From NCBI RefSeq assembly GCF_017303295.1, contig NZ_JAFKOK010000012.1:1-64000 (forward strand): a stretch of DNA of 64,000 nt, written 5' to 3'. Positions 1 to 64,000 of this stretch are shown here, one piece after another (position 1 is the stretch's first letter; every line of letters starts with the position of its first letter). The translations under genes were made by a program, and so were the position numbers. This DNA is from Rhodobacter sp. NTK016B (GTDB lineage Bacteria; Pseudomonadota; Alphaproteobacteria; Rhodobacterales; Rhodobacteraceae). Under the pieces are notes generated by a model, which saw only the letters and a program-made list of their open reading frames with translations, ran no database searches and was not told the origin of the DNA.

Positions 1-999
1 GATGGCCTCGAGCGCCGCGCGCAGGCTGTCCGAGCGGCGGGCCGTCGCCGCGTCGCGTTCGGCCTGCGTCGGCGGCGCTGTGCGGGGCGCGGCCGAGACC
101 GGGCGCACGGCTTTGCGCCCCGCGCTAGCGACGATGGCGTCGATATCGAGGCCCGAGATTTCGTTCGATGACACGCTGCGCAGCGGTTTCGCGCGGACCT
201 GTGGCGTCGTGGGCACGGGTGCGGGCGCAGCGGTTGTCGGGGCCGCAGCACCGGGTCTCGCGGCGACCGGCGGCGTGGTCGCATGGCCCGCCGCGCCGCC
301 CAGATAGGCCGTCTGCACCGCCGGGTCGTGCAACAGCGCCTGCGCCGTGTCCTCGCGCAGGATGCGGCCGTTTTCCAGCAGGTAGCCCCGGTCGGCAATC
401 GACAGGCTCAGCTTGGCGTTCTGTTCCACCAGCAGGATGCCCAGTCCCGCATCGCGCACCGTTTTCAGCGTCTGGAACAATTCCTTGGCCAGAAGCGGCG
501 ACAGGCCGAGGCTGGGTTCGTCCAGCATCAGGATCTCGGGGTTCGACATCATCGCGCGGCCGATGGCGACCATCTGTTGTTCGCCGCCCGACATCGTGCG
601 CGCGGCCTGCCCGGCGCGTTCACTGAGCTTGGGAAACAGCGTCGTCAGGCGGTCGAGATTGGCCTGAACCTCGTCGCGTGCGCGGGCGGGGTTGCCGCCC
701 AGCACGAGGTTCTCGCGCACCGTGAGTTCGCCGAAAATACCGCGCCCTTCCGGCACCAGCGCCAGCCCGCGATCCACGACCTTGTGCGCGGGCAGGCCCA
801 GGACCGGCTCGCCGTCGATCGAGACTGCGCCGCTCGCCTGCCCCTCGCAGATCCCGGCGATGGCCTTGAGCAGCGTGGATTTCCCCGCACCATTGGCGCC
901 CAGAATGACAACGATCTCGCCGGGTTTCACCCGCAGCCCGACCTCTTCAAGCGCGATATGCTTGCCGTAGCGAACCGAGAGATTGCTGACCTCAAGCAT
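1..999 (-). CDS. livF: Branched-chain amino acid/amide-type ABC transporter ATPase LivF, partial, with long C-terminal extension
   Basis: ATP-binding subunit of a Liv-type importer, acting at the cytoplasmic face with LivG. My translation from the ATG at 999 gives MLEVSNLSVRYGK, Walker A GANGAGKST (residues 34-42), signature MSGGEQQM (136-143) and Walker B ILMLDEPSLGL (156-166), all canonical. The usual LivF fold ends near AYLGG at residue 235, but the frame stays open to the window edge, adding at least 98 residues rich in Ala, Pro, Thr and Arg. The stop is outside the window. The start overlaps the livG stop by 8 nt, so it is the last gene of the livKHMGF operon. The ATPase call is secure. 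The role of the tail is unknown. Confidence 0.9.
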   Translation of the reverse strand, partial: MLEVSNLSVRYGKHIALEEVGLRVKPGEIVVILGANGAGKSTLLKAIAGICEGQASGAVSIDGEPVLGLPAHKVVDRGLALVPEGRGIFGELTVRENLVLGGNPARARDEVQANLDRLTTLFPKLSERAGQAARTMSGGEQQMVAIGRAMMSNPEILMLDEPSLGLSPLLAKELFQTLKTVRDAGLGILLVEQNAKLSLSIADRGYLLENGRILREDTAQALLHDPAVQTAYLGGAAGHATTPPVAARPGAAAPTTAAPAPVPTTPQVRAKPLRSVSSNEISGLDIDAIVASAGRKAVRPVSAAPRTAPPTQAERDAATARRSDSLRAALEAI

Positions 1000-1723
1000 C
1001 GTCGTCTCCCAGATAGGCGCGGATGACCTCGCGGTCGGACAGGACCTCGGCGGGCGTGCCCTCGGCGATCTTGGCGCCCGAGGACATCACCACGCAGCGG
1101 TCGCACAGGCTGCGGATCGCATCCATGACGTGTTCCACCAGAATGATCGTGCGCCCCTCTTCGCGCAGCGAGCGGATCAGCGCGATGCCGGTGGACAGCT
1201 CGGTCGGATTAAGGCCCGCCAGCCATTCGTCGAGCAGCAGCACTTTGGGATCGCTTGCCAGCGCGCGCGCCAGTTCGACCCGCTTGGTGTCGATATAGGT
1301 CAGCGCCGAGACCGGCATTCCCATCGCCTGACCCAGCCCCAGCCGGTCCAGCAGGCCGCGCGCGAAATGCTCGGCCTCATGGCCCCAGCGGCGGCGATGG
1401 CCGAAGGCGGCGCCGGCCATGACATTCTCGATCACGGTCAGTTCGGGCAGCAGGCGGACCAGCTGAAAGGTCCGCGCCACGCCCAGCCGCGAGACCTTGT
1501 GCGCGGGTTTTCCCGCCAACTCCGCGCCGCGCAGCCGTATTGAGCCCGCGCTCGGCGCGAAACTGCCCGAGATCATGTTGATCATCGTCGACTTGCCCGA
1601 ACCGTTGGGGCCGATGATGCCCATCACCTCGTGTTCGGCCACGTCGAAGCTGACATCGTTGACCGCGACCAGCCCGCCGAAGCGTTTGGTGACGTTGCGC
1701 GCTTCCAGAATGGGGCGGGTCAT
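992..1723 (-). CDS. livG: Liv-type ABC transporter ATPase LivG
   Basis: 243-residue second ATPase of the importer. Walker A GPNGSGKS lies near residues 38-45 and the LivG-type 'GVARTFQ' Q-loop region follows. The signature region reads LTYIDTKRVELARAL instead of the usual LSYGQQRRLEIARAL, and Walker B continues DEWLAGLNP instead of DEPAAGLNP. The protein is otherwise intact, so this looks like a divergent subfamily rather than decay. The start at 1723 (MTRPILEARN) was chosen because it gives the standard N terminus and an ATGA overlap with the livM stop. A longer reading upstream would run through livM coding sequence. Confidence 0.92.
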   Translation of the reverse strand: MTRPILEARNVTKRFGGLVAVNDVSFDVAEHEVMGIIGPNGSGKSTMINMISGSFAPSAGSIRLRGAELAGKPAHKVSRLGVARTFQLVRLLPELTVIENVMAGAAFGHRRRWGHEAEHFARGLLDRLGLGQAMGMPVSALTYIDTKRVELARALASDPKVLLLDEWLAGLNPTELSTGIALIRSLREEGRTIILVEHVMDAIRSLCDRCVVMSSGAKIAEGTPAEVLSDREVIRAYLGDDDA

Positions 1724-2643
1724 GGCTGGCCTCCGTAGCGGCGGCGCAGCCGGTCCCACAGGCCCACGAATCCGCCGGGCAGCACGTAGACGATCAAGAG
1801 GAAGGCGATGCCCAGCAAAAGCAGCGTCTGGTTGGGCGCCTGCCTTGTGATGACCTCCCACAACAGCGTGAAGGGGATCACCCCGGCGATCGGCCCCCAC
1901 AGGCGTCCGGTGCCGCCCAAAAGCGCCATGATGACGACCTGAAAGGACAGAAGCGGCGCGAAGGCGGTGGCGGGTTCGATATAGATGTAGCGCGGCGCCA
2001 GCATCGCCCCCACGGCGGCGGCCACCGCGCCGGGCACCATGAACAGCGCGACCTTGGCCAGCGCGGTGTCGATGCCCAAATGCTTGGCGACCGTCTCGTC
2101 ATTGCCGATGATCCTGAGCGCGAAGCCCAGCCGCGAGCGCCCGATCAGCCAGCCCAGCAGATAGACCAGCGCGCCCAGCCCCACGAGCATCCAGTAGATC
2201 TCGCGCTCGGTGATCGAGGTCAGGACATACATGCCGCGATGGCCGGTCTGGTTCTGCACCCAGGTGACGACCTGACGGACCATTTCGGCCAGGCCCAGCG
2301 TGAAGATCACGAAATAGACCCCCGACAGGCGCAGCGTCACCAGCCCCACCAAGGCCGCCAGCACCGCGCCGATCCCGGCGGCGATCAGCGGCAGGGCCCA
2401 GAAGGGCAGCGACTGAAACCCGAGGCCGGTGACAAAGGTGCCGACCCCGAAGAATGCCGCCGTCGCCAGCGAGATGTAATGCGTTGGGCCAGAGAAAAGC
2501 GCCCAGCTGGTCGCCAGCACGGCAAACATCGCCATCGTCGTGCCCATCGTCAGCCAATAGGGGCTGCCATAGACCGGCAACAGCGCGCAGAGCGCCAGAA
2601 GCGCTGCGGCGATGATGAAATTGCGGATCTCGCGCGTTGTCAT
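1720..2643 (-). CDS. livM: Liv-type ABC transporter permease LivM
   Basis: 307-residue inner-membrane permease, many hydrophobic segments across its length. It belongs to the BPD_transp_2 family (LivM branch); the segment near ATSWALFSGPTHYISLATAA is typical. It pairs with LivH to form the channel. It starts at ATG 2643, whose ATGA overlaps the livH stop, and its own stop overlaps the livG start by 4 nt, so translation through livH-M-G is probably coupled. The upstream in-frame extension to 3042 would overlap livH and is rejected. Confidence 0.92.
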   Translation of the reverse strand: MTTREIRNFIIAAALLALCALLPVYGSPYWLTMGTTMAMFAVLATSWALFSGPTHYISLATAAFFGVGTFVTGLGFQSLPFWALPLIAAGIGAVLAALVGLVTLRLSGVYFVIFTLGLAEMVRQVVTWVQNQTGHRGMYVLTSITEREIYWMLVGLGALVYLLGWLIGRSRLGFALRIIGNDETVAKHLGIDTALAKVALFMVPGAVAAAVGAMLAPRYIYIEPATAFAPLLSFQVVIMALLGGTGRLWGPIAGVIPFTLLWEVITRQAPNQTLLLLGIAFLLIVYVLPGGFVGLWDRLRRRYGGQP

Positions 2644-3506
2644 CCGCGGGCCTTTCCGAACAGACCCTGCGGGCGGAACAGAAGCACCAGCAGGAACAGA
2701 AGATAGGCCGCCGCCAGCGTCAGGCCGGGATCGATGAGCCGCGCAACGGCGGTTTCGGCGATGCCGAGGATCACCGCCGCGACAATCGTGCCGCGAATAT
2801 CGCCGACGCCGCCCATGATGATGATGATCAGCGCCTTCATGGTGAACAGAACGCCAACCGAGGCGTCGAGCGTGAAAAACATCGACACCAGCGCGCCGCC
2901 CGTGGCGGTGACTGCGCCGCCCAGAGCGAAGGCCAGCGCCGAGGCCGCGCGCACATCGACGCCCACCAGCGGCGCGGCGGCGGGATTGACCGAGACCGCG
3001 CGCAGCTTCAGCCCGGTGCGGGTAAAGGTCAGCCACAGCCACAGCGCGCCGCCGATCACCACGGCCAGCACGAAGGCCACGACCCGGTTCTGCGCGTATG
3101 AGCTTGAGAAGATCTCGACCGGCTGAGCAAGGAAAGCATAGTTGAAATAGCCGCCGCCGAAGGCCCAGGTCATGATGCCGACAAAGGCAAAGGACATGCC
3201 GAAGGTGGCAAGGATGCTGTCGACCTCGAGCGCGCCGCGGCTCTTCGCACGGGTCACCAGCGGTTGCAGCATGATCCGGTACAACAGCCAGTTCACCACG
3301 AAGGCGACAGGCGCGATCACGATCAGGCCGACGACCGGGTTGATCTGGCCTGCGGTGTAGAACCAGAAAGCGGCGAAACCGCCAGCGACCAGCATCTCGC
3401 CATTGGCCAGATTCATGATCCGCGCGACGCCGTATTGCAGGTTCAGCCCCAGCGCGATCAGCGCATAGGTGCCGCCCAGCAACAGGCCGGTTATCAGGAT
3501 GAACAT
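2640..3506 (-). CDS. livH: Liv-type ABC transporter permease LivH
   Basis: 288-residue inner-membrane permease, starting MFILITGLLLGGTYALIALG, the hallmark N terminus of the LivH branch. About eight hydrophobic segments are visible. It is the first permease gene downstream of the substrate-binding protein, separated by 74 nt that hold a strong hairpin. The transported ligand cannot be read from sequence. The neighbourhood (homogentisate and other aromatic catabolism) makes an aromatic acid or amino acid plausible, but this is inference. Confidence 0.92.
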   Translation of the reverse strand: MFILITGLLLGGTYALIALGLNLQYGVARIMNLANGEMLVAGGFAAFWFYTAGQINPVVGLIVIAPVAFVVNWLLYRIMLQPLVTRAKSRGALEVDSILATFGMSFAFVGIMTWAFGGGYFNYAFLAQPVEIFSSSYAQNRVVAFVLAVVIGGALWLWLTFTRTGLKLRAVSVNPAAAPLVGVDVRAASALAFALGGAVTATGGALVSMFFTLDASVGVLFTMKALIIIIMGGVGDIRGTIVAAVILGIAETAVARLIDPGLTLAAAYLLFLLVLLFRPQGLFGKARG

Positions 3507-3548
3507 CGACTGCGTCCGATCAGCTCAGGAAGGGGCGGGTCAGGAAAG

Positions 3549-3572
3549 GGGCGGCGCCCGACGGCACCGCCC
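3549..3572 (-). terminator. GC-rich hairpin between livK and livH
   Basis: A 10-bp stem (3549-3558 with 3563-3572, one G-U pair) and a 4-nt loop, lying in the short gap between the binding-protein stop and livH. No long T-tract follows, so it may be a 3' stabilising or partial-termination hairpin that keeps binding-protein mRNA in excess over permease mRNA, as is common in such operons. Confidence 0.5.
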
Positions 3573-3580
3573 GCATCCGG

Positions 3581-4789
3581 TCAGTTCCAGCCGTCGAAGG
3601 TTTCGACCTCGGTCACGCCGTCGCGTCCTTGCGAGGCAACGCCCCGGAACACGCCGTCCTGCCACTGGCCCACGGTCCAGTAGCGTTCGTTGTCGTTGTT
3701 CTCGTTGAAGTTCACCGGTCCGAGGATGGTCGCGTATTCATGCGACTGGTCCTGCAGGTATTCCAGCACGGCGGCGCGGTCGGTGGTGCCGGCGCCCTCG
3801 ATCGCCTGACCGAGAATTTCGAGCGCGGCATAGGTCGCAGCCGAGGCCCAGTAATCCGGCGCCTGTCCGGCCATCTCCATATGCGCCTGCGCGAATTCCT
3901 GGAACGCGGGATCGTCGGCATTCACGCCGCCCATGCCCAGAACGCCCTCGATCTGATCGCCGAACCGCTCCTGATAGGCCGGGAAGGCGGTGGCGACGGC
4001 GGTGAAGAATACCTGCGGCGCGAAGTTCTGCACGATGGCCTGATCGGTCAGCGCGAACGTGTCGCCGGGATAGGACCACGCGATGAAGGCATCGGCTTCA
4101 GCGGCGCGCGCGCCATCGATCACCGGGGCCAGATCCTGCGTTCCCAGCGGATACGAAGTCTCGTAGACGATTTCGAACCCGTTCTCCTCGAGGATCGCCT
4201 TCGAGATACCCGCCATTTCGATGCCGAACGCATCGGCCACGTTGACCAGCGCCACCCGGTCGCCCAGATCGCCGCGCTCGCGCATATCGACCAGAAGCTG
4301 CGCGGTATCCTCGGCCATCACGCTGGTGCGGCCCAGCACAAAGAACATGTTGGGGAATTGCGCGGCCAGCGCGGGCTGCTGATCGGTCACGGCGGTGCCG
4401 GTGATCATCGGATAGCCGAGCTGCGCGAAGATCGGCGCGGCGGCAAGGTTCAGGCCGGTCGAATAGGGGGCAACCATGAAGTCGACCTCGTCCTGCGTCG
4501 CCATGCGCTGGGCGGCCTGAATCGCCTGCTGCGGGTTGGTCTGGTCGTCGTATTCCACCAGCTCGATGGTCATCTGCTGGTCGCCGACCTGAAGCCCGCC
4601 GTCCTCGTTCGTCTGCTGCACCCAGAGCCGAACGGCGGGCCAGTGGGTCACGGTGGCCCCGCCCGCAAGCGGGCCGGTCTGCGGCGCGGCGGCGCCCAGC
4701 AGGATCGTGTCTTGTGCCCCGGCCGCGCCGAGGCTGCCAGCGAACAGGGCGGCGGCAGCCGCACCCGTCATGATCGTTCTGCGAATCAT
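3581..4789 (-). CDS. Periplasmic substrate-binding protein of Liv-type ABC transporter
   Basis: 402 residues, type I periplasmic binding protein (Peripla_BP_6 family). It has a classic signal peptide (MIRRTIMTG, hydrophobic AAAALFAGSLGAAG, cleavage near AGAQ|D), then ILLGAAAPQTGPLAGG, the ligand-loop region of the family. It delivers the substrate to LivHM. First gene of the minus-strand operon livK-H-M-G-F. The start at 4789 is preceded by a GGGAGAGA Shine-Dalgarno on the minus strand. The ligand is unknown; many relatives bind amino acids, amides, urea or aromatic acids. Confidence 0.9.
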   Translation of the reverse strand: MIRRTIMTGAAAAALFAGSLGAAGAQDTILLGAAAPQTGPLAGGATVTHWPAVRLWVQQTNEDGGLQVGDQQMTIELVEYDDQTNPQQAIQAAQRMATQDEVDFMVAPYSTGLNLAAAPIFAQLGYPMITGTAVTDQQPALAAQFPNMFFVLGRTSVMAEDTAQLLVDMRERGDLGDRVALVNVADAFGIEMAGISKAILEENGFEIVYETSYPLGTQDLAPVIDGARAAEADAFIAWSYPGDTFALTDQAIVQNFAPQVFFTAVATAFPAYQERFGDQIEGVLGMGGVNADDPAFQEFAQAHMEMAGQAPDYWASAATYAALEILGQAIEGAGTTDRAAVLEYLQDQSHEYATILGPVNFNENNDNERYWTVGQWQDGVFRGVASQGRDGVTEVETFDGWN

Positions 4790-5316
4790 GGTCTCTCTCC
4801 CTGTTATGTCGAAACCGGCTTCGGGGCCGATCCCGTCTTTCGTCCTTCGCGAATGCGGTCCGTCTGTCGCGGCGTGGTCCGTCGTGACCGATGCCAGTCG
4901 CAGATCCGTCGCCGGGTTCGCGTCAAGGTCTGGTGCCTCCCTCCCGAAGCACGCTGAGTATTCATACTGGACGAGCCGGGATTCTTTTCAAGTCCCTGTG
5001 ATCACGAATTCGCACCCTGGGGGAATAAGTCCGGTGCTGATTGCCAGAAGTCACTGATACCAAAGGTATGCCTGAGATCACGAAATCGCAGAAACGCGTT
5101 AAACTGCCGCATAAGCGCAGCCAGTTCCGGCGATCAGCCCGGCTTAATCTCTGTGATGTTCACGCGTTAAATGTATACATCCGCTCTGCGATTCGGTTCA
5201 CAGACGCCTTCCCGCCGGTTGACGCGCGGGCGTTCGCCGGTGCGGAAATGGGTCATTGCGTGACCGGCCAGTTCTGGGCACCATGGGGCAAAACGCATCG
5301 AAAGGTGAGCAGAACG
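4790..5316. promoter_or_regulatory. Divergent intergenic region between the Liv operon and the transglycosylase gene
   Basis: 527 nt without a convincing gene. It must carry both divergent promoters. Visible: a short palindrome ATACC-AAA-GGTAT (5057-5069), a perfect 10-bp palindrome ATGTATACAT (5171-5180), and a direct repeat ACGCGTTAAA (5094-5103 and 5162-5171). On the minus strand a TTGAAA box near 4990 lies about 19 nt from a TATGAA sequence, a weak promoter candidate for livK. Reading frames that cross it lack start signals and coding character. Confidence 0.4.
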
Positions 5317-6462
5317 ATGCAGATGAACCGACGCCTCTTCGGGCTGGGGCTGGCAAGCCTTGGCCTTTCCGCCTGTTCGCGCTCTGTCGCAAGCCGCCTG
5401 AGCACCGACGCGCCCGACACCCTTCCTCCCGACCTGTTGCCCGCGCCCAACGCGGATTACGACGCATGGGTCGCCGCCTTCCGTTCGCGGGCGATGGAAC
5501 AGGGGATCTCGGCCTCGACCCTGAACACCGCCTTTCGCGGCGCGGGCTTCCTGCCCGGGGTGGTCACGCGCGACCGCAGCCAGACCGAGTTCCGGCGCTC
5601 GCTGGAAGATTACCTGTCCATCGCCGCTTCGGACGAGCGGGTCGAAAAAGGCCGTCAGGCGCTGGCGAGACATCGCACGACGCTCGAAGCGATCGAATCC
5701 GATAGCGGTGTCAACAAAGAGATCGTCACGGCGATCTGGGGTCTTGAGAGCTTTTATGGCGAGCGGCAGGGCCTGATCCCGGTGATCTCGGCGACGTCGA
5801 CGCTGGCTTACGAAGGCCGTCGCGGGCGCTATTTCGAACGCGAGCTGATCGCCGCGCTGAGGATCGTGCAGAACGGCGATATCCCGGCGCGCCAGATGAC
5901 CGGCAGCTGGGCGGGGGCGATGGGTCATACCCAGTGCATGCCCACGGTTTTTCAGGAATACGCGGTGGATTTCACCGGCGACGGGAGGCGCGACATCTGG
6001 TCTGCCGACCCCTCCGACGCGCTGGCCACCACGGCGGCCTATCTGCGCCGCCACGGCTGGACCCGCGGTCTGCGCTGGGGCGGTGAAGTCGGGCACGGTG
6101 AGCCCGAGGGGACGATCATTCAGCCGCAGGAAGGCGGGCCGCGTTTCTCGGTCACCCGCAATTTCCGGGTCATCAAACGCTATAACCCGTCGGACGCCTA
6201 TGCGCTGGGCGTGGGGCATCTGGCCGACCGGATCGGCGGCGCGGGGCCGCTGCGCGGCACCTTCCCGCCTGACGAATACGGCCTGACCCGCGCCGACCGG
6301 ATCCGGCTGCAAGAGCGTCTGACCGCGCGCGGCTTCGACACGCAGGGCGCGGACGGGGTGATCGGTGACAACACCGAAGCCGCGATCCGCGATTTTCAGG
6401 CCAGCCAGGGGATGGCGGTCACGGGCACGCCCTCGCAGGATCTGCTGCGGCGGCTGGGCTAA
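5317..6462 (+). CDS. Lytic murein transglycosylase, MltB family, with C-terminal peptidoglycan-binding domain
   Basis: 381 residues. Lipoprotein-type N terminus (RRLFGLGLASLGLSAC, lipobox LSAC), then an SLT_2 (MltB-like) lysozyme-fold domain with AIWGLESFYGERQG carrying the catalytic Glu and the GSWAGAMGHTQCMPT motif. A PG_binding_1 domain sits at the C terminus (RLQERLTARGFDTQGADGVI). It cleaves peptidoglycan glycosidic bonds to 1,6-anhydro products in the periplasm. The start at ATG 5317 follows AAAGGTGAGC at good spacing; a second ATG at 5323 is also possible. Single-gene unit divergent from the Liv operon. Confidence 0.9.
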   Translation: MQMNRRLFGLGLASLGLSACSRSVASRLSTDAPDTLPPDLLPAPNADYDAWVAAFRSRAMEQGISASTLNTAFRGAGFLPGVVTRDRSQTEFRRSLEDYLSIAASDERVEKGRQALARHRTTLEAIESDSGVNKEIVTAIWGLESFYGERQGLIPVISATSTLAYEGRRGRYFERELIAALRIVQNGDIPARQMTGSWAGAMGHTQCMPTVFQEYAVDFTGDGRRDIWSADPSDALATTAAYLRRHGWTRGLRWGGEVGHGEPEGTIIQPQEGGPRFSVTRNFRVIKRYNPSDAYALGVGHLADRIGGAGPLRGTFPPDEYGLTRADRIRLQERLTARGFDTQGADGVIGDNTEAAIRDFQASQGMAVTGTPSQDLLRRLG

Positions 6463-6519
6463 ATCCGCGATTCCCGATCCCGGATCCGCCGGGACGGGGG
6501 CCGCGACAAGGGGAGGCGG

Positions 6520-7731
6520 ATGGCCAGAATCCTGATTGCCGGCGCCGGTATCGGCGGCTTGTCGGCCGCGCTGAGCCTGCAGGCATCGGGGCACAGCGTG
6601 CAGGTCTTCGAGTCGGTCGCGCAGATCCGGCCGCTGGGGGTCGGTATCAACGTGATGTCCTCGGCGGCTTTGGTTCTGCGCGAACTCGGTCTGGCCAAAG
6701 CGCTGGACGAGACCGCGATCCGGACCCGGTGCATCGAGTACCGCACGCGCTTTGGCCATCTGATCCAGTCCGATCCGCGCAACGTGGAGGCCGGGTTTCC
6801 CGCACCGCAATATTCGATCCATCGCGGCGCACTTCAGTCCCTGCTGCTGCGTGCCCTGCAAGAGCGCGCCGGCGAGGGTGTGGTCGAGACGGGGCGCCGC
6901 GTCAGCGGTTACCGTCAGGATGCCGACGGGGCCGCGTTGATCTTTGCGGATGGCCGGATCGAGCGTGGCGATCTGATTATCGGCGCCGAAGGCCTGCGTT
7001 CGCCCCTGCGCGCGCAGATCCATCCGGATGACGGGCCGCTGAATTACGAAGGCACAATGATGTTCCGGGGCGCGGTGGAGATGCCGGTGATCGGCGACGG
7101 GCGCACGATGGTCATCGCCGGCGACCACGATTGCAAATTCGTCACCTACCCGATCAGCGAACAGGCCCGGCGCAAGGGACGCGCGCTGACCAATTGGGTG
7201 GCCGAGATCCGGCATTCCGCGCCGCGTCATATCGACGATGCCGATTGGCGGCGCGGGGCGACGATGGATTACATCACGCCATTCCGCGATTTCCGAATGC
7301 CCGACATGGATATCGCCGCGATCCTTGAGGCCACGGACAACGTGACCGAATTCCCGATGATCGACCGCGATCCGCTGCCCTTCTGGACCGATGGACGGGT
7401 CACCTTGCTTGGGGATGCCGCGCATCCGATGTACCCGATCGGCGCCAATGGCGCGAGCCAGGCCATTCTGGATGCAAGCGCGCTTGCCGCGGCTTTGGCA
7501 GAGGATCCGGGGCCGGGGGGCCTGAAAACCTATGAGGCCGCGCGCTTGCCCGTCACCACGAATGTCGTCCGCGCCAACCGTCTGGGCGGGCCCGAGCAGG
7601 TGCTCGACATCGCGGCGGCGCGGGTGACGGGGCCCGAAGACCGGATCGAGGATCTGATTACCAAAGAAGAGCTGGAAGAGGTCGCCGCGAATTACCGCCG
7701 GATCGCGGGATTCGACAAGGCGGGCGCATGA
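6520..7731 (+). CDS. FAD-dependent aromatic-ring monooxygenase (salicylate hydroxylase-like)
   Basis: 403 residues of the class A flavoprotein monooxygenase family. N-terminal Rossmann motif GAGIGGLSAALSL (residues 8-20), internal DG motif LIIGAEGLRSPLR, and C-terminal GD motif LLGDAAHPMYPIGANGASQA are all present. It uses NAD(P)H and O2 to hydroxylate an aromatic substrate. It faces the homogentisate genes, which hints at supplying hydroquinone-type ring-cleavage substrates, but the substrate cannot be assigned. RBS GGGGAGG lies directly upstream. A convergent hairpin separates it from fahA. Confidence 0.85.
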   Translation: MARILIAGAGIGGLSAALSLQASGHSVQVFESVAQIRPLGVGINVMSSAALVLRELGLAKALDETAIRTRCIEYRTRFGHLIQSDPRNVEAGFPAPQYSIHRGALQSLLLRALQERAGEGVVETGRRVSGYRQDADGAALIFADGRIERGDLIIGAEGLRSPLRAQIHPDDGPLNYEGTMMFRGAVEMPVIGDGRTMVIAGDHDCKFVTYPISEQARRKGRALTNWVAEIRHSAPRHIDDADWRRGATMDYITPFRDFRMPDMDIAAILEATDNVTEFPMIDRDPLPFWTDGRVTLLGDAAHPMYPIGANGASQAILDASALAAALAEDPGPGGLKTYEAARLPVTTNVVRANRLGGPEQVLDIAAARVTGPEDRIEDLITKEELEEVAANYRRIAGFDKAGA

Positions 7732-7753
7732 CCCCATAGCGGCGCCTGCTGGC

Positions 7754-7784
7754 TTCCGGCGCGACCGCAGGGGCCGCGCCGGGA
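7754..7784. terminator. Convergent hairpin terminator
   Basis: 8-bp perfect stem CCGGCGCG/CGCGCCGG (7756-7763 with 7775-7782) flanked by TT and AA, between the converging monooxygenase and fahA genes. It likely ends both transcripts. Confidence 0.55.
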
Positions 7785-7800
7785 AAGTCGTATCGCGGGT

Positions 7801-9057
7801 TCAGCGCGCGAAGGGATCGGCCAGAGCGGGCAGCACCATGCCGGAGCAATCGCCGAAGCCGATCGTGTAGCCGTCGCCGTGGCAGACGCCCTTCAGGGTC
7901 AGCGTGTCGCCGTCCTCAAGGAAATTCCGCGTCTCGCCACCGTCCAGCGTCACCGGCTCCTTGCCGCCCCAGCTGAGTTCCAGTAGCGAACCACGGCTTT
8001 CCTTGGTCGCGCCGGAAATGGTGCCCGAGCCCAGAAGATCGCCCGCCCGCATCGGGCAGCCCGAGGTCGTGTGATGCGCCAGTTGCTGGGCCGAGGAATA
8101 GTACATTTCCTTGTAGTTCGTGCGCGTGATCTCGGTCGCCTTGCCGCCTTCGGGCGTCAGCTCGACCGAGAGGTCGATGTCATAGAGCATCGGCCGCGGC
8201 TCTTCGAGATAGGGCAGCAGTGGCTTCTCGCGCTCGGGCGTCGAGGCGCGGAACGGGGCGAGCGCGGGCTTGGTGACGATCCACGGGCTGATCGTCGTGG
8301 CCGTGGCCTTGGCCTGGAACGGGCCCAGCGGCACGTATTCCCAAGCCTGGATGTCGCGCGCCGACCAGTCGTTGAGCAGCACATAGCCAAAGATCATGTC
8401 GTCGGCTTCTGCCACGGTCACGGGGCCGCTGGACGGTTTGCCGACGATGGCGCCCATTTCCAGTTCCAGATCGAAGCGCGCACAGGGGGCGAAGTGCGGC
8501 GCGTCATCCTGCGGGCCTTTCAGCTGACCCCAGGGGCGGCGCACCCCGGTGCCCGACACGACGACCGACGAGGCGCGGCCGTTATACCCGATCGGGATAT
8601 GCAGCCAGTTGGGCGGCAGTGCGTTCTCGGGCCCCCGGAACATCGTCCCGACATTGAAGGCGTGGTTCTTGCCGGCATAGAAGTCGGTGTATTCCGAAAC
8701 CCGGAACGGCATATGCATGGTCACGCCCGACAGCGGGTGCAGGTATTGCGCGACCTGATCTTGCGTCGACGCATTGTCGGACAGATGTCCCAGAAGCGCC
8801 GAGCGAAGTTTTTCCCATGTCTCGGGGCCCGCTTCCATCAACGGGTTCCAGACGCCGCTTTGCAGCAGTTGGGTGTCCGAAATCCGCAGCAGCCCGGCTT
8901 TTTCCATGCCCGCCACGTCCAGCACCTGATCGCCGATGGCGACGCCGCAGCGGGGCTGCGTGCCGGGCGTCGAGAACACGCCGTAAGGCAGGTTGTTCAA
9001 CGGAAAGGGGCAATCGGCGCTGTTGGCGCTGTCAATCCAGCTACGCATGAGGGTCAT
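7801..9057 (-). CDS. fahA: Fumarylacetoacetase
   Basis: 418 residues, full length for the family. Hydrolyses 4-fumarylacetoacetate to fumarate and acetoacetate, the last step of tyrosine/homogentisate catabolism. The N-terminal FAA_hydrolase_N domain is followed by the catalytic domain with DFYAGKNHAFNVGTMFRG (metal Asp and catalytic His), FDLELEMGAIVG (metal Glu residues) and LNDWSARDIQAWEYVPLG. It lies downstream of hmgA on the same strand with a 117-nt gap, so co-transcription is likely. No maleylacetoacetate isomerase gene is adjacent, although that step is needed between HmgA and FahA. Confidence 0.96.
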   Translation of the reverse strand: MTLMRSWIDSANSADCPFPLNNLPYGVFSTPGTQPRCGVAIGDQVLDVAGMEKAGLLRISDTQLLQSGVWNPLMEAGPETWEKLRSALLGHLSDNASTQDQVAQYLHPLSGVTMHMPFRVSEYTDFYAGKNHAFNVGTMFRGPENALPPNWLHIPIGYNGRASSVVVSGTGVRRPWGQLKGPQDDAPHFAPCARFDLELEMGAIVGKPSSGPVTVAEADDMIFGYVLLNDWSARDIQAWEYVPLGPFQAKATATTISPWIVTKPALAPFRASTPEREKPLLPYLEEPRPMLYDIDLSVELTPEGGKATEITRTNYKEMYYSSAQQLAHHTTSGCPMRAGDLLGSGTISGATKESRGSLLELSWGGKEPVTLDGGETRNFLEDGDTLTLKGVCHGDGYTIGFGDCSGMVLPALADPFAR

Positions 9058-9174
9058 GTAAAGTCCTGTCGGTCGTGTGTCTTTGTGGCGGATACCTGGT
9101 TCAGATAGGGCCTGAACCGGGTCTGTGCTAGGGCGCGGGGCGCGCAGATGCGACCGGGGCCGCCTGCGGCGCGA

Positions 9175-10542
9175 TCACTTGATGCCGGGTTTGCCGTCGA
9201 ATTTCTTCTCGAGCGAGTTCCAGCATTCGAGATATTCGTCCTGCAGCGGCGCCTCGGTCGCGGCCCATTCCGTCAGGTGCTGCGGGAAGCGGGTCTCGAA
9301 CATGAAGGACATCGTGTTGTCCAGCAGATGCGGCTTCAGATCGGAATTCGACGCCCCTTCGAACGCGTCACGGTCGGGCCCGTGCGGCAACATGCAATTG
9401 TGCAGGCTCAGCCCGCCCGGCTGGAAGCCCTGCGGCTTCGCGTCGTACTGGCCATAGATATTGCCCATCAGCTCGGACATGATGTTCTTGTGATACCACG
9501 GCGGGCGGAAGGTGTTCTCGGCCACCATCCAGCGCTCGCGGAACAGCACGAAATCGATATTCGCAGTGCCTTCCTGACCCGACGGCGCGGTCAGCACAGT
9601 GAAGATCGACGGGTCCGGGTGGTCGAACAGGATCGCGCCGACTGGCGAATAGGTGCGCAGGTCGTATTTCACCGGGCAGTAATTGCCGTGCCACGCCACC
9701 ACATCGAGCGGCGAATGGTCGATGAAGGTCTCGTGGAACTGGCCGCACCACTTGATGACCACGCGGCTTTCGACCTCGCGATCCTCGAAAGCGGCGACGG
9801 GCGTCTTGAAATCGCGCGGGTTGGCAAGGCAGTTCGCGCCGATCGGACCCCGGTTGGGAAGGTCGAATTTCTGGCCGTAATTCTCGCACACGAAGCCGCG
9901 GCAGGGGCCTTCCAGAACTTCGACCCGGTATACGAGGCCGCGCGGCAGGATGGCGATTTCCTTGGGTTCAAGGTCGATGATCCCCATCTCGGTGCAGAAC
10001 CGCAGACGGCCTTCCTGCGGCACTACCAGCAGCTCGCTGTCGGCCGAATAGAAATACTCGTCCTCCATCGACGCGGTCACAAGGTACACATGCGTGGCCA
10101 TGCCGACCTGCGTGTTGACGTCGCCCGCCGTCGTGACGGTGCGCATGCCGGTGATCCACGAATAGCTCTCGCCCGCGCCCGGCATCGGCACCGGGTCCCA
10201 GCGATACTGGCCCAAGCTGATCACATCGGGCAGCACATGCGGCGCGGTTTTCCAGCCCGCGACCTCGATCTTCTTGAACCGCGCGGTGTGCTTGACCGAG
10301 GGGCGGATGCGGTAGCACCAGGTCCGCTCGTTCTGGCCGCGCGGCGCGGTGAAGGCGGTGCCGGAAAGCTGCTCGGCATACAGCCCGTAATTGCATTTCT
10401 GCGGGCTGTTCTGCCCCTGCGGCAGCGCGTCAGGCAGGGCCTCGGTTTCGAAATCGTTGCCGAAGCCCGGCATATAGCCCTCATGCGGACCGTTATGGGT
10501 CGTGGCACGGATCATGCCTTTCGGCAGGCTCTGGTCGGTCAT
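9175..10542 (-). CDS. hmgA: Homogentisate 1,2-dioxygenase
   Basis: 455 residues. Non-heme Fe(II) dioxygenase that opens homogentisate to maleylacetoacetate. The N terminus carries the family signature [20 protein letters not shown]. The iron ligands lie in [15 protein letters not shown] (His, Glu) and [18 protein letters not shown] (His). The start at 10542 follows CAGGAGTC. First gene of hmgA-fahA, divergent from a MarR-family regulator across 268 nt with a palindromic operator about 70 nt upstream of the start. Confidence 0.97.
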
Positions 10543-10613
10543 GGCTGACTCCTGTTAGCGGCGTTCGGCCCGCACCCCGAAGGGCGGGCCTGTGCAGGTC
10601 CTGCCCAAACATT

Positions 10614-10629
10614 TATTGCACATGCAACA
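10614..10629. promoter_or_regulatory. MarR-type operator between hmgA and its regulator
   Basis: Inverted repeat TATTGCA-CA-TGCAACA, 6 of 7 positions symmetric with a 2-nt spacer, in the hmgA/regulator intergenic region. A TTGCA-N2-TGCAA core of this size fits a winged-helix MarR dimer. Most likely the local regulator represses hmgA, and perhaps itself, from here. Inference from position and symmetry. Confidence 0.6.
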
Positions 10630-10810
10630 ATGTCAAGCCCCCGGTCAGGCATGTGGTCGGGCATGTGGTCGGGCGAGGGGGCGGGCGGTCGCGTGTGTTG
10701 CCGCCTTGCTGGATTGTCCGGCGTTGATAGGCCCCGCAGCCTGCGTCGCATTGATTTCGGCAGGCGAGTGTGATCCGCTTGCGCACCCTTTCCCCGCCAT
10801 ACCGGACCCG

Positions 10811-11248
10811 ATGACTGACGCCGACAGATTTGATCTCAACGACTTCCTTCCCTATCGGCTGAACGCCGCCGCCAGCCGGATCAGCCGGGCCTTTTCCGAG
10901 CGCTATCGCGAAGAATTCGGCATCTCGATCCCGGAATGGCGCGTGCTGGTGCATCTGCATCATGCCGGCGACGTCTCCGTCCGCGATATCGAGGCGCGGG
11001 TCGATATGGAGAAATCGAAAGTCAGCCGCGCCGCCTCGCGGCTGGAAACGGCGGGCTATATCACCAAGGGCGTGAACGATACCGACCGCCGCCTGCTGGT
11101 CCTCAGGCTGACCGACAAGGGCGAGGCGCTGGTCGCCCGCCTGCTGCCGGTGGCGATGGAATACCAAGACGAGATGCGCGCGCGCCTCGGTCCGCTGGCC
11201 GCGGGGCTCGAAGCCGGGTTGTCTGCGCTTCTGTCGGACGAGGCATGA
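10811..11248 (+). CDS. hmgR: MarR-family transcriptional regulator, probable homogentisate-pathway repressor
   Basis: 145 residues, usual size for MarR. The winged helix covers about residues 30-100, with the recognition region SVRDIEARVDMEKSKVSRAASRLETAGYI and the wing DTDRRLLVLRLTDKG. Divergent from hmgA, with the palindrome at 10614-10629 between them, so control of hmgA-fahA by a pathway intermediate is likely. The start at ATG 10811 (MTDADRFDL) is chosen over an upstream extension that lacks MarR similarity. The stop overlaps the lrgA start (ATGA), so it is the first gene of a regulator-lrgA-lrgB unit. Confidence 0.88.
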   Translation: MTDADRFDLNDFLPYRLNAAASRISRAFSERYREEFGISIPEWRVLVHLHHAGDVSVRDIEARVDMEKSKVSRAASRLETAGYITKGVNDTDRRLLVLRLTDKGEALVARLLPVAMEYQDEMRARLGPLAAGLEAGLSALLSDEA

Positions 11249-11604
11249 TCCGCGCGCTGGCGCTGATCCTGCTGTGCCAGCTCGCCGGCGAAACCGTCGC
11301 GCGCGGCCTGTCCCTGCCGGTGCCCGGCCCGGTTCTGGGTATGGTGCTGCTGCTGGGCCTGATGACAGCCTTTGAAACACTCGCGCAGCAGGTGAAACCC
11401 GTAGGCGAAGGGATCCTCGCGCATCTCTCGCTGCTCTTCGTTCCGGCCGGGGTGGGGGTCGTCGGCCATCTTGGCACGCTCGGCCCGCAGGCGCTGGGGC
11501 TGGGCGTGGCGATCCTCGTCTCGACCGCGCTGGCGATCGCGGCAGGGGCACTGGCCTTCACGCTGGTGGCGCGCTGGACCGGAGGGGTGGGCGAGGATGC
11601 GTGA
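11245..11604 (+). CDS. lrgA: CidA/LrgA family membrane protein
   Basis: 119 residues, four hydrophobic segments. The N-terminal region ALILLCQLAGETVARG and the motif LPVPGPVLGMVLLLGLM are typical of LrgA/CidA (holin-like) proteins. The family is linked to murein hydrolase control and, in several bacteria, to pyruvate or other organic acid transport. Translationally coupled to the upstream MarR gene by an ATGA overlap, and its 3' end overlaps lrgB by 8 nt. Pairing with lrgB supports the call. Confidence 0.88.
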   Translation: MIRALALILLCQLAGETVARGLSLPVPGPVLGMVLLLGLMTAFETLAQQVKPVGEGILAHLSLLFVPAGVGVVGHLGTLGPQALGLGVAILVSTALAIAAGALAFTLVARWTGGVGEDA

Positions 11605-12313
11605 CGTGGCCGATATCTGGTCCTACCTCGCCGAAGGGCCGCTATTGTGGCTCACGCTGACGCTCGTTGCCTACAGCCTTGCCGAGACCATCGCCCAGGC
11701 GGCGGGACGCCATCCGCTGGCCAACACGGTCCTGATCTCGGTGATTTTGCTCGGCCTGATGCTGTGGGCCACCGCGACGCCCTACGCCACCTATTTCGAG
11801 GGCGCGCAATTCGTGCATTTCCTGCTGGGCCCGGCGACCGTCTCGCTGGCGATCCCGCTCTATGCGCAGGGCGCGCGGCTCAGGCGCGCGGTGCTGCCGG
11901 TGCTTGCGGGCGTCGGCGTGGGCTCGCTCGTTGCGGTCACCTCGGCGCTTGCCATCGCCCGCGCGCTGGGCGTGGACATGCCGACACTGGCGGCGCTCGC
12001 CCCGAAAAGCACCACGGCGCCGGTCGCCATCGGCATCGCCCAGTCGCTGGGCGGCTCGCCCACGCTGGCGGCGGTGCTGGTGATCCTGACCGGCATCACC
12101 GGCGCGCTGATCGCCACGCCGCTGCTGAACGCGATGGGCCTGCGTGACTGGCGCGCGCGCGGCCTTGCGGTTGGCACCGCGGCACATGGCATCGGCACGG
12201 CGCGCGCGTTTCAGGTGCACCCTACGGCCGGCGCTTTCGCCGGGATCGGCATGGGCCTGAACGCGATCCTGACGGCGCTTCTGGCCCCGGCCGTGCTGCA
12301 TCTTTTCCAATAG
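11597..12313 (+). CDS. lrgB: LrgB family membrane protein
   Basis: 238 residues with about six or seven hydrophobic segments. The LrgB hallmark region TLAALAPKSTTAPVAIGIAQ is present, followed by LVILTGITGALIATPLLNAM and the AAHGIGTARAF motif. Partner of LrgA; the pair is thought to act together in the inner membrane. ATG 11597 overlaps the lrgA stop by 8 nt. A GC-rich hairpin follows the stop at 12335-12352. Linkage to an aromatic-pathway regulator is unusual and may be incidental. Confidence 0.9.
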   Translation: MRDVADIWSYLAEGPLLWLTLTLVAYSLAETIAQAAGRHPLANTVLISVILLGLMLWATATPYATYFEGAQFVHFLLGPATVSLAIPLYAQGARLRRAVLPVLAGVGVGSLVAVTSALAIARALGVDMPTLAALAPKSTTAPVAIGIAQSLGGSPTLAAVLVILTGITGALIATPLLNAMGLRDWRARGLAVGTAAHGIGTARAFQVHPTAGAFAGIGMGLNAILTALLAPAVLHLFQ

Positions 12314-12334
12314 GTCCCGCGCAGGCGGAGAGCG

Positions 12335-12352
12335 CCGGGGGCCAGCCCCCGG
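12335..12352 (+). terminator. Hairpin downstream of lrgB
   Basis: 8-bp perfect stem CCGGGGGC/GCCCCCGG with a 2-nt loop, 22 nt after the lrgB stop. No T-tract, so it could be a 3'-end stabiliser or Rho-assisted terminator. Confidence 0.5.
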
Positions 12353-12385
12353 ACCCCCGGGATATTTATCGAACAAAGATGCGCG
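12353..12385. repeat. GGATATTT-type Rhodobacterales intergenic element, copy 1
   Basis: The stretch containing CCCCCGGGATATTTATCGAA followed by CAAAGATG matches a second copy at 43526-43558 (CCCCGAGGATATTTTCCGGA then TTAAAGATG). Both sit between same-strand genes and next to GC-rich hairpins. Function unknown. Confidence 0.5.
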
Positions 12386-12447
12386 GATTTTGGCCGCGGG
12401 CATCTCTAATCCGAAAGTATCCTGGGGGTGGATGGGCGCAGCCCAGA

Positions 12448-12466
12448 GGGGGCAAAGCCCCCCTTC
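12448..12466 (+). terminator. Hairpin GGGGGC-AAA-GCCCCC followed by pyrimidine tract
   Basis: 6-bp perfect G/C stem (12448-12453 with 12457-12462) and CTTCC downstream, upstream of the methionine sulfoxide reductase gene. It ends the repeat-rich 198-nt gap after lrgB. Confidence 0.4.
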
Positions 12467-12511
12467 CTTCCGTCGTTCCAGCGTGGCACATCTTCGGCAA
12501 AGGAGGCGCCG

Positions 12512-12979
12512 ATGCCCGATTACCCATCCCTTGCCGCGACGATCCGTGCGCTGACGCAGGGCGAGACCGATCAGGTCGCGCTGATGGCGACGTTGGCCTG
12601 CGAGGTGCATCATTTTGATGATCGCTTCGACTGGACCGGGTTCTACCGCGTGACCGAGCCCGGGTTGCTGAAGATCGGCCCCTATCAGGGCGGACATGGC
12701 TGTCTGGTGATTCCGTTCGACAGGGGGGTCTGCGGGGCTGCGGCGCGCACGGGCGAGGTTCAGCTCGTTCCCGATGTCGAGGCGTTTCCCGGCCATATCG
12801 CCTGCGCGTCTTCGACGCGCTCCGAACTGGTCCTGCCAGTTTTCGACCGGGCGGGGGCGGTGATCGGCGTGTTCGATATCGACAGCGACCGGCCCGATGC
12901 CTTCACCCCTGAGGATGCGCGCGAACTGGCGGCGATTCTTCAGGAAACCTTTGCCAAAGAAACCGTTGCCGGAGGCTGA
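12512..12979 (+). CDS. msrC: Free methionine-(R)-sulfoxide reductase (GAF-domain fRMsr)
   Basis: 155 residues, a single GAF domain. The three family cysteines are visible in GGHGCLVIPFDRGVCGAAAR and FPGHIACASSTRSELVLPV, the latter being the fRMsr signature. Reduces free L-methionine-(R)-sulfoxide in the cytoplasm using thioredoxin. The start at ATG 12512 (MPDYPSLAA) follows a strong AAAGGAGG site. The stop lies 1 nt before the start of the saccharopine dehydrogenase gene, so the two form an operon. Confidence 0.92.
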   Translation: MPDYPSLAATIRALTQGETDQVALMATLACEVHHFDDRFDWTGFYRVTEPGLLKIGPYQGGHGCLVIPFDRGVCGAAARTGEVQLVPDVEAFPGHIACASSTRSELVLPVFDRAGAVIGVFDIDSDRPDAFTPEDARELAAILQETFAKETVAGG

Positions 12980-12980
12980 C

Positions 12981-14021
12981 ATGGTTCATCTGTGGGTCCG
13001 GGCCGAGCAGCGGCCCAACGAAGAGCGCGTGGGTCTAACGCCCGAAGGGGCGGCCGCATTGATTGCCAAGGGCTTTCGCATCACCGTCGAGGAAAGCCCG
13101 GCCCGTGCCCTGCCGTTGCAGCCCTATCTGGAGGCCGGTTGCGGGATGGCTCCCTTCGCCAGTTGGCCACAGGCGCCGGCCGATGCGATCATTTTCGGGC
13201 TCAAGGAACTGCCCGCCAATGGCACGCCGCTGATGCACCGGCATATCTTGTTCGGCCATGCCTATAAGGGGCAGCCCGATGGTCCCGCTTTGCTGGCGCG
13301 GTTCCGCGCCGGGGGCGGCGTGCTTTACGACCTCGAATCGCTGGTGGACGAAAGTGGCCGCCGTGTCGCCGCTTTCGGCTACTGGGCCGGGTTCGCCGGT
13401 GCGGGGGTCACGGTCAAGGCCTGGGCAGCACAGCAGGCGGGCGGGATCTGCCCGCCGGTCGCGCGCTACCGCGATCAGCAGGCGATGGTGGCCGAACTGG
13501 CACAGGCTCTGGACGGGCGGCAGCCGCGCGCCCTGATCATCGGCGCTTTGGGGCGTGTCGGTCGCGGGGCGGCCGATCTGCTCGGGGCGCTGGGTCTGTC
13601 GGTAACCTGCTGGGACATGGCCGAGACGGCGTCGGGCGGGCCGTTCCCCGAGATCCTTGAGCATGATCTGTTCTTCAACTGCATTCTGGCCCGGCCCGGC
13701 TGCCCGGTCTTCGTGCCGCATACCGCGCTGGCCGCGCCGCGCAAGCTGACCGCAATCGGCGATATCGCCTGCGATCCGGGCAGCGCGTATAATCCGGTGC
13801 CGGTCTATGACCGCGCCACCGATTGGGAGGCGCCGGTGATCCGCGTGCAGGACGCGCCGCCGCTCGATGTGATGGCGATCGACAACCTGCCTTCGCTTCT
13901 GCCCGTCGAGGCGTCCGAGGATTTCGCCGCCCAGTTGTTGCCGTATCTGATGGCGCTGGATACGCCCGAGGCCGGGGTCTGGGGCCGCGCGAAGGCCGAA
14001 TTCGAGCGTTTCACAGGTTAA
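12981..14021 (+). CDS. Saccharopine dehydrogenase (NAD+, L-lysine-forming) family protein
   Basis: 346 residues, related to yeast LYS1 and alanine dehydrogenase/transhydrogenase N domains. Begins VHLWVRAEQRPNEERVGLTP, the substrate-binding signature of this branch, with AIIFGLKELP and HILFGHAYKGQ following. The NAD-binding region is LIIGALGRVGRGAADLLGALG. In this family it interconverts saccharopine with lysine and 2-oxoglutarate, here most likely part of lysine metabolism. RBS GGAGG in the end of the upstream gene. An intrinsic terminator follows at 14073. Confidence 0.88.
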   Translation: MVHLWVRAEQRPNEERVGLTPEGAAALIAKGFRITVEESPARALPLQPYLEAGCGMAPFASWPQAPADAIIFGLKELPANGTPLMHRHILFGHAYKGQPDGPALLARFRAGGGVLYDLESLVDESGRRVAAFGYWAGFAGAGVTVKAWAAQQAGGICPPVARYRDQQAMVAELAQALDGRQPRALIIGALGRVGRGAADLLGALGLSVTCWDMAETASGGPFPEILEHDLFFNCILARPGCPVFVPHTALAAPRKLTAIGDIACDPGSAYNPVPVYDRATDWEAPVIRVQDAPPLDVMAIDNLPSLLPVEASEDFAAQLLPYLMALDTPEAGVWGRAKAEFERFTG

Positions 14022-14072
14022 AAAGGTCCGGTCGGGGGTTTTCGAATCTGTGCTTTACGGGCATAGAAAACG

Positions 14073-14097
14073 GCCCGGCAGACGTGCCGGGCGTTTT
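14073..14097 (+). terminator. Rho-independent terminator after saccharopine dehydrogenase gene
   Basis: 8-bp perfect stem GCCCGGCA/TGCCGGGC with GACG loop followed by GTTTTC; GAAAAC precedes it, so it may act on both strands. It separates the dehydrogenase unit from the MATE gene that begins 14 nt later. Confidence 0.8.
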
Positions 14098-14110
14098 CAT
14101 TGGTGAGCCG

Positions 14111-15526
14111 ATGTCTGCCCCTCCTGAATTGCCGGAGACCGCTCCGATGACGCCGCCGCCCGGTGGCGCGACCCTGCCCCCGACGCCTGTACGTACCGGG
14201 TTCCGGACCAATGCGCGGGCCGTGCTGGTGCTGGGCCTGCCTTTGGTCGGCAGCCACGTGGCGCAGTTCGCGCTGCATGTGACGGACACGATCATGCTGG
14301 GCTGGTACGGCGTTACCGACCTTGCGGCGGGGGCGCTGGGGGCCACGGTGTTCTTCGTGCTGTTCACGCTGGGGATCGGGTTCTCGCAGGCGGTGATGCC
14401 GATGGTGGCGACCTCGGCCGCGTCGGGCGAGGATACCGAAGTGCGGCGCGTGACGCGGATGGGGATGTGGCTGTCGCTGATCTATTTCGTGATCGTGCTG
14501 CCGTTCTTCCTGTTCTCGGCGCCGTTGCTGAACCTGCTGGGGCAGGATCCCGACGTCGCACGTCTGGGCGGCGGCTATCTGGCTATCGTCGGCTGGGGAT
14601 TGGCACCGGCGCTGCTGGCGATGGTGCTCAAGAGCTACCTCGCCGCGCTTGAGCGCACGCAAGTGGTTCTGTGGGCGACGCTTCTGGGGGTGGCGGTCAA
14701 TATCGGCGTCAACTGGGTGCTGATCTTCGGCAATCTGGGCTTCCCCGAGATGGGCGCGCGGGGCGCCGCGACGGCCTCGGTACTGGTGCAGCTGGTGACG
14801 CTGGGGGCGCTTCTGGCCTATGCGCTGTGGCTGCCGGCGCTGCGTCACTATCAGCTTCTGGTGCGCTTCTGGCGGCCCGACTGGGCGGCTTTGCGGCAGG
14901 TCAACGCGCTGGGGCTGCCCATCGGGCTGGCGCTTCTGGCCGAGACCGGGCTTTTCGCGGCCTCGGCGGTGATGATGGGATGGCTGGGCAAGGAGACGTT
15001 GGCCGCGCATTCCATCGCGCTCGAGATCACGGCGATGTTCTTCATGGTCCATCTGGGTCTGTCGAACGCGGCGACCGTGCTGGTGGGCCGCGCGCGCGGA
15101 CAGCGCAATCCCGAGGCTTTGCGCGCCGCCGCGACTGCGTCGGTGATCATCTCGCTGATTTTTGCGGTGGCGACGATGGGCGTGTATCTGATCTTCTCCG
15201 AACAGATGGTCGGTCTGTTCCTGAAACCCGACGATCCGGCGCGCGTCGTCATCGTGCCTCTGGGCGCCACGCTGCTGTCGGTGGCCGCTTTGTTCCAGCT
15301 GGCGGATGGCGGGCAGGTGATGGCGATGGGGCTCTTGCGGGGGATGCAGGATACCCGCCAGCCGATGGTGATCGCCGCTGTGTCCTACTGGCTGATCGGG
15401 CTGCCCGCGGGCTATGCGCTGGGCTTCATCGTCGGCTGGGAGGGCATCGGTGTCTGGTTGGGTCTGGTCGCCGGGCTGACCTGCGCCGCGATCGCGCTGC
15501 ATGTGCGGTTCTGGCGGTCGATCTGA
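14111..15526 (+). CDS. MATE family efflux transporter
   Basis: 471 residues with about twelve hydrophobic segments, in two MatE halves. Family features near the first helices: LGLPLVGSHVAQFALHVTDT and IMLGWYGVTDLAAGALGAT. Probably exports drugs or cationic compounds using Na+ or H+. Residues 1-30 form a Pro-rich cytoplasmic leader. The start ATG 14111 (MSAPPELPET) lies just after a terminator, so the gene has its own promoter or depends on read-through. Its last 115 nt overlap the converging glycosyltransferase gene. Confidence 0.9.
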   Translation: MSAPPELPETAPMTPPPGGATLPPTPVRTGFRTNARAVLVLGLPLVGSHVAQFALHVTDTIMLGWYGVTDLAAGALGATVFFVLFTLGIGFSQAVMPMVATSAASGEDTEVRRVTRMGMWLSLIYFVIVLPFFLFSAPLLNLLGQDPDVARLGGGYLAIVGWGLAPALLAMVLKSYLAALERTQVVLWATLLGVAVNIGVNWVLIFGNLGFPEMGARGAATASVLVQLVTLGALLAYALWLPALRHYQLLVRFWRPDWAALRQVNALGLPIGLALLAETGLFAASAVMMGWLGKETLAAHSIALEITAMFFMVHLGLSNAATVLVGRARGQRNPEALRAAATASVIISLIFAVATMGVYLIFSEQMVGLFLKPDDPARVVIVPLGATLLSVAALFQLADGGQVMAMGLLRGMQDTRQPMVIAAVSYWLIGLPAGYALGFIVGWEGIGVWLGLVAGLTCAAIALHVRFWRSI

Positions 15527-16188
15527 GCGCATAGCCAGCGGATCTGCGACACCAGCTCGCCGGGGGGCTGACAGCGCAGGATGTCGCGGATCATGCCCGC
15601 ATCCGAGACGAGGCCGCGCCAGAGGCCTTGTTTCTGCGCCTTCCACGGGCTTGAGACGCCGCGCCAGCCGACCACGGCGACGCGCGCGTCGCGGGACTTC
15701 AGCGCGCGGTTAAGGAAGACTTCGAAGCCGAAGGCGGGCAAGCCGGACAGATGCGGGGCGACCTCTTTGAGCAGCGCCACGGGCAGCACCCGCTCGCCCG
15801 AGATGTAATCGACCCCAAGCGCCTGCCACAGTCCCGGCGCGTTGCCGCGCAGCGACAGCGTGGCCTGCGCCTGACCGACCAGAACGGGCGCGGCAAGGCG
15901 GGTGATGTCCTGCGCGGTCAGCCCCACCAGATCGGCATCGAGCAGCATGACGTGCTCGCCCCTCAGTGCGGCGATGCCTGCGGCCAGTGCCGCCGTCTTG
16001 CCGCCATTGACGGGCAGCGCCAGCACCTCGGCCCCCATGGCGCGCGCGATCCGGGCGGTGCCGTCGGTCGAGCCGTCATCGACCACAAGGACGCGGTCCA
16101 GCATCGGATGGCCCAACGCCGCGCGCAGAACGGCGGGCAGGCGCTCCGCCTCGTTCCAGGCGGGGATGAGGCAGGTCAGGCGGCTCAT
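15412..16188 (-). CDS. Glycosyltransferase family 2
   Basis: 258 residues. GT-A fold features: LTCLIPAWNEAERLPAVLRA (N-terminal nucleotide-binding strand), LVVDDGSTDGTARIARAMGA, and DADLVGL as the metal-binding DXD. Transfers a sugar from a nucleotide-sugar to an unknown acceptor. The start at 16188 overlaps the DedA stop (ATGA). The reading frame runs 115 nt into the antisense of the MATE gene, giving a low-complexity tail (PATRPNQTPMPSQPTMKPSA) that is probably not part of the fold. Last gene of a four-gene minus-strand unit with GT21 and a metallophosphoesterase. Confidence 0.82.
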   Translation of the reverse strand: MSRLTCLIPAWNEAERLPAVLRAALGHPMLDRVLVVDDGSTDGTARIARAMGAEVLALPVNGGKTAALAAGIAALRGEHVMLLDADLVGLTAQDITRLAAPVLVGQAQATLSLRGNAPGLWQALGVDYISGERVLPVALLKEVAPHLSGLPAFGFEVFLNRALKSRDARVAVVGWRGVSSPWKAQKQGLWRGLVSDAGMIRDILRCQPPGELVSQIRWLCAQIDRQNRTCSAIAAQVSPATRPNQTPMPSQPTMKPSA

Positions 16189-16763
16189 ACACGCTGCATC
16201 CGCTTGCGATGCACCCAGACGGCCAAGCCAAGCACGGCGGCGAGGGCCACGACCACCACGGCGCGGTCGAGCCAGACTTCGGCGCGCTGCCAGCGGTCGC
16301 CCAGCCACCAGCCAAGCGCGACCAGCGCGCCGCTTTTGATCGCAGTGGCGCCCAGATTGACCACCACGAATTTCGCGAACGGATAGCGCATTGCCCCCGC
16401 CGCCATCAGCACCGCGAACCCGGCGCCATGGGTCAGCTTGCCCAGAACCAGCAGCCTTACGCCGTGATCGGTCAATTCGTGGCGCAGGCGGCGTTGCAGC
16501 GCCGAATCGGGGTTCAGGACGCGCGCGCGCAGCCGTTCGGGCAGCAACCCTCCGCCACGCATACCGACCCAGTACAGCACCATGTCGCCGAACAGATCGG
16601 CAGCGATGACGATGGCCAGCACCGACCAGACATTGAACAGGCCCGCGCCGCTCAGCGATCCGCCGAGAACCGACATGATCGGCCCCTCGATCACCGCGAG
16701 CGGGGCCAGCAACAGCAGGCCGTGGTCCTGCACGAGGGTTAGGATCTCAGGATTGGTCATCAT
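16185..16763 (-). CDS. DedA/SNARE-associated family membrane protein
   Basis: 192 residues, about five hydrophobic segments. The DedA pattern is visible: a re-entrant-like APLAVIEGPIMSVLGGSLSG, ADLFGDMVLYWVGMRGG, and LVLGKLTHGAGFAVLMAAGA. DedA proteins are linked to lipid-carrier and phospholipid flipping across the inner membrane. Overlaps both neighbours by 4 nt (GT21 stop and GT2 start), so it is embedded in the glycolipid-like operon, where it could move a lipid-linked intermediate. Start 16763 or the next ATG at 16760. Confidence 0.78.
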   Translation of the reverse strand: MMTNPEILTLVQDHGLLLLAPLAVIEGPIMSVLGGSLSGAGLFNVWSVLAIVIAADLFGDMVLYWVGMRGGGLLPERLRARVLNPDSALQRRLRHELTDHGVRLLVLGKLTHGAGFAVLMAAGAMRYPFAKFVVVNLGATAIKSGALVALGWWLGDRWQRAEVWLDRAVVVVALAAVLGLAVWVHRKRMQRV

Positions 16764-17890
16764 TCCGCAGGTGAAAGCGCCGGTTCACGCCCGGCTTCGG
16801 CCTCGACATTAGAGCCCATGGCGGTGCCGCGCCAATCAAATCCCCGCCGCGCGAAGGTCGCGAGCCACAGCGCGGGCAGCATCGCGTCGCGAAGCGGCAG
16901 GACGGCGATATCGCGCCACCCGGAAGGCCAGTGCGCGCGCCGCATCAGCAGCGCCTCGGCACCGTACCACACCACCAGATAGCTCAGCGCGGTCAGCGGT
17001 CCGGCGGCGCTCAGGGCCATCAGCGCGGGCAGGGCAGCGCCGTTCAGGATTTCAAGCGTGAAGAGACGCGGAAAGGCATCGCGCCGCACCCGGCTCCAGC
17101 GCAATTGCCGGTCCCAGACCTGCCGCAGGCGACGGTATCCGATCGGCTGGGCGAAGGGGGCAGGCGTCAGTCGCACGTTCAGCCCCAGCCCGCGTACCAT
17201 CTTCGTCGCCGTGGCGTCTTCGGCCATGTGACGGCCCAAAGCGGCGAAACCGCCGGCGCGCGCGATAAGCCCGCGATGAGTGAACATCGTCTTGCCCTGC
17301 GTGAACCCGTGCCCGAGGCTGTCGGCGGCCAGTTGCAGCCGCGCCTGATTGGCGTTGAGCAGGGCGCATTCCAGATGCCCGCCCCAGCCTTCGGGCCTGA
17401 TCCCCACCGGCGGAGAGGAAACGAGGCCGGTCCCCGCAGCCCAGCTTGCGACCACGCTGCGCAGGTAGTCGCGCGGCAATAACAGGTTCGCATCGGTCAT
17501 GCAGATCCAGTCCGATTCCGCCGCCTGCCAGCCCTTCCACAGGTTGTTGAGCTTGGGATTCGACGTGATCGGATCGCTGCCGATCAGGATCCGGGCGGGA
17601 ATTGCCGGATGACGCGCGATCAGCGACCGGACCAGCGCGATCGCCGGGTCGTCGGGTGTCTGGGCGCAGAAGATGATTTCGTAGTCGGGATAATCCTGCG
17701 CGAAACTGCTTTCGAGGGTCTCCGCATCGAACGGATCGATCCCGCAGACCGGCCGCAACAGGGTGACGCGGGGGGTGCCGATCTCGGGCCGGGGCGGGCG
17801 CGGACGCCGCAGGCGGTGCAGCGTCAGCGCCACGCTGGCCAGATGAAGGGCAAGGAACAGCGCCGCGAGCAGGGCCAGCAACAAGGGCAT
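16760..17890 (-). CDS. Ceramide glucosyltransferase-like glycosyltransferase (GT21)
   Basis: 376 residues. N-terminal membrane anchor (LLLALLAALFLALHLASVAL), then a GT21 domain: LLRPVCGIDPFDAETLESSF, NPKLNNLWKGWQAAESDWIC, the DXD-like MTDANLLLP, the acidic EDATATK motif, and RQLRWSRVRR, the (Q/R)XXRW acceptor motif of GT21 enzymes. Two or three C-terminal hydrophobic segments follow. Likely glucosylates ceramide or another lipid at the cytoplasmic membrane face. One nucleotide separates it from the metallophosphoesterase stop; a 4-nt overlap joins it to the DedA gene. Confidence 0.85.
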   Translation of the reverse strand: MPLLLALLAALFLALHLASVALTLHRLRRPRPPRPEIGTPRVTLLRPVCGIDPFDAETLESSFAQDYPDYEIIFCAQTPDDPAIALVRSLIARHPAIPARILIGSDPITSNPKLNNLWKGWQAAESDWICMTDANLLLPRDYLRSVVASWAAGTGLVSSPPVGIRPEGWGGHLECALLNANQARLQLAADSLGHGFTQGKTMFTHRGLIARAGGFAALGRHMAEDATATKMVRGLGLNVRLTPAPFAQPIGYRRLRQVWDRQLRWSRVRRDAFPRLFTLEILNGAALPALMALSAAGPLTALSYLVVWYGAEALLMRRAHWPSGWRDIAVLPLRDAMLPALWLATFARRGFDWRGTAMGSNVEAEAGREPALSPAE

Positions 17891-17891
17891 G

Positions 17892-18701
17892 TCAGGCCTC
17901 CACCAGATCGCCGTTGGCAGAGGTCGGCGCCGGGACGGGGGCGGGCTCCGGGTGCGGCGCGGTCAGCAGTTGCAGCGCGCCGTCGAAGCTCTCGATCACG
18001 CCGCTCACGCTGTCGACCCAGTCGCCGCAATTGGCATAGACCAGCCCGTGTTCGTCATGCAGCGCGGCAAGGTGGAAATGCCCGCAGATCACACCGTCCA
18101 GCCCCTCGGCCCGTGCCAGATCGACCAGCCGCTTTTCATGCGTGCGACTCATATGGGTGAGCGTGCTCAGCCAGACCAGCAGCGTTTCGATCGTGCTGCG
18201 GGCCTCGCCGGGCGATTGCCGCCAGAGCCGCTTCAAACCCCGGTCGAGACTGCGCAGCGCGTGGTCGATGCGGCTGCCCAGACGGGTGAACACATGCGCG
18301 CGGAAGAACCGCGAATCGACGCAATCGCCGTGGATCACCAGATAACGGCGACCATCGGCGGCGTGGTGGATGATGCGGTCCTGCGCCGCCGCGTCGGGGC
18401 GGGCCTTTGCGGGCGCGCGCTCGGGCCGGGGATCGTGGTTGCCGCGCAGATAGATCAGCGTGGCGCCCTCGGCCTTGCGCTGGTTGAGATGGTCGACGAC
18501 CGCCTGATCTTCGGGCGTCCAATGCGGCAAGAGCGGCTGCCAGAGATCCAGCACGTCGCCCACCAGCACATAGGTTTCGGCGCGGTGGGCCTTGAGGAAA
18601 TCGAGCACCCGTTCGGGCTGCGCACCCAGCGCACCGAGGTGAAGATCGGACAGAAACAGCGTGCGGCAGGCGCGCGGGGAGGGGCGGGAGATATCGGGCA
18701 T
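17892..18701 (-). CDS. UDP-2,3-diacylglucosamine diphosphatase-like metallophosphoesterase
   Basis: 269 residues. All calcineurin-like motifs are present: LFLSDLHLGALG (metal D and H), VGDVLDLW, LRGNHD, VIHGDCVD and CGHFHLAAL. The closest functional family is LpxH/LpxH2-type UDP-2,3-diacylglucosamine hydrolases of lipid A synthesis. Here it heads an operon with GT21, DedA and GT2 genes, so it could act on another nucleotide-lipid. Start 18701 (MPDISRP) begins at the conserved domain; a longer start at 18734 is possible. The C-terminal 15 residues are Pro/Ala-rich. Confidence 0.82.
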   Translation of the reverse strand: MPDISRPSPRACRTLFLSDLHLGALGAQPERVLDFLKAHRAETYVLVGDVLDLWQPLLPHWTPEDQAVVDHLNQRKAEGATLIYLRGNHDPRPERAPAKARPDAAAQDRIIHHAADGRRYLVIHGDCVDSRFFRAHVFTRLGSRIDHALRSLDRGLKRLWRQSPGEARSTIETLLVWLSTLTHMSRTHEKRLVDLARAEGLDGVICGHFHLAALHDEHGLVYANCGDWVDSVSGVIESFDGALQLLTAPHPEPAPVPAPTSANGDLVEA

Positions 18702-18974
18702 CGGGAACCTGCGTCTCGCGGTAGTCGCGGGCAACCTGCCGGGGCCTCACTACGGTTGCGTGACGGTTTGATGGCGTTTCTGCAACGCAGCGGCGGGAAA
18801 TGGCCCTTTGTCACGGCCCCCTGCCGGATATGTGGCACCCGGCGCGCCGTTGCTTGAAGCAAGACATGCCCTCGCGGACATCCGCGAAGGCGTTTTCGAG
18901 GCGTCAGCGATCCGGGAGAAACCGGCGGCCCGCGAGACCGCGCGCCGCCGGGCAGGCACGCTGTGAGCGCCCGC

Positions 18975-19952
18975 TCACGGCCAGATCGGCGCGCCCTCCA
19001 GACCCGCTGTCTCGGGCAGGTCACAGATCAGGTTTGCATTCTGCACCGCGTGACCGGCTGCCCCCTTGCCGAGATTGTCCACGACCCCCATCGCGATCAC
19101 CAGTTGCCGATCCGGGTCAGCGGCATAGCTGACGAGCGAAAGGTTCGAGCCGCTCACCCATTTGGTCTGCGGCGGGCGGTCGGTCACGCGGACGAAGGGG
19201 CGGTCGGCATAGAAGCTGCGCGCCGCATCGAGGCATTGCTCGGTGCTGGCGCTGCCCCGGCAATAGATGGTGACGAGCAGGCCCCGCGTCATCGGCACCA
19301 GATGCGGGGTAAAGACCAGCCCTGCGGCACTGCCCCCGCTCAGTTGCGCGATGGTCGTTTCCATCTCGGGCATATGGACATGTCTGAGCAATCCATAGGG
19401 CTGCAGATTCTCGTTCGTCTCGGCATAGCCGAACCGGCTGTCGCCCCCGCCCCGCCCGGCGCCGGAGATCCCGGTCTTGGCGTCGATCACGATATTGCCC
19501 GGCTCGATAAGCCCGGCCGTCAGCAGCGGCGCCAGCGCGGTCAGTGTTGCCACCGGAAAGCAGCCGGGATTGGCGATGCGGGTGCGGCCCCGGATCCGCT
19601 CGGGCCAGATGTCGGCCAGACCATAGGCCCACCCGTCGACATACCGATGATCGCCGCCGATATCGACGATCTTCACGCTGTCGGAAACCCGTGCCAGAGC
19701 CTCGGCAGAGGTGCCGGTGGGCAGCGAGGCGAACAGGATATCGAGATCGGGCAGGGCCTCTGGATCCCATTTCTCGATCACCAGCCCGGCCAGCTTATGG
19801 GGCACTCCGGGGAACCGGTCGATCAGCGGGCGGCCCGCGCTGCTATCACCTGCGGCGTAGACGAGGTCGAAAGCGGGATGGCCCGCGATCAGGCGCAGCG
19901 CTTCGCCGCCCCCGAAACCGCTGATGCCGACGATGCCGACGCGAATGCTCAT
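18975..19952 (-). CDS. argC: N-acetyl-gamma-glutamyl-phosphate reductase
   Basis: 325 residues, the short (type 2) ArgC form. Reduces N-acetylglutamyl phosphate to the semialdehyde with NADPH in arginine biosynthesis. The NADP-binding motif is GISGFGGGEALRLIAGHP at the N terminus, and the catalytic Cys lies in ANPGCFPVATLTALAPLL. A substrate-loop GISGAGRGGGDSRFG and HRHVPEME-like LLRHVHMPEME are present. Start 19952 (MSIRVGIVG) follows GGAAGGACATACTT. An intrinsic terminator-like hairpin lies 33 nt upstream, which suggests either insulation or attenuation. Confidence 0.95.
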   Translation of the reverse strand: MSIRVGIVGISGFGGGEALRLIAGHPAFDLVYAAGDSSAGRPLIDRFPGVPHKLAGLVIEKWDPEALPDLDILFASLPTGTSAEALARVSDSVKIVDIGGDHRYVDGWAYGLADIWPERIRGRTRIANPGCFPVATLTALAPLLTAGLIEPGNIVIDAKTGISGAGRGGGDSRFGYAETNENLQPYGLLRHVHMPEMETTIAQLSGGSAAGLVFTPHLVPMTRGLLVTIYCRGSASTEQCLDAARSFYADRPFVRVTDRPPQTKWVSGSNLSLVSYAADPDRQLVIAMGVVDNLGKGAAGHAVQNANLICDLPETAGLEGAPIWP

Positions 19953-20330
19953 AAGTATGTCCTTCCATTGTTCGGGAAAAGAAAGCCCCCGAAGCCGAGG
20001 GCTGCGGGGGTTCAGGAACGCGGATCGAGGGGGGTCGTCGGCGGTATCTACGAAAGACCGGATACCTTGCCGAAAGCCACTGAACGACGCGCAGCCCGAA
20101 GAGCCACCGCTTGAAGGCGGCAACGGCGTCGATCGAAAAGGGGCTGGTTCCCGAACATGAAGGCAGGAATGTCCGCCGCGATGCTCTGCGTCAAGCGCTT
20201 TGTGGGGGCGCGGCGTGTTGCCTGTGGGGCGGGTGCGAATCGGTCAAAGGGACTTTCTGCGCGCCAGACGTCCGACAAGACGCCGCCGAATACGTCCGGC
20301 AGGCCCGCCCCGAACCAACCGCTTAAACGC
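19953..20330. other. Gap between argC and the tRNA-Lys terminator
   Basis: 378 nt without a supported gene. It holds the terminator-like hairpin described separately and a 36-codon minus-strand frame (20048-20158) with 7 Arg codons, including three in a row, but no Shine-Dalgarno. I regard the longer frames here as non-coding. Confidence 0.4.
19974..20010 (-). terminator. Intrinsic terminator upstream of argC
   Basis: On the minus strand a stacked hairpin (outer stem CCCCCG/CGGGGG, inner AGCC/GGCT) is followed by CTTTCTTTT. It lies 33 nt before the argC start codon. It either ends a transcript coming from the tRNA side or acts as an argC attenuator. Confidence 0.65.
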
Positions 20331-20362
20331 CCAGCGCCCAGGCATTGTTGCCTGGGCGCTGG
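20331..20362 (-). terminator. Terminator hairpin of tRNA-Lys
   Basis: Perfect 14-bp stem (20331-20344 with 20349-20362) and a 4-nt loop, 7 nt beyond the tRNA CCA end. A short TTT follows on the minus strand. One of the strongest hairpins in the window. Confidence 0.8.
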
Positions 20363-20369
20363 AAGAAAA

Positions 20370-20444
20370 TGGTGAGCCGGATAGGGATCGAACCTATGAC
20401 CAACTGATTAAAAGTCAGTTGCTCTACCGCTGAGCTACCGGCCC
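20370..20444 (-). tRNA. tRNA-Lys (anticodon TTT)
   Basis: 75 nt on the minus strand, with CCA encoded (20370-20372). Acceptor arm GGGCCGG pairs with CCGGCTC with one G-U. D-arm region GTAGCTCAGCGGTAGAGC, anticodon loop CTTTTAA (TTT, Lys) on a CAACTGA/TCAGTTG extended stem, and T-arm with GGTTCGATCC. No integrase or att-like duplication is seen beside it. Confidence 0.96.
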
Positions 20445-20611
20445 ACGATGCGAGGCTAACTAGAAAGAACTGCGACCGGGGTCAAGGCGTAACCTGCCAT
20501 TTTTTTGCATGAGTTTGCAGGTCTGTATTCCGGAACGTCGCGTCGAGCGGCGCAAGGGTCGCCACAGGGTCGCCGAAGACGGCACGCTGCCTCTCCCGGT
20601 TCAGCCCGCCC

Positions 20612-21322
20612 TCAGCCCGCGGTCAGCATATATCCCTCGCCCCGAACCGTCTGCAGATAGCGCGGTCGGCGCGGATCGGCCTCGATCTTGCGGCGCAGAC
20701 GGGTGATCTGCACATCGATCGCCCGCTCCTGCGCGGGATCGGCGCCCAGCCCCCGGTCGCGTCCCAGCTGATCGACCAGCGCCTCGCGGCTGACGACCTG
20801 CCCGTGGCGCTCGGCAAGGATTCGCATCAGCGCGGTTTCGGTCTGGGTCAGCCGCACCGGATCGGTCCCGTCGCGCAATTCGCCCGTCTCCATCTCGTAG
20901 CGCAGATGGCCGAGAATCAGCACATGCTGGGCCACGGCATTGGTCTCGGGCTTGGGCGAGCGGCGCAGGATGGCATTGATCCGCAAGACCAGCTCGCGCG
21001 GCTCGAAGGGTTTGGGGATGTAGTCGTCGGCTCCGGCCTCGAACCCGGCGATCCGGTCTTTCGCCTCGCCCCTCGCGGTCAGCAGGATGACGGGCGTTCC
21101 CATCTCGCCGCGCAGCCAATGCGTCAGGGCCACGCCATCCTCGCCCGGCATCATCACGTCGAGCACGATCAGATCGAAGGCCAGCCCGGTCAGCAACCGG
21201 CGCGCCTGTGCGGCATCGCGCGCGGCGGTGACAAGGAAACCCTGTTTGACCAGATACCGCTTGAGCAGATCGCGGATACGCGCGTCGTCGTCGACGATCA
21301 GCAGATGGGCTGCATCATTCAC
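20612..21322 (-). CDS. petR: OmpR-family response regulator, PetR-like
   Basis: 236 residues. Receiver domain with acidic pocket IVDDDAR, phospho-acceptor Asp in LIVLDVMMPGEDG, and Lys in YIPKPFEP. The C-terminal winged helix ends with RAIDVQITRLRRKIEADPRR and YLQTVRGEGYML. It is co-transcribed with the MarR gene immediately upstream (12-nt gap). This pair matches petP-petR of Rhodobacter capsulatus, described next to the cytochrome bc1 genes; those genes are not in this window. No cognate histidine kinase is adjacent. Confidence 0.85.
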   Translation of the reverse strand: MNDAAHLLIVDDDARIRDLLKRYLVKQGFLVTAARDAAQARRLLTGLAFDLIVLDVMMPGEDGVALTHWLRGEMGTPVILLTARGEAKDRIAGFEAGADDYIPKPFEPRELVLRINAILRRSPKPETNAVAQHVLILGHLRYEMETGELRDGTDPVRLTQTETALMRILAERHGQVVSREALVDQLGRDRGLGADPAQERAIDVQITRLRRKIEADPRRPRYLQTVRGEGYMLTAG

Positions 21323-21334
21323 GGACCATCCCCC

Positions 21335-21835
21335 TCATGTCCTCGTATCCTTGATCGAGAGATATTGCGCGCGGATCGACTCGTCCATCATCGCCTCGAG
21401 CACCTGCCGGAACCCTGCCACTGCCTGCGGCCCCGCAGCGCGATAGGCCGCCCGCATCCGCGCCCGCTGCGCTTCGGACAGCTTGCGCTCCAGATCGGCG
21501 CCCTCCTTGGTCAGGTAGAGATGCCGCTCGCGCCGGTCTTCGCGGCCGACGCGGGATTCGACCAGCCCGTCCTCGATCAGCGTGCGCAGCACCCGGTTGA
21601 GCGACTGCTTGGTCACGCCCAGCACCGAGAGCAGGTTGTTCACCGTCGTCCCGCTCGAGCGGTTGATGAAATGCAGCGCCCGGTGATGCGCGCGGCCATA
21701 GGAAAGCTCGCCCAGAATCCGGTCGGGATCGGCGGTGAAGCCGCGATAGGCGAAGAACATCGCCTCGATGCCCTTGCGCAACTGCTCGTCGGTCAGAAAC
21801 AGCAGGTTCTCGCCCCCTGTCGTACCGTCCGCCAT
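21335..21835 (-). CDS. petP: MarR-family regulator, PetP-like
   Basis: 166 residues with a winged helix in the middle: LSYGRAHHRALHFINRSSGT, TVNNLLSVLGVTKQSLNRVL and the wing VGREDRRERHLYLTKEG. Forms a two-gene minus-strand operon with the PetR-like regulator. The divergent neighbour is ilvE. The PetP assignment rests on the family and on the pairing; it is not proven by sequence alone. Confidence 0.82.
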   Translation of the reverse strand: MADGTTGGENLLFLTDEQLRKGIEAMFFAYRGFTADPDRILGELSYGRAHHRALHFINRSSGTTVNNLLSVLGVTKQSLNRVLRTLIEDGLVESRVGREDRRERHLYLTKEGADLERKLSEAQRARMRAAYRAAGPQAVAGFRQVLEAMMDESIRAQYLSIKDTRT

Positions 21836-22036
21836 CGTGCACCCCCGTCTTGACGCTACCCTGCCGCATCCCGCCCCGTGGACGCTGCGCGCAGGGGTCC
21901 TTTTATGTCAGCCTTGTTGACTTTCCAAGAATCAATTGCTACCAGACCTGCCAGTTGGCGCAAGATTATGTCAGGTCATAGCGATCTCGCGCAACAATTG
22001 AAAATTTAGTGCCGGGAATGCCAGGAGGGGATCGCG
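21836..22036. promoter_or_regulatory. petP/ilvE divergent promoter region
   Basis: 201 nt. A 9-nt direct repeat TTATGTCAG occurs at 21903-21911 and 21966-21974, 63 nt apart, and a TTGACT box lies at about 21917. These are candidate control elements for one or both genes; no factor is assigned. Confidence 0.35.
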
Positions 22037-22906
22037 ATGAACGGGGCCTATGACGACAGGGATGGCTATATCTGGATGAACGGGACGCTGATCCCGTGGC
22101 GCGACGCCAAGGTCCATGTCCTGACCCATGCGATGCATTACGCCTCGTCGGTTTTCGAAGGCGAGCGCTGCTATTCCGGCAAGATCTTCAAATCGCGGGA
22201 ACATTCCGAACGCCTGATCGAATCGGCTCGGCTTCTGGACATGACGATCCCCTATTCGGTCGATGAGATCGAAGCGGCGAAATACGCCATGCTGAAGGCC
22301 AATGGCTGGACCGACGCCTATGTCCGCGCCGTGGCTTGGCGCGGCGCGGGAATGGATATGGGCGTCTCGGCAGCGCGCAACCCGGTCTGTCTGGCCGTCG
22401 CGGGCTGGGAATGGGGCGCCTATTACGGCGACGCGAAATGGCAGGGTGCCAAGCTCGATATTGCCAAGTGGAAACGCCCGTCGCCCGAAACTATCCCCAC
22501 CGCCGCCAAGGCCGCCGGTCTCTACATGATCTGCACGATGTCCAAACACGCGGCCGAGGCCAAGGGCTGCTCGGACGCGCTGTTCATGGATTACCGCGGC
22601 TACGTGGCCGAGGCCACGGGCGCCAATGTGTTCTTCGTCAAGGACGGCGTGGTCCACACCCCCAAGGCCGATGCCTTCCTCAACGGCATCACCCGGCAGA
22701 CTGTCATCGCTATGCTCAAAGATATGGGGATCGAAGTGGTCGAGCGTCACATCATGCCCGAAGAACTCTCGGGCTTTTCCGAATGCTGGCTGACCGGCAC
22801 TGCGGCCGAAGTCACGCCGGTGGGTCAGATCGGCGATTTTCATTTTCAGGTCGGTGAGCTGACGAAGAAAGTCTCGGACAGCTACGAAGCGCTGGTCCGC
22901 AGCTGA
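22037..22906 (+). CDS. ilvE: Branched-chain amino acid aminotransferase
   Basis: 289 residues, fold-type IV PLP enzyme. HALHYASSVFEGERC-like N terminus (HAMHYASSVFEGERCYSG), PLP-Lys in PTAAKAAGLYMICT, and the class IV signature region around GYVAEATGANVFFVKDG. Catalyses the final transamination to Leu, Ile and Val. RBS AGGAGG lies 8 nt before ATG 22037. Single gene with an intrinsic hairpin immediately after the stop. Confidence 0.95.
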   Translation: MNGAYDDRDGYIWMNGTLIPWRDAKVHVLTHAMHYASSVFEGERCYSGKIFKSREHSERLIESARLLDMTIPYSVDEIEAAKYAMLKANGWTDAYVRAVAWRGAGMDMGVSAARNPVCLAVAGWEWGAYYGDAKWQGAKLDIAKWKRPSPETIPTAAKAAGLYMICTMSKHAAEAKGCSDALFMDYRGYVAEATGANVFFVKDGVVHTPKADAFLNGITRQTVIAMLKDMGIEVVERHIMPEELSGFSECWLTGTAAEVTPVGQIGDFHFQVGELTKKVSDSYEALVRS

Positions 22907-22915
22907 GAGCAAAGA

Positions 22916-22932
22916 GGGGGCAGACAGCCCCC
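22916..22932. terminator. Convergent terminator hairpin
   Basis: Stem GGGGGC/GCCCCC with AGACA loop between the converging ilvE and flavoprotein genes; it abuts the flavoprotein stop codon. Confidence 0.6.
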
Positions 22933-24603
22933 TTACCCGGCGGCGCGTCCGGCGTTGCGGCCCGAGAACAGGCACCCGCCCAGAAAGGTTCCCTCCAGCG
23001 CGTTGTAGCCGTGATAACCGCCGCCGCCGAAGCCCGCGCATTCGCCTGCGGCGAACAGCCCGTCAATGCGGGCGCCTTGCGCGTTCAGCACGGCGCCATC
23101 CGTATCGGTGTGCAGGCCCCCCAGCGTCTTGCGCGTCAGGACGGACAGACGCACGCCGATCAGCGGCCCCTGCGCCGGGTCGAGGAGGCGGTGCGGTTTC
23201 GCCGTGCGTATCAGCTTGTCCCCGAGATAGCGGCGCGCGCCGCGAATCGCGGTGATCTGGGCGTCTTTTGAAAACGGGTTCGTCACCTGGGCGTCGCGGG
23301 CTTCGATCTGGGCGCGCAGCCGGGTCACGTCGAGCCTTGGGTCGCCCATCGCGTCGGCGATGCCGTTCATCTTGTCGACCAGCGCGTCGAGCGTATCGGC
23401 CACGGCGAAATCGGCACCGTGTTCCTTGAAGGCCTCGACCGGCGCGGTGGCGCGTCCGCCCGCGCCCAGCCGTGACGCCAGCACCTCGCGCCAGCGGCCC
23501 GAGCTGATGTCGGGATTCTGCTCGCTGCCCGAAAGCGCGAATTCCTTGCGGATGATGGCTTGCGTCAGCACGAACCACGAATGGGCGTGGCCGGTTCTCA
23601 GGATCCGTTTCAGCGTGCCCAGCGTGTCGAAGCCGGGCAGATAGGGCGGCTCCATCCGTGTTCCCAGCGCGTCGAACCACATCGACGAGGGGCCGGGCAG
23701 GATGCGGATGCCATGGGCGGGCCAGATCGGGTTCCAGTTCCGCACGCCTTCGGTGTAGTGCCACATCCGGTCGGTATTGATCAGCGCGGCGCCCGCTGCC
23801 GCAGCGGTGTCGATCATCGCGCCGTCGACATGCGCGGGTACGCCCGAGATCATCCGCGCGGGCGGCGGTCCCAGCCGATCAATTGGCCAGGCGCGGCGGA
23901 CGCGCTCGAGATCACCGCCGATCCCGCCCGAGGTCACCACGACCGATCCGGCGCGCGCCTCGAACGCGCCGATTATCGTGCGGTTCGACGCTTCACCACG
24001 CGCGGTGTCGGTTTCGGCGAGGATCTCGCCCGCGACCCCCGACAGGCGACCGCCGTCGCGGGTGATTTCCCGCACGCGGTGACGATGGGCGAAAACCAGC
24101 CGATCGCGGGCGACGTGCTCAGCCGCGCGCGACAGGAAGGGGGCCAGAACGCCGGGCCCGGTCCCCCATGTGATGTGAAAACGCGGCACCGAATTGCCAT
24201 GCCCCGAGGCCAGTTCGCCGCCGCGTTCGGCCCAGCCCACGACCGGAAACCAGCGCATCCCCATCGCCGCCAGCCATGCGCGCATCGGACCGGCGGCAAA
24301 GTCGATATAGGCCTCGGCGACGCGGCGCGGCCAATGGTCTTCGGGGCGGTCGAACTGTGCCGATCCCAGCCAGTCGGACAAGGCCAGATCGGCGGTGTCG
24401 CGGATCCTCATGCGGCGCTGTTCGGGGGTGTCGACCATGAACAGACCGCCCAGCGACCAGAAGGCCTGACCGCCCAGATTCTGCGGGCCTTCCTGATCGA
24501 GAACCAGAACGCGCTTGCCCCGGTCGGCAAGTTCGCAGGCGGCGGCCAGCCCGGCAAGGCCGGCGCCGACGACGATGACATCGGCCTCGTGGCGTGTGTT
24601 CAT
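22933..24603 (-). CDS. FAD-binding dehydrogenase (KsdD/fumarate-reductase-flavoprotein-like)
   Basis: 556 residues. N-terminal FAD motif DVIVVGAGLAGLAAACELAD with the acidic strand end VLVLDQEG, then the LGGQAFWSLGGLF segment. The C-terminal FAD contact region is LFAAGECAGFGGGGYHGYNA. This is the FAD_binding_2 family, which includes 3-ketosteroid dehydrogenases and fumarate reductase-like enzymes; it oxidises or reduces C-C bonds next to a carbonyl. The substrate is unknown. Start 24603 follows GGGAGGATCC. It is a single-gene unit. Confidence 0.8.
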   Translation of the reverse strand: MNTRHEADVIVVGAGLAGLAAACELADRGKRVLVLDQEGPQNLGGQAFWSLGGLFMVDTPEQRRMRIRDTADLALSDWLGSAQFDRPEDHWPRRVAEAYIDFAAGPMRAWLAAMGMRWFPVVGWAERGGELASGHGNSVPRFHITWGTGPGVLAPFLSRAAEHVARDRLVFAHRHRVREITRDGGRLSGVAGEILAETDTARGEASNRTIIGAFEARAGSVVVTSGGIGGDLERVRRAWPIDRLGPPPARMISGVPAHVDGAMIDTAAAAGAALINTDRMWHYTEGVRNWNPIWPAHGIRILPGPSSMWFDALGTRMEPPYLPGFDTLGTLKRILRTGHAHSWFVLTQAIIRKEFALSGSEQNPDISSGRWREVLASRLGAGGRATAPVEAFKEHGADFAVADTLDALVDKMNGIADAMGDPRLDVTRLRAQIEARDAQVTNPFSKDAQITAIRGARRYLGDKLIRTAKPHRLLDPAQGPLIGVRLSVLTRKTLGGLHTDTDGAVLNAQGARIDGLFAAGECAGFGGGGYHGYNALEGTFLGGCLFSGRNAGRAAG

Positions 24604-24845
24604 GGCGGATCCTCCCGTCGCCACGATGGCAGGCTTAGGGGCATCGGGCAATCGATGCCGCAGGGCCAATCCGGGCGGAAAACGGTGTGGCTTCAGCGCT
24701 TCGGTCAAGAAACAATCGTCGCCAACGTCTTGCCGCGTCACGGGAACATCAGTAGCGTCTCGCGCAACAAGCGACACGGTCCGCAATGCCGGAAATCCGG
24801 ACTCGAACGAGCCGCGTGTCGACGACAACGAAAGAGCGGACGACA

Positions 24846-26024
24846 GTGGACAAGACTGAAACGATGCCGGCCATGGCGTGCGAGATGCCTTCCCAGAAAG
24901 GCTCGGGCCTTGGATTGCGGAGCCTTCGCCGCTTCGCCGCCCTGATGCTGATCCCCGCTCTGATTGCCGGCTGTTCGATGCCGCGCGGTGCCGCTTTGCA
25001 GCAGGAAGTGCTGCGCGGCGCCGATGACCCGGAACTCGGCGTGCAGGTGTTCGAGGTAACGCGTGCCTCGATGGACGTGCTGCAGGACTGGCCGCTGGGT
25101 ACCAGCGCGCTGCGCAACAACTGGACCACGGCCAGCGCCGCACCGACCGCGCGGATCATCCGGGCGGGCGATCTTCTGTCGATCTCGATCTGGGACAGCC
25201 AGCCCGATTCGCTGCTGACGACCACTGAGCAGCGCATGGTGTCGATGAACGAGGTGCCGGTCTCGGCCTCAGGTCGTGTCTTCGTGCCCTATGTGGGCGA
25301 GCTGCGTGTTGCGGGCATGTCCTCGGAAATGGCGCGCCGGACGATCCAGCAGGAAATGCTGTCGATCGTGCCCGACGGTCAGGTTCAGTTGTCGGTGACG
25401 CCGGGCGCGGGGAACACGATCGACGTGGTGACCGGTGTGGCGCGGCCCGGGCGGCTGCAACTGCCCGAGATCAGCCCGACGATTCTGAGCGTGATTGCCG
25501 AAGCGGGCGGGATTTCCGCCACGCTGCGCAACCCGCTGGTGCGTCTGAACCGCGCCGGCGTCGCCTATGCCATCCCGGCGCAGGAGCTGTTCGCAAATCC
25601 TGCCTATGACATCCAGATGCGCGGCGGAGACCGGGTTCTGGTCGAAGAGGATCAGCGCAGCTACATCATGCTGGGTGCGTCGGGACGGCAGGATGTCGTC
25701 TATTTCGAGCGCGAGGAAGTCACCGTTCTGGACGCGATTTCCAACAATGGCGGTCTGTCGCAGGCCCGCGCCAATCTTCAGGGCGTGCTGGTTCTGCGCG
25801 AATACCCGTCCAGCGTCGTGCGCCCCGACGGTCCCTATCCGCATGAAGAAGAGGTCGTGTTCACCTTCGATCTGACCTCGGCTGACGGCCTGTTCGCCGC
25901 CGACCGGTTCCAGGTGCATTCGGGCGACGTGATCCTTGCCACCGAATCCGCCCTGCCGCTGATCGCGCAGGTGATGAGCGTCATGCGCAACGCGGGTCAG
26001 ACCGTGCGCGGCTTCAGCAACTGA
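24846..26024 (+). CDS. Polysaccharide export outer-membrane lipoprotein (Wza/KpsD-like)
   Basis: 392 residues from GTG 24846. A lipobox LIAGC follows a hydrophobic stretch (ALMLIPALIAGC). A Poly_export domain (RIIRAGDLLSISIWDSQPDS) and SLBB-type beta-grasp repeats (VDVVTGVARPGRL; SYIMLGASGRQDVVYFER) follow. It would form an outer-membrane channel for capsule or exopolysaccharide. Start choice is uncertain: in-frame ATGs at 24786 and 24864 are alternatives. No polysaccharide synthesis genes are nearby. Confidence 0.8.
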   Translation: MDKTETMPAMACEMPSQKGSGLGLRSLRRFAALMLIPALIAGCSMPRGAALQQEVLRGADDPELGVQVFEVTRASMDVLQDWPLGTSALRNNWTTASAAPTARIIRAGDLLSISIWDSQPDSLLTTTEQRMVSMNEVPVSASGRVFVPYVGELRVAGMSSEMARRTIQQEMLSIVPDGQVQLSVTPGAGNTIDVVTGVARPGRLQLPEISPTILSVIAEAGGISATLRNPLVRLNRAGVAYAIPAQELFANPAYDIQMRGGDRVLVEEDQRSYIMLGASGRQDVVYFEREEVTVLDAISNNGGLSQARANLQGVLVLREYPSSVVRPDGPYPHEEEVVFTFDLTSADGLFAADRFQVHSGDVILATESALPLIAQVMSVMRNAGQTVRGFSN

Positions 26025-26155
26025 TCCCGGATACCGGTTTTGCGCGGCCCGTCCTTCGCGGCGGGCCGTTTGCACAAGCGTGATTGCGGCGCACCCGAGC
26101 CCTTGCCGAAGCGCGGGAAAGCCCGCAAACAGGCCCGAAGATCGGAACACCGCGC

Positions 26156-26977
26156 ATGCACCACGTCCCTTCCTCAGCTCCCGCCGCCCGACCGCAGCCG
26201 CGCGCCGGGATGCGCGTGAGCGGCCATTTCGGCGAGCTCTTGCAGGGGCGGCTGGGGGCCGAGGGGCCTTTGGTGCTGATCTCTCTGCCCTGTCCGGCGC
26301 TTTGGGTGGAAATCGGGGCCGGCGATCACAGCCTGCTCGGTCCCCGGCGGGTGCGGGCGCTGTGCCGGGCGCTGTCGCTGACCGACCCCCACACCGTGCC
26401 GCCGATGCAGGCCAATATGCCCGCCGGTGGCGGTGGCGGGTCGTCCACGGCGGCCTTGGTGGCGCTGGCGCGCTGGCTGGGCTTCGAGGGCCCGCCCGAG
26501 CGGCTGGCACGCGCCTGTGTCGCGGCCGAGGGCGCCAGCGATCCGCTGATGCTGCCCCGACCGGAAACCTGCCTTTTCGCATCGCGGCAGGGCGAGGTGG
26601 TCGAGCGGCTTCCCGCCCTGCCGCGTTTCGAGGTGCTGGGCGGTTTTCTGGGGCCGGTTCAGCGCACCCGCGCCGAGGACGACGCGTTCCCCGATATCGC
26701 CGATCTGGTCGCGCGCTGGCGCGGCGGCGTCGATCTGCCGGGTCTCTGTGCGCTGAGCAGCGAAAGCGCAAGGCGCACGCTGGCGCTGCGCGGTCCTGCC
26801 GATGATCCGACCGCCGCGCTGGCCGCCGAGCTGGGCGCGCCGGGATGGATGATCGCCCATACCGGCAGCGCGCGCGGGCTGATCTTCGCGCCGGGCACGG
26901 TTCCGAGCGGCGCCGAGGCGCGGCTTGCGGAAGCGGGCTTTACCGGGGTGATCCGCTTTGCCGGGGGCGGGGCATGA
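26156..26977 (+). CDS. bluE: L-threonine kinase-like GHMP kinase of cobalamin synthesis (BluE/PduX type)
   Basis: 273 residues. GHMP-kinase P-loop ANMPAGGGGGSSTAALVALA near residue 90 and GHFGELLQGRLG at the N terminus, which is typical of the PduX branch. It would phosphorylate L-threonine for the aminopropanol arm of cobalamin. Followed by bluD with an ATGA overlap and then bluC, matching the blu genes of Rhodobacter capsulatus. Start: ATG 26156; an alternative ATG at 26210 starts right at the conserved MRVSGHFGEL. Confidence 0.85.
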   Translation: MHHVPSSAPAARPQPRAGMRVSGHFGELLQGRLGAEGPLVLISLPCPALWVEIGAGDHSLLGPRRVRALCRALSLTDPHTVPPMQANMPAGGGGGSSTAALVALARWLGFEGPPERLARACVAAEGASDPLMLPRPETCLFASRQGEVVERLPALPRFEVLGGFLGPVQRTRAEDDAFPDIADLVARWRGGVDLPGLCALSSESARRTLALRGPADDPTAALAAELGAPGWMIAHTGSARGLIFAPGTVPSGAEARLAEAGFTGVIRFAGGGA

Positions 26978-27909
26978 GTGCTGCTGCCGCGATCCTGATC
27001 GCCATGCTGATCGATGCGGCTCTGGGCTGGCCCGACGCGCTGTATCGGCGCATCGGGCACCCGGTGACGTGGATCGGCGCGCTGATCCATGCGCTGGAAG
27101 CAAACCTGAACCGGGGTCCGTTCCGCCGGGCCAAGGGTGTCGCCGCCGCGCTGATCGCCATCGCGGTCCCCACGGGCGTCGCGCTGGCCATCGTGCTGGC
27201 GCTGCCGGATGGCTGGATTGGCACCGTTTTCGCCGGGATCCTTGCCTGGCCGCTGGTGGCCTTGCGCTCGATGCATCAGCACGTCGCGGCGGTGGCCGCG
27301 CCGCTGGCCCGGGGCGATCTGTCCGCTGCGCGCTTTGCCGTGTCGATGATCGTCGGGCGCGACCCTAACCGGCTGGACAAGGCCGGGGTCGCCCGCGCGG
27401 CGGTCGAAAGCCTGGCCGAGAACACTTCGGACGGGATCGTCGCGCCGGTTTTCTGGGGCGTGGTCGCAGGCCTGCCCGGCATTGTCGCCTATAAGGCGAT
27501 CAACACGCTGGATTCGATGATCGGCCACCGGACCGAGCGGTACGAGCAATTCGGCTGGGCCTCGGCGCGGATCGACGATCTGGTCAATCTGATCCCCGCG
27601 CGGCTGACCGGCGGGCTGTTTGCGCTGGTCAGCGGTCATGCCCAACGCGCGCTGAGGGTGGTCGTCGCGGATGCGCGCCATCACCGCTCGCCCAATGCGG
27701 GCTGGCCCGAAGCGGCGATGGCGGGCGCGCTATGGATCCGTTTGTCGGGTCCGCGCGTTTACGAGCGGGGCGTTTCAGACGAGCCCTGGGTGAACGCGAC
27801 GGCGCCCGATCCGGGGCCTGCCGATCTTTCCCGGGCGTTGCGTCTCTATCGTCACGCGATGACGGCGCTTGCAGCGATGGTGGCAATCTTGGCGGTGACG
27901 GGATGGTAA
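26974..27909 (+). CDS. bluD: Adenosylcobinamide-phosphate synthase (CobD/CbiB)
   Basis: 311 residues, integral membrane protein with several hydrophobic segments. Family motifs include DAALGWPDALYRRIGHPVTW, VESLAENTSDGIVAPVFWG and KAINTLDSMIGHRTERYEQF. Joins aminopropanol phosphate to the corrin ring. The start overlaps the bluE stop (ATGA) and the stop overlaps the bluC start by 7 nt, so this is a tight three-gene operon. Confidence 0.94.
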   Translation: MSAAAAILIAMLIDAALGWPDALYRRIGHPVTWIGALIHALEANLNRGPFRRAKGVAAALIAIAVPTGVALAIVLALPDGWIGTVFAGILAWPLVALRSMHQHVAAVAAPLARGDLSAARFAVSMIVGRDPNRLDKAGVARAAVESLAENTSDGIVAPVFWGVVAGLPGIVAYKAINTLDSMIGHRTERYEQFGWASARIDDLVNLIPARLTGGLFALVSGHAQRALRVVVADARHHRSPNAGWPEAAMAGALWIRLSGPRVYERGVSDEPWVNATAPDPGPADLSRALRLYRHAMTALAAMVAILAVTGW

Positions 27910-28877
27910 GCAGAGACCACGGCGGCAATCTGGACGAGGCCCGTGCGCATTATGGCGGCGAGGCGTGGATCGACCTGTCGACAGGAATCAACCGCAGCCC
28001 CTATCCGGTGCCGGATTTCCCGGCCGAGGCCTGGACCTGTCTGCCCGGTGTCAAGGCACAGCGCGATCTGGTGGCGGCTGCCGCTGCCGCCTATGGCGTG
28101 CCCGCAGAATGCGTCTTGCCGCTTGCGGGGGCGCAGGCGGCGATCCAGCTTTACCCGCGCCTGCGCCCTGCAGGCGATGCAAGGGTGATCGCGCCGACCT
28201 ATAATGAACATGCCGCAAGCCTCGTCGCGCATGGCTGGACGCTGCAGAATGCCGATGGCATCCGCGCGCTGGCCGGGGCCGATCTGGCCGTGGTGGTCAA
28301 TCCCAACAATCCCGATGGCCGAAGCTGGACGCCGGAATCGCTGGAAGGGGTCGCCAAGCGGGTGGGGCTGCTGGTGGTGGATGAAAGCTTCGCCGACCCG
28401 CATCCAGAGCTGTCCGCCGTGCCCGTGCTGAGCGAGCGGATGCTGATCCTGCGGTCGTTCGGCAAGTTCTTCGGGCTGGCCGGTGCGCGGCTGGGCTTCG
28501 TTCTTGGCGATCCGTCGGTGATCGACCCCCTGCGTCAGCTCGCGGGCCCGTGGAGCGTGAGCGGCCCGGCGTTGGATCTGGGGACGCGTGCCCTGAGCGA
28601 CAGGGCGTGGCACCGCGCCACCGCCGGGCGGTTGGCGACGGATGCCGAGCGGCTTGATGCCATAGCCGCGCGCGCGGGCTGGCCGCTGGTGGGCGGAACG
28701 GCCTTGTTTCGCACCTATGCCACCCCGGATGCCGAGCGCGCGCAGGACCATCTGGCCCGGCGCGCGATCTGGTCGCGGCGGTTTCCCTATTCGAAGACAT
28801 GGCTCCGGCTGGGCCTGCCCCATGGCGGGGAATGGGCGCGGGTCGAGACGGCGATCACGGAATGGCGCCCGGTCTAA
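27903..28877 (+). CDS. bluC: Threonine-phosphate decarboxylase (CobC/CobD-type PLP enzyme)
   Basis: 324 residues, fold-type I aminotransferase-like. The PLP Lys lies in LRSFGKFFGLAGARLGFVLG; VVNPNNPDGR and VVDESFAD are the other PLP-site motifs. It makes aminopropanol O-phosphate from threonine phosphate, consistent with the upstream kinase (BluE) and CobD. Its last codons and the sequence after the stop (28875-28877) form a 15-bp tandem repeat, described separately. Confidence 0.92.
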   Translation: MVSRDHGGNLDEARAHYGGEAWIDLSTGINRSPYPVPDFPAEAWTCLPGVKAQRDLVAAAAAAYGVPAECVLPLAGAQAAIQLYPRLRPAGDARVIAPTYNEHAASLVAHGWTLQNADGIRALAGADLAVVVNPNNPDGRSWTPESLEGVAKRVGLLVVDESFADPHPELSAVPVLSERMLILRSFGKFFGLAGARLGFVLGDPSVIDPLRQLAGPWSVSGPALDLGTRALSDRAWHRATAGRLATDAERLDAIAARAGWPLVGGTALFRTYATPDAERAQDHLARRAIWSRRFPYSKTWLRLGLPHGGEWARVETAITEWRPV

Positions 28878-28905
28878 TGGCGCCCGGACTAATGGTGTCC
28901 GGTCT
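28861..28905. repeat. 15-bp imperfect tandem repeat, three units, spanning the bluC stop codon
   Basis: Units AATGGCGCCCGGTCT, AATGGCGCCCGGACT and AATGGTGTCCGGTCT lie back to back. Unit 2 differs from unit 1 at one position and unit 3 at two. The first unit encodes the end of BluC and its stop begins at the unit boundary. Confidence 0.75.
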
Positions 28906-28925
28906 GAAGACCGGACGCGCGGCGA

Positions 28926-28953
28926 GCGGTGCGTGCAGAGCACGCACCCTACA
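28926..28953. repeat. REP-like palindrome GGTGCGTGC-N3-GCACGCACC, copy 1
   Basis: Perfect 9-bp stem (28928-28936 with 28940-28948) followed by CTACA. Two related copies lie in the boxC-boxB gap. It sits between the converging bluC and fusion genes and may also act as their terminator. Confidence 0.7.
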
Positions 28954-28956
28954 GCC

Positions 28957-31653
28957 TCAGCCTGCGGGCTGCTTCTGTTTGAGCGCCTGACGGTCGATCT
29001 TGCCGGTGCCGGTCTTGGGCAGCGTTTGCGCGAACTCGACGATCCGGGGGTACTTGTAGGGCTGCAACTGCCCCTTCACATAGCCCTGCAGATCCCCCAC
29101 ATCGCCCGTGCGTCCGTCGCGCATCACCACGATGGCGCGCAAGGTCATCCGCTTGTCGCCAAGCTCATGCGCCAGCACGGCGCATTCGTGCACATCGGGA
29201 TGGTCGTTAAGGCAGCGCTCGACCTCGAGCGGCCAGACCCATTGGCCCGAGACCTTGATCAGCTCATCCGCGCGGCCCTGAAAGTAGTAATAGCCGTCCT
29301 GTTCGATGAAGCGGTCGCCGGTATAGATCCAGTCGTCACGCATCGTCTCGCGGGTCTTGTCGGGGCGGTTCCAGTAACAGGGCGCGCTGGAATGGCCGCG
29401 CACATACATCACGCCTTCCTCGCCGGGCCGGGCGATGGTGCCTTCGGGCGTCACCAGCTTGATCTCGTAGCCCGGCACCGCCGCGCCTGCCGCCCCCAGC
29501 CGGTGATCGTCGAGCGCATTCGATAGGTAGACATGCAGCATCTCGGTCGAGCCCAGACCTTCGGTCGGGCCATGCCCCACCAGCGCCTTCCACGCGTCGT
29601 AGATATCCGACGACAGGATCTCGGCCGCCGACATGCTTTGCCGGATGCTCGACAGGTCGCGGCTCTCGATCCCCGGCGTGCGGGCGAGCGCGGTGTAGAG
29701 CGTGGGCAGGCCGAAGAAGACGGTGGGTTTGTAGGTCTCGATGCAATCGAGCACGGCGTCTGCGCGCGGCTGGCCGGGCAGCAGAAGCGTCGTCGCACCG
29801 ACCGAGAACGGGAAGGTTATCGCGTTGCCGAAGCCATAGGCGAAGAAGATCTTCGGCACCGAGAAGCAGATATCGTCGGGCCGCAGATTCAGCACCTCTG
29901 CGCCGAAGCTCTGCTGCGAATAGGCCATGTCGTGATGCAGGTGGACGATGCCCTTGGGCCGCCCGGTCGAGCCCGAGGAATACATCCAGAACGCCATGTC
30001 GTCGGGGCCGGTATCGGCGGCTTGCAGCGTGTTGGAATGACCGGCGGTGAAATCGTCCCCGCCATTTACCCGCACGACGCGTTCGACGCTGGTCCCGTCG
30101 AGCACGGCATCGGTGAAGATATGGCCCAGCGTTTCTTCGCACAGGGCGATGCGCGCGCCGGTATCCTTGAGGAAGAAGTTCAGCAGGTCGGGCGTCGTCT
30201 GGGTGTTCAGCAGCACCGGCACGAAGCCCGCACGCACCGCGCCGAAGAAGGCGGCCGGATAGGCGGGCGTGTCATCGAGGAAAAAGGGAATGCGGTCCCC
30301 TTTCTTCAGCCCCGCCGCCGTGAACGCATTGCCCCAGCGCGCGGCCTCGGCGATCAGGTCGCGGTAGCTGAGCGTGCCGGCCGGTCCGGTGAGGGCGGGC
30401 TTGTCGGGATTGCGCGCAAGGTTGTCCCACAGAATGTCCGCGCAATTGTTATGCGCGGTCTTGTCGAAGCCGATCTCTTTCGCTCCGGCGGTGTCGTCGC
30501 CTACCGGGTCCACGGGTTGTGCGGCGCTGTGTTCGGCATCCCAGCGGGCCATGAACTCGGGCGCGATGGCACGCAGCCGGTCCAGATCGACGCGGCCCGA
30601 GCGCGTCAGATAGTCGAAGGCGAAATCGACGGGGGCCATGTCCATCTTGGTGGCGAAATCCTCGTACCACTGGGCCGAGGTATTGGCGGCGTTGACGATC
30701 TTCTTCGCAATCGGCATCCGCTCGCGCTGATAGCTTTCCAACGCCTCGGTCAGGTCGTCATGCGATGACAGCGCCCGGACGAGCGCAATCGCGTCTTCCA
30801 TGGCCAGCCTTGTCCCCGACCCGATCGAGAAATGCGCGGTATGCGCGGCATCGCCCAGGATCACCGTGTTGCCGACCGCCCAGCGTTCGCACCACAGCTT
30901 TGGGAATTGCCGCCAGATCGAGTTGTTCTTGATCAGCTTGGCACCCTGAAGGATCGGCGCGAAGACCTCTTCGCAGATCTCGGCCGTCTGGTCCTGATCC
31001 ATCCCGGCGAAACCGTATTCTGCAAAGGTCGCGTCGTCACATTCGACGATGAAGGTGCTGCGGTCGGGCGTGAAGCGGTAGTGATGCGCGTTGAACGCGC
31101 CGCGGCCGGTCTTGATGAAGCTCTGGGTCAGCGTGTCGAAGGGCCGGTCCGCACCGAACCACGCGAAATGGTTGGTGAATGTGTCCCATTGCGGGGCAAA
31201 GCCCGCCTCGTTCGAGCGCCGCACGAGCGAGTTCAGGCCATCCGCCCCCACGATCAGATCGCCGTCGAGCTGATTGAGCGCGGTGATCGGCGTGTCAAAC
31301 AGGATCTCGACGCCCAGTTCCAGCGCGCGCGCGGCCAGGATCTCGTTGAAGTCCTGCCGCCACACGGCCGAGAAGCCCACGCCGTCCAGCGTCACCTGCC
31401 CGGCGGGCAGGTTCAGCGTCATGTTGCGCCAGCGCTCCATGTTCGGGGTGATCGTCGCGTGGATCTCGGGATCGTCGGCCTTCAGGAAGTCCAGCGCCTG
31501 ATCCGAGAACACCACGCCGAAGCCGAAGGTCGCGCCGCGCGGATTCTGTTCATACACCCGAAGCCGCAGTTGCGGCATTGCCTTGCGCAGCAGGATCGCC
31601 GTGTACAGACCCGCCGGCCCGCCGCCGAGAATATCAACGCTTGAAAGTGGCAT
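28957..31653 (-). CDS. Fusion enzyme: salicylyl-CoA 5-hydroxylase-type FAD monooxygenase + benzoate-CoA ligase-family domain
   Basis: 898 residues in one uninterrupted frame. Residues 1-385: flavoprotein monooxygenase with GGGPAGL (10-16), GFGVVFSD (44-51), DG motif VGADGLNSLVRR (135-146) and ILGDAAHTAHFSIGSG (265-280); these match the salicylyl-CoA 5-hydroxylase/2-aminobenzoyl-CoA monooxygenase branch that acts on CoA thioesters. Residues 400-895: benzoate-CoA ligase family, ATP loop MYSSGSTGRPKG, SMSAAEILSSDIYDAW, GLGSTEM, and the C-terminal Lys in KTGTGKIDR. Probable action: activate an ortho-substituted benzoate to its CoA ester, then hydroxylate the ring. RBS GGAGGAG precedes ATG 31653. 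Divergent from a thioesterase and an IclR regulator. Confidence 0.88.
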   Translation of the reverse strand: MPLSSVDILGGGPAGLYTAILLRKAMPQLRLRVYEQNPRGATFGFGVVFSDQALDFLKADDPEIHATITPNMERWRNMTLNLPAGQVTLDGVGFSAVWRQDFNEILAARALELGVEILFDTPITALNQLDGDLIVGADGLNSLVRRSNEAGFAPQWDTFTNHFAWFGADRPFDTLTQSFIKTGRGAFNAHHYRFTPDRSTFIVECDDATFAEYGFAGMDQDQTAEICEEVFAPILQGAKLIKNNSIWRQFPKLWCERWAVGNTVILGDAAHTAHFSIGSGTRLAMEDAIALVRALSSHDDLTEALESYQRERMPIAKKIVNAANTSAQWYEDFATKMDMAPVDFAFDYLTRSGRVDLDRLRAIAPEFMARWDAEHSAAQPVDPVGDDTAGAKEIGFDKTAHNNCADILWDNLARNPDKPALTGPAGTLSYRDLIAEAARWGNAFTAAGLKKGDRIPFFLDDTPAYPAAFFGAVRAGFVPVLLNTQTTPDLLNFFLKDTGARIALCEETLGHIFTDAVLDGTSVERVVRVNGGDDFTAGHSNTLQAADTGPDDMAFWMYSSGSTGRPKGIVHLHHDMAYSQQSFGAEVLNLRPDDICFSVPKIFFAYGFGNAITFPFSVGATTLLLPGQPRADAVLDCIETYKPTVFFGLPTLYTALARTPGIESRDLSSIRQSMSAAEILSSDIYDAWKALVGHGPTEGLGSTEMLHVYLSNALDDHRLGAAGAAVPGYEIKLVTPEGTIARPGEEGVMYVRGHSSAPCYWNRPDKTRETMRDDWIYTGDRFIEQDGYYYFQGRADELIKVSGQWVWPLEVERCLNDHPDVHECAVLAHELGDKRMTLRAIVVMRDGRTGDVGDLQGYVKGQLQPYKYPRIVEFAQTLPKTGTGKIDRQALKQKQPAG

Positions 31654-31739
31654 GGGCTCCTCCTCCGACCTCGACACCGATTTGCGGGCAAGGTACATTG
31701 TTTTCCAATATGCGCAATAATTTTTATGGAGCGGAAAAC
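31654..31739. promoter_or_regulatory. Divergent control region of the fusion and thioesterase genes
   Basis: 86 nt that hold an inverted repeat GTTTTCC (31700-31706) and GGAAAAC (31733-31739), and a shorter ATTG-N5-CAAT palindrome (31697-31709). AT-rich compared with its surroundings. Likely operator for the IclR regulator encoded two genes away; inference. Confidence 0.45.
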
Positions 31740-32153
31740 TTGTCCTCGACCCACGACCTGACCTACACCGTGACTTTCGGCGATTGCGATCCGGCGGGGA
31801 TCGTCTTCTATCCCAATATTTACGGGTGGTTCGACCGCTGCTTCCACGACTGGCTGGGCCGGTTCGGCGGCCACGCGGCGATCTGCAAAGAGGTCGGCGC
31901 GGTCGGTGCAGGGCTGATGCAGGCCGATGCCGTGTTCCGCCGCCCGATGCGCCCGAACGACACGATCAGCGTGTCCATGACGATTCGCGAATGGGGCCGG
32001 AAATCGCTGACGCTGGATTATCAGATCCGTCTGGGCGAGACCGTCACCGCCACCGGAACCGAGGTGCGCGGGCTGTTTAAACCTGGCGAAAAGGGTATCG
32101 TCGCGGGCGAAATGCACGAATTGAAGGATGCGATCGCCCGCCATGAAGGGTGA
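31740..32153 (+). CDS. Hotdog-fold acyl-CoA thioesterase (4-hydroxybenzoyl-CoA thioesterase type)
   Basis: 137 residues. 4HBT signature VTFGDCDPAGIVFYPNIYGW near residue 10 carries the catalytic Asp. Probably hydrolyses an aryl-CoA, such as the hydroxylated product of the adjacent fusion enzyme. Start TTG 31740 is chosen because GGAG lies 8 nt upstream, family length fits, and the alternative ATG 31710 has no Shine-Dalgarno and overlaps the presumed operator. The stop overlaps the IclR start by 11 nt, so the two are co-translated. Confidence 0.82.
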   Translation: MSSTHDLTYTVTFGDCDPAGIVFYPNIYGWFDRCFHDWLGRFGGHAAICKEVGAVGAGLMQADAVFRRPMRPNDTISVSMTIREWGRKSLTLDYQIRLGETVTATGTEVRGLFKPGEKGIVAGEMHELKDAIARHEG

Positions 32154-32901
32154 AGACGAAGCCAGCGGGGGGATCCAGTCGCTCGATGCGGCGCTGCGGA
32201 TGCTGGGCGCCATGTCCGAGCGGCGCGAGGCCGTCTCGCTCAGCGAACTGGCGCGCGATTGCGCCATGCCGCCATCGAAAGTGCATCGCTATCTCGCCAG
32301 TTTCCTGCATGCCGGGCTGGTCGTTCAGGCCGGGCGGTCGGGCAAGTACGACCTTGGCCCCGGCGCGATCCGGTTGGGGCTGTCGGCGCTGGCGCGGCAC
32401 GATTTCGTCAACCGGACCGCCGATGCCTTGCCCGATCTGGTCGAGCGGACCGGCCTGACCGCGCTTCTGTCGGTCTGGGGCACGCATGGCGCGACCGTCG
32501 TCCGGTGGGAGCGCGCGGCGGTGCCGACCGTCACGTCGATGGGGTTGGGCACGGTGATGCCGCTGCTGAACTCGGCGACCGGGCGGGCCTTTCTTGCATG
32601 GGCGCCGCAGGCCCCGTTGCAGGCCGTGCTACAGGCCGAGCTGGTCCGCGCGACGGGCGATCTGCCGCGCGACGAAGGCGGGGTTTCTGATCTGGTCGCG
32701 CCGATGCGCAAGGCGGGATTCACATGGGTCGACGGGCGCTTCATTCCCGGTCTGGTCGCCATCGCGGCGCCGGTGCTCGACTGGCAGGGCGAGGCACAGG
32801 CGGTGATCACGCTGATCGGCACGGACCCCGCGCTGGCCGATGCACAGGGAGGGATCGTTGCGGCGCTGAAGGACTTTGCGAAAAGCCTGAGCTTCGCCTA
32901 G
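32143..32901 (+). CDS. IclR-family transcriptional regulator
   Basis: 252 residues. N-terminal winged helix (SLSELARDCAMPPSKVHRYLASFLHAGLVVQ) and an IclR effector domain (GTHGATVVRWERA, MPLLNSATGRAFLAW, APVLDWQGEAQAVITLIG). Many IclR proteins bind aromatic acids or their CoA-pathway intermediates. Overlaps the thioesterase stop. Likely regulates the divergent fusion gene. Start 32143 (MKGEDEASG); ATG 32128 is an alternative. Confidence 0.86.
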   Translation: MKGEDEASGGIQSLDAALRMLGAMSERREAVSLSELARDCAMPPSKVHRYLASFLHAGLVVQAGRSGKYDLGPGAIRLGLSALARHDFVNRTADALPDLVERTGLTALLSVWGTHGATVVRWERAAVPTVTSMGLGTVMPLLNSATGRAFLAWAPQAPLQAVLQAELVRATGDLPRDEGGVSDLVAPMRKAGFTWVDGRFIPGLVAIAAPVLDWQGEAQAVITLIGTDPALADAQGGIVAALKDFAKSLSFA

Positions 32902-32997
32902 CGGCGGCTGGTCCCGGACAAGCTGACGTGAGGGGCGGGGGATGGAATTGCCGCGCCGCCGTCCCATATCCAAGGAACAGCGCACCGGAGGATGACG

Positions 32998-33438
32998 ATG
33001 AGCTATACCAAGACCCCAGAGGCCCTTGCCCGCCTGACCCCCGAACAATACCGGGTGACCCAGCAGAACGGCACCGAGCGGCCCTATTCCAATGAATTCG
33101 ACGAACATTTCGAACCCGGCCTGTATGTCGATATCGTCTCGGGCGAGCCGCTTTTCACATCCGCAGCCAAGTACAATTCCGGCTGTGGCTGGCCCGCCTT
33201 TACCCGCCCGGTCGACCCGCAGAACGTGGTCGAGCTGCGCGACAACACGCATGGCATGATCCGCACCGAGGTCCGCTCGACACATGGCGACAGCCATCTG
33301 GGGCATGTCTTCCCCGATGGCCCGCGCGATCAGGGCGGGCTTCGGTATTGCATCAACTCGGCCTCGCTTCGCTTCATCCCCAAGGACGAGATGGCGGCCG
33401 AAGGCTACGGCGCTTACCTGCCGCAGGTCGAAGGCTGA
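32998..33438 (+). CDS. msrB: Peptide-methionine (R)-S-oxide reductase
   Basis: 146 residues. MsrB core: [48 protein letters not shown] and the catalytic Cys in [12 protein letters not shown]. The two zinc CxxC motifs of type I MsrB are absent, as in zinc-free members. Repairs R-sulfoxides of protein methionine. Start 32998 is preferred to 32992, because the CCGGAGG site abuts the first ATG. Confidence 0.95.
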
Positions 33439-33548
33439 GCCTCGTGTGGCGCCCGGTCTGGCCTGCCCGCACCGGGTGCCAGGACGGGTCGTTCGGGGGC
33501 GTGATCCTGCGGACGATCCGCCGCGCCGCGACTGAACATGTGAAAATC

Positions 33549-33598
33549 CCCCTCGCGCATCGTGTTTTCCCCCTGTCCGGGGCGACGAGGGGTTTTTT
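33549..33598 (+). terminator. Terminator downstream of msrB
   Basis: Outer stem CCCCTCG/CGAGGGG (33549-33555 with 33586-33592), inner CCCC/GGGG hairpin, then TTTTTT (33593-33598). The rest of the msrB-glucosidase gap (33439-33701) shows nothing else. Confidence 0.75.
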
Positions 33599-33701
33599 CC
33601 TGCGGCGCGGGATGCTCAGTTAGAGCCAAGGGAATGCCGCATCGAGCGCGCCGGGCGACGGGCGCCGCGAAAGGGGCGGCGCTGACAGAACGGACGGACC
33701 C

Positions 33702-35351
33702 ATGAACCTGATGCAAGATTTCCGGCGCGGCACGAAGCTTCCGGACGACAAGGATTGGTGGCGCGGGGCGGTGATCTATCAGATCTATCCGCGCAGCTAT
33801 CAGGATTCGAACGGCGACGGCGTCGGCGATCTGGCCGGGATCATTCACCGTCTGGAGCATATCGCGCAGCTTGGTGTCGATGCGATCTGGATCTCTCCCT
33901 TTTATCGCTCGCCGATGCTCGATTTCGGCTATGACATTTCGAATTACTGCGATGTCGATCCGATGTTCGGCAGTCTGGGCGATTTCGACGCGCTGATCAT
34001 GCGCGCGCATGATCTGGGTATCCGGGTGCTGATCGACCTTGTGCTCAGCCACACCTCGAACCAGCATCCGTGGTTTCAGGAAAGCCAGAACTCGCACGAT
34101 AACCACAAGAGCGACTGGTATGTCTGGGCCGATGCCAAGCCCGACGGCACGCCGCCCAATAACTGGCTGTCGATCTTCGGCGGTTCGGCCTGGGAATGGT
34201 CGGGCGACCGGATGCAGTATTTCCTGCACAATTTCCTCAAGGAACAACCCGACCTGAACCTGCACAATCCCGAGGTTCAGGACGCGCTTCTGGGGATCGT
34301 GCGGTTCTGGCTGGAACGGGGCGTCGACGGATTCCGGCTGGATACCGTGAATTTCTACTTCCATGACGGCCAACTGCGCGACAACCCCGCGCTGGATCTC
34401 GAGCGCCGCAACGCCACCCTCGCGCCCGAGGTCAATCCGTATAACTGGCAGGACCATATCTATTCCAAGAACCAGCCAGAGAACCTTGCCTTTCTCAAGC
34501 GGCTGCGGACCCTGATGGACGATTACGGCGCCACCACGCTGGTGGGCGAGGTAGGGGACGGGCAATACGGGATGCAGCTTCAGGCCGCCTATACCGAGGG
34601 CGAGGACAAGGTGCATATGTGCTACTCGTTCGACCTTCTGGCCGGGAACGAGCCCACCGCCGAATTCTTCGGGCAGGTCCTGCGCACCCATGAGCGCGAG
34701 ATTGGCGACGGCTGGGCCTGCTGGGCGTTTTCCAATCACGACGTCATGCGCCATGCCACGCGCTGGGCGCTGGGCGAGGAACAACGCACGCTCTTCGCGT
34801 CGATCCTGCTGTCGCTGCACGGCACGGTCTGCCTGTATCAGGGCGAAGAGCTGGGTCTCACCGAAGCCTATGTCGCCTTTGAAGACCTGCAAGACCCGTA
34901 TGGCATCCGCTTCTGGCCGAAATTCAAGGGCCGCGACGGGTGCCGCACGCCGATGCCCTGGACCAGCGATTATCCCCATGGCGGGTTCTCGTCGCACGAA
35001 AAGCCGTGGCTGCCGATGGCGGCCGAGCATCTGTCCAAGGCCGTCGCGGTGCAGGAAAACGACGATGAAAGCCTGCTGGCCTTCTACCGCCGGATGGTCA
35101 CCTATCGCCACGCGCGCCCGGTGCTGGCCAAGGGGTCGATGACCGTGGTGCGGGATTCGGACGGGGTGCTGGCCTTCCTGCGGGTGCTGAACGGCGAGCG
35201 GTTGCTCTGCGCCTTCAATCTCAGCGACGAACCCAAGGACTTTACCCTGCCCGAAGGCGACTGGGTCCCCGATCACGACGCGCCGTTCAAGGCCGATCTG
35301 AGCCAGCCCATCGCCCCGTTCAGCGCGGTCTTCGCGCAGCAATCGGTCTGA
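33702..35351 (+). CDS. Alpha-glucosidase, GH13 family
   Basis: 549 residues. GH13 conserved regions: IYQIYPRSYQDSNGDGVGDL, LIDLVLSHTSNQHPWF, the nucleophile Asp in GFRLDTVNFYF, the acid Glu in LVGEVGDGQ and the stabiliser in FSNHDVMRH. Fits oligo-1,6-/alpha-1,4-glucosidases acting on maltose, sucrose or isomaltose; no signal peptide, so cytoplasmic. No sugar transporter or regulator is adjacent. Start 33702 (MNLMQDFRRG). Confidence 0.92.
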   Translation: MNLMQDFRRGTKLPDDKDWWRGAVIYQIYPRSYQDSNGDGVGDLAGIIHRLEHIAQLGVDAIWISPFYRSPMLDFGYDISNYCDVDPMFGSLGDFDALIMRAHDLGIRVLIDLVLSHTSNQHPWFQESQNSHDNHKSDWYVWADAKPDGTPPNNWLSIFGGSAWEWSGDRMQYFLHNFLKEQPDLNLHNPEVQDALLGIVRFWLERGVDGFRLDTVNFYFHDGQLRDNPALDLERRNATLAPEVNPYNWQDHIYSKNQPENLAFLKRLRTLMDDYGATTLVGEVGDGQYGMQLQAAYTEGEDKVHMCYSFDLLAGNEPTAEFFGQVLRTHEREIGDGWACWAFSNHDVMRHATRWALGEEQRTLFASILLSLHGTVCLYQGEELGLTEAYVAFEDLQDPYGIRFWPKFKGRDGCRTPMPWTSDYPHGGFSSHEKPWLPMAAEHLSKAVAVQENDDESLLAFYRRMVTYRHARPVLAKGSMTVVRDSDGVLAFLRVLNGERLLCAFNLSDEPKDFTLPEGDWVPDHDAPFKADLSQPIAPFSAVFAQQSV

Positions 35352-35361
35352 AGCCAGCGCG

Positions 35362-35385
35362 CCGGTTCGCGACGATGCGAACCGG
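35362..35385. terminator. Convergent hairpin between glucosidase and thiolase genes
   Basis: Perfect 9-bp stem CCGGTTCGC/GCGAACCGG with a 6-nt loop in the 42-nt gap between converging stops. It likely serves both genes. Confidence 0.6.
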
Positions 35386-35393
35386 TGCCCGCG

Positions 35394-36572
35394 TCAGGGG
35401 CGTTCGATGGCGATCGCCGTGCCCTCACCGCCGCCGATGCAGATCGCCGCGATGCCGCGCTTGAGGCCCCGGTTTTCCAGCGCGTGCAGCAGGGTGACGA
35501 TGATCCGCGCGCCCGAGGCCCCGATCGGATGCCCCAGCGCGCAGGCGCCGCCATTGACGTTGACCACGTCGCGCGGCAGGCCCATCTCGTGCATGAAGGC
35601 CATCGGCACGACCGCGAAGGCCTCGTTCACTTCCCACAGGTCCACATCCGACACGTTCCAGCCCAGCCGGTCGAGCAGCTTCTGCGCGGCGGGGACGGGC
35701 GCGGTGGTGAACCAGCCGGGAGCCTGCGCGTGGCTGGCATGGCCGCGAATGATGGCGCGGACGGGGGCGCCGCGTTCCTCAGCCGCGCGGCGCGAGGACA
35801 GAACCAGCGCCGCCGCGCCGTCCGAGATGGACGAGGAATTCGCCGCCGTCACGGTGCCGCCGCTGCGGAACGCAGGCTTTAATGTCGGGATCTTGTCGGG
35901 ACGGGCATTGCCGGGTTGCTCATCCGCGTTGATCGTTATCTCGCCCTTGCGGCCCTGAACCGTGACCGAGGTGATCTCGCCGTCGAAGGCGCCGTTGGCC
36001 TGCGCATCCAGAGCATTCGTCAGCGAGGTCAGCGCGTAATCGTCCTGCGCCTCACGCGTGAACTGGTAATGCTCGGCGCAATCCTCGGCGAAGGTGCCCA
36101 TCAGGCGCCCCTTGTCATAGGCGTCTTCGAGCCCGTCGAGGAACATGTGATCGATCACCTGACCGTGCCCGATCCGGGCCCCGCCGCGCATTTTCGGCAG
36201 CAGGTACGGCGCCTCGGTCATGCTTTCCATACCGCCCGCGATCATCACCTGCGTATGGCCAAGGGCGATCTGGTCATGCGCCATCATCGCTGCTTTCATG
36301 CCCGAGCCGCACATCTTGTTCAGCGTGGTGGCCGGCACGTTCTGTCCCAGACCCGCCTGAAAGCCCGCCTGCCGCGCCGGGGCCTGTCCCTGACCTGCCG
36401 ACAGGACGCAGCCCATCAGCAATTCCTCGACCGCCTCGGGCGGGGTGCCGGCGCTTTCCAGCGCCGCGGTGATCGCCGCGCCGCCCAGTTCCGCCGCTCT
36501 GACGCCGCTGAAGACGCCTTGGAAACCGCCCATGGGCGTGCGTGCGGCACCGGTGATGATGACTTCGCTCAT
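35394..36572 (-). CDS. Acetyl-CoA C-acyltransferase (thiolase)
   Basis: 392 residues, degradative/biosynthetic thiolase family. Nucleophile Cys in NKMCGSGMKAAMM, His in GGACALGHPIGASGARI and the second Cys in AICIGGGEGTAIAIE. Condenses or cleaves acyl-CoAs; could be acetoacetyl-CoA thiolase (PhaA-like) or a beta-ketoadipyl-CoA thiolase serving the box pathway, but it is not linked to other genes. Start 36572 follows AAGGGGA on the minus strand. Confidence 0.92.
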   Translation of the reverse strand: MSEVIITGAARTPMGGFQGVFSGVRAAELGGAAITAALESAGTPPEAVEELLMGCVLSAGQGQAPARQAGFQAGLGQNVPATTLNKMCGSGMKAAMMAHDQIALGHTQVMIAGGMESMTEAPYLLPKMRGGARIGHGQVIDHMFLDGLEDAYDKGRLMGTFAEDCAEHYQFTREAQDDYALTSLTNALDAQANGAFDGEITSVTVQGRKGEITINADEQPGNARPDKIPTLKPAFRSGGTVTAANSSSISDGAAALVLSSRRAAEERGAPVRAIIRGHASHAQAPGWFTTAPVPAAQKLLDRLGWNVSDVDLWEVNEAFAVVPMAFMHEMGLPRDVVNVNGGACALGHPIGASGARIIVTLLHALENRGLKRGIAAICIGGGEGTAIAIERP

Positions 36573-36655
36573 GGCATGTCCCCTTTCGGCGTGAACCATT
36601 TGGCAAGACTTAAGCCCTAGCGTGGCGTTCGGACAAGCCATATGCGGGGGGCAAA

Positions 36656-36991
36656 TTGGACATCGCCACGTCACGCGCCGGAGAGTCGCTTGTAATCACG
36701 GTTAACGATGGCCGGATCGATGCCGCCGTGGCGATCGCGTTCAAGGAAGCGGTACGCCGCGCCACCGACCTGCCGGGCAACCCCGTCATTCTGGATCTTG
36801 GCAAGGTCAGCTTTCTGGATAGCAGCGGGCTTGGCGCCGTGGTTGCGGTGATGAAATTCCTTGCGCCCGAACGGCGGCTGGAACTGGCCGCCCTGACCCC
36901 GCCGGTCGCCAAGGTGTTTCGCCTGACCCGCATGGACAGCGTCTTTACCATCCATCATCAGCCACCGGGCGATCTGCAGGCCGTCGGTTGA
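36656..36991 (+). CDS. STAS-domain anti-sigma factor antagonist (RsbV-like)
   Basis: 111 residues. STAS fold with the phospho-acceptor Ser in ILDLGKVSFLDSSGLGAVVA. In partner-switching systems the unphosphorylated form binds the cognate anti-sigma kinase. The only upstream start is TTG 36656, preceded by GGGGG. The next gene, one nucleotide downstream, is the matching HATPase kinase. Confidence 0.85.
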   Translation: MDIATSRAGESLVITVNDGRIDAAVAIAFKEAVRRATDLPGNPVILDLGKVSFLDSSGLGAVVAVMKFLAPERRLELAALTPPVAKVFRLTRMDSVFTIHHQPPGDLQAVG

Positions 36992-36992
36992 C

Positions 36993-37517
36993 ATGGCGGG
37001 ACGGACGCTCGGATCAGGGGGCTGGGGCGGCGCGCGGTCAGGCATTGGCGCTTCGCAACGCCGACGATCCGGCGCTTTGGACGGGGCCGGCGTTCCCGGG
37101 CCGCTTCTGTTCCACCGCCGCTTTGTCGCCGGGGATCAGACGACGCGGACGGTGCTGGAAGATCTGAACGCCACCCTGTGCGAAGACGGCTTGCCGCCCA
37201 AGGCGATTTCGAATGCCGAGCTGATTCTGGCCGAGGTTCTCAACAACGTGGTCGAGCATGCCTATTCCGGTGACCCCGGCCTGATCGAGCTATGGGTGCG
37301 CGATGACGGGGGTGGTCTGGCCTGCACAATCGCCGATCAGGGCGTACCGTTTCCCGACGACGTCATGCCCGGCTCGGATCTTGCGGCGATCACGCCGCCC
37401 GACCTGCTGCCCGAAGGCGGCTTTGGCTGGCACATCATCCGCAGTCTGGCTGTCGAGTTGCATCATCAGCGACGGGACGGTCGCAACCTTCTGGCGCTGA
37501 AGGTCCCTCTGGGCTGA
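36993..37517 (+). CDS. Anti-sigma factor serine/threonine kinase (RsbW-like)
   Basis: 174 residues, GHKL ATPase. N-box LAEVLNNVVEHAYSG, G1 box IADQGVPFP and G2 region GGFGWHIIRSL. Would phosphorylate the RsbV-like partner encoded just upstream. The first ~35 residues are Gly/Arg-rich and may be over-called; the fold begins near PGPLLFHRRF. No sigma factor or PP2C phosphatase gene is adjacent. Confidence 0.82.
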   Translation: MAGRTLGSGGWGGARSGIGASQRRRSGALDGAGVPGPLLFHRRFVAGDQTTRTVLEDLNATLCEDGLPPKAISNAELILAEVLNNVVEHAYSGDPGLIELWVRDDGGGLACTIADQGVPFPDDVMPGSDLAAITPPDLLPEGGFGWHIIRSLAVELHHQRRDGRNLLALKVPLG

Positions 37518-37534
37518 AGCGCCAGCGCGGATCG

Positions 37535-37861
37535 TCAGTTCAGCTGTGCCTGAAGCGGGTAATACCCATTCTCGAAATCGCCGAACAACTCGGGCAGGTC
37601 GGGGTGATCGACCGGCTCCCCGGTATCGTCGGCCTCGAGGTTCTGCTCGGACACATAGGCGACGTAATAGCTGTTCTCGTTCTCGGCCAGCAGGTGATAG
37701 AACGGTTGGTCCTTGCTGGGGCGGCTGTCTTCGGGAATGGCGTCGTACCATTCTTCGGTGTTGGCAAACATCGCATCCACGTCGAACACCACGCCCCGGA
37801 ACGGATGTTTCCGGTGCTTAACGATTTGACCCAGTCCGAACTTGGCGTGTGATTTCAACAT
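37535..37861 (-). CDS. hspQ: Heat shock protein HspQ (hemimethylated-DNA-binding YccV family)
   Basis: 108 residues. Begins AKFGLGQIVKHRKHPFRGVV, then FDVDAMFANTEEWYDAIPED and QPFYHLLAENENSYYVAYVS, all typical of HspQ. The protein is linked to Lon protease specificity and DnaA stability in enterobacteria. Single gene converging on the RsbW-like gene. The 275 nt upstream to the next gene show no further gene. Confidence 0.9.
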   Translation of the reverse strand: MLKSHAKFGLGQIVKHRKHPFRGVVFDVDAMFANTEEWYDAIPEDSRPSKDQPFYHLLAENENSYYVAYVSEQNLEADDTGEPVDHPDLPELFGDFENGYYPLQAQLN

Positions 37862-38136
37862 TAGCGCGATCCCTTCGCGCCGTTTCTAGCGCGAGTCACG
37901 GTCATACGTCCATGGGGGCGAATGCAGGGGCGCAGAAACAAACTGTGAATCTTGACCCGACAAAGGCTTCAAAGTGGCAAAATTGCGGCAGCCTGCGCGG
38001 GGCCGTTGCGCAAGCAGAAGGCGATCCACGCCGGTACCGGGCGTCACGCAACAGATCCTGACCCGGAAGTGATTTCAAATTTGCGAGAAATCGGCTAAAA
38101 CGGAAAAAAACACAAGAAACTCGACCGAGGCAGATC

Positions 38137-38730
38137 ATGAGCAGATTTCCCCGCCTGTTGGCGGCGGCCGCCCTGGTGGCCGCACTCGCGTCCTGCGGCG
38201 GGCGCAGCTACGACCCCCCGAGCAATATCGATGATGCCTGCGCGCTGGCCGCCGAACGTCCGGCCTATCTGCGCGCAATGCGGGCGACCGAGCGCGAATG
38301 GAACGTGCCGGTGCCCGTGCAGATGGCGATCATCCATGCCGAAAGCCGGTTCAGGGGCGACGCGCGCACACCGCACCGCTACGCGCTGGGCGTGATCCCG
38401 CTGGGGCGCCAGAGTTCGGCCTATGGCTATAGTCAGGCGCTGGACGGCACGTGGGAAGAATACCAGCAGATTACCCGCAATCATCGCGGCGAGCGCGACG
38501 ATATCCGCGATGCCACCGATTTCATCGGCTGGTATGCTTCGACCGCGCGCGAGCAGAACGGCATTCAGCCGACCGATGCGCGCAACCTCTACCTTGCCTA
38601 TCACGAAGGTAATGCAGGGTTTCGCCGGGGCAGCTATCGCAATCAGGACTGGCTGATCCGCGTCGCCAACCGGGTCGGCGACCGCGCGATCATGTACGAC
38701 ATCCAGCTGATGGCCTGCGGGCGGCGCTGA
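38137..38730 (+). CDS. Transglycosylase SLT-like lipoprotein
   Basis: 197 residues. Lipoprotein signal (RLLAAAALVAALASC, lipobox LASC) then a lysozyme-like domain with VPVQMAIIHAESRFRGDART, whose Glu is the likely catalytic residue, and SSAYGYSQALDGTWEEYQ and YLAYHEGNAGFRRGSY. Probably a periplasmic murein lytic transglycosylase, widespread in alphaproteobacteria. Converges on lolA. Confidence 0.82.
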   Translation: MSRFPRLLAAAALVAALASCGGRSYDPPSNIDDACALAAERPAYLRAMRATEREWNVPVPVQMAIIHAESRFRGDARTPHRYALGVIPLGRQSSAYGYSQALDGTWEEYQQITRNHRGERDDIRDATDFIGWYASTAREQNGIQPTDARNLYLAYHEGNAGFRRGSYRNQDWLIRVANRVGDRAIMYDIQLMACGRR

Positions 38731-38750
38731 GCGTCAGGGCTCCGGGGCCG

Positions 38751-39380
38751 TCAGCGGTTGCTGCGCAGGCCCCGGCGCTGCATTTCCAGATCGATGCTGA
38801 ACAGCATGGAACCCAGCGACACCCCGGTGCGCAGGGTTCCCAGAATGACCGTGGTTTCGCGTCCGGTATCGTCGGTCACCACCCATTGCCGCAGCTCAGT
38901 CGGATCGGCGCTGAACACAAGCCGGATCGAGCCGTATTCGGGATGCTGGGGGTCCTGAGCCAGCACGACCGTCGTCGGGCCGTCGGCATAGTGCTCGACC
39001 ACCATGCGCTCGCGCGACAGGTTGACGGTATCGTCGAGGATCAGGTTCAGCGGCGTGCGGCTCAGCGGATAGCTCGACGGCTCGGTATTCGAGCGCGCAT
39101 CGAAGATATTGACCGAGCCGCCGGCGGCCAGCACCAGCGAGCGGTCGGGCGCGTCATATTCGAAGCGCACGCGACCGGGGCGATGGATCATCAGCCGCCC
39201 GGTCGAAATCGAGCCATCCGGGTTCACCTGCGTGAAATCGGCCTGCGCGGTCCGGAAGCTGTTGAAATAGCGCGAAATCTCATCCAGCGAGATCGGCGCA
39301 TTCTGCGCCACCCCGAGGGTCGGAGGCAGCGCGGCGAGGGCGGCAGCGCCCATGGAGGCAAGAAGAGTGCGGCGTTTCAT
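38751..39380 (-). CDS. lolA: Outer-membrane lipoprotein carrier protein LolA
   Basis: 209 residues. Tat-like or Sec signal (MKRRTLLASMGAAALAALPP), followed by the LolA fold: YFNSFRTAQADFTQVNPDGS, GRLMIHRPGRVRFEYDAPDR. Shuttles lipoproteins from LolCDE to the outer membrane through the periplasm. Start 39380 is chosen because the signal peptide begins there; the longer frame upstream adds an Arg-rich segment without family similarity. Confidence 0.9.
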   Translation of the reverse strand: MKRRTLLASMGAAALAALPPTLGVAQNAPISLDEISRYFNSFRTAQADFTQVNPDGSISTGRLMIHRPGRVRFEYDAPDRSLVLAAGGSVNIFDARSNTEPSSYPLSRTPLNLILDDTVNLSRERMVVEHYADGPTTVVLAQDPQHPEYGSIRLVFSADPTELRQWVVTDDTGRETTVILGTLRTGVSLGSMLFSIDLEMQRRGLRSNR

Positions 39381-39495
39381 GCGCCCTAGATAGCGTCTTG
39401 CGCGGCGTTCTCCAGCACCCAAATTCCTCACACGGCTACACAAGCGCGCGACAAGTCGGCAACAAAGTCGCCTGTCCCGACGCGGTGCGGCATGC

Positions 39496-39526
39496 AAAAG
39501 GCCCGCACCACGGGGGCACGGGCCTT
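39496..39526 (-). terminator. Terminator of the peroxiredoxin gene
   Basis: Minus-strand stem AAGGCCCG/CGGGCCTT (8 bp) followed by TTTT, 23 nt beyond the peroxiredoxin stop. Confidence 0.75.
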
Positions 39527-39548
39527 GTCACGCATCGGAACCCGGGGG

Positions 39549-40202
39549 TTACGACGGCGCTTTGGCCTTGCGAAGATAGGGCAGCGGGATGTCCAGCTGA
39601 CCGTATTTCGCCTTGGCGTCATCGGTCGACACCGACAGCGCGACGATCACGTCGTCACCGGGCTGCCAGTTCGCGGGGGTCGCGAAGGGCTGGGCGTCGG
39701 TCTGACGGATGGCGTCGAGCGCACGCAGGATCTCGTCGAAGTTCCGGCCCACCGACATAGGATAGATCAGCATCAGGCGGATTTTCTTGTCCGGGCCGAT
39801 GATGAAGGTGGTGCGCACGGTGGCGGTGTCGTTGGGCGTGCGACCGTCGGGCAGATAGGCCTCGGCGGGCAGCATGTCATAGAGCTTGGCGATCTTCAGG
39901 TCGCCATCGGCGATGATCGGGAAGTCCGGCGCGGCACCGCCATAGGTCTTCACGTCATCCATCCACTTCTTGTGGTCCTCGACGCCGTCGATCGAGATCC
40001 CGGCAAGCTTGGCATTCCGCTTGGCGAATTCACCCGACAGGTTGGCAGCGGCCGAGAATTCGGTGGTGCAGACGGGGGTGAAGTCCTTGGGGTGGCTGAA
40101 CAGGATCGTGTAGCTGTCGCCGATGTAATCGTGCCAGTTCAGCGTCCCCTGAGTCGTCTCGGCAGTGAAGTCGGGGGCGATATCGTTGATGCGAAGGCTC
40201 AT
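39549..40202 (-). CDS. Peroxiredoxin, 1-Cys (Prx6) type
   Basis: 217 residues. The peroxidatic Cys lies in FSHPKDFTPVCTTEFS near residue 45; the C-terminal 1-cysPrx domain is present (QPFATPANWQPGDDVIV) and no resolving Cys is visible. Reduces peroxides in the cytoplasm. Single-gene unit with its own terminator. Confidence 0.94.
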   Translation of the reverse strand: MSLRINDIAPDFTAETTQGTLNWHDYIGDSYTILFSHPKDFTPVCTTEFSAAANLSGEFAKRNAKLAGISIDGVEDHKKWMDDVKTYGGAAPDFPIIADGDLKIAKLYDMLPAEAYLPDGRTPNDTATVRTTFIIGPDKKIRLMLIYPMSVGRNFDEILRALDAIRQTDAQPFATPANWQPGDDVIVALSVSTDDAKAKYGQLDIPLPYLRKAKAPS

Positions 40203-40408
40203 GGTTTATTCCCGTTTCTGAATGCTTAATGGGCAGATAGGGCCTGTTTTCGGGTAATGAAAGGCCTGAAGCGGCATTTCTTTGCTCCGGGATATTCCGT
40301 TGCGTAGCCGAAGCGCCGGGTCAACGGAAAAGTCGATGCGGCTCTGAAGCCCGGCAAGACCCTGCGTGCGTTTACCATTCATTAACACGGATAGCGCGAA
40401 GTGGACTC

Positions 40409-41077
40409 ATGTCGCGTTGTCAGTTCCGCGTTTTCTGTGTTGCGTTCCTGTTGCTGCTGGTGCCGACCGGCGCGCTTCAGGCCGGGCCTTGGCCGCAGCC
40501 GCGCGGCGGGCTGTTTTTGTCGACCACATCGACACTGGTCCCGGATTTCGGGCTGCGCCCGGTTCGGACCGAGCAATATGTCGAATACGGGTTTCGCCCG
40601 CGGCTGACCCTTGGGGGCGGGTTCGAGCTGTCCTCGCGGCTGGAACGGCTGGATCTGTTCGCCCGCTGGCATCCGCCCGACCTGCCGTGGGGCGTGGCAT
40701 GGGGCCTGACCGGCGGGCTACGCTATACGCCAGAATACTACATCACCACGCGCGCAGTGATCGGCATCGATCTGGGGCGCGGCTGGGATGTGGGGGGCGG
40801 CAATGTCTGGGTCCGGGGCGGCGTGCGGCTGCTGGCGGGCGAGGGCTTTCTCGGGCCCGAGCGCGACGCGGATCTCACGCTGCAAACCGGCTGGCGCACG
40901 GGACGGTTCATGGGGATCGCCGCGATCACGCATTATGAAAACCGCTGGGGCGGCTTTACCCGGCTCAGACCGGCGCTGGGCGTGACCTTCGGTTCACTGA
41001 CCGTCGTGGCCGAGGCCGTGATCCCGCCCGGCGGCGACGTCGAAGCGCTGCGCGTCGGGATCTGGAGCGACTTCTGA
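40409..41077 (+). CDS. Secreted, probably outer-membrane protein of unknown function
   Basis: 222 residues. Signal peptide with hydrophobic VFCVAFLLLLVPTGALQAG, cleavage likely at LQA|G. The mature part has alternating aromatic and Gly residues (RLTLGGGFELSSRLERLDLF, VIGIDLGRGWDVGGGNVWVR) and ends IWSDF, with a C-terminal Phe, like small beta-barrels. I do not recognise the family. Single gene between a peroxiredoxin and an aldehyde dehydrogenase. Confidence 0.7.
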   Translation: MSRCQFRVFCVAFLLLLVPTGALQAGPWPQPRGGLFLSTTSTLVPDFGLRPVRTEQYVEYGFRPRLTLGGGFELSSRLERLDLFARWHPPDLPWGVAWGLTGGLRYTPEYYITTRAVIGIDLGRGWDVGGGNVWVRGGVRLLAGEGFLGPERDADLTLQTGWRTGRFMGIAAITHYENRWGGFTRLRPALGVTFGSLTVVAEAVIPPGGDVEALRVGIWSDF

Positions 41078-41181
41078 CAGCGCGTCAGGTTGCCGTTTCG
41101 GGCCCTGTCTGATGGCCACCCGCCCTTGCCCTCGTCAGAAGCGGGTGACACTCTACGCGCAAAATTCCGAGAGAGGCAGCG

Positions 41182-42627
41182 ATGCTCGACAAACGCAAAT
41201 TCTACATCAACGGACAATGGGTCGACCCGGTCGACGGGCGCGATCTTGAGGTCATCGATCCTTCGACCGAAGAAGCCTGCGCGGTCATTTCGCTGGGCGG
41301 CACGGCGGACAGCGACGCGGCGGTCGCCGCCGCGCGCGCGGCGCTGCCGGGCTTCATGGAAACCCCGCCCGCCGAACGCAAGGCGCTGGTCGAGAAGATC
41401 CTCGAGGTCTACACCCGCCGCAACGATGAGATGGGCGAGGCGATCAGCCTTGAAATGGGCGCGCCCATCGACATGGCCAAAACCAGCCAGTCGGGATCGG
41501 GGACGTGGCATATCCAGAACTTCCTGCGCGCCTTCGACCAGATCGAATTCGAAGCGCCGCTGAGCGAAAAGGCGCCCGAAGACCGGATCATCAAGGAAGC
41601 GGTCGGCGTCTGCGCGCTGATCACGCCGTGGAACTGGCCGATGAATCAGGTCACGCTCAAGGTGATCCCGGCGCTGCTGGCGGGCTGCACCATGGTGCTG
41701 AAACCCTCGGAAATCGCGCCGCTTTCGTCGATGCTGTTCGCCGAGATCCTCGATGAAGCGGGCGTACCGGCGGGGGTGTTCAACCTTGTGAACGGTGACG
41801 GGCCGGGCGTGGGCACGGACCTGTCGGGCCATACCGATGTCGATATGGTCAGCTTCACCGGCTCGACCCGCGCGGGTATCGCCATCTCGAAGAACGCGGC
41901 CGAGACGCTCAAGCACATTCATCTGGAACTGGGCGGCAAGGGCGCGAACATCATTTTCGCCGATGCCGACGAAAAGGCCGTGGTGCGCGGCGCGCGGCAT
42001 TGCTTCAACAATACCGGACAGTCGTGCAACGCGCCCACCCGGATGCTGGTCGAGCGCTCGATCTACGATCAGGCGGTCGAGATCGCTGCCGCCACCGCCG
42101 AAAAGACCAAGGTCGGTTCCGCGCATGAAGCGGGCAACCATATCGGCCCGGCGGTGAGCCAGGCGCAGTTCGACAAGATTCAGGGCCTGATCCAGAAGGG
42201 CATCGACGAAGGCGCGAAGCTGGTCGCGGGCGGTCTGGGTCGTCCGGACGGCGTCAATCGCGGGTATTTCGTGCGCCCCACGGTCTTTGCCGACGTCAAC
42301 AACGACATGACCATCGCGCGCGAGGAGATCTTCGGCCCGGTCCTGTCGATCATCCCGTTCGAGGACGAAGCCGATGCGCTGCGGATCGCCAACGACACGC
42401 CCTATGGCCTGACCAACTACGTGCAGACGCAAGACGGCGCCAAGCGCAACCGCGTGGCGCGCCGTCTGCGCTCGGGCATGGTCGAGATGAACGGCAAGTC
42501 GCGCGGGCGCGGCTCGCCCTTTGGCGGCATGAAAGCCTCGGGACGCGGGCGCGAAGGCGGCGTCTGGGGCATCGAGGACTTTCTCGAGGTCAAGGCCGTC
42601 TCGGGCTGGTCGCCCGACGATGCGTAA
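41182..42627 (+). CDS. Aldehyde dehydrogenase family protein
   Basis: 481 residues, NAD(P)-dependent ALDH. Motifs: WNWPMNQVTLKVIPALLAGC (cofactor region), SFTGSTRAG, general base Glu in LELGGKGANI and nucleophile Cys in FNNTGQSCNAPTRM. Oxidises an aldehyde to the acid. Substrate unknown. The 3' end overlaps the next gene by 8 nt, so they are co-transcribed. Confidence 0.92.
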   Translation: MLDKRKFYINGQWVDPVDGRDLEVIDPSTEEACAVISLGGTADSDAAVAAARAALPGFMETPPAERKALVEKILEVYTRRNDEMGEAISLEMGAPIDMAKTSQSGSGTWHIQNFLRAFDQIEFEAPLSEKAPEDRIIKEAVGVCALITPWNWPMNQVTLKVIPALLAGCTMVLKPSEIAPLSSMLFAEILDEAGVPAGVFNLVNGDGPGVGTDLSGHTDVDMVSFTGSTRAGIAISKNAAETLKHIHLELGGKGANIIFADADEKAVVRGARHCFNNTGQSCNAPTRMLVERSIYDQAVEIAAATAEKTKVGSAHEAGNHIGPAVSQAQFDKIQGLIQKGIDEGAKLVAGGLGRPDGVNRGYFVRPTVFADVNNDMTIAREEIFGPVLSIIPFEDEADALRIANDTPYGLTNYVQTQDGAKRNRVARRLRSGMVEMNGKSRGRGSPFGGMKASGRGREGGVWGIEDFLEVKAVSGWSPDDA

Positions 42628-43078
42628 GCGCGCCCTCGCGCTGGCGGTGGCACTGGCGCTTGCCGCCCCGGCGGCGGGCGCGTGGACCGAGCCGCCGCGC
42701 GGCTCGGCGCTCAGGGCTGACCTGATGGATGCGGCCCGGCCGCTGGCCGAACGGGTGCTGGGGGCGCCGGTCGAATTCGTGGTGCACGACCTGCGGGTCG
42801 AGGGCGATGTGGCCTTCGCCGCGCTGGTCGCCCAGCGCCCCGGGGGTGCGCCCATCGACATGCTGTCGACCCCGGGCTACCGGCGGGGCGAGATCGATCC
42901 GCAATACATGGACGGCTCGACCCTGCAGGTTCTCTACCGACGCTCGGGCCGCCAATGGGTCGCGGTCGAGCATGCCATCGGCGCCACCGATGTCTGGTAC
43001 GCCGACCCCGTCTTCTGCCCGATCTGGGCGCCCGTCTTGCCCGGGAATTTCTGTCCCGGGTCCCCGCCGATGAAATGA
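42620..43078 (+). CDS. Small secreted protein of unknown function
   Basis: 152 residues. Clear signal peptide (MRKRALALAVALALAAPAAGA|W). The mature part has two Cys near the C terminus (VFCPIWAPVLPGNFCPG), probably a disulfide in the periplasm. Starts inside the end of the ALDH gene (8-nt overlap) and is followed 16 nt later by a HIT gene. I do not recognise the family. Confidence 0.75.
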   Translation: MRKRALALAVALALAAPAAGAWTEPPRGSALRADLMDAARPLAERVLGAPVEFVVHDLRVEGDVAFAALVAQRPGGAPIDMLSTPGYRRGEIDPQYMDGSTLQVLYRRSGRQWVAVEHAIGATDVWYADPVFCPIWAPVLPGNFCPGSPPMK

Positions 43079-43094
43079 GACCGGAGTAACCGCC

Positions 43095-43478
43095 GTGGCT
43101 TATGCCTATGATACCGAAAACATCTTCGCCAAGATCCTGCGCGGGGAGATCCCCTGCAACAAGGTGATGGAAACCGAGCATTCGCTGGCCTTCCAGGACA
43201 TCCGCCCGCAGGCGCCGCAGCATGTGCTGGTGATACCCAAGGGGCCTTACGTGACTTTCGATCATTTCGGTCTGGAAGCGTCGGATGCCGAAAAGGCGGA
43301 TTTCGTCACGCTGATCGGCAAGGTCTGCGCCGAGCTGGGCGTCCAGCCGGGCGAAGGCGGCGCGGGCTACCGGGCGATTTCGAATGCGGGCGAGGACGGC
43401 GTGCAGGAGGTGCCGCACCTGCATGTGCATATCCTTGCGGGGCGGATGTTGGGCCGCATGGTCCAGTCGGCGGATTGA
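43095..43478 (+). CDS. HIT family nucleotide hydrolase (HinT-like)
   Basis: 127 residues. Histidine triad motif HLHVHILAG near residue 111 and N-terminal NIFAKILRGEIPCNKVME are typical of HinT-type purine nucleoside phosphoramidases. GTG start 43095 after CCGGAGTAA. Last gene of the ALDH-secreted protein-HIT run; hairpin downstream. Confidence 0.93.
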   Translation: MAYAYDTENIFAKILRGEIPCNKVMETEHSLAFQDIRPQAPQHVLVIPKGPYVTFDHFGLEASDAEKADFVTLIGKVCAELGVQPGEGGAGYRAISNAGEDGVQEVPHLHVHILAGRMLGRMVQSAD

Positions 43479-43484
43479 CGAAAC

Positions 43485-43514
43485 GGGGGAGGGGGCTGTC
43501 TGCCCCCCTCTTTG
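43485..43514 (+). terminator. Terminator after the HIT gene
   Basis: GC-rich hairpin GAGGGGGC-N5-GCCCCCCTC followed by TTTG, a few nt beyond the stop. Confidence 0.6.
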
Positions 43515-43525
43515 CCTTGCGGCAA

Positions 43526-43558
43526 ATTCACCCCCCGAGGATATTTTCCGGATTAAAG
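43526..43558. repeat. GGATATTT-type intergenic element, copy 2
   Basis: Carries CCCCGAGGATATTTTCCGGA and TTAAAGATG, matching the element at 12353-12385. Located just before the HAD gene start. Confidence 0.5.
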
Positions 43559-43571
43559 ATGGGAGGGGGGC

Positions 43572-44261
43572 ATGGCGCGGATCGAGGCTTGCATCTTTGA
43601 TGCCTATGGCACGCTCTTTGACGTGGGCGCGGCGGCGCGGATCGCGGCGGGCGAGGCGGGGGCCGAAGGCTGGGCCGCGTCATGGCCGCAGATCGCGGCG
43701 GACTGGCGGCGCAAGCAGCTTGAATACAGTTGGCTGCGCGCGGTGGCGGGGCATCATTGCGATTTCTGGCAGGTGACGCAGGACGGGCTCGACTGGGCGC
43801 TGGCGGCGGCGGGGCTGGACGATGCGGGTCTGCGCGAACGGCTTCTGTCGCTTTATTGGGAGCTTGCCGCCTTTCCCGAAGTGCCCGCGATGCTGCAGAC
43901 GCTGGGCGCGCGGGGAATGCGGCTGGGTATCCTGTCGAACGGCTCGCCCGGGATGCTGGACGGCGCGGTCAGGTCCGCCGGTCTGCAGGGCGTGTTCGAG
44001 TGCCTGCTATCGGTCGAAAGCGTCGGCGTCTTCAAGCCGCATGCGCGGGTTTACGACCTTGTGGGCGAGGCGCTGGGGCTGGCGCCCGAGGCGGTGCTCT
44101 TCGTCAGTTCGAATGGTTGGGACGCCTGCGCGGGTGCGGCTTACGGCTTCACGACGGTCTGGGTCAATCGCGACGGGGCGCCCATGGACCGCCTGTTCGG
44201 CACGCCCGACCATATGCTGCGCGATCTCTCGGCGCTTCCCGCGCTGCTGGACGGAGCTTAA
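43572..44261 (+). CDS. Haloacid dehalogenase, type II (HAD superfamily)
   Basis: 229 residues. Nucleophile Asp in CIFDAYGTLFDVG, LSNGSPGML (motif II), Lys in VGVFKPHARVYD and SSNGWDACAGAAYGFTTVWV (motif III region), as in L-2-haloacid dehalogenases. It would hydrolyse 2-halo acids or a similar small substrate. Start 43572 after GGGAGGGGGGC. Confidence 0.9.
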   Translation: MARIEACIFDAYGTLFDVGAAARIAAGEAGAEGWAASWPQIAADWRRKQLEYSWLRAVAGHHCDFWQVTQDGLDWALAAAGLDDAGLRERLLSLYWELAAFPEVPAMLQTLGARGMRLGILSNGSPGMLDGAVRSAGLQGVFECLLSVESVGVFKPHARVYDLVGEALGLAPEAVLFVSSNGWDACAGAAYGFTTVWVNRDGAPMDRLFGTPDHMLRDLSALPALLDGA

Positions 44262-44312
44262 CGCGTGAAATTGGCAGTGGTCGGGCCCGGGCGCGCCAAC
44301 TAGGCTGCCCGG

Positions 44313-45530
44313 ATGATCCAGATACTCGATTCGCGCTATTCATGGACCCGCCTTGCCGTGACGCTGGCCATCGCCACGGTGGGCAATGTCGGCATGTGGT
44401 CGATCATCGCCCTGTTGCCCTCGGTGCAGGCCGAATTCGGTGGCGGACGCGGCGCGGCGTCGATCCCCTATGCGATGACGATGGCCGGGTTCGCCGTCGG
44501 CAACCTTGTCTGGGGGCGCGCGCTGGACCGGTTCGGGGTCAGCCGGGCCCTGTCGGGCGCGGCGGTGATGTCGTCGCTGGGCTATGTGCTGGCCGCGCTC
44601 AGCCCGACGATGACGCTGTTGTCGCTGGCGCAATTGCTGATCGGGCTGGGTACGGCGGTGTTCTTCGGGCCGCTGCTGGCCGACGTGTCGCTGTGGTTCC
44701 GGCGGCGGCGGGGGATCGCCGTGGCGATCGCGGCGAGCGGGAATTACCTTGCCGGTGCGCTGTGGCCCTGGGCGTTGAGCGGGGTGCTGGAAACGCAGGG
44801 CTGGCGCGGCGTCTGTCTGGTGCTGGCGGTTGTGGTGCCGGTGCTGGTCATTCCCGGTGCGCAATGGCTGCGCCGTGCGGTTCCCGCCGACAGCCTGACC
44901 GCCGCCGCACAGGCGACCGGGCTGGTCCCGCGCCGGGTGCCGTGGTCGCCGCGCGCCCTGATGCTGATCCTTGGCGTGGCCGGGATCGGCTGCTGCGTGG
45001 CGATGTCGATGCCGCAGGTCCATATCGTCGCCTTCTGCGTCGATCTGGGCTACGGGCCGGCGGTGGGCGCCGAGATGCTGAGCGTGATGCTGCTGGGCGG
45101 TATCGGGTCGCGGCTTGTTTCGGGCTTCATAACCGACCGGCTGGGTGGGATTCCGACGCTGCTGATCGGTTCTGTCGGGCAGATGATCGGGCTCATTTTG
45201 TACCTGCCCTTTGACGGGCTGGCCTCGCTTTACGTGGTGAGCCTGATCTTCGGCCTCAGTCAGGGCGGGATCGTGCCAGCGTATGCGATCATCGTGCGCG
45301 AATACATGCCTGCGCGTGAAGCCGGGGCGCGGGTCGGTTTCGTGATCATGGCGACGATCGTGGGCATGGCGCTGGGCGGCTGGATGTCGGGCTGGATCTA
45401 TGACGTGAGCGGATCCTACCAGCTTGCCTTCATCAACGGCATCGCGTGGAACCTGCTGAATATCGCCATCATGATCACGATCCTGCTGCGCAGCCGCCCC
45501 AAGCGGCCCGACGGGTTGGTGGCGGCCTGA
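44313..45530 (+). CDS. MFS transporter (monocarboxylate/oxalate-type)
   Basis: 405 residues with about twelve hydrophobic segments. RFGVSRALSGAAVMSS and the cytoplasmic loop WFRRRRGIAVAIAASG follow the MFS pattern of the MCT-like subgroup. GITDRLGG-like FITDRLGGIPTLLIG marks the second half. Substrate unknown; small organic acids are plausible and the neighbouring haloacid dehalogenase would fit, but this is inference. Confidence 0.86.
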   Translation: MIQILDSRYSWTRLAVTLAIATVGNVGMWSIIALLPSVQAEFGGGRGAASIPYAMTMAGFAVGNLVWGRALDRFGVSRALSGAAVMSSLGYVLAALSPTMTLLSLAQLLIGLGTAVFFGPLLADVSLWFRRRRGIAVAIAASGNYLAGALWPWALSGVLETQGWRGVCLVLAVVVPVLVIPGAQWLRRAVPADSLTAAAQATGLVPRRVPWSPRALMLILGVAGIGCCVAMSMPQVHIVAFCVDLGYGPAVGAEMLSVMLLGGIGSRLVSGFITDRLGGIPTLLIGSVGQMIGLILYLPFDGLASLYVVSLIFGLSQGGIVPAYAIIVREYMPAREAGARVGFVIMATIVGMALGGWMSGWIYDVSGSYQLAFINGIAWNLLNIAIMITILLRSRPKRPDGLVAA

Positions 45531-45550
45531 GCGACGTCCTGTATGAATAA

Positions 45551-45573
45551 GGGGCGGCACCAGGTGCCGCCCC
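45551..45573. terminator. Hairpin downstream of the MFS gene
   Basis: Perfect 10-bp stem GGGGCGGCAC/GTGCCGCCCC with CAG loop. No T-tract. Confidence 0.5.
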
Positions 45574-45634
45574 GTCAGACTAAGGCAAAAGTCATTGAAT
45601 ACGCTCAGGGTAACGACCCGGTGATCGCGTACAA

Positions 45635-45650
45635 CTGTAACTAGTCACAG
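45635..45650. promoter_or_regulatory. lux-box-like palindrome CTG-N10-CAG
   Basis: CTGTAACTAGTCACAG has CTGT/ACAG arms, fitting the CT-N12-AG pattern of LuxR-type sites. It lies just past the 3' end of the LuxR gene, in a convergent region, which is an odd place for an operator, so it may be chance. Confidence 0.25.
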
Positions 45651-45651
45651 G

Positions 45652-46374
45652 TCAGGCCGGAAGAAGGTGGCGCGCGACGGCGATGGCGATGGCCTCGGCC
45701 CGCGATCGGGCGGCAAGCTTGCGGCGTGCATTCTCGAAATGAAACCGCACGGTGCGAATGCTGATCTCGGCAGCCTCGGCGATCTTGGCATCGGTCAGGC
45801 CCTGCCGCGCATAGGTGAGGATCTCGATCTCGCGGTTGCTGAGCCGGATCTCGGGCGCAATCCGGCCCGAGGCAGACAATTCGCGCAGCCTGTCATGCGT
45901 GTGTTCGGCAAGGAATTGCAGCCTTGTGCGGGTTTCGGGATCGGGGTCAGGGCCGGTGCCGACAAGGCAGGCGATGCCCGTATAGCCCTGCGCGCGGTAG
46001 ATCGGCACAATCAGCCCGTGCGGCAGGCCGAGCTCGGCAGCGAAATCGATCACCTCCCGTTCATCGGGTGAAAGCTGGAAGCCTACGCGCCCGGCGCGCA
46101 GGTCGCCGATGGTGAAGGCGCGGCCAAGGCTTGAGATGGCGCGCAGCGTCGGGTCACGTTCGCCGAATTGTCGCTCGAAATAGGCTTTCTGCCAGCGTTG
46201 CGGCCAGTTGGTGACAAGGAAATCCGCCGGATAGGGGGCCGAGGGATGGGGCACGGCGCCGATGGCGTAGACCGAGAAGCCGAAGGGCTCCATATGCGTC
46301 ACCAATTCGGCGCAGGCGGCGGTGACATTGGGCGCGTTGGCCAGCTTCTCGGGGAACTGGAACAGATCTGACAC
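45652..46374 (-). CDS. LuxR-family regulator with autoinducer-binding domain
   Basis: 240 residues. N-terminal Autoind_bind domain (residues ~15-160, with [19 protein letters not shown]) and C-terminal LuxR HTH ([40 protein letters not shown]). No LuxI synthase is nearby, so it is a solo. Divergent from the nitrile hydratase operon, with 106 nt between starts, so it may regulate it. Confidence 0.88.
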
Positions 46375-46480
46375 GGGCGGCCGGTCCTTCGGGGTTTGGC
46401 GGGGCCGGGCGCGGACCGGCAGGCTTCAACGGCATTGCAGGGCAGGGCGCGCTGGTGTTTTCTGGGGGCAGGAGGCGCCA

Positions 46481-47080
46481 ATGCCGCATGATCATGACAA
46501 TCATCTCGATCCGATGGAAGCCCGTGTGCGGGCGCTTGAGACGATCCTGACCCGGAAAGGGCTGATCGACCCGGCCGCCGTCGATGCGATCGTCGAGACC
46601 TACGCAAGCAAGGTCGGCCCGCAGAACGGGGCTGCGGTGGTCGCGCGCGCATGGACGGATGCCGATTTCGCCGACTGGCTGGCGCGCGATGCGACGGCGG
46701 CGGTGGCCGAAATGGGGTTCGCCGGACGTCAGGGCGAGCATCTGCAGGCAGTCTTCAACACGCCTGAGCAGCACAATGCCGTCGTTTGCACGCTGTGTTC
46801 GTGCTATCCGTGGACGCTGCTGGGCCTGCCGCCGGTCTGGTACAAATCCCCCGCCTATCGTGCGCGCATCGTGTCGCATCCGCGTGCGGTGCTGGCCGAG
46901 TTTGGAACCCGTCTTCCCGAAGCGACGCGCATCCGCGTCTGGGATTCGACCGCCGAGCTGCGCTATCTGGTGGTGCCGATGCGGCCCGAGGGTACCGGGG
47001 GCCTGACGCCCGAGGCGTTGGCCCGGCTGGTGACGCGCGAAAGCATGATCGGCACCGGGCTGCCGAAGGTTCCGGCATGA
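46481..47080 (+). CDS. nthA: Nitrile hydratase subunit alpha (cobalt type)
   Basis: 199 residues. Metal-binding motif [10 protein letters not shown] (Cys 103, 106, 108); Thr rather than Ser after the first Cys is the pattern of Co(III) enzymes. Hydrates nitriles to amides in the cytoplasm. Start 46481 ([10 protein letters not shown]) after GGAGGCGCC. Overlaps nthB (ATGA). No amidase gene is adjacent. Confidence 0.94.
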
Positions 47081-47733
47081 ACGGCCCGCAGGATCTGGGC
47101 GGGCGCGACGGGTTCGGTGCGGTTCAGCCCGAAGCGAACGAGCCGCTTTTCCATGCCGCGTGGGAAGCGCGCGCGCTGGGGATCACGCTGGCAGCCGGGG
47201 CGCTGGGCCACTGGACGCTGGATGAAAGCCGCCACGCGCGCGAAAGCCTGCCGCCGGCGGTCTATTATCAGTCGAGCTATTACGAGATATGGATCCGGGC
47301 GCTTGAGGTTCTGTTGCAGCGCCACGATCTGATCGATGCAGACGACCTTGCCGCCGGCGATGCAGCGCCCGGTCCGGCGCATCCCAAACGGCTCGATCCC
47401 GCGCGGGTTCCCGCCGTGCTGGCCAAGGGCGGGCCGACCGACCGTTCGCTGACCGCCGCGCCGCGTTTCGCGCCGGGTGACCGGGTCGTCACGCGGTTGC
47501 AGGCGCGCGAAGGGCATACGCGGTTGCCCACCTACCTGGCCGGGCGTCCGGGGGTGATCGAAGCCGATCGTGGCGGGCATGTCTTTCCCGACACCAACGC
47601 GCATGGCGGCGGAGAGCAGCCACAGAGGCTCTACACCGTGGTTTTCCAAGGCGGGGACCTTTGGGGTACCGATGCGGAACCCGGCAGCACGGTCAGCGCC
47701 GATCTGTGGGAGAGCTATCTTGAGCACGCCTGA
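47077..47733 (+). CDS. nthB: Nitrile hydratase subunit beta
   Basis: 218 residues. N-terminal [16 protein letters not shown] is the family hallmark, and the C-terminal SH3-like part carries [29 protein letters not shown] and WESYLE. Forms the heterodimer with NthA. Start 47077 overlaps the nthA stop; the longer frame into nthA is rejected. Confidence 0.94.
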
Positions 47734-48040
47734 GCCCGTTCTGGATATCCATGCCGACGCGCCGTTCGACGCGCCATGGCAGGCCCAGCTTTTCGGGCTG
47801 ACCGTGGCCCTGTCCGAGGCGGGGCTGTTCGGCTGGCCCGCATGGGCAGAGACGCTGGGCGCCGAGATCGCACGCGGAACGCCCTATTGGCCCGCGTGGT
47901 TACGCGCGCTTGAGACCATGCTGAGCGAGCGGGACATTGCCCTGCCCGACGATATCGCGCTGCTGGCGGCGCGTTGGCAGGACGCCGCCCATGCAACGCC
48001 GCACGGGCAGCCCATCCGGCTGGAAAACGCGAAATGCTGA
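47720..48040 (+). CDS. Nitrile hydratase accessory protein (P14K/NhlE-like)
   Basis: 106 residues. It resembles the N-terminal helical half of the beta subunit (WQAQLFGLTVALSEAGLFGW, PYWPAWLRALETML), as do activators that load cobalt into the alpha subunit by subunit exchange. TTG start 47720 inside the end of nthB, with GGGAG 8 nt upstream; no ATG gives the conserved N terminus. Third gene of the operon. Confidence 0.83.
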   Translation: MSTPEPVLDIHADAPFDAPWQAQLFGLTVALSEAGLFGWPAWAETLGAEIARGTPYWPAWLRALETMLSERDIALPDDIALLAARWQDAAHATPHGQPIRLENAKC

Positions 48041-48089
48041 TTTCCGCACTAAGCTGTTGAGATCCGCGTTTCCATGATATGGGCGGATC

Positions 48090-49010
48090 ATGTCCGCAAA
48101 TTCGCAGATCCAGCCGGTTGCCGGCCCGTCCACCGGTATCGCCACGCTCGGCGTGATCCTTGCCTCGGTCGGCTTCGGCATCGTCCCGCTCTTCGCGCGC
48201 GGCCTGACCGAGGCCGGGATGGCGCCGCACGCGGTCGCGATGTACCGCTACCTGCTGGCCAGCGTCGTGATGGCGCCGATCGTCTGGCGCTACAGGCATC
48301 ATGCGCGGGTGCTGGTCTGGGGGCTGGCCGTGGGCGTGGCGATCGGCCTGGGCTGGGTCGCCTATGTCCGCGCGGTCGAGGTTGCGCCGGTCTCGACCGT
48401 GGGCGTCCTGTACATGACTTATCCCGCCTTCACGCTGGTCTTCGCCTGGGCATTGTTCGGCGAGCGGCCATCCTGGCGCGCGGTGATCGGCGCGGGCGTG
48501 ATCCTGTTGGCCGCCGCGCTGGTCACCACGCCCGGCGCGGTCGCGGTCGAGCATATTCCGGCGTTGCTGTTGTCGCTGGCGGCGCCTGCGGGCTTCGGTT
48601 TCGGCATTTCGGTGCTGGTGCACCGGATGACACCCATCCCGGCGCTGGCGCGGATCGGTATTGTCTCGGCAGGCTCGATGCTGGGTCTGTTGCCGCTTCT
48701 GTTCAGCACGCCTGTTTCGGGGCTTGTCCCGGCGGACGGTCTGGGCTGGCTTATGGTTGTGGGGGTCGGGCTGGCCACGGCGCTGGTGCCGCAGCTTCTT
48801 TACACCGCGTGTTCGCCGGTCATCGGCACCGCCCGCACGGCGATTGCCGGAAGCGTTGAACTGCCGGTGATGTTTGCCATCGGCTGGCTTGCGTTTGATG
48901 AAACGCTGCGCCCGGTGCAGATCGTGGCCTGCGCGATGGTTCTGGGGGCGATCCTGCTGACCCCCGCGCGCCAGCCCCGCTCGATCGCGGCCGAGCGCGA
49001 GCGTCGATAG
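48090..49010 (+). CDS. EamA family (DMT superfamily) transporter
   Basis: 306 residues, about ten hydrophobic segments in two EamA repeats. VSTVGVLYMTYPAFTLVFAW and the second-half GTARTAIAGSVELPVMFAIG are typical. Exports or imports metabolites, substrate unknown. Starts 49 nt after the nitrile hydratase accessory gene, so it could be part of that operon. Confidence 0.86.
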   Translation: MSANSQIQPVAGPSTGIATLGVILASVGFGIVPLFARGLTEAGMAPHAVAMYRYLLASVVMAPIVWRYRHHARVLVWGLAVGVAIGLGWVAYVRAVEVAPVSTVGVLYMTYPAFTLVFAWALFGERPSWRAVIGAGVILLAAALVTTPGAVAVEHIPALLLSLAAPAGFGFGISVLVHRMTPIPALARIGIVSAGSMLGLLPLLFSTPVSGLVPADGLGWLMVVGVGLATALVPQLLYTACSPVIGTARTAIAGSVELPVMFAIGWLAFDETLRPVQIVACAMVLGAILLTPARQPRSIAAERERR

Positions 49011-49011
49011 C

Positions 49012-50148
49012 CTAGACCCGGTGCATCACTTCGACGCCCAGAACGGTGGGCAGGTGGCGGGCGATCTCGGTCCAGTGTTCACCATCGTCGGTCGAGGCGA
49101 AGACGCTGCCCGAATTGGTGCCGAAATAGATCCCGGCCCGCCGCGCCTTATCGGTCGCCATCGCCTGCCGCAACACCGTGAAGAAGGCGTTGTCGGGCAG
49201 CCCGTTGCGCAAGGGCTCCCATCCCTCGCCCGCATTGCCCGAGCGCCAGACGGTCGCCTTGCCGTCGGGCGGCGTGCGCCCGCCCCATTCCGACAGCGGC
49301 AGAACATAGAGCGTATCGCTGTCGACCGGATGCGCGGCGACCGGGAAACCGAAGGTCGAGGGCAGGCCGTCCGATATCTCGTCCCACGAGCGGCCCTCGT
49401 CGCGCGAGCGGAACACGCCCTGATGGTTTTGCATATACAGGGTGCCGCCATCGGCGCTGCGCGCGATATTGTGGACGCAAGACCCGATCTCGTGCCCGCA
49501 TTCGCCGGTCACCGGGTTGGGCGTGGTGGCTTGGTTGGTGCGCCGGTTGCGCCGCTCCCACGTCTTGCCGCGATCCTCGCTGGCGAAAAACCCGGCGGCC
49601 GAGATCGCCACCATCAGCTTGTCGCCGTCACCAAGGATCGTATGCAGCACAAGCCCCGCCCCACCCGGTTCCCATCCCTCGGCCGAGGGGTGGTTCGACA
49701 GGCCCTCGACACGTTCCCATGTCTCGCCCTCGTCATGGCTGGCAAAAAGCGCGGCGGGGCGGGCACCGGCATAGAGCGTGTCGCCCAGCCGGGTGATGAC
49801 CCACAAGGCATTGATCTGCCCCTTGAATGGCGCATCGGGGGCGGGGCCACGGCCCAGCATCTTGCGGAAATTCTCGTCGGCGGCGAGGTATTCGTCCATC
49901 TTGCCATTGGACAACTGGCTTTTCGACCAGCTTGCACCGTGGTCGTCCGACCGGAACACGCCGACGCCTTGCCACTCCCCGCCAGCAGCGGCCCAGATCC
50001 GGCCCGTCGCCGGATCGCCGGTGGCGTGATTGACCGGCCAGCCGTCGCAGAACGGCCCGCTGATCGACCATTCCCGGCGTTCGCCGTCGCTGTCCAACAG
50101 AAAGAGACCCTTCGTCGTGCCCACGAGCACGGTAACGCTTTCGCCCAT
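49012..50148 (-). CDS. BNR/sialidase-like beta-propeller protein
   Basis: 378 residues with repeated Asp-box-like motifs: SDDHGASWSKS, SHDEGETWERV, SEDRGKTWERR, SRDEGRSWDEI and STDDGEHWTEI, spaced as propeller blades. No signal peptide. Families of this type are often annotated as exo-alpha-sialidase or photosystem stability factor-like, but no catalytic residues are evident. Start 50148; GTG 50154 is an alternative. Confidence 0.8.
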   Translation of the reverse strand: MGESVTVLVGTTKGLFLLDSDGERREWSISGPFCDGWPVNHATGDPATGRIWAAAGGEWQGVGVFRSDDHGASWSKSQLSNGKMDEYLAADENFRKMLGRGPAPDAPFKGQINALWVITRLGDTLYAGARPAALFASHDEGETWERVEGLSNHPSAEGWEPGGAGLVLHTILGDGDKLMVAISAAGFFASEDRGKTWERRNRRTNQATTPNPVTGECGHEIGSCVHNIARSADGGTLYMQNHQGVFRSRDEGRSWDEISDGLPSTFGFPVAAHPVDSDTLYVLPLSEWGGRTPPDGKATVWRSGNAGEGWEPLRNGLPDNAFFTVLRQAMATDKARRAGIYFGTNSGSVFASTDDGEHWTEIARHLPTVLGVEVMHRV

Positions 50149-50203
50149 CGATTCCACCGCGTTGCCCCCCACAGAATAACACGAGAGCGCCGCTTGTGGC
50201 CTG

Positions 50204-51058
50204 CTATTCGTGCTCGGCCCTGATGAGGGTCGCGCGGAAGAAACCGTCATAATCGGGCGTTCCCCAGAGGTTTCCCATCTCGACCCTGGACGGGATGCCG
50301 AAGCCGTTGAAATCCCGCGTTTCCAGAACACGCCCGCCAAAGGGTTGAAGGCGGTACTCGCGCTGCGGATTGGCATTGGACCAGCGCAAGGCAGTGATGG
50401 TTTCCAGCGTTCCGTCCGCGTTCAGGGTGATCTCCATCGCCGGCACATCGCCAAAGGCCGCAAGGCTGACACGCGCCGAATCCGGGCCGGTCTGTTCCCA
50501 TTGTGCGCCAAAGCGGGGCAGGAAGGCGGCGGGGGTCCAGACGCTTTCCAGCAGCGCGCGGGTGCGGGCCGAGCGGCGGTGATCGTCGCTGCCCCCGGCG
50601 CGGGCAACCGGGATCACGCCCCAGATGCCGAACCGCGTCCAGCTTCGCCCCTCACCCAACGCCTCATCCTGCCTGTCGTCCAACCCGTCGGACCCGGCGA
50701 TCCGCATGATCCCGCTGCCCATTGCGGCCTCCCAGATGAAGCCGCCGGGCGTCAGAATCTGACGCGCGGTCATCGGTAGCGGCTGACCGTTCAGAAGAAA
50801 CGTGCCCTCCATCCTGAGCGTGACCACGCGCGAAAGCGGCGTGCCGGGCCGGATGGCGCGGGCGAAATAGCGTTGTGCGATCTCGGGCAGATCCTGAACC
50901 ATGGCGGGGTCGTATCGCTCGGGCTCCGGCGCGCGTGCGGCGAGAAGCGCGGCGCGCAGGCGCAAGACCTCCTGCCGGTCGCGCAGGGTCAATCCGACGA
51001 CCGCAAGCGCCGACAGACCCAGCACCCCAAGCACCCCAATGACAAGACCCTTTAGCAT
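50204..51058 (-). CDS. Membrane-anchored protein of unknown function
   Basis: 284 residues. One N-terminal membrane segment (MLKGLVIGVLGVLGLSALAV) and a soluble domain with VTLRMEGTFLLNGQPLPMTA and SNANPQREYRLQPFGGRVLE, which looks like a beta-rich conserved domain. I do not name the family with confidence; it resembles DUF6544/DUF6920-like proteins. Start 51058 follows GGGAGG. Confidence 0.72.
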   Translation of the reverse strand: MLKGLVIGVLGVLGLSALAVVGLTLRDRQEVLRLRAALLAARAPEPERYDPAMVQDLPEIAQRYFARAIRPGTPLSRVVTLRMEGTFLLNGQPLPMTARQILTPGGFIWEAAMGSGIMRIAGSDGLDDRQDEALGEGRSWTRFGIWGVIPVARAGGSDDHRRSARTRALLESVWTPAAFLPRFGAQWEQTGPDSARVSLAAFGDVPAMEITLNADGTLETITALRWSNANPQREYRLQPFGGRVLETRDFNGFGIPSRVEMGNLWGTPDYDGFFRATLIRAEHE

Positions 51059-51200
51059 TCCGGCCTCCCGCTTTGCACCGCGATCTTGCGCAGCCGGGCC
51101 GCGCTTTGCCTTGATCCTGCGCAAACGGGCAACGCGATCCGGGTTGACTTGCCCCCTGCCAGCCGCAAGATGACAGGCGATTCATGTTTCAGGAGTCTCG

Positions 51201-51812
51201 ATGCCCGATCCCGAACCCCGACGCGGGCCGTCGCAAAAGCCACGCACCCGGCGCGGCAAGGATACCCGCGCGGCGATCCTGCGCGCCGCTGAGACGGTGA
51301 TCGGCGATGTCGGATTCGCGGCGGCCTCGATTGCGGATATCACGCGGGCGGCGGGCATCGCGCAGGGCACGTTCTATATCTATTTCCAGTCCAAGGACGA
51401 AGTCTTCCGCGAACTGGTGGTCGAGATGGGCCGCCTGACCCGTGGCTTCCTGACCGAAGCCGTCGCCGACGCCCCCGACCGCCTGACCGCCGAGCGCCGG
51501 GGCCTGCGCGCCTTTCTCGCTTTCGTGGCGCAGCGGCCCGCACTTTATAACATCGTGATGGAGGCGCGCTTCGTCGCCCCCGATGCCTATCGCGATTACT
51601 ACCAGACCTTTGCGCGGGGTTATGTCCAGAACCTCGCCGCCGCCGTGCAGGAAGGTGAAATCCGCTCAGGCGATGTCGAAACGCGGGCTTGGGCGCTGAT
51701 GGGAATGGCGATTACGCTGGGCGAGCGATTCGCCATCTGGGACAAGACGAAGGATCTGGATCAAGTGGTCGACGATGTGTTCGACATGCTGGAACGCGGG
51801 CTTAAGCCGTGA
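51201..51812 (+). CDS. TetR-family transcriptional regulator
   Basis: 203 residues. N-terminal HTH: AILRAAETVIGDVGFAAASI and ADITRAAGIAQGTFYIYFQS. The C-terminal domain is the usual effector-binding type. Followed 51 nt later by an acyl-CoA synthetase and two MaoC genes, so it probably controls this fatty- or aryl-acid degradation unit. Basic Arg/Pro-rich leader of 20 residues. Confidence 0.9.
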   Translation: MPDPEPRRGPSQKPRTRRGKDTRAAILRAAETVIGDVGFAAASIADITRAAGIAQGTFYIYFQSKDEVFRELVVEMGRLTRGFLTEAVADAPDRLTAERRGLRAFLAFVAQRPALYNIVMEARFVAPDAYRDYYQTFARGYVQNLAAAVQEGEIRSGDVETRAWALMGMAITLGERFAIWDKTKDLDQVVDDVFDMLERGLKP

Positions 51813-51862
51813 TGCAGGCCGGAACGGATCAACCGGCACGCCCCGGTCACGGGGAGGGCTGA

Positions 51863-53314
51863 ATGGGCCGCATCCCCGATCTTGCCGCGCGGCGCGCGCA
51901 GCTTGCGCCCGATGCCCCGGCTTTTGTCGATCACGAAACCGGACGGGTCTGGAGCTTTGCGCAGGTCGATCGGGCCGCCGCGCGTCTGGGCGCGGCATTG
52001 CTGGAACGCGTCGCGCCGGGCGCGCGGATCGGCCTTCTCAGCCTTAACCGCCCCGAAGTCTTTGTCGTGCTGTTCGCCTGTCAGAAAGCCGGGCTGATCC
52101 TTGCGCCGCTCAACTGGCGCCAGCCCGCGGCGGAACTGGCGCCGGTGGTGGCCGGGATCGACTGCGCGCTGATCCTGCATGACGCGTCCTTTGCCGGGCT
52201 GGCCGGGGCGCTGGACCCTCCAAGCCTGCCGCTTGAGATCCCCAAGGACGGCCCCGCGCTTGCCCCCGCCGACGTCGATGAAGAAGCGCCTTGGTACGTG
52301 CTCTTTACCTCGGGCACGACGGGAATGCCCAAGGCGGTCATCCAGACCCCGCGCATGGTGGTGTCCAACGCGATGAATATCGCGCAATGCATGCGGCTGA
52401 CTTCGGATGATCGGACGCTCAATTATCTGCCGCTGTTTCATACCGGTGGCATCAATCTGTTCACCATGCCGATCTTCCTGTGGGGCGGTTGCACCACCGT
52501 GCTGCGCAAATTCGATGCGCCCGAGCTTGTCTCGCTGATAGGGCAGGGCGAGGTGACACAGTTTTTCGGCGTTCCGGCGATCTATCAGGCGCTGATGGAG
52601 ATGGATCTGAGCGCTGTCGATCTGGCATCGTTGCGCGGCTGGGCCTGTGGCGGCGCCGCTTTGCCCGAAGCCACGATCCGTCATTTCGCCGAGCGCGGCG
52701 CGCTGATCTGCAACGGCTTCGGCATGACCGAGACAGGGCCGACCGGGTTCTTGCTGGATCGCGACGCGGTGTTGCGCAAGGTCGGATCGGTGGGCAAGCC
52801 GCAATTCATGACCGAGGCCCGGCTCGACGGTATTCCCGACGGGCAGCCCGGCACCGGCGAGATCCAGCTGCGCGGGCTGACGGTGACGCCCGGATATCTC
52901 GACAACCCCGAGGCAACGCGCGAGGCCTTCACCGCGGATGGCTGGCTCAGATCCGGCGATATCGGCACCCGCGATGCCGAGGGCTATTACCGCATCATCG
53001 ACCGGATCAAGGATATGTACATTTCGGGCGGTGAAAACGTCTATCCGGCCGAGGTGGAAAAGGTGCTGATTACCCATCCCGACATTCTGGACGCGGCGGT
53101 GATCGGCATCCCCGATACCCGCTGGGGCGAGGTAGGCGCGGCTTTCCTGATCGCCCGCAACGACCGGTTGCCTGATCCCGCTGCGCTGTCGGACTGGCTG
53201 CGCGAACGGATCGCGGGCTACAAGCTGCCGCGTGTGTTCCATGCGCTGAAGGATTTTCCCCGCACCGCCGCGGGCAAGGTCCGCAAGACCGAATTGCGGA
53301 AGCTGCTGCCATGA
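51863..53314 (+). CDS. AMP-dependent acyl-CoA synthetase
   Basis: 483 residues. ATP loop LFTSGTTGMPKA (about 149-160), GFGMTETGP, hinge region LRSGDIGTRDAEGYYRIIDR and C-terminal Lys in TAAGKVRKTEL. Activates a carboxylic acid to acyl-CoA. Stop overlaps the first MaoC gene (ATGA). Substrate not assigned. Confidence 0.9.
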   Translation: MGRIPDLAARRAQLAPDAPAFVDHETGRVWSFAQVDRAAARLGAALLERVAPGARIGLLSLNRPEVFVVLFACQKAGLILAPLNWRQPAAELAPVVAGIDCALILHDASFAGLAGALDPPSLPLEIPKDGPALAPADVDEEAPWYVLFTSGTTGMPKAVIQTPRMVVSNAMNIAQCMRLTSDDRTLNYLPLFHTGGINLFTMPIFLWGGCTTVLRKFDAPELVSLIGQGEVTQFFGVPAIYQALMEMDLSAVDLASLRGWACGGAALPEATIRHFAERGALICNGFGMTETGPTGFLLDRDAVLRKVGSVGKPQFMTEARLDGIPDGQPGTGEIQLRGLTVTPGYLDNPEATREAFTADGWLRSGDIGTRDAEGYYRIIDRIKDMYISGGENVYPAEVEKVLITHPDILDAAVIGIPDTRWGEVGAAFLIARNDRLPDPAALSDWLRERIAGYKLPRVFHALKDFPRTAAGKVRKTELRKLLP

Positions 53315-53655
53315 TGCGCGCGGAATGGACGCCGACACAGGCCGAATTCGACGCTTTCGCCAAGGTCTCGGGGGATACGAATCCGATCCATGTCGATCCG
53401 GGTTTCTGCCGCGCCACGCCGTTCGGCAGACCCGTGAGCCATGGCATGCTGATCTATGCCCGGCTTTGGCAGATGGTGTCTGTCGCGCGGCCCGGCGCGC
53501 GGCACCGGATGCAGGAGCTGATGTTCCCCAACCCTGCCTATGCCGACGAGCCGCTGGTTCTGGAACTCAGCGAGGCGGGGACATCCCTGCAGGTCAGCGC
53601 GACGCGCAAGGCGGACGGCGCGGTCTGTCTGCAGGGGCTGGCGGTGCTGGCATGA
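53311..53655 (+). CDS. MaoC-like hydratase, small single-hotdog protein (subunit 1)
   Basis: 114 residues. Hydratase 2 signature FAKVSGDTNPIHVDPGFCRA, with the catalytic Asp and His, then GRPVSHGMLIYA. Likely an (R)-enoyl-CoA hydratase or a hydroxyacyl dehydratase. Overlaps neighbours on both sides by 4 nt. Confidence 0.85.
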   Translation: MMRAEWTPTQAEFDAFAKVSGDTNPIHVDPGFCRATPFGRPVSHGMLIYARLWQMVSVARPGARHRMQELMFPNPAYADEPLVLELSEAGTSLQVSATRKADGAVCLQGLAVLA

Positions 53656-54020
53656 TCGTGGGCGATCATGCGCAGGTCACCCGGCGCTTCGGCGCTGCGG
53701 ATGTGGCCGATTTCACCGCGCTGATGGGGCAGGCCGGGCCGTCGGACCCCAAACCCGCCGACACGGTGCCTGAGCCGCTGATCGGCGCGTTGTTTTCCTA
53801 TCTTCTGGGGGTCGAGCTGCCGGGTTTCGGCACCAATTACCTCAAGCAGAGCCTGCATTTCCACGCTCCGGCGCCACTCGACACGTGGCTGACCGCGCGG
53901 GTTCAGATTACCCGGCTGCGGCCTGAGAAGCGGCTGGTCGATCTGGCGACCACCTGCCACGCGGCGGATGGAACGCTGATCTGCGACGGCCGAGCGCTGG
54001 TTCTGGCCCCGTCGGGTTGA
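53652..54020 (+). CDS. MaoC-like hotdog protein without hydratase signature (subunit 2)
   Basis: 122 residues. Hotdog-like pattern VTRRFGAADVADFTALMGQA, LIGALFSYLLGVELPGFGTN and SLHFHAPAPLDTWLTARVQI, but the D-x-N-P-x-H catalytic motif of its neighbour is replaced (GPSDPKPADT). Probably the non-catalytic partner of the preceding protein. Start 53652 overlaps the previous stop. Confidence 0.75.
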   Translation: MIVGDHAQVTRRFGAADVADFTALMGQAGPSDPKPADTVPEPLIGALFSYLLGVELPGFGTNYLKQSLHFHAPAPLDTWLTARVQITRLRPEKRLVDLATTCHAADGTLICDGRALVLAPSG

Positions 54021-54034
54021 GCGTTCCGGGGCGC

Positions 54035-55201
54035 TCAGCCCAGCAATTCTTTGATCGCGCGGTGAAAGATCCCGATGCCCTGGGGGATCAGCGTGTCGGG
54101 GAAATCGTAGGTCTGGGTGTGCAGCCCCGGAACTTCGCGCCCCGCGCCCAGCAGCAGCATCGCCGATTTCGATACCGATCCGAAGCGTCCGAAATCCTCG
54201 GAGGCGCGCATCGGCAGGTCGCCGGTCTCATGCGCGATGCCCTGCGCCTCAAGCGCGCGGGCCAAAAGCGCGGCGGCATCGGCATCGTTGGTGCAGGCGC
54301 TGAAACGGTCGTGGATCTCGAACTCCACGTTCAGACCCGACGCCGTGGCCTGTTCGCGCGCAAGGCTTTGCGCCTGATCCAGCAGCGCCTCAAGATCGCT
54401 GTCGCCCAGCCCGCGCAACGTCACCCAAAGCTCGGCCTCGCCGGGCGCGATGCCGAAGGCCGGCTCGCCCATGCGCAGATGCGTGATCGTCGCCAGCCTG
54501 AACCCCGGGCCCATCGCCCCGCCCGGCCCCATGGCGCGCAGCCCGTCGATCAGCCGGGGCAGGGCGGGGGTCGGGGCCTTGCCGTCTTCGGGGGTCGAGG
54601 CATGGGCCGTGGCGCCCGTAAACCGGATTTTCAGCCCCGCGGACGCGCAGTTCATCGGTCCCGGAGCAATCCACGCCTGTCCCAGCGCGATGCCGGGCAT
54701 GTTGTGCAAGCTCAGCGACCAGTCGGGGGTCAGAGCTTCGAAACGTGGATCGCCCATCACGGCTTTTGCGCCCGATCCGTCTTCCTCGGCGGGTTGGAAC
54801 ATCAGCACGACGCGCCCGCGCTCGGGCCGGTTGCGCGACAACAGGCGCGCCAGTCCCAGCAGGATCGTCATATGCCCGTCATGCCCGCACAGATGCCCGA
54901 CGCCCGGCCTTTCGCTGGCATGCGGCATGGCGCCGAGTTCCACGATCGGCAGCGCATCCAGCTCGGCACGGATCATCAATGTGGGGCCGGGCTGCGCGCC
55001 GTGATAAACAGCCGCGACGCCGTGACCGCCCAAGCTCGTCACCAGATCGTCAGGCGCAGGCAGGGCCTCGGCGACACGCTCCGCGGTCCCGGCTTCTTGC
55101 CCCGAGACTTCGGGCTGGCGGTGCAGGGCGTGGCGGAACGCGGTCAGCTCGACCATATCGGCATTGGTCAGCATTTTGCGCGCTCCAAATCTTTCGAGCA
55201 T
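54035..55201 (-). CDS. M20 family amidohydrolase
   Basis: 388 residues. Metal-ligand motifs: GHLCGHDGHMTILLGLARLL, FQPAEEDGSGA and the dimerisation domain FTGATAHASTPEDG. Fits hippurate/N-acyl-amino acid hydrolases. It is the last gene of a minus-strand run with a 60-residue protein and an FAD monooxygenase. Start 55201, which overlaps the preceding stop; ATG 55174 is an alternative that still overlaps it slightly. Confidence 0.87.
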   Translation of the reverse strand: MLERFGARKMLTNADMVELTAFRHALHRQPEVSGQEAGTAERVAEALPAPDDLVTSLGGHGVAAVYHGAQPGPTLMIRAELDALPIVELGAMPHASERPGVGHLCGHDGHMTILLGLARLLSRNRPERGRVVLMFQPAEEDGSGAKAVMGDPRFEALTPDWSLSLHNMPGIALGQAWIAPGPMNCASAGLKIRFTGATAHASTPEDGKAPTPALPRLIDGLRAMGPGGAMGPGFRLATITHLRMGEPAFGIAPGEAELWVTLRGLGDSDLEALLDQAQSLAREQATASGLNVEFEIHDRFSACTNDADAAALLARALEAQGIAHETGDLPMRASEDFGRFGSVSKSAMLLLGAGREVPGLHTQTYDFPDTLIPQGIGIFHRAIKELLG

Positions 55202-55350
55202 TCCCGAATTAAATCAAGCGCCCGTTCCGTATCCCCCAGCTCATGCGCAAGCGCCAGCGCGAGCTTGGCCAGATAAAGCGGTGCGGCATCGACCCCGACG
55301 GTATCGAGCGTCCGGGCGAGGGCGTCGTAGAGGGGTTCGGCGCGGCTCAT
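55168..55350 (-). CDS. Small protein, DUF2783-like
   Basis: 60 residues, MSRAEPLYDALARTLDTVGV and then LYLAKLALALAHELGDTERA, a helical pattern like the small DUF2783 proteins that accompany FAD monooxygenases. Starts 4 nt inside the monooxygenase stop (ATGA) and its end overlaps the M20 gene start. Function unknown; an accessory role with the monooxygenase is inferred from coupling only. Confidence 0.7.
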   Translation of the reverse strand: MSRAEPLYDALARTLDTVGVDAAPLYLAKLALALAHELGDTERALDLIRECSKDLERAKC

Positions 55351-56936
55351 GGGCGGTCCAGCATCTGTGTCATCCACGCAAGGATGGCGTCTGCATCGGT
55401 GCGCGTCCAGTGGGCCGCGACATGCAGGTCGGGGCGAATGAGCCACGCGCTGCCCTTTGGCGCGTTCCACGCCGACCCCGGCGGCAGCGACAGGATCGTC
55501 AGCAAGGGATGCTGGATCTCGGGCGCGGCGCCGAAGGTGACAAGCGTGAAAAGCGGTCCCAGATGCTGCGACAGGAAGCCGCCGCCAAGTCGCGCATCGG
55601 ATATCATCGCGCCCGGCAGCGGGCCGTCTTGCAAGCCCGGTTCGGCGCCGTCCGACGCGGTCAGCGGGCTGTCGGCATAGGTATAGGGCGCCATCTGCCG
55701 GGGATTGGCCAGCTCGCCCGCCCAAGGGTAACGCAGCGCAAGCGACAGCGCCGCGTCCCGCATCAGCGTCCAGCCGAAGCTGGGCGGGGTCATGAAACGC
55801 GCGCTTTTCGAGGCATTGGCGAAGACGTCGAGCGTGGCGCCGCGCCGCTCGGGCGTGTAGCTGTCGAGGATCGCGTCGCCCGCCTCGCCACGCAGCGACA
55901 AGGCCAGTTTCCAGCCGATATTCTGCGCATCCGCCAGCCCGCTATTGAGGCCGCGCACGCCGAAAATCGGCACGATATGCGCGCTGTCGCCGATGAAGAA
56001 GACCGGCCCCGCACGGTAATCGTCCAAGGCCAGCGTGTTGGCGGAATAGACCGACCACCATTCAAGCTGCCACTCTGCTGTTTCACCGATCTCGTCCAGA
56101 ACGCCCTGCACGGCGGCGCGGACGGTGGCTTCGCGCGTCGCTTCGTCGGCGGGTTCGTCCGGGTCAAGCTGATAGTCGATGCGCCAGATATCGTCGGGCT
56201 GGCGGTGGATCAGCACGGTGCCGCCCGGGCGGCAGGCGGGGTCGAACAGCGCGCGACGGATCGTCGGGTAATCATGCGCCATGCGGATATCGGCGATGAC
56301 GTAGCGGCCCTCGTAATTCTCGCCCTTCAGTCGCAGCCCCAGCATCCGCCGCACCGAAGAGCGCGCGCCATCCGCCGCCAGAACCCAGCGCGCGGGCTGG
56401 GTATAGGGGCCGTGCGGGTCGGTCAGGGTCAGCGTCGCGCCATCGGGTTGCGTCTCGATCCCCTCAAGCCGGGTCTGCCAGCGGGTTTCGATCAGCGGCG
56501 CGCGCGCGACGGCGTCCCACAGAAACTGCTCGATATATTGCTGTTGCAGGTTGTACATCGGGCGAAAGCGATCGTCCGGCCCGTCGGGCATGGTGAATTC
56601 AAGGATCTGCCGGCCCTGAAAAAAGCTGCGCCCGGTGGTCCAGGGCAGGGACTTAACCATGAACGGGTCCAGCGCGCCGATCCGGTCGAGGATATGATAG
56701 CTCGCCCGCGCGATGCAGATCGCGCGGCTGCCGTCGTTGAACGTGTCCTTGGCGTCGATCAGCAGGCTGCGCTGCCCGTGGCGCGCCAGTTCCAGCGCCG
56801 CGACCATGCCCACCGGCCCGGCGCCGATGATGGCCACCGGCACGGAAGCGCCGCGCGGGGCGTCCGGTCCCGGCGCGTCGAAATGCGGATAGGTGAAATA
56901 GAGCGAGTCATGCTCGCCGCGACCGTCGGGCCTCAT
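55347..56936 (-). CDS. FAD-dependent aromatic hydroxylase, MhpA-like
   Basis: 529 residues. VPVAIIGAGPVGMVAALELA (FAD), DG motif VLAADGARSSVRRMLGL and GD motif VFFIGDSAHIVPIFGVRGLN, with NSGLADAQNIGWKLAL. Like 3-(3-hydroxyphenyl)propionate or resorcinol hydroxylases, with a C-terminal thioredoxin-like region. Start 56936 follows AGGAGAGG; the frame extends to 56972. Lies downstream of the box cluster on the same strand. Confidence 0.86.
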   Translation of the reverse strand: MRPDGRGEHDSLYFTYPHFDAPGPDAPRGASVPVAIIGAGPVGMVAALELARHGQRSLLIDAKDTFNDGSRAICIARASYHILDRIGALDPFMVKSLPWTTGRSFFQGRQILEFTMPDGPDDRFRPMYNLQQQYIEQFLWDAVARAPLIETRWQTRLEGIETQPDGATLTLTDPHGPYTQPARWVLAADGARSSVRRMLGLRLKGENYEGRYVIADIRMAHDYPTIRRALFDPACRPGGTVLIHRQPDDIWRIDYQLDPDEPADEATREATVRAAVQGVLDEIGETAEWQLEWWSVYSANTLALDDYRAGPVFFIGDSAHIVPIFGVRGLNSGLADAQNIGWKLALSLRGEAGDAILDSYTPERRGATLDVFANASKSARFMTPPSFGWTLMRDAALSLALRYPWAGELANPRQMAPYTYADSPLTASDGAEPGLQDGPLPGAMISDARLGGGFLSQHLGPLFTLVTFGAAPEIQHPLLTILSLPPGSAWNAPKGSAWLIRPDLHVAAHWTRTDADAILAWMTQMLDRP

Positions 56937-57008
56937 GCGCCTCTCCTGCGTAACCTGCGGGACCCTGAACACGGTGTCACCGCGCCTTAGCCTCGGCCAA
57001 ACGGGGGA

Positions 57009-58043
57009 TCAGCCCCGCCCGGTATGAAACAGCACGCCGCCTTTCGCGGCGGGAAACCCGCAGGCCAGAACCGAGACCAGATCGACCACGGCGGGATCGA
57101 CCACCAGCGCGCGGCCCGCGCGGATCAAGGCGTTGACCAGACGGAGTTGGATCTCGGCTTCGGGGATTTCACGCGGGGCAAGTCCTGCGAAATGCGCCTC
57201 TTCGCGGGCGAGATCCTCGATCAGCGGGTCAATCACGCGCCCGCCCCCGCCCGGATACCGATACCAGCCGACGCCGCCCTTGCGGCCCAGCCGCCCCTCG
57301 GGGACCATGCGGTCGATCACCGGCAGATCATGGCCGGTGACGCGGTGGCGGGCATGGGCGCGGTCGAGCCCGCGCAGATCCTGCGCCGCGCAGGGGCCAA
57401 GCGCGAAACCATAGGCTTCGGCGGCGGCGTCGACCTCCCACGGGGTGGAACCCTGAAAGACGAGCGCTTCGGCCTCGTCTTCCAGCGCGGCGATGAGTTT
57501 GGCGCCCAGAAACAGCGGCACGACAATCGGCAACGCCCCCAGCGCACGGGCGAAACCCACCGCGCGTGGGTCCGAACCCTTGGCGATTTCGATCAGGTCG
57601 ATGGCGGGCGGCGGGGCGTCGGTGTCGATCAGCGCCACGGGGCCGCGCAACCCGTCCTTCAACGCGCCAAGACTGACGCCGGGGCCAAGGCTGACGCGCA
57701 GCGCTTCGGGGGCGATGCGGGCCATTTCGCTCAGCAAGGCCAGCCGCAGGCCGATATCCCCTTCCGAGGCTTCGACGATGACCTCCGCGCTTTCGGCCGT
57801 GGCGCTGTCGGTCGTCAGCGTGATGCCGTCCAGCCGCCCGGCCCGTGTCAGTGCGTCGCGGGCGCGGGTCAGGTCCCAGTCATCGGCTTCGATCAGCGCG
57901 ACTTCGGCGCCCGCCGTGACCATCGCTACGGCCAGCCCCAGCGCCTGCGGGCTGCCGCCCGCCACCGCCGCGCGGGACAGCGGCATCGCCTCGCCCTGCG
58001 ACAGCCGGGCGCGGATCTGGGCGAGATGGTCGGCAGGGCTCAA
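57009..58043 (-). CDS. 3-hydroxyacyl-CoA dehydrogenase-like protein with altered NAD and catalytic motifs
   Basis: 344 residues. The C-terminal 3HCDH half is recognisable (GPCAAQDLRGLDRAHARHR, PEGRLGRKGGVGWYRYPG). The N-terminal Rossmann motif reads AVAGGSPQALGLAVAMVTAG instead of GxGxMG, and the catalytic His of the usual HFFNP segment is absent (ALIDTDAPPPAIDLIEI). A role on 3-hydroxyadipyl-CoA in the box pathway is plausible from context, but activity is doubtful. Its start overlaps the boxR stop (ATGA). Confidence 0.72.
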   Translation of the reverse strand: MSPADHLAQIRARLSQGEAMPLSRAAVAGGSPQALGLAVAMVTAGAEVALIEADDWDLTRARDALTRAGRLDGITLTTDSATAESAEVIVEASEGDIGLRLALLSEMARIAPEALRVSLGPGVSLGALKDGLRGPVALIDTDAPPPAIDLIEIAKGSDPRAVGFARALGALPIVVPLFLGAKLIAALEDEAEALVFQGSTPWEVDAAAEAYGFALGPCAAQDLRGLDRAHARHRVTGHDLPVIDRMVPEGRLGRKGGVGWYRYPGGGGRVIDPLIEDLAREEAHFAGLAPREIPEAEIQLRLVNALIRAGRALVVDPAVVDLVSVLACGFPAAKGGVLFHTGRG

Positions 58044-58957
58044 GACAGGAAGCCGCGCTCGTCAATGAGCGCCAGAAGATCGGACACGGAGTCGTCGACG
58101 CTGCGCCCGGACGTGTCGAGCTTGGCGCGGGCCTGATCGTAGAGCGTCTCGCGGCTGGTCAGGATGAACTTGAGCTGGTCCATCGCTTCGGGATTGCCGG
58201 CCATGGGCCGCAGATCGCCCTGTTCGCGCACGCGCGTCATGTGCTCGGCCGGGGACGCCTTGACCCAGATCGTGTGGAAATGGCCCAGCAACGTCTTGTA
58301 GGTCTCGGGTTCCGAGACGATGCCACCGGCCACGGCAAGGATCATCGAATCGTGCGTGGCGATGATCCGGCCAAGCGCCTGCGCTTCCAGCCGGCGGTAG
58401 CCTTCCTGCCCGTAGAAGGCCATCACCTCGTTGACGGGCATGCCCGCCTGATCTTCGATCTCGCGGTTCAGCTCGACAAAGGGCAGGCCCAGCGTTTCGC
58501 CGACCTTCATTCCCAGCGTTGATTTGCCCGCCCCGCGCAGGCCGATCAGCGCGATGCGGTGGCGGCGCGCCGTGGCTTCGGGCTGCGGCGACAGGATTTC
58601 GAGCACCTTCGCGCGCCGGTCATTCGGGGCGCGGCGATAGAGATCGGCCACCTGCAGCGCTTCGGATGTCCACGGGTCCTCGTCGCCGACCAGCCATTCG
58701 ATCCGGTGATCCAGCGCATCCGCCACGCGCTGCAGAAGCCCGATCGAGATATTGCCTTCGCCCGCTTCCAGCAGCGCCAGATAGCGCGGCGACACGCCCG
58801 AGGATTCCGACAGCACGCGGCGCGGAATCCCCTTGAGTTCGCGCGCCTTGCGGACCCGTTCCCCCACGCGCAGGATCAGCGCCCGGGCCGCGTCTTCGCC
58901 AAGGCTGCCGGTATCGGAGGAAACGGCTTCGCCGCGGAAGTTGGTGATCTCGGACAT
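58040..58957 (-). CDS. boxR: BoxR, benzoyl-CoA-responsive repressor (XRE HTH + shikimate-kinase-like domain)
   Basis: 305 residues. N-terminal HTH (RKARELKGIPRRVLSESSGV, SPRYLALLEAGEGNIS) and C-terminal shikimate-kinase-like domain with P-loop GLRGAGKST (139-147). This two-domain build is diagnostic of BoxR/BzdR, whose C-terminal domain binds benzoyl-CoA. Start 58957 (MSEITNFRGE). Lies downstream of boxCBA and the thioesterase. Confidence 0.94.
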   Translation of the reverse strand: MSEITNFRGEAVSSDTGSLGEDAARALILRVGERVRKARELKGIPRRVLSESSGVSPRYLALLEAGEGNISIGLLQRVADALDHRIEWLVGDEDPWTSEALQVADLYRRAPNDRRAKVLEILSPQPEATARRHRIALIGLRGAGKSTLGMKVGETLGLPFVELNREIEDQAGMPVNEVMAFYGQEGYRRLEAQALGRIIATHDSMILAVAGGIVSEPETYKTLLGHFHTIWVKASPAEHMTRVREQGDLRPMAGNPEAMDQLKFILTSRETLYDQARAKLDTSGRSVDDSVSDLLALIDERGFLS

Positions 58958-59121
58958 AGGGTCGGCTGGCCAGACGAAAACGGGTGTATCAGTGGCGTCC
59001 GGCACAGCTTTGGCGCGACTGCGCCGCGCAGATCGCGCCGGACGGAACAATATTGCATAACCCTAGGCGATGCGTTTGGCCCAAACAATAGGCAACGGGG
59101 CCACCTGAGTGGCGTTTTGCA
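58958..59121. promoter_or_regulatory. boxR upstream region
   Basis: 164 nt between the thioesterase stop and boxR. Two TGCA sites occur at 59054-59057 and 59118-59121; BzdR-type operators are built from TGCA half-sites, so autoregulation is possible. Weak evidence. Confidence 0.3.
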
Positions 59122-59541
59122 CTATTCTGCTGAGGGTTCGAGATGGGCTTCGATCAGCGCGCGCACGGCATCCGGCGGCGGCGCCTTGGTAAAGGTCCGC
59201 GCATCGGTGAAGACGCAGGTGAAACGCCCCTCAAAGCAGACCGCCCCGTCCTGCCGCCCGATCACCCGCCAGTCGATCGAGGTCAGTCCCAGCCGCGTCG
59301 GTGCGACATCGCAGATCAGCCGGTGGCGCGGCGTGATCGGTGCGCGGAAGTCGAGATTCATGTTGACGAAGGGCGAGCCGAAGCCGTGGTCCATCTCCAT
59401 CTGATACCAGCCGCCGCCGAAACGGTCTTCCCACCAGCCGTTGATCGCATCCAGCGCGAACCACGGGATCCGCGCCGTGTAGACGATATTCGCGGGGTCG
59501 CAATCGCCCCACGCGACGCGGATCTCGTGCTGATAGGTCAT
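59122..59541 (-). CDS. Hotdog-fold aryl-CoA thioesterase of the box cluster
   Basis: 139 residues. 4HBT motif RVAWGDCDPANIVYTARIPW with the catalytic Asp, and FALDAINGWWEDRFGGGWYQ. Thioesterases accompany box genes and are thought to recycle CoA from dead-end aryl-CoA esters. Start 59541 shares one base with the boxA stop, so it is tightly coupled. Confidence 0.9.
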   Translation of the reverse strand: MTYQHEIRVAWGDCDPANIVYTARIPWFALDAINGWWEDRFGGGWYQMEMDHGFGSPFVNMNLDFRAPITPRHRLICDVAPTRLGLTSIDWRVIGRQDGAVCFEGRFTCVFTDARTFTKAPPPDAVRALIEAHLEPSAE

Positions 59542-60722
59542 CAGTAGGTTTCGACGTGGTAGCGGCCCTCGTCGCGCATTGCGTCGCGGGTGGCCTCCCA
59601 GGCCTGTCCGGTGCTTTCGCTGATCGAGCGGAACGCCTCTTCCACGCCCTGCTCCATGCCGCGCAGACCGCAGATGTAGATATGCGTGTTCGGATCGGCC
59701 AGCAGGTCGGCGACCGCATCCTGCTCGTTCATCATCCGGTGCTGCACATATTCCTTCTGCTCGCCGGGCTGACGGCTGAAGACGAGGTGCTTTTTCAAAA
59801 GCTGCTCGGGCACTTTGCCCAAGGGGCCGAAATAGGGCAGCGAGTCGGGCGTGCGGGCCCCGAAGAACATCGTCATGTCGCCCGCGCCCGCGGCTTTCGA
59901 GCGCTGACGCCGCATAGTGAACGCACGGAACGGTGCCGAGCCGGTGCCGGTGCAGACCATCAGCAGCCGGGCCGAGGGGTCTTCGGGCATCAGGAAGGTC
60001 GCGCCGAACGGGCCGGTGACCTTGATCTCGTCGCCGATCTTCAGGTCGCAGACATAGTTCGAGCACAGGCCCTTGTCCTCGCGCTTCACGGTCAGCGAGA
60101 GGTTGTTGTAATTGGGCCGTTCGCCGTCGCGCGGGCTCGACACCGAATAGAGGCGCGGCAAATGCGGCTTGCCGTCGGCATCGGTGCCGGGCGGGAGGAT
60201 GCCGATCGACTGGCCTTCGAGCACCGGAAAGGGCTGAGCGCCGAAATCGAGGATGATGTGGCGCACGTCCGAACCCGATTCCTCGGAGGTCAGGCGGTAA
60301 TTGCCGGTCACCCGCGCGGTCGCGGGCTTGCCCAGATTGTACAGGTTCACCGAGGGCTTCGCGGCGCTGGCGGGCGCCTTCGACTTGCCGCCGGCGCCGG
60401 CATGGGCTTCGGCCAGCAGCGCGGCCATCGCGTCATCGAGCGCCTCGACGCCCGAGGCCTCGCCGATTTCTTCCTGCGCGGGCAACTCGTCCCACTCGAA
60501 TTGTTCGTCCAGCGAATAGGGCGTTTCGACCACGCGCCATTCGTCGATCGAGCCGGTCGGGCAGACCGGGATGCAATCCATGCAGAAATCGCATTTCTCG
60601 GCATCGACGACGACGTTGTTGTCGTCATGGGTGATCGCCTCGACCGGACAGGTCATCTCGCAGGTATAGCAGCGGATGCAGATTTCGGGGTCGATCAGGT
60701 GCTGTTTGAGGGGCTTGTTCAT
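59541..60722 (-). CDS. boxA: Benzoyl-CoA 2,3-epoxidase reductase component BoxA
   Basis: 393 residues. Two ferredoxin motifs at the N terminus (Cys 15/18/21/25 and 44/47/50/54), a variable acidic/Ala-rich linker (about 90-135), and an FNR-type module with RLYSVSSPRD (FAD) and CTGTGSAPFRAF (NADPH). Transfers electrons from NADPH to BoxB. Start 60722 (MNKPLKQHLI); its ATG overlaps the stop of a 51-residue ORF. Confidence 0.96.
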   Translation of the reverse strand: MNKPLKQHLIDPEICIRCYTCEMTCPVEAITHDDNNVVVDAEKCDFCMDCIPVCPTGSIDEWRVVETPYSLDEQFEWDELPAQEEIGEASGVEALDDAMAALLAEAHAGAGGKSKAPASAAKPSVNLYNLGKPATARVTGNYRLTSEESGSDVRHIILDFGAQPFPVLEGQSIGILPPGTDADGKPHLPRLYSVSSPRDGERPNYNNLSLTVKREDKGLCSNYVCDLKIGDEIKVTGPFGATFLMPEDPSARLLMVCTGTGSAPFRAFTMRRQRSKAAGAGDMTMFFGARTPDSLPYFGPLGKVPEQLLKKHLVFSRQPGEQKEYVQHRMMNEQDAVADLLADPNTHIYICGLRGMEQGVEEAFRSISESTGQAWEATRDAMRDEGRYHVETY

Positions 60723-60874
60723 GCGCTTGGCTTCCGGGGGTGCAGCACCGTCTCGGGCAGACGGTTCAGTTCGAGGAGGCTCCAGCAGCGCCCGGTGCAA
60801 TCGGGGCAGCCGAGACAGGAACCTGGCTTGAGGGCATGGCGCTTGGCGTCAAGGGCAGTGCGTTCGACGGGCAT
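60719..60874 (-). CDS. 51-residue Cys-rich protein coupled to boxA
   Basis: My translation: starts MPVERTALDA, with CLGCPDCTGRCW at residues 20-31, that is Cys 20, 23, 26 and 30, a ferredoxin-like C-x2-C-x2-C-x3-C pattern. A strong GGGAGG lies 5 nt before the ATG at 60874, and the stop overlaps the boxA start (ATGA). It could carry one Fe-S or Zn site; BoxA next door has two such motifs. I do not recognise a family. It is short enough to be missed by annotation. Confidence 0.72.
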   Translation of the reverse strand: MPVERTALDAKRHALKPGSCLGCPDCTGRCWSLLELNRLPETVLHPRKPSA

Positions 60875-60963
60875 CGGGACCTCCCTTCCGTTTGCCTTGC
60901 TGTCGGGGCGGAGACGCTCGGGTCCCCGCCCCGCAAGGGTGGGATGTCATCCCACCATCGGCC

Positions 60964-62415
60964 TTAAGCCATGTACAGCTTCACATACTCGAAGTCGCCG
61001 GGCTTGTTGTCGATGCCGACTTTCGGCGGGGCGATCCAGCTGGCGAACTGACCGGGCTCGGTGACCGGCTTCATCAGCGACTGGATGAAGTCGCCATCGG
61101 CATGGGTCGGCAGCCAGTCGTTCTTGCGCTTGTCGTATTCTTCGCCCGACAGAAGGTTGCCATCGGGGTCGAAGGTCTTGCCCGAGAACACGCCGATCTG
61201 GCGGTGGAAGCTTTCATGCGGCAGCTTGAGTTCGAACTCGATCCCGGATTTCTCGATGATCTTGTTCCAACGGCCGACGCCGCCCGCCGCATCGCGGGTG
61301 TAATCGTCGCGCAGGCGCATGTTGATCGCGGTCAGCGCCGGCACTTCGTGGCGCACGAGCTTGCCGTCGACAAAGTCCCACACAGGATAGGTGTCGTTCT
61401 TCAGCTGGTGATCGTCTTTCAGCCGGTGCTCCATGTACCGGCCTTTGATGCCTGCGTTGAACGCGTTGGCGGCGTTGGTCGAGACTTCCTGACCAAACAG
61501 GTCCAACGACAGCGTGTAGTGCAGGTTCAGCTTCTTCTGGATCGTCGGCAGGTCGATGACGCCCAGATCGCGGATCTTGTCGATGTCATAGGGGTCGGTG
61601 ATGCCATTGGCGTTCATCACCTCGCACGTCTTCTCGATCGTGCGGCCCACGCCGGTTTCGCCCACGAACATGTGGTGCGCTTCTTCGGTCAGCATGAAGC
61701 GGCAGGTGCGCGACAGCGGGTCGAACCCGGACTGAGCGAGCGACTCCAGCTGCATCTTGCCGTCACGGTCGGTGAAATAGGTGAACATGAAGAACGACAG
61801 CCAGTCGGGCGTTTCCTCGTTGAAGGCCCCCAGCATGCGCGGCGCTTCTTCCGAACCCGACGAGCGGACCAGCAGATCGTCGGCCTCTTCACGGCCATCC
61901 TTGCCGAAGTACTTCTGCAGCAGATACACCATCGCCCACAGGTGACGGCCCTCTTCCACGTTGACCTGGAACAGGTTGCGCATGTCGTAGAGCGACGGCG
62001 CAGTCAGGCCGAGGAAGCGCTGCTGCTCGACCGAACCCGGCTCGGTATCGCCCTGAATGACGATCAGGCGCTTGAGCATGTTGCGGTATTCGCCCGGAAC
62101 TTCCTGCCACGCGGGCTGGCCCATATGTTCGCCGCAGGGGATGACACGGCCCTCGACCTCGGGCGCCAGCAGAACGCCCCAGCGGTATTCCGGCATCTTC
62201 ACGTAGTCGAACTTGGCCCAGCCTTTCGGGTCAACCGAAACGGCGGTGCGCAGATAGACCATGCTCTTCTGGAAGTTCTGCGGGATCAGGTCGTTCCACC
62301 AGTTGATGTAACCGGGGTGCCATTTCTCGAGCGCCTTGAGCACGCGCTTGTCCGACGACAGGCCCACATTGTTGGGGATCTGGGTGTCGTAGCTGACATT
62401 GATGAGGTCGATCAT
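60964..62415 (-). CDS. boxB: Benzoyl-CoA 2,3-epoxidase oxygenase component BoxB
   Basis: 483 residues. Diiron ligand segments EEGRHLWAM (154-162) and EEAHHMF (244-250) are visible. Inserts O2-derived oxygen into benzoyl-CoA to form the 2,3-epoxide. Start 62415 (MIDLINVSYD) follows CTGGAGGAG. Downstream of boxC, with a palindromic repeat pair in the 98-nt gap. Confidence 0.97.
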   Translation of the reverse strand: MIDLINVSYDTQIPNNVGLSSDKRVLKALEKWHPGYINWWNDLIPQNFQKSMVYLRTAVSVDPKGWAKFDYVKMPEYRWGVLLAPEVEGRVIPCGEHMGQPAWQEVPGEYRNMLKRLIVIQGDTEPGSVEQQRFLGLTAPSLYDMRNLFQVNVEEGRHLWAMVYLLQKYFGKDGREEADDLLVRSSGSEEAPRMLGAFNEETPDWLSFFMFTYFTDRDGKMQLESLAQSGFDPLSRTCRFMLTEEAHHMFVGETGVGRTIEKTCEVMNANGITDPYDIDKIRDLGVIDLPTIQKKLNLHYTLSLDLFGQEVSTNAANAFNAGIKGRYMEHRLKDDHQLKNDTYPVWDFVDGKLVRHEVPALTAINMRLRDDYTRDAAGGVGRWNKIIEKSGIEFELKLPHESFHRQIGVFSGKTFDPDGNLLSGEEYDKRKNDWLPTHADGDFIQSLMKPVTEPGQFASWIAPPKVGIDNKPGDFEYVKLYMA

Positions 62416-62434
62416 GGGTTCTCCTCCAGGGGAT

Positions 62435-62507
62435 GGTGCGTGCAATCACGCACCCTACAGTGTTGGCCTGATGCGGTGACGTTGTAGGGTGCGTGCTTGC
62501 ACGCACC
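62435..62507. repeat. Inverted pair of REP-like palindromes in the boxC-boxB gap
   Basis: Copy 2 (62435-62460, GGTGCGTG-CAAT-CACGCACC then CTACA) and copy 3 in the opposite orientation (62483-62507, TGTAG then GGTGCGTGC-TT-GCACGCACC) flank a short spacer. Same family as 28926-28953. The paired arrangement resembles BIME-type REP pairs. Confidence 0.7.
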
Positions 62508-62513
62508 GCTGCG

Positions 62514-64000
62514 TCAAACGCGCTGCATGTTGTAATCGCCGCGCACGCCCGTGCCGTAGCGCTGCAGCGCGCCGTCGGTGCCGGTGGCGTTGGGACGGTT
62601 GAAGATCCAGTTCTGCCACGCGGTCAGGCGACCGAAGATCCGGGTTTCCATCGTCTCGGGGCCGGCAAAGCGCAGATTGGCTTCCATGCCGGTCATCGCG
62701 TCGGGGCTGAACGAGGCACGCTCTTCCATGAAGATGCGGATCTCGTCTTCCCAGTCGATGTCGTCGAAGGCTTCGGTCACAAGGCCCGCTTCCATCGCGT
62801 CATCGGCTTCCATCGCCTCGCCCAGCTTGCCCTTGAGCGTCTCGACCGCCTCGGGCTCGCCCAGAAAGCGGGTTTCCAGACGGGTCAGATCGTTGCCCAT
62901 CGGGAAGGGGCCGAAATTGCCCTCGGAAAGCGTGACGGTGGCGACCGGGCGGTTGTCGCCTTCGAACTCGCCATCCATCATGTAGCTGCGGTCCGAGGCC
63001 CAGAGCAGTTCGGCGAGGAAGCCCGCATAGCACGAGCCGTTCTCGACCAACGCCACCAGCGACCGCGAGGTCACGTCGACGCGCTTCAGGACGCGCTTCC
63101 AGTATTGCAGGATCTCGCCCGCCAGCCAGTGATCCTTGTTCTCCAACATGAAGGCTTCATGCGCCAGCACGGCTTCCGCGTCGCCCTGCGTGCGGAACGC
63201 CACAAGGCCCAGTTCCATCTCGTTGAGGCGCAGCTCAAGGATCGCGTCGTCGAATTCCCGCGCAAGGCGCAGCATCCACGACTGATCGCCCTCGGCGACC
63301 AGATCCTCGACCGAGGCCGGGACGTCGCGGTCGGGGCCGTTCAGCGTGATAGTGACCTTGCGGCCTTCGCGGTCCACATCGACCTCGACCAGCGAGTAGT
63401 GGATCGAGCCGTTGTCATCGATCGTCTTTTTCAGCGGGTTCAGCGCAATGCCGGTGCCGGTCGCCTTATCCGAGGCGGCGGCGAATTCCTTCGCGCGCTC
63501 GGCGACGATGTCGTCGAATTTCGAGGTCGCGACGACCTCGTCCACCAGCCGCCATTGCTTGGCGCGCTTGCCCTTGATGCCTTCTTCCAGCGAGCAGAAG
63601 ATGTCGGCCAGATCGCGGCGCACCTTGCGCTTGTCGGTGACGCGGGTCAGCCCGCCGGTGCCGGGCAGCACGGCCAAGAGCGGCACTTCGGGCAAAGCCA
63701 CGGACGAGGTGCTGTCATCGACCAGCATGATGTGGTTGCAGGCCAGCGCCAGCTCATAGCCGCCCCCGGCGCAGGCGCCTTTCACGGCGGCGACGTATTT
63801 CTGACCCGAATCGGCTTCGGCGGCTTCGAATGTGTTGCGGGTCTCGTTGGTGAATTTGCAGAAGTTCACCTTGTGGGCATGGGTCGCGCCGCCCAGCATG
63901 CGGATATTGGCCCCGGCGCAGAACACCTTGTCCTTGCCCGAGCGCATGACGACCACCTTCACCTCGGGATGTTCGAAGCGCATACGCTGCACAACATCCG
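62514..64000 (-). CDS. boxC: Benzoyl-CoA dihydrodiol lyase BoxC, 5' end beyond window
   Basis: At least 495 residues; the family has about 555, so roughly 60 N-terminal residues are missing at the right edge. Enoyl-CoA hydratase fold: KVFCAGANIRMLGGA, GACAGGGYELALACNHIMLV, and C-terminal FNRPNATGTDGALQRYGTGV. Opens the ring of the 2,3-epoxybenzoyl-CoA product to 3,4-dehydroadipyl-CoA semialdehyde plus formate. First visible gene of the box operon. Confidence 0.96.
   Translation of the reverse strand, partial: DVVQRMRFEHPEVKVVVMRSGKDKVFCAGANIRMLGGATHAHKVNFCKFTNETRNTFEAAEADSGQKYVAAVKGACAGGGYELALACNHIMLVDDSTSSVALPEVPLLAVLPGTGGLTRVTDKRKVRRDLADIFCSLEEGIKGKRAKQWRLVDEVVATSKFDDIVAERAKEFAAASDKATGTGIALNPLKKTIDDNGSIHYSLVEVDVDREGRKVTITLNGPDRDVPASVEDLVAEGDQSWMLRLAREFDDAILELRLNEMELGLVAFRTQGDAEAVLAHEAFMLENKDHWLAGEILQYWKRVLKRVDVTSRSLVALVENGSCYAGFLAELLWASDRSYMMDGEFEGDNRPVATVTLSEGNFGPFPMGNDLTRLETRFLGEPEAVETLKGKLGEAMEADDAMEAGLVTEAFDDIDWEDEIRIFMEERASFSPDAMTGMEANLRFAGPETMETRIFGRLTAWQNWIFNRPNATGTDGALQRYGTGVRGDYNMQRV

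Follow-up and report, generated by a model that had tools for sequence, protein, structure and literature searches.

A conserved four-cysteine small protein gene next to boxB in Rhodobacteraceae

The box locus and its small gene

One end of the window, i.e. the whole 64 kb stretch of DNA analysed here, carries a cluster of minus-strand genes of the benzoyl-CoA (box) benzoate pathway, three of which were assigned by curated NCBIfam models: (i) boxC, encoding the 2,3-epoxybenzoyl-CoA dihydrolase (62514..63998; TIGR03222, 847.5 bits for a cut-off of 712.3) and truncated by the end of the window; (ii) boxB, encoding the di-iron benzoyl-CoA 2,3-epoxidase subunit (60964..62418; TIGR03225, 914.9 bits, cut-off 499.1); (iii) boxA, encoding the reductase subunit with its two C-x2-C-x2-C-x3-C motifs (59541..60722; TIGR03224, 551.4 bits, cut-off 459.2). 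On the 3' side of boxA lie, on the same strand, a thioesterase gene (4HBT_2; 59122..59541) and then a regulator gene of the boxR type (58040..58954; HTH_3 plus a shikimate-kinase-like domain), which we take to be boxR, followed by a 3-hydroxyacyl-CoA dehydrogenase-like gene. A gene of the M20 peptidase family is found near the box genes (54035-55201, minus strand); we presume that it may encode a hippurate hydrolase feeding benzoate. Just beyond the window, upstream of boxC, there is a minus-strand DUF309-like gene (about 64326-64736 in window coordinates). Such a gene, whose Pfam assignment is based on a relative's copy, lies ahead of boxC in the majority of the box clusters mapped in Rhodobacteraceae and accompanies the small gene described below in some genomes devoid of boxB.

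Between boxB and boxA, an open reading frame of 51 codons (60719..60874, minus strand) encodes the protein MPVERTALDAKRHALKPGSCLGCPDCTGRCWSLLELNRLPETVLHPRKPSA, with the position and length given in a preliminary description of this DNA. Its four cysteines (residues 20, 23, 26 and 30) display the spacing C-x2-C-x2-C-x3-C, called ferredoxin-like in that description; in the six frames of the window, this pattern occurs four times: besides the small gene, BoxA contains it twice, and the remaining occurrence is at 17889. The two translational signals that had been pointed out can both be read directly: the stretch AGGGAGGT (60879..60886, minus strand), described as a strong ribosome-binding site, lies 4 bases 5' of the ATG, and the stop codon of the small gene (TGA, 60721-60719) overlaps the start codon of boxA (ATG, 60722-60720) in an ATGA (60719..60722, minus strand). 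The same overlap is common to 18 of the 27 loci that have a downstream boxA match, one of the 18 (L031) being nearly identical to the window (98% identity for the small-gene copy and 99.8% for BoxB). Note that the default minimum of Prodigal is 90 bases, which would make the remark that the gene is too short for default gene callers wrong.

The small gene starts 89 bases after the end of boxB. This spacer (60875..60963, minus strand) is predicted to fold into two GC-rich hairpins, at 60938-60956 and 60904-60933 (-47.3 kcal/mol, z -2.95). It contains no T run and is thus more likely to be an mRNA-stability element than a terminator; the hairpins possibly uncouple the level of boxB mRNA from that of boxA. 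The corresponding spacers of relatives are often more structured than their shuffled versions (z<=-2 in 12 of the 23 scored, from 24 hand-picked loci of which one was dropped for orientation).

Conservation of the small protein and its association with boxB

Using the 51 residues as a tblastn query, we found matches at E<=0.01 in 53 of 295 Rhodobacteraceae genomes, and a profile built from 29 members retrieved 46 of the 295 at E<1e-10; 45 of the tblastn genomes are among these 46, the other eight being weak matches that the profile did not confirm. Two alignments were used: A1 was drawn from 31 loci, of which L024 and L031 were set aside, and A2 contains 41 of the 43 distinct copies, L067 being omitted as frameshifted and L031 as near-identical. 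Within A2, the start methionine, the four cysteines, G28 (between Cys3 and Cys4) and P40 (ten residues past Cys4) are invariant in all 41 members; the divergent copies of genomes G017, G139 and G240 belong to neither alignment. The dN/dS ratio is 0.10-0.38 in 29 of the 31 pairs of small genes with more than 60% identity and undefined in the remaining two; for the window copy and that of a congener (G222), it is 0.33, with a synonymous excess (p 0.006). The conservation of the frame, the fixed residues and the dN/dS values thus indicate a protein-coding gene under purifying selection, and the possibility of a chance open reading frame is ruled out by the tblastn, profile and alignment data together with dN/dS. 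The preliminary description, which had considered the gene to be real, had proposed a tblastn search of the boxB-boxA gaps of other genomes and a dN/dS test, with a lack of conservation of the cysteines or of the frame in related box clusters as the outcome that would speak against it; the results bear it out, and the frame and the four cysteines are kept in every aligned member. We conclude that the gene belongs to a genuine, previously undescribed family encoding proteins of about 45-75 residues with a single Cys4 motif.

boxB is present in 62 of the 295 Rhodobacteraceae genomes, including 40 of the 46 with a strong profile match (Fisher p 4e-27, uncorrected for kinship), and in all 40 the small gene lies directly 3' of boxB. 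When all copies are considered, this arrangement is found in 44 of the 62 boxB genomes, the four extra copies, below the strong cut-off, being frameshifted (G009) or divergent (G017, G139 and G240); the copies of G139 and G240 have the spacing C-x3-C-x2-C-x3-C, with C-x3-C between Cys1 and Cys2. In genus g266, the small gene directly follows boxB in 13 of 13 boxB species. A common gene order is CoA ligase, DUF309, boxC, boxB, small gene, boxA, thioesterase and boxR; in many loci, it is preceded by genes for a TRAP transporter or followed by an AlkZ-like gene and the gene of a LacI regulator.

The small gene is not found wherever BoxAB is. It is absent from 17 of the 62 boxB genomes, and one further genome (G102), where the boxB locus stops at a contig edge, is undecidable. 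In 16 of the 17, the boxB-boxA gap spans 2-208 bases and contains no such Cys motif; in the last one (G056), a flavodoxin-like frame directly follows boxB and there is no small gene. The frames in the gaps were read in G056, G109, G061, G142 and G267, the remaining gaps being of 83 bases at most. Outside the family, none of the 21 boxB loci fetched has such a motif near boxB (three further second copies lie outside this set). BoxB thus probably works without the small protein.

Within the samples searched, the small-gene family is restricted to Rhodobacteraceae. A class-wide sample of 385 genomes gave no convincing match outside this family: only the genome of the window scored well, and the matches of three others were confined to short stretches, with E 5e-4 to 7e-4. 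At the level of the order, 38 of the 196 genomes sampled matched at E<=1e-4, all of them Rhodobacteraceae. A plasmid collection contained no relative of the small protein; boxB itself turned up in 11 of its records, which belong to Mycetohabitans, Nonomuraea and Embleya. On the BoxB tree, a quick build without bootstrap in which the outgroup does not form one side of a branch, the earliest-branching Rhodobacteraceae members are devoid of the small gene, and its presence requires at least ten changes, three of which are forced by well supported branches alone; this distribution is compatible with one gain followed by repeated loss. In a genome of another family (G481, locus L115), BoxB is nested within the Rhodobacteraceae part of the tree and the boxB-boxA gap is 109 bases, which hints that the box cluster was transferred and that the small gene did not travel with it.

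The small gene follows boxB and not boxA. In two genomes (G080 and G213), boxA is located on a separate contig and the small gene stays adjacent to boxB; in a third, 75% complete (G220), no boxA was found and the small gene lies beside boxB. Two others (G139, locus L182, and G240, locus L183) have no boxA in the genome and carry a flavodoxin gene downstream, the divergent small gene being kept. As read by eye, the flavodoxin gene of G056 (locus L076) directly follows boxB in a genome where no boxA was found. In these last three genomes, the flavodoxin gene has apparently replaced boxA, i.e. the reductase of BoxB has been swapped.

In all 41 genomes that have boxA and the small gene, the two Cys motifs of BoxA are intact, so that nothing is replaced by the small protein. 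The BoxA proteins of loci L079 (G069), L081 (G095) and L088 (G169) lack one cysteine of the second 4Fe-4S motif; these three genomes are early branches on the BoxB tree and have no small gene. A compensation for cysteines lost from BoxA was therefore discarded: one-motif BoxA occurs in genomes without the small gene and two-motif BoxA in those with it.

Retention of the small gene in genomes without boxB

Six of the 46 strong-profile genomes (G106, G193, G217, G239, G266 and G143) have neither boxB nor boxA, the copy of G143 being frameshifted; the genome-wide search for boxA covered these six, and five further genomes discussed below (G978, G979, G980, G992 and G998) stand outside it. Note that the boxB-less genomes were ascertained through the search for the small gene. 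In G193, G106 and G239, the small gene is found in what seems to be a box locus stripped of its other genes, next to the AlkZ-like and LacI genes; G193 and G106 also have TRAP genes upstream. In G266, the small gene comes after TRAP and DUF309 genes; in G217, the setting is different, the small gene being located after an aldolase gene.

The small gene is thus not absent where boxB is absent, and this holds in several genera. In genus g266 (19 species), where every boxB species has the gene, three of the six boxB-less species also have it and three have neither. The three boxB-less holders form one clade in the DUF309 tree (support 100/99) and in the dctM tree (99/96), which makes a single loss the simplest reading. 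Their copies give dN/dS values of 0.23 and 0.25, the third pair being undefined because dS is saturated, and a synonymous excess is seen in the three pairs (p 2e-6 to 3e-4). In genus g239, three of three species keep the gene without boxB, with dN/dS of 0.15-0.35, and so do two of two species in genus g194 (one genome being 75% complete). The constraint is weaker for the g194 pair, G193/G978 (dN/dS 0.59, p 0.08).

Since the small gene is retained without boxB, BoxB cannot be its sole partner. The related epoxidase PaaA was considered as a general partner and rejected: it is absent from G979, G980, G266, G992, G998 and G217 and present in G106, G193 and G239; altogether, only 4 of the 11 boxB-less genomes with the gene or a frameshifted copy have it, as does one of the three without the gene. 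The suggestion in the preliminary description of a factor for the BoxA/BoxB system therefore holds in part. The position directly 3' of boxB in 44 of 62 genomes agrees with it; the tie to BoxA does not stand (G080, G213, G139 and G240), box clusters without the gene exist both among early-branching members and outside the family, and retention in boxB-less genomes makes a role confined to this system too narrow.

Nature and possible function of the small protein

Searches of Pfam and NCBIfam gave no match for the window protein at E<=10. Across the 41 members, the best E-values are 0.0019 (Pfam) and 0.001 (NCBIfam), and 10 of the 14 weakly matched Pfam families are Fer4 models, although members also weakly match models unrelated to Fe-S proteins (e.g. 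Anti-TRAP, E 0.04); in PHROGs, three families were hit by one member each (best E 0.0087). Comparison of the profile with the PDB gave 84 matches at E<=10, the best 60 of which are all Fe-S proteins. The best one, PsaC (E 1e-4), rests on two stretches of 14-17 residues that are weak when taken singly (E about 0.1-0.5) and cover some 15 columns around the cysteines. A fission from the ferredoxin domain of BoxA finds no real support, the profile comparison giving a probability of 11% over 15 columns. Averaged over the members, propensities suggest a helix on each side of the Cys loop, the first being amphipathic with hydrophobic positions at -11, -7 and -4 relative to Cys1, and not a beta-alpha-beta arrangement; a structure model predicted from the single sequence is poor (pLDDT 55.4).

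Bacterial [4Fe-4S] ferredoxins have either two C-x2-C-x2-C-x3-C-P motifs or one such motif and a distant Cys-Pro. The window protein has a single motif and no proline after Cys4, a position occupied mostly by Ala, Arg or Trp across the family, and, as noted above, matches no family model; on both counts, it departs from a ferredoxin of this kind. Its likeness to 2[4Fe-4S] ferredoxins, PsaC and Fer4 proteins is local, limited to the Cys motif; the single motif, the missing Cys-Pro and the marginal matches of the members set it apart from them. The N-terminal ferredoxin domain of BoxA, encoded by the adjacent gene, has the same Cys spacing but comprises two motifs and Cys-Pro. What the family does share with half-ferredoxins is a single C-x2-C-x2-C-x3-C motif in a very short protein (about 45-75 residues). 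According to PMC12648291, half-ferredoxins ("semidoxins") have about 30 residues; those obtained by design form homodimers and transfer electrons, and natural ones occur almost only in anaerobes. The small protein resembles semidoxins, as described there, in being short and in having one Cys motif, in its case for one putative [4Fe-4S] site, where a classical ferredoxin has two; going by the same description, it differs from them in being longer, in having no Cys-Pro, in its helical appearance and in its location beside an oxygen-using enzyme. Our leading guess from the sequences is that the four cysteines form a single-motif Fe-S site. The preliminary description had left the choice between Fe-S and Zn; the strongest resemblance, weak as it is, is to 4Fe-4S motifs, the type of metal being a prediction. 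Titles and abstracts on box genes (Roseobacter, Rhodobacteraceae and Azoarcus evansii), on DUF309 and benzoate, and on small Fe-S proteins gave no account of this gene.

We tentatively favor, while granting it somewhat less than an even chance, a half-ferredoxin-like Fe-S miniprotein that helps BoxB and, in genomes without boxB, another partner. On this view, the four cysteines would be ligands of a single metal site, most likely a [4Fe-4S] cluster; their one motif would be half-ferredoxin-like, with a short helix on either side, and the protein would not adopt a full ferredoxin fold. Where there is a box operon, it would be a small redox or iron-supply partner at the side of the di-iron epoxidase BoxB, irrespective of the reductase in use, BoxA or a flavodoxin. 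In boxB-less genomes, the gene of the other partner would lie at another place or belong to what is left of the locus (TRAP transporter, DUF309 protein or CoA ligase). In the published scheme, as outlined in PMC5489048, BoxB is reduced by BoxA/NADPH and no third protein is named; this, together with the existence of box clusters without the small gene, makes a modulator or a redox or iron helper likelier than an obligate subunit.

A different metal or chemistry is conceivable: the miniprotein could use zinc or thiol-redox chemistry and serve the whole aromatic-acid locus (uptake and activation) as a regulator or as a sensor of redox or oxygen, instead of being an electron carrier or iron supplier for BoxB. 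The presence of the gene beside TRAP, DUF309 or CoA-ligase genes in several loci devoid of boxC, boxB, boxA and boxR would fit such a role, and the suggested amphipathic helix, with its hydrophobic positions before Cys1, could bind a protein. However, zinc sites often tolerate Cys-to-His exchange and no such exchange is seen in the 41 aligned members; the window protein has no Pfam or NCBIfam match and no zinc-finger family is prominent among the matches of the members; and there is no universal neighbour, DUF309, TRAP, boxR and thioesterase genes each being absent from some maps. We therefore regard this role as possible but doubtful.

That the protein delivers iron to, or assembles, the di-iron centre of BoxB seems unlikely to us. 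Small accessory proteins of the MmoD and DmpK type are known in bacterial di-iron monooxygenase systems; as here, going by their description, their small genes lie inside a di-iron oxygenase operon, and we know of no Cys4 motif in them. The small size of the protein and the location of its gene, which lies directly 3' of boxB and tracks boxB and not boxA, agree with such a role, but other boxB lineages do without the gene, and G979, G980, G266, G992, G998 and G217 keep it with neither boxB nor PaaA. A further reading, compatible with the others and in our view rather improbable, is that the copies of boxB-less genomes are decaying relics and that all function lies in box operons: the frameshift in G143, the weaker constraint on the G193/G978 pair and the variable remnants of the locus argue for it, although a frameshift also affects the copy of G009, a genome with boxB, and the boxB-less copies of the g266 clade and of g239 keep the four cysteines with dN/dS of 0.15-0.35 where defined (p<=0.0023). 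Finally, a carrier specific for BoxA, e.g. an extra ferredoxin, is very unlikely in spite of the ATGA coupling in 18 of 27 loci and the ferredoxin-like spacing, as it is largely refuted by the loci where boxA is off-contig (G080, G213), absent (G139, G240) or not found (the 75% complete G220), and BoxA keeps both of its own motifs in 41 of 41 genomes.

A bolder form of the half-ferredoxin-like reading, to which we give little credence as yet, is that a natural [4Fe-4S] miniprotein of aerobic bacteria was gained beside boxB within Rhodobacteraceae as a redox partner of the epoxidase independent of its reductase and was re-used for another partner in lineages that lost the epoxidase. As natural one-motif proteins are found almost only in anaerobes in the account of PMC12648291, the small protein would then be an example from aerobes, and one placed among known genes.

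Altogether, these data bring a conserved and previously undescribed gene into the benzoyl-CoA (box) pathway of benzoate degradation and point to a factor for BoxB outside the BoxA/NADPH scheme outlined in PMC5489048. The lineages that keep the gene without boxB constitute a natural experiment through which its second partner could be identified. If the single motif does hold a [4Fe-4S] cluster, the family would provide, in living organisms, a half-ferredoxin-like protein that tolerates oxygen and is amenable to genetics, a stage represented hitherto, as presented in PMC12648291, mainly by designs and a few anaerobes.
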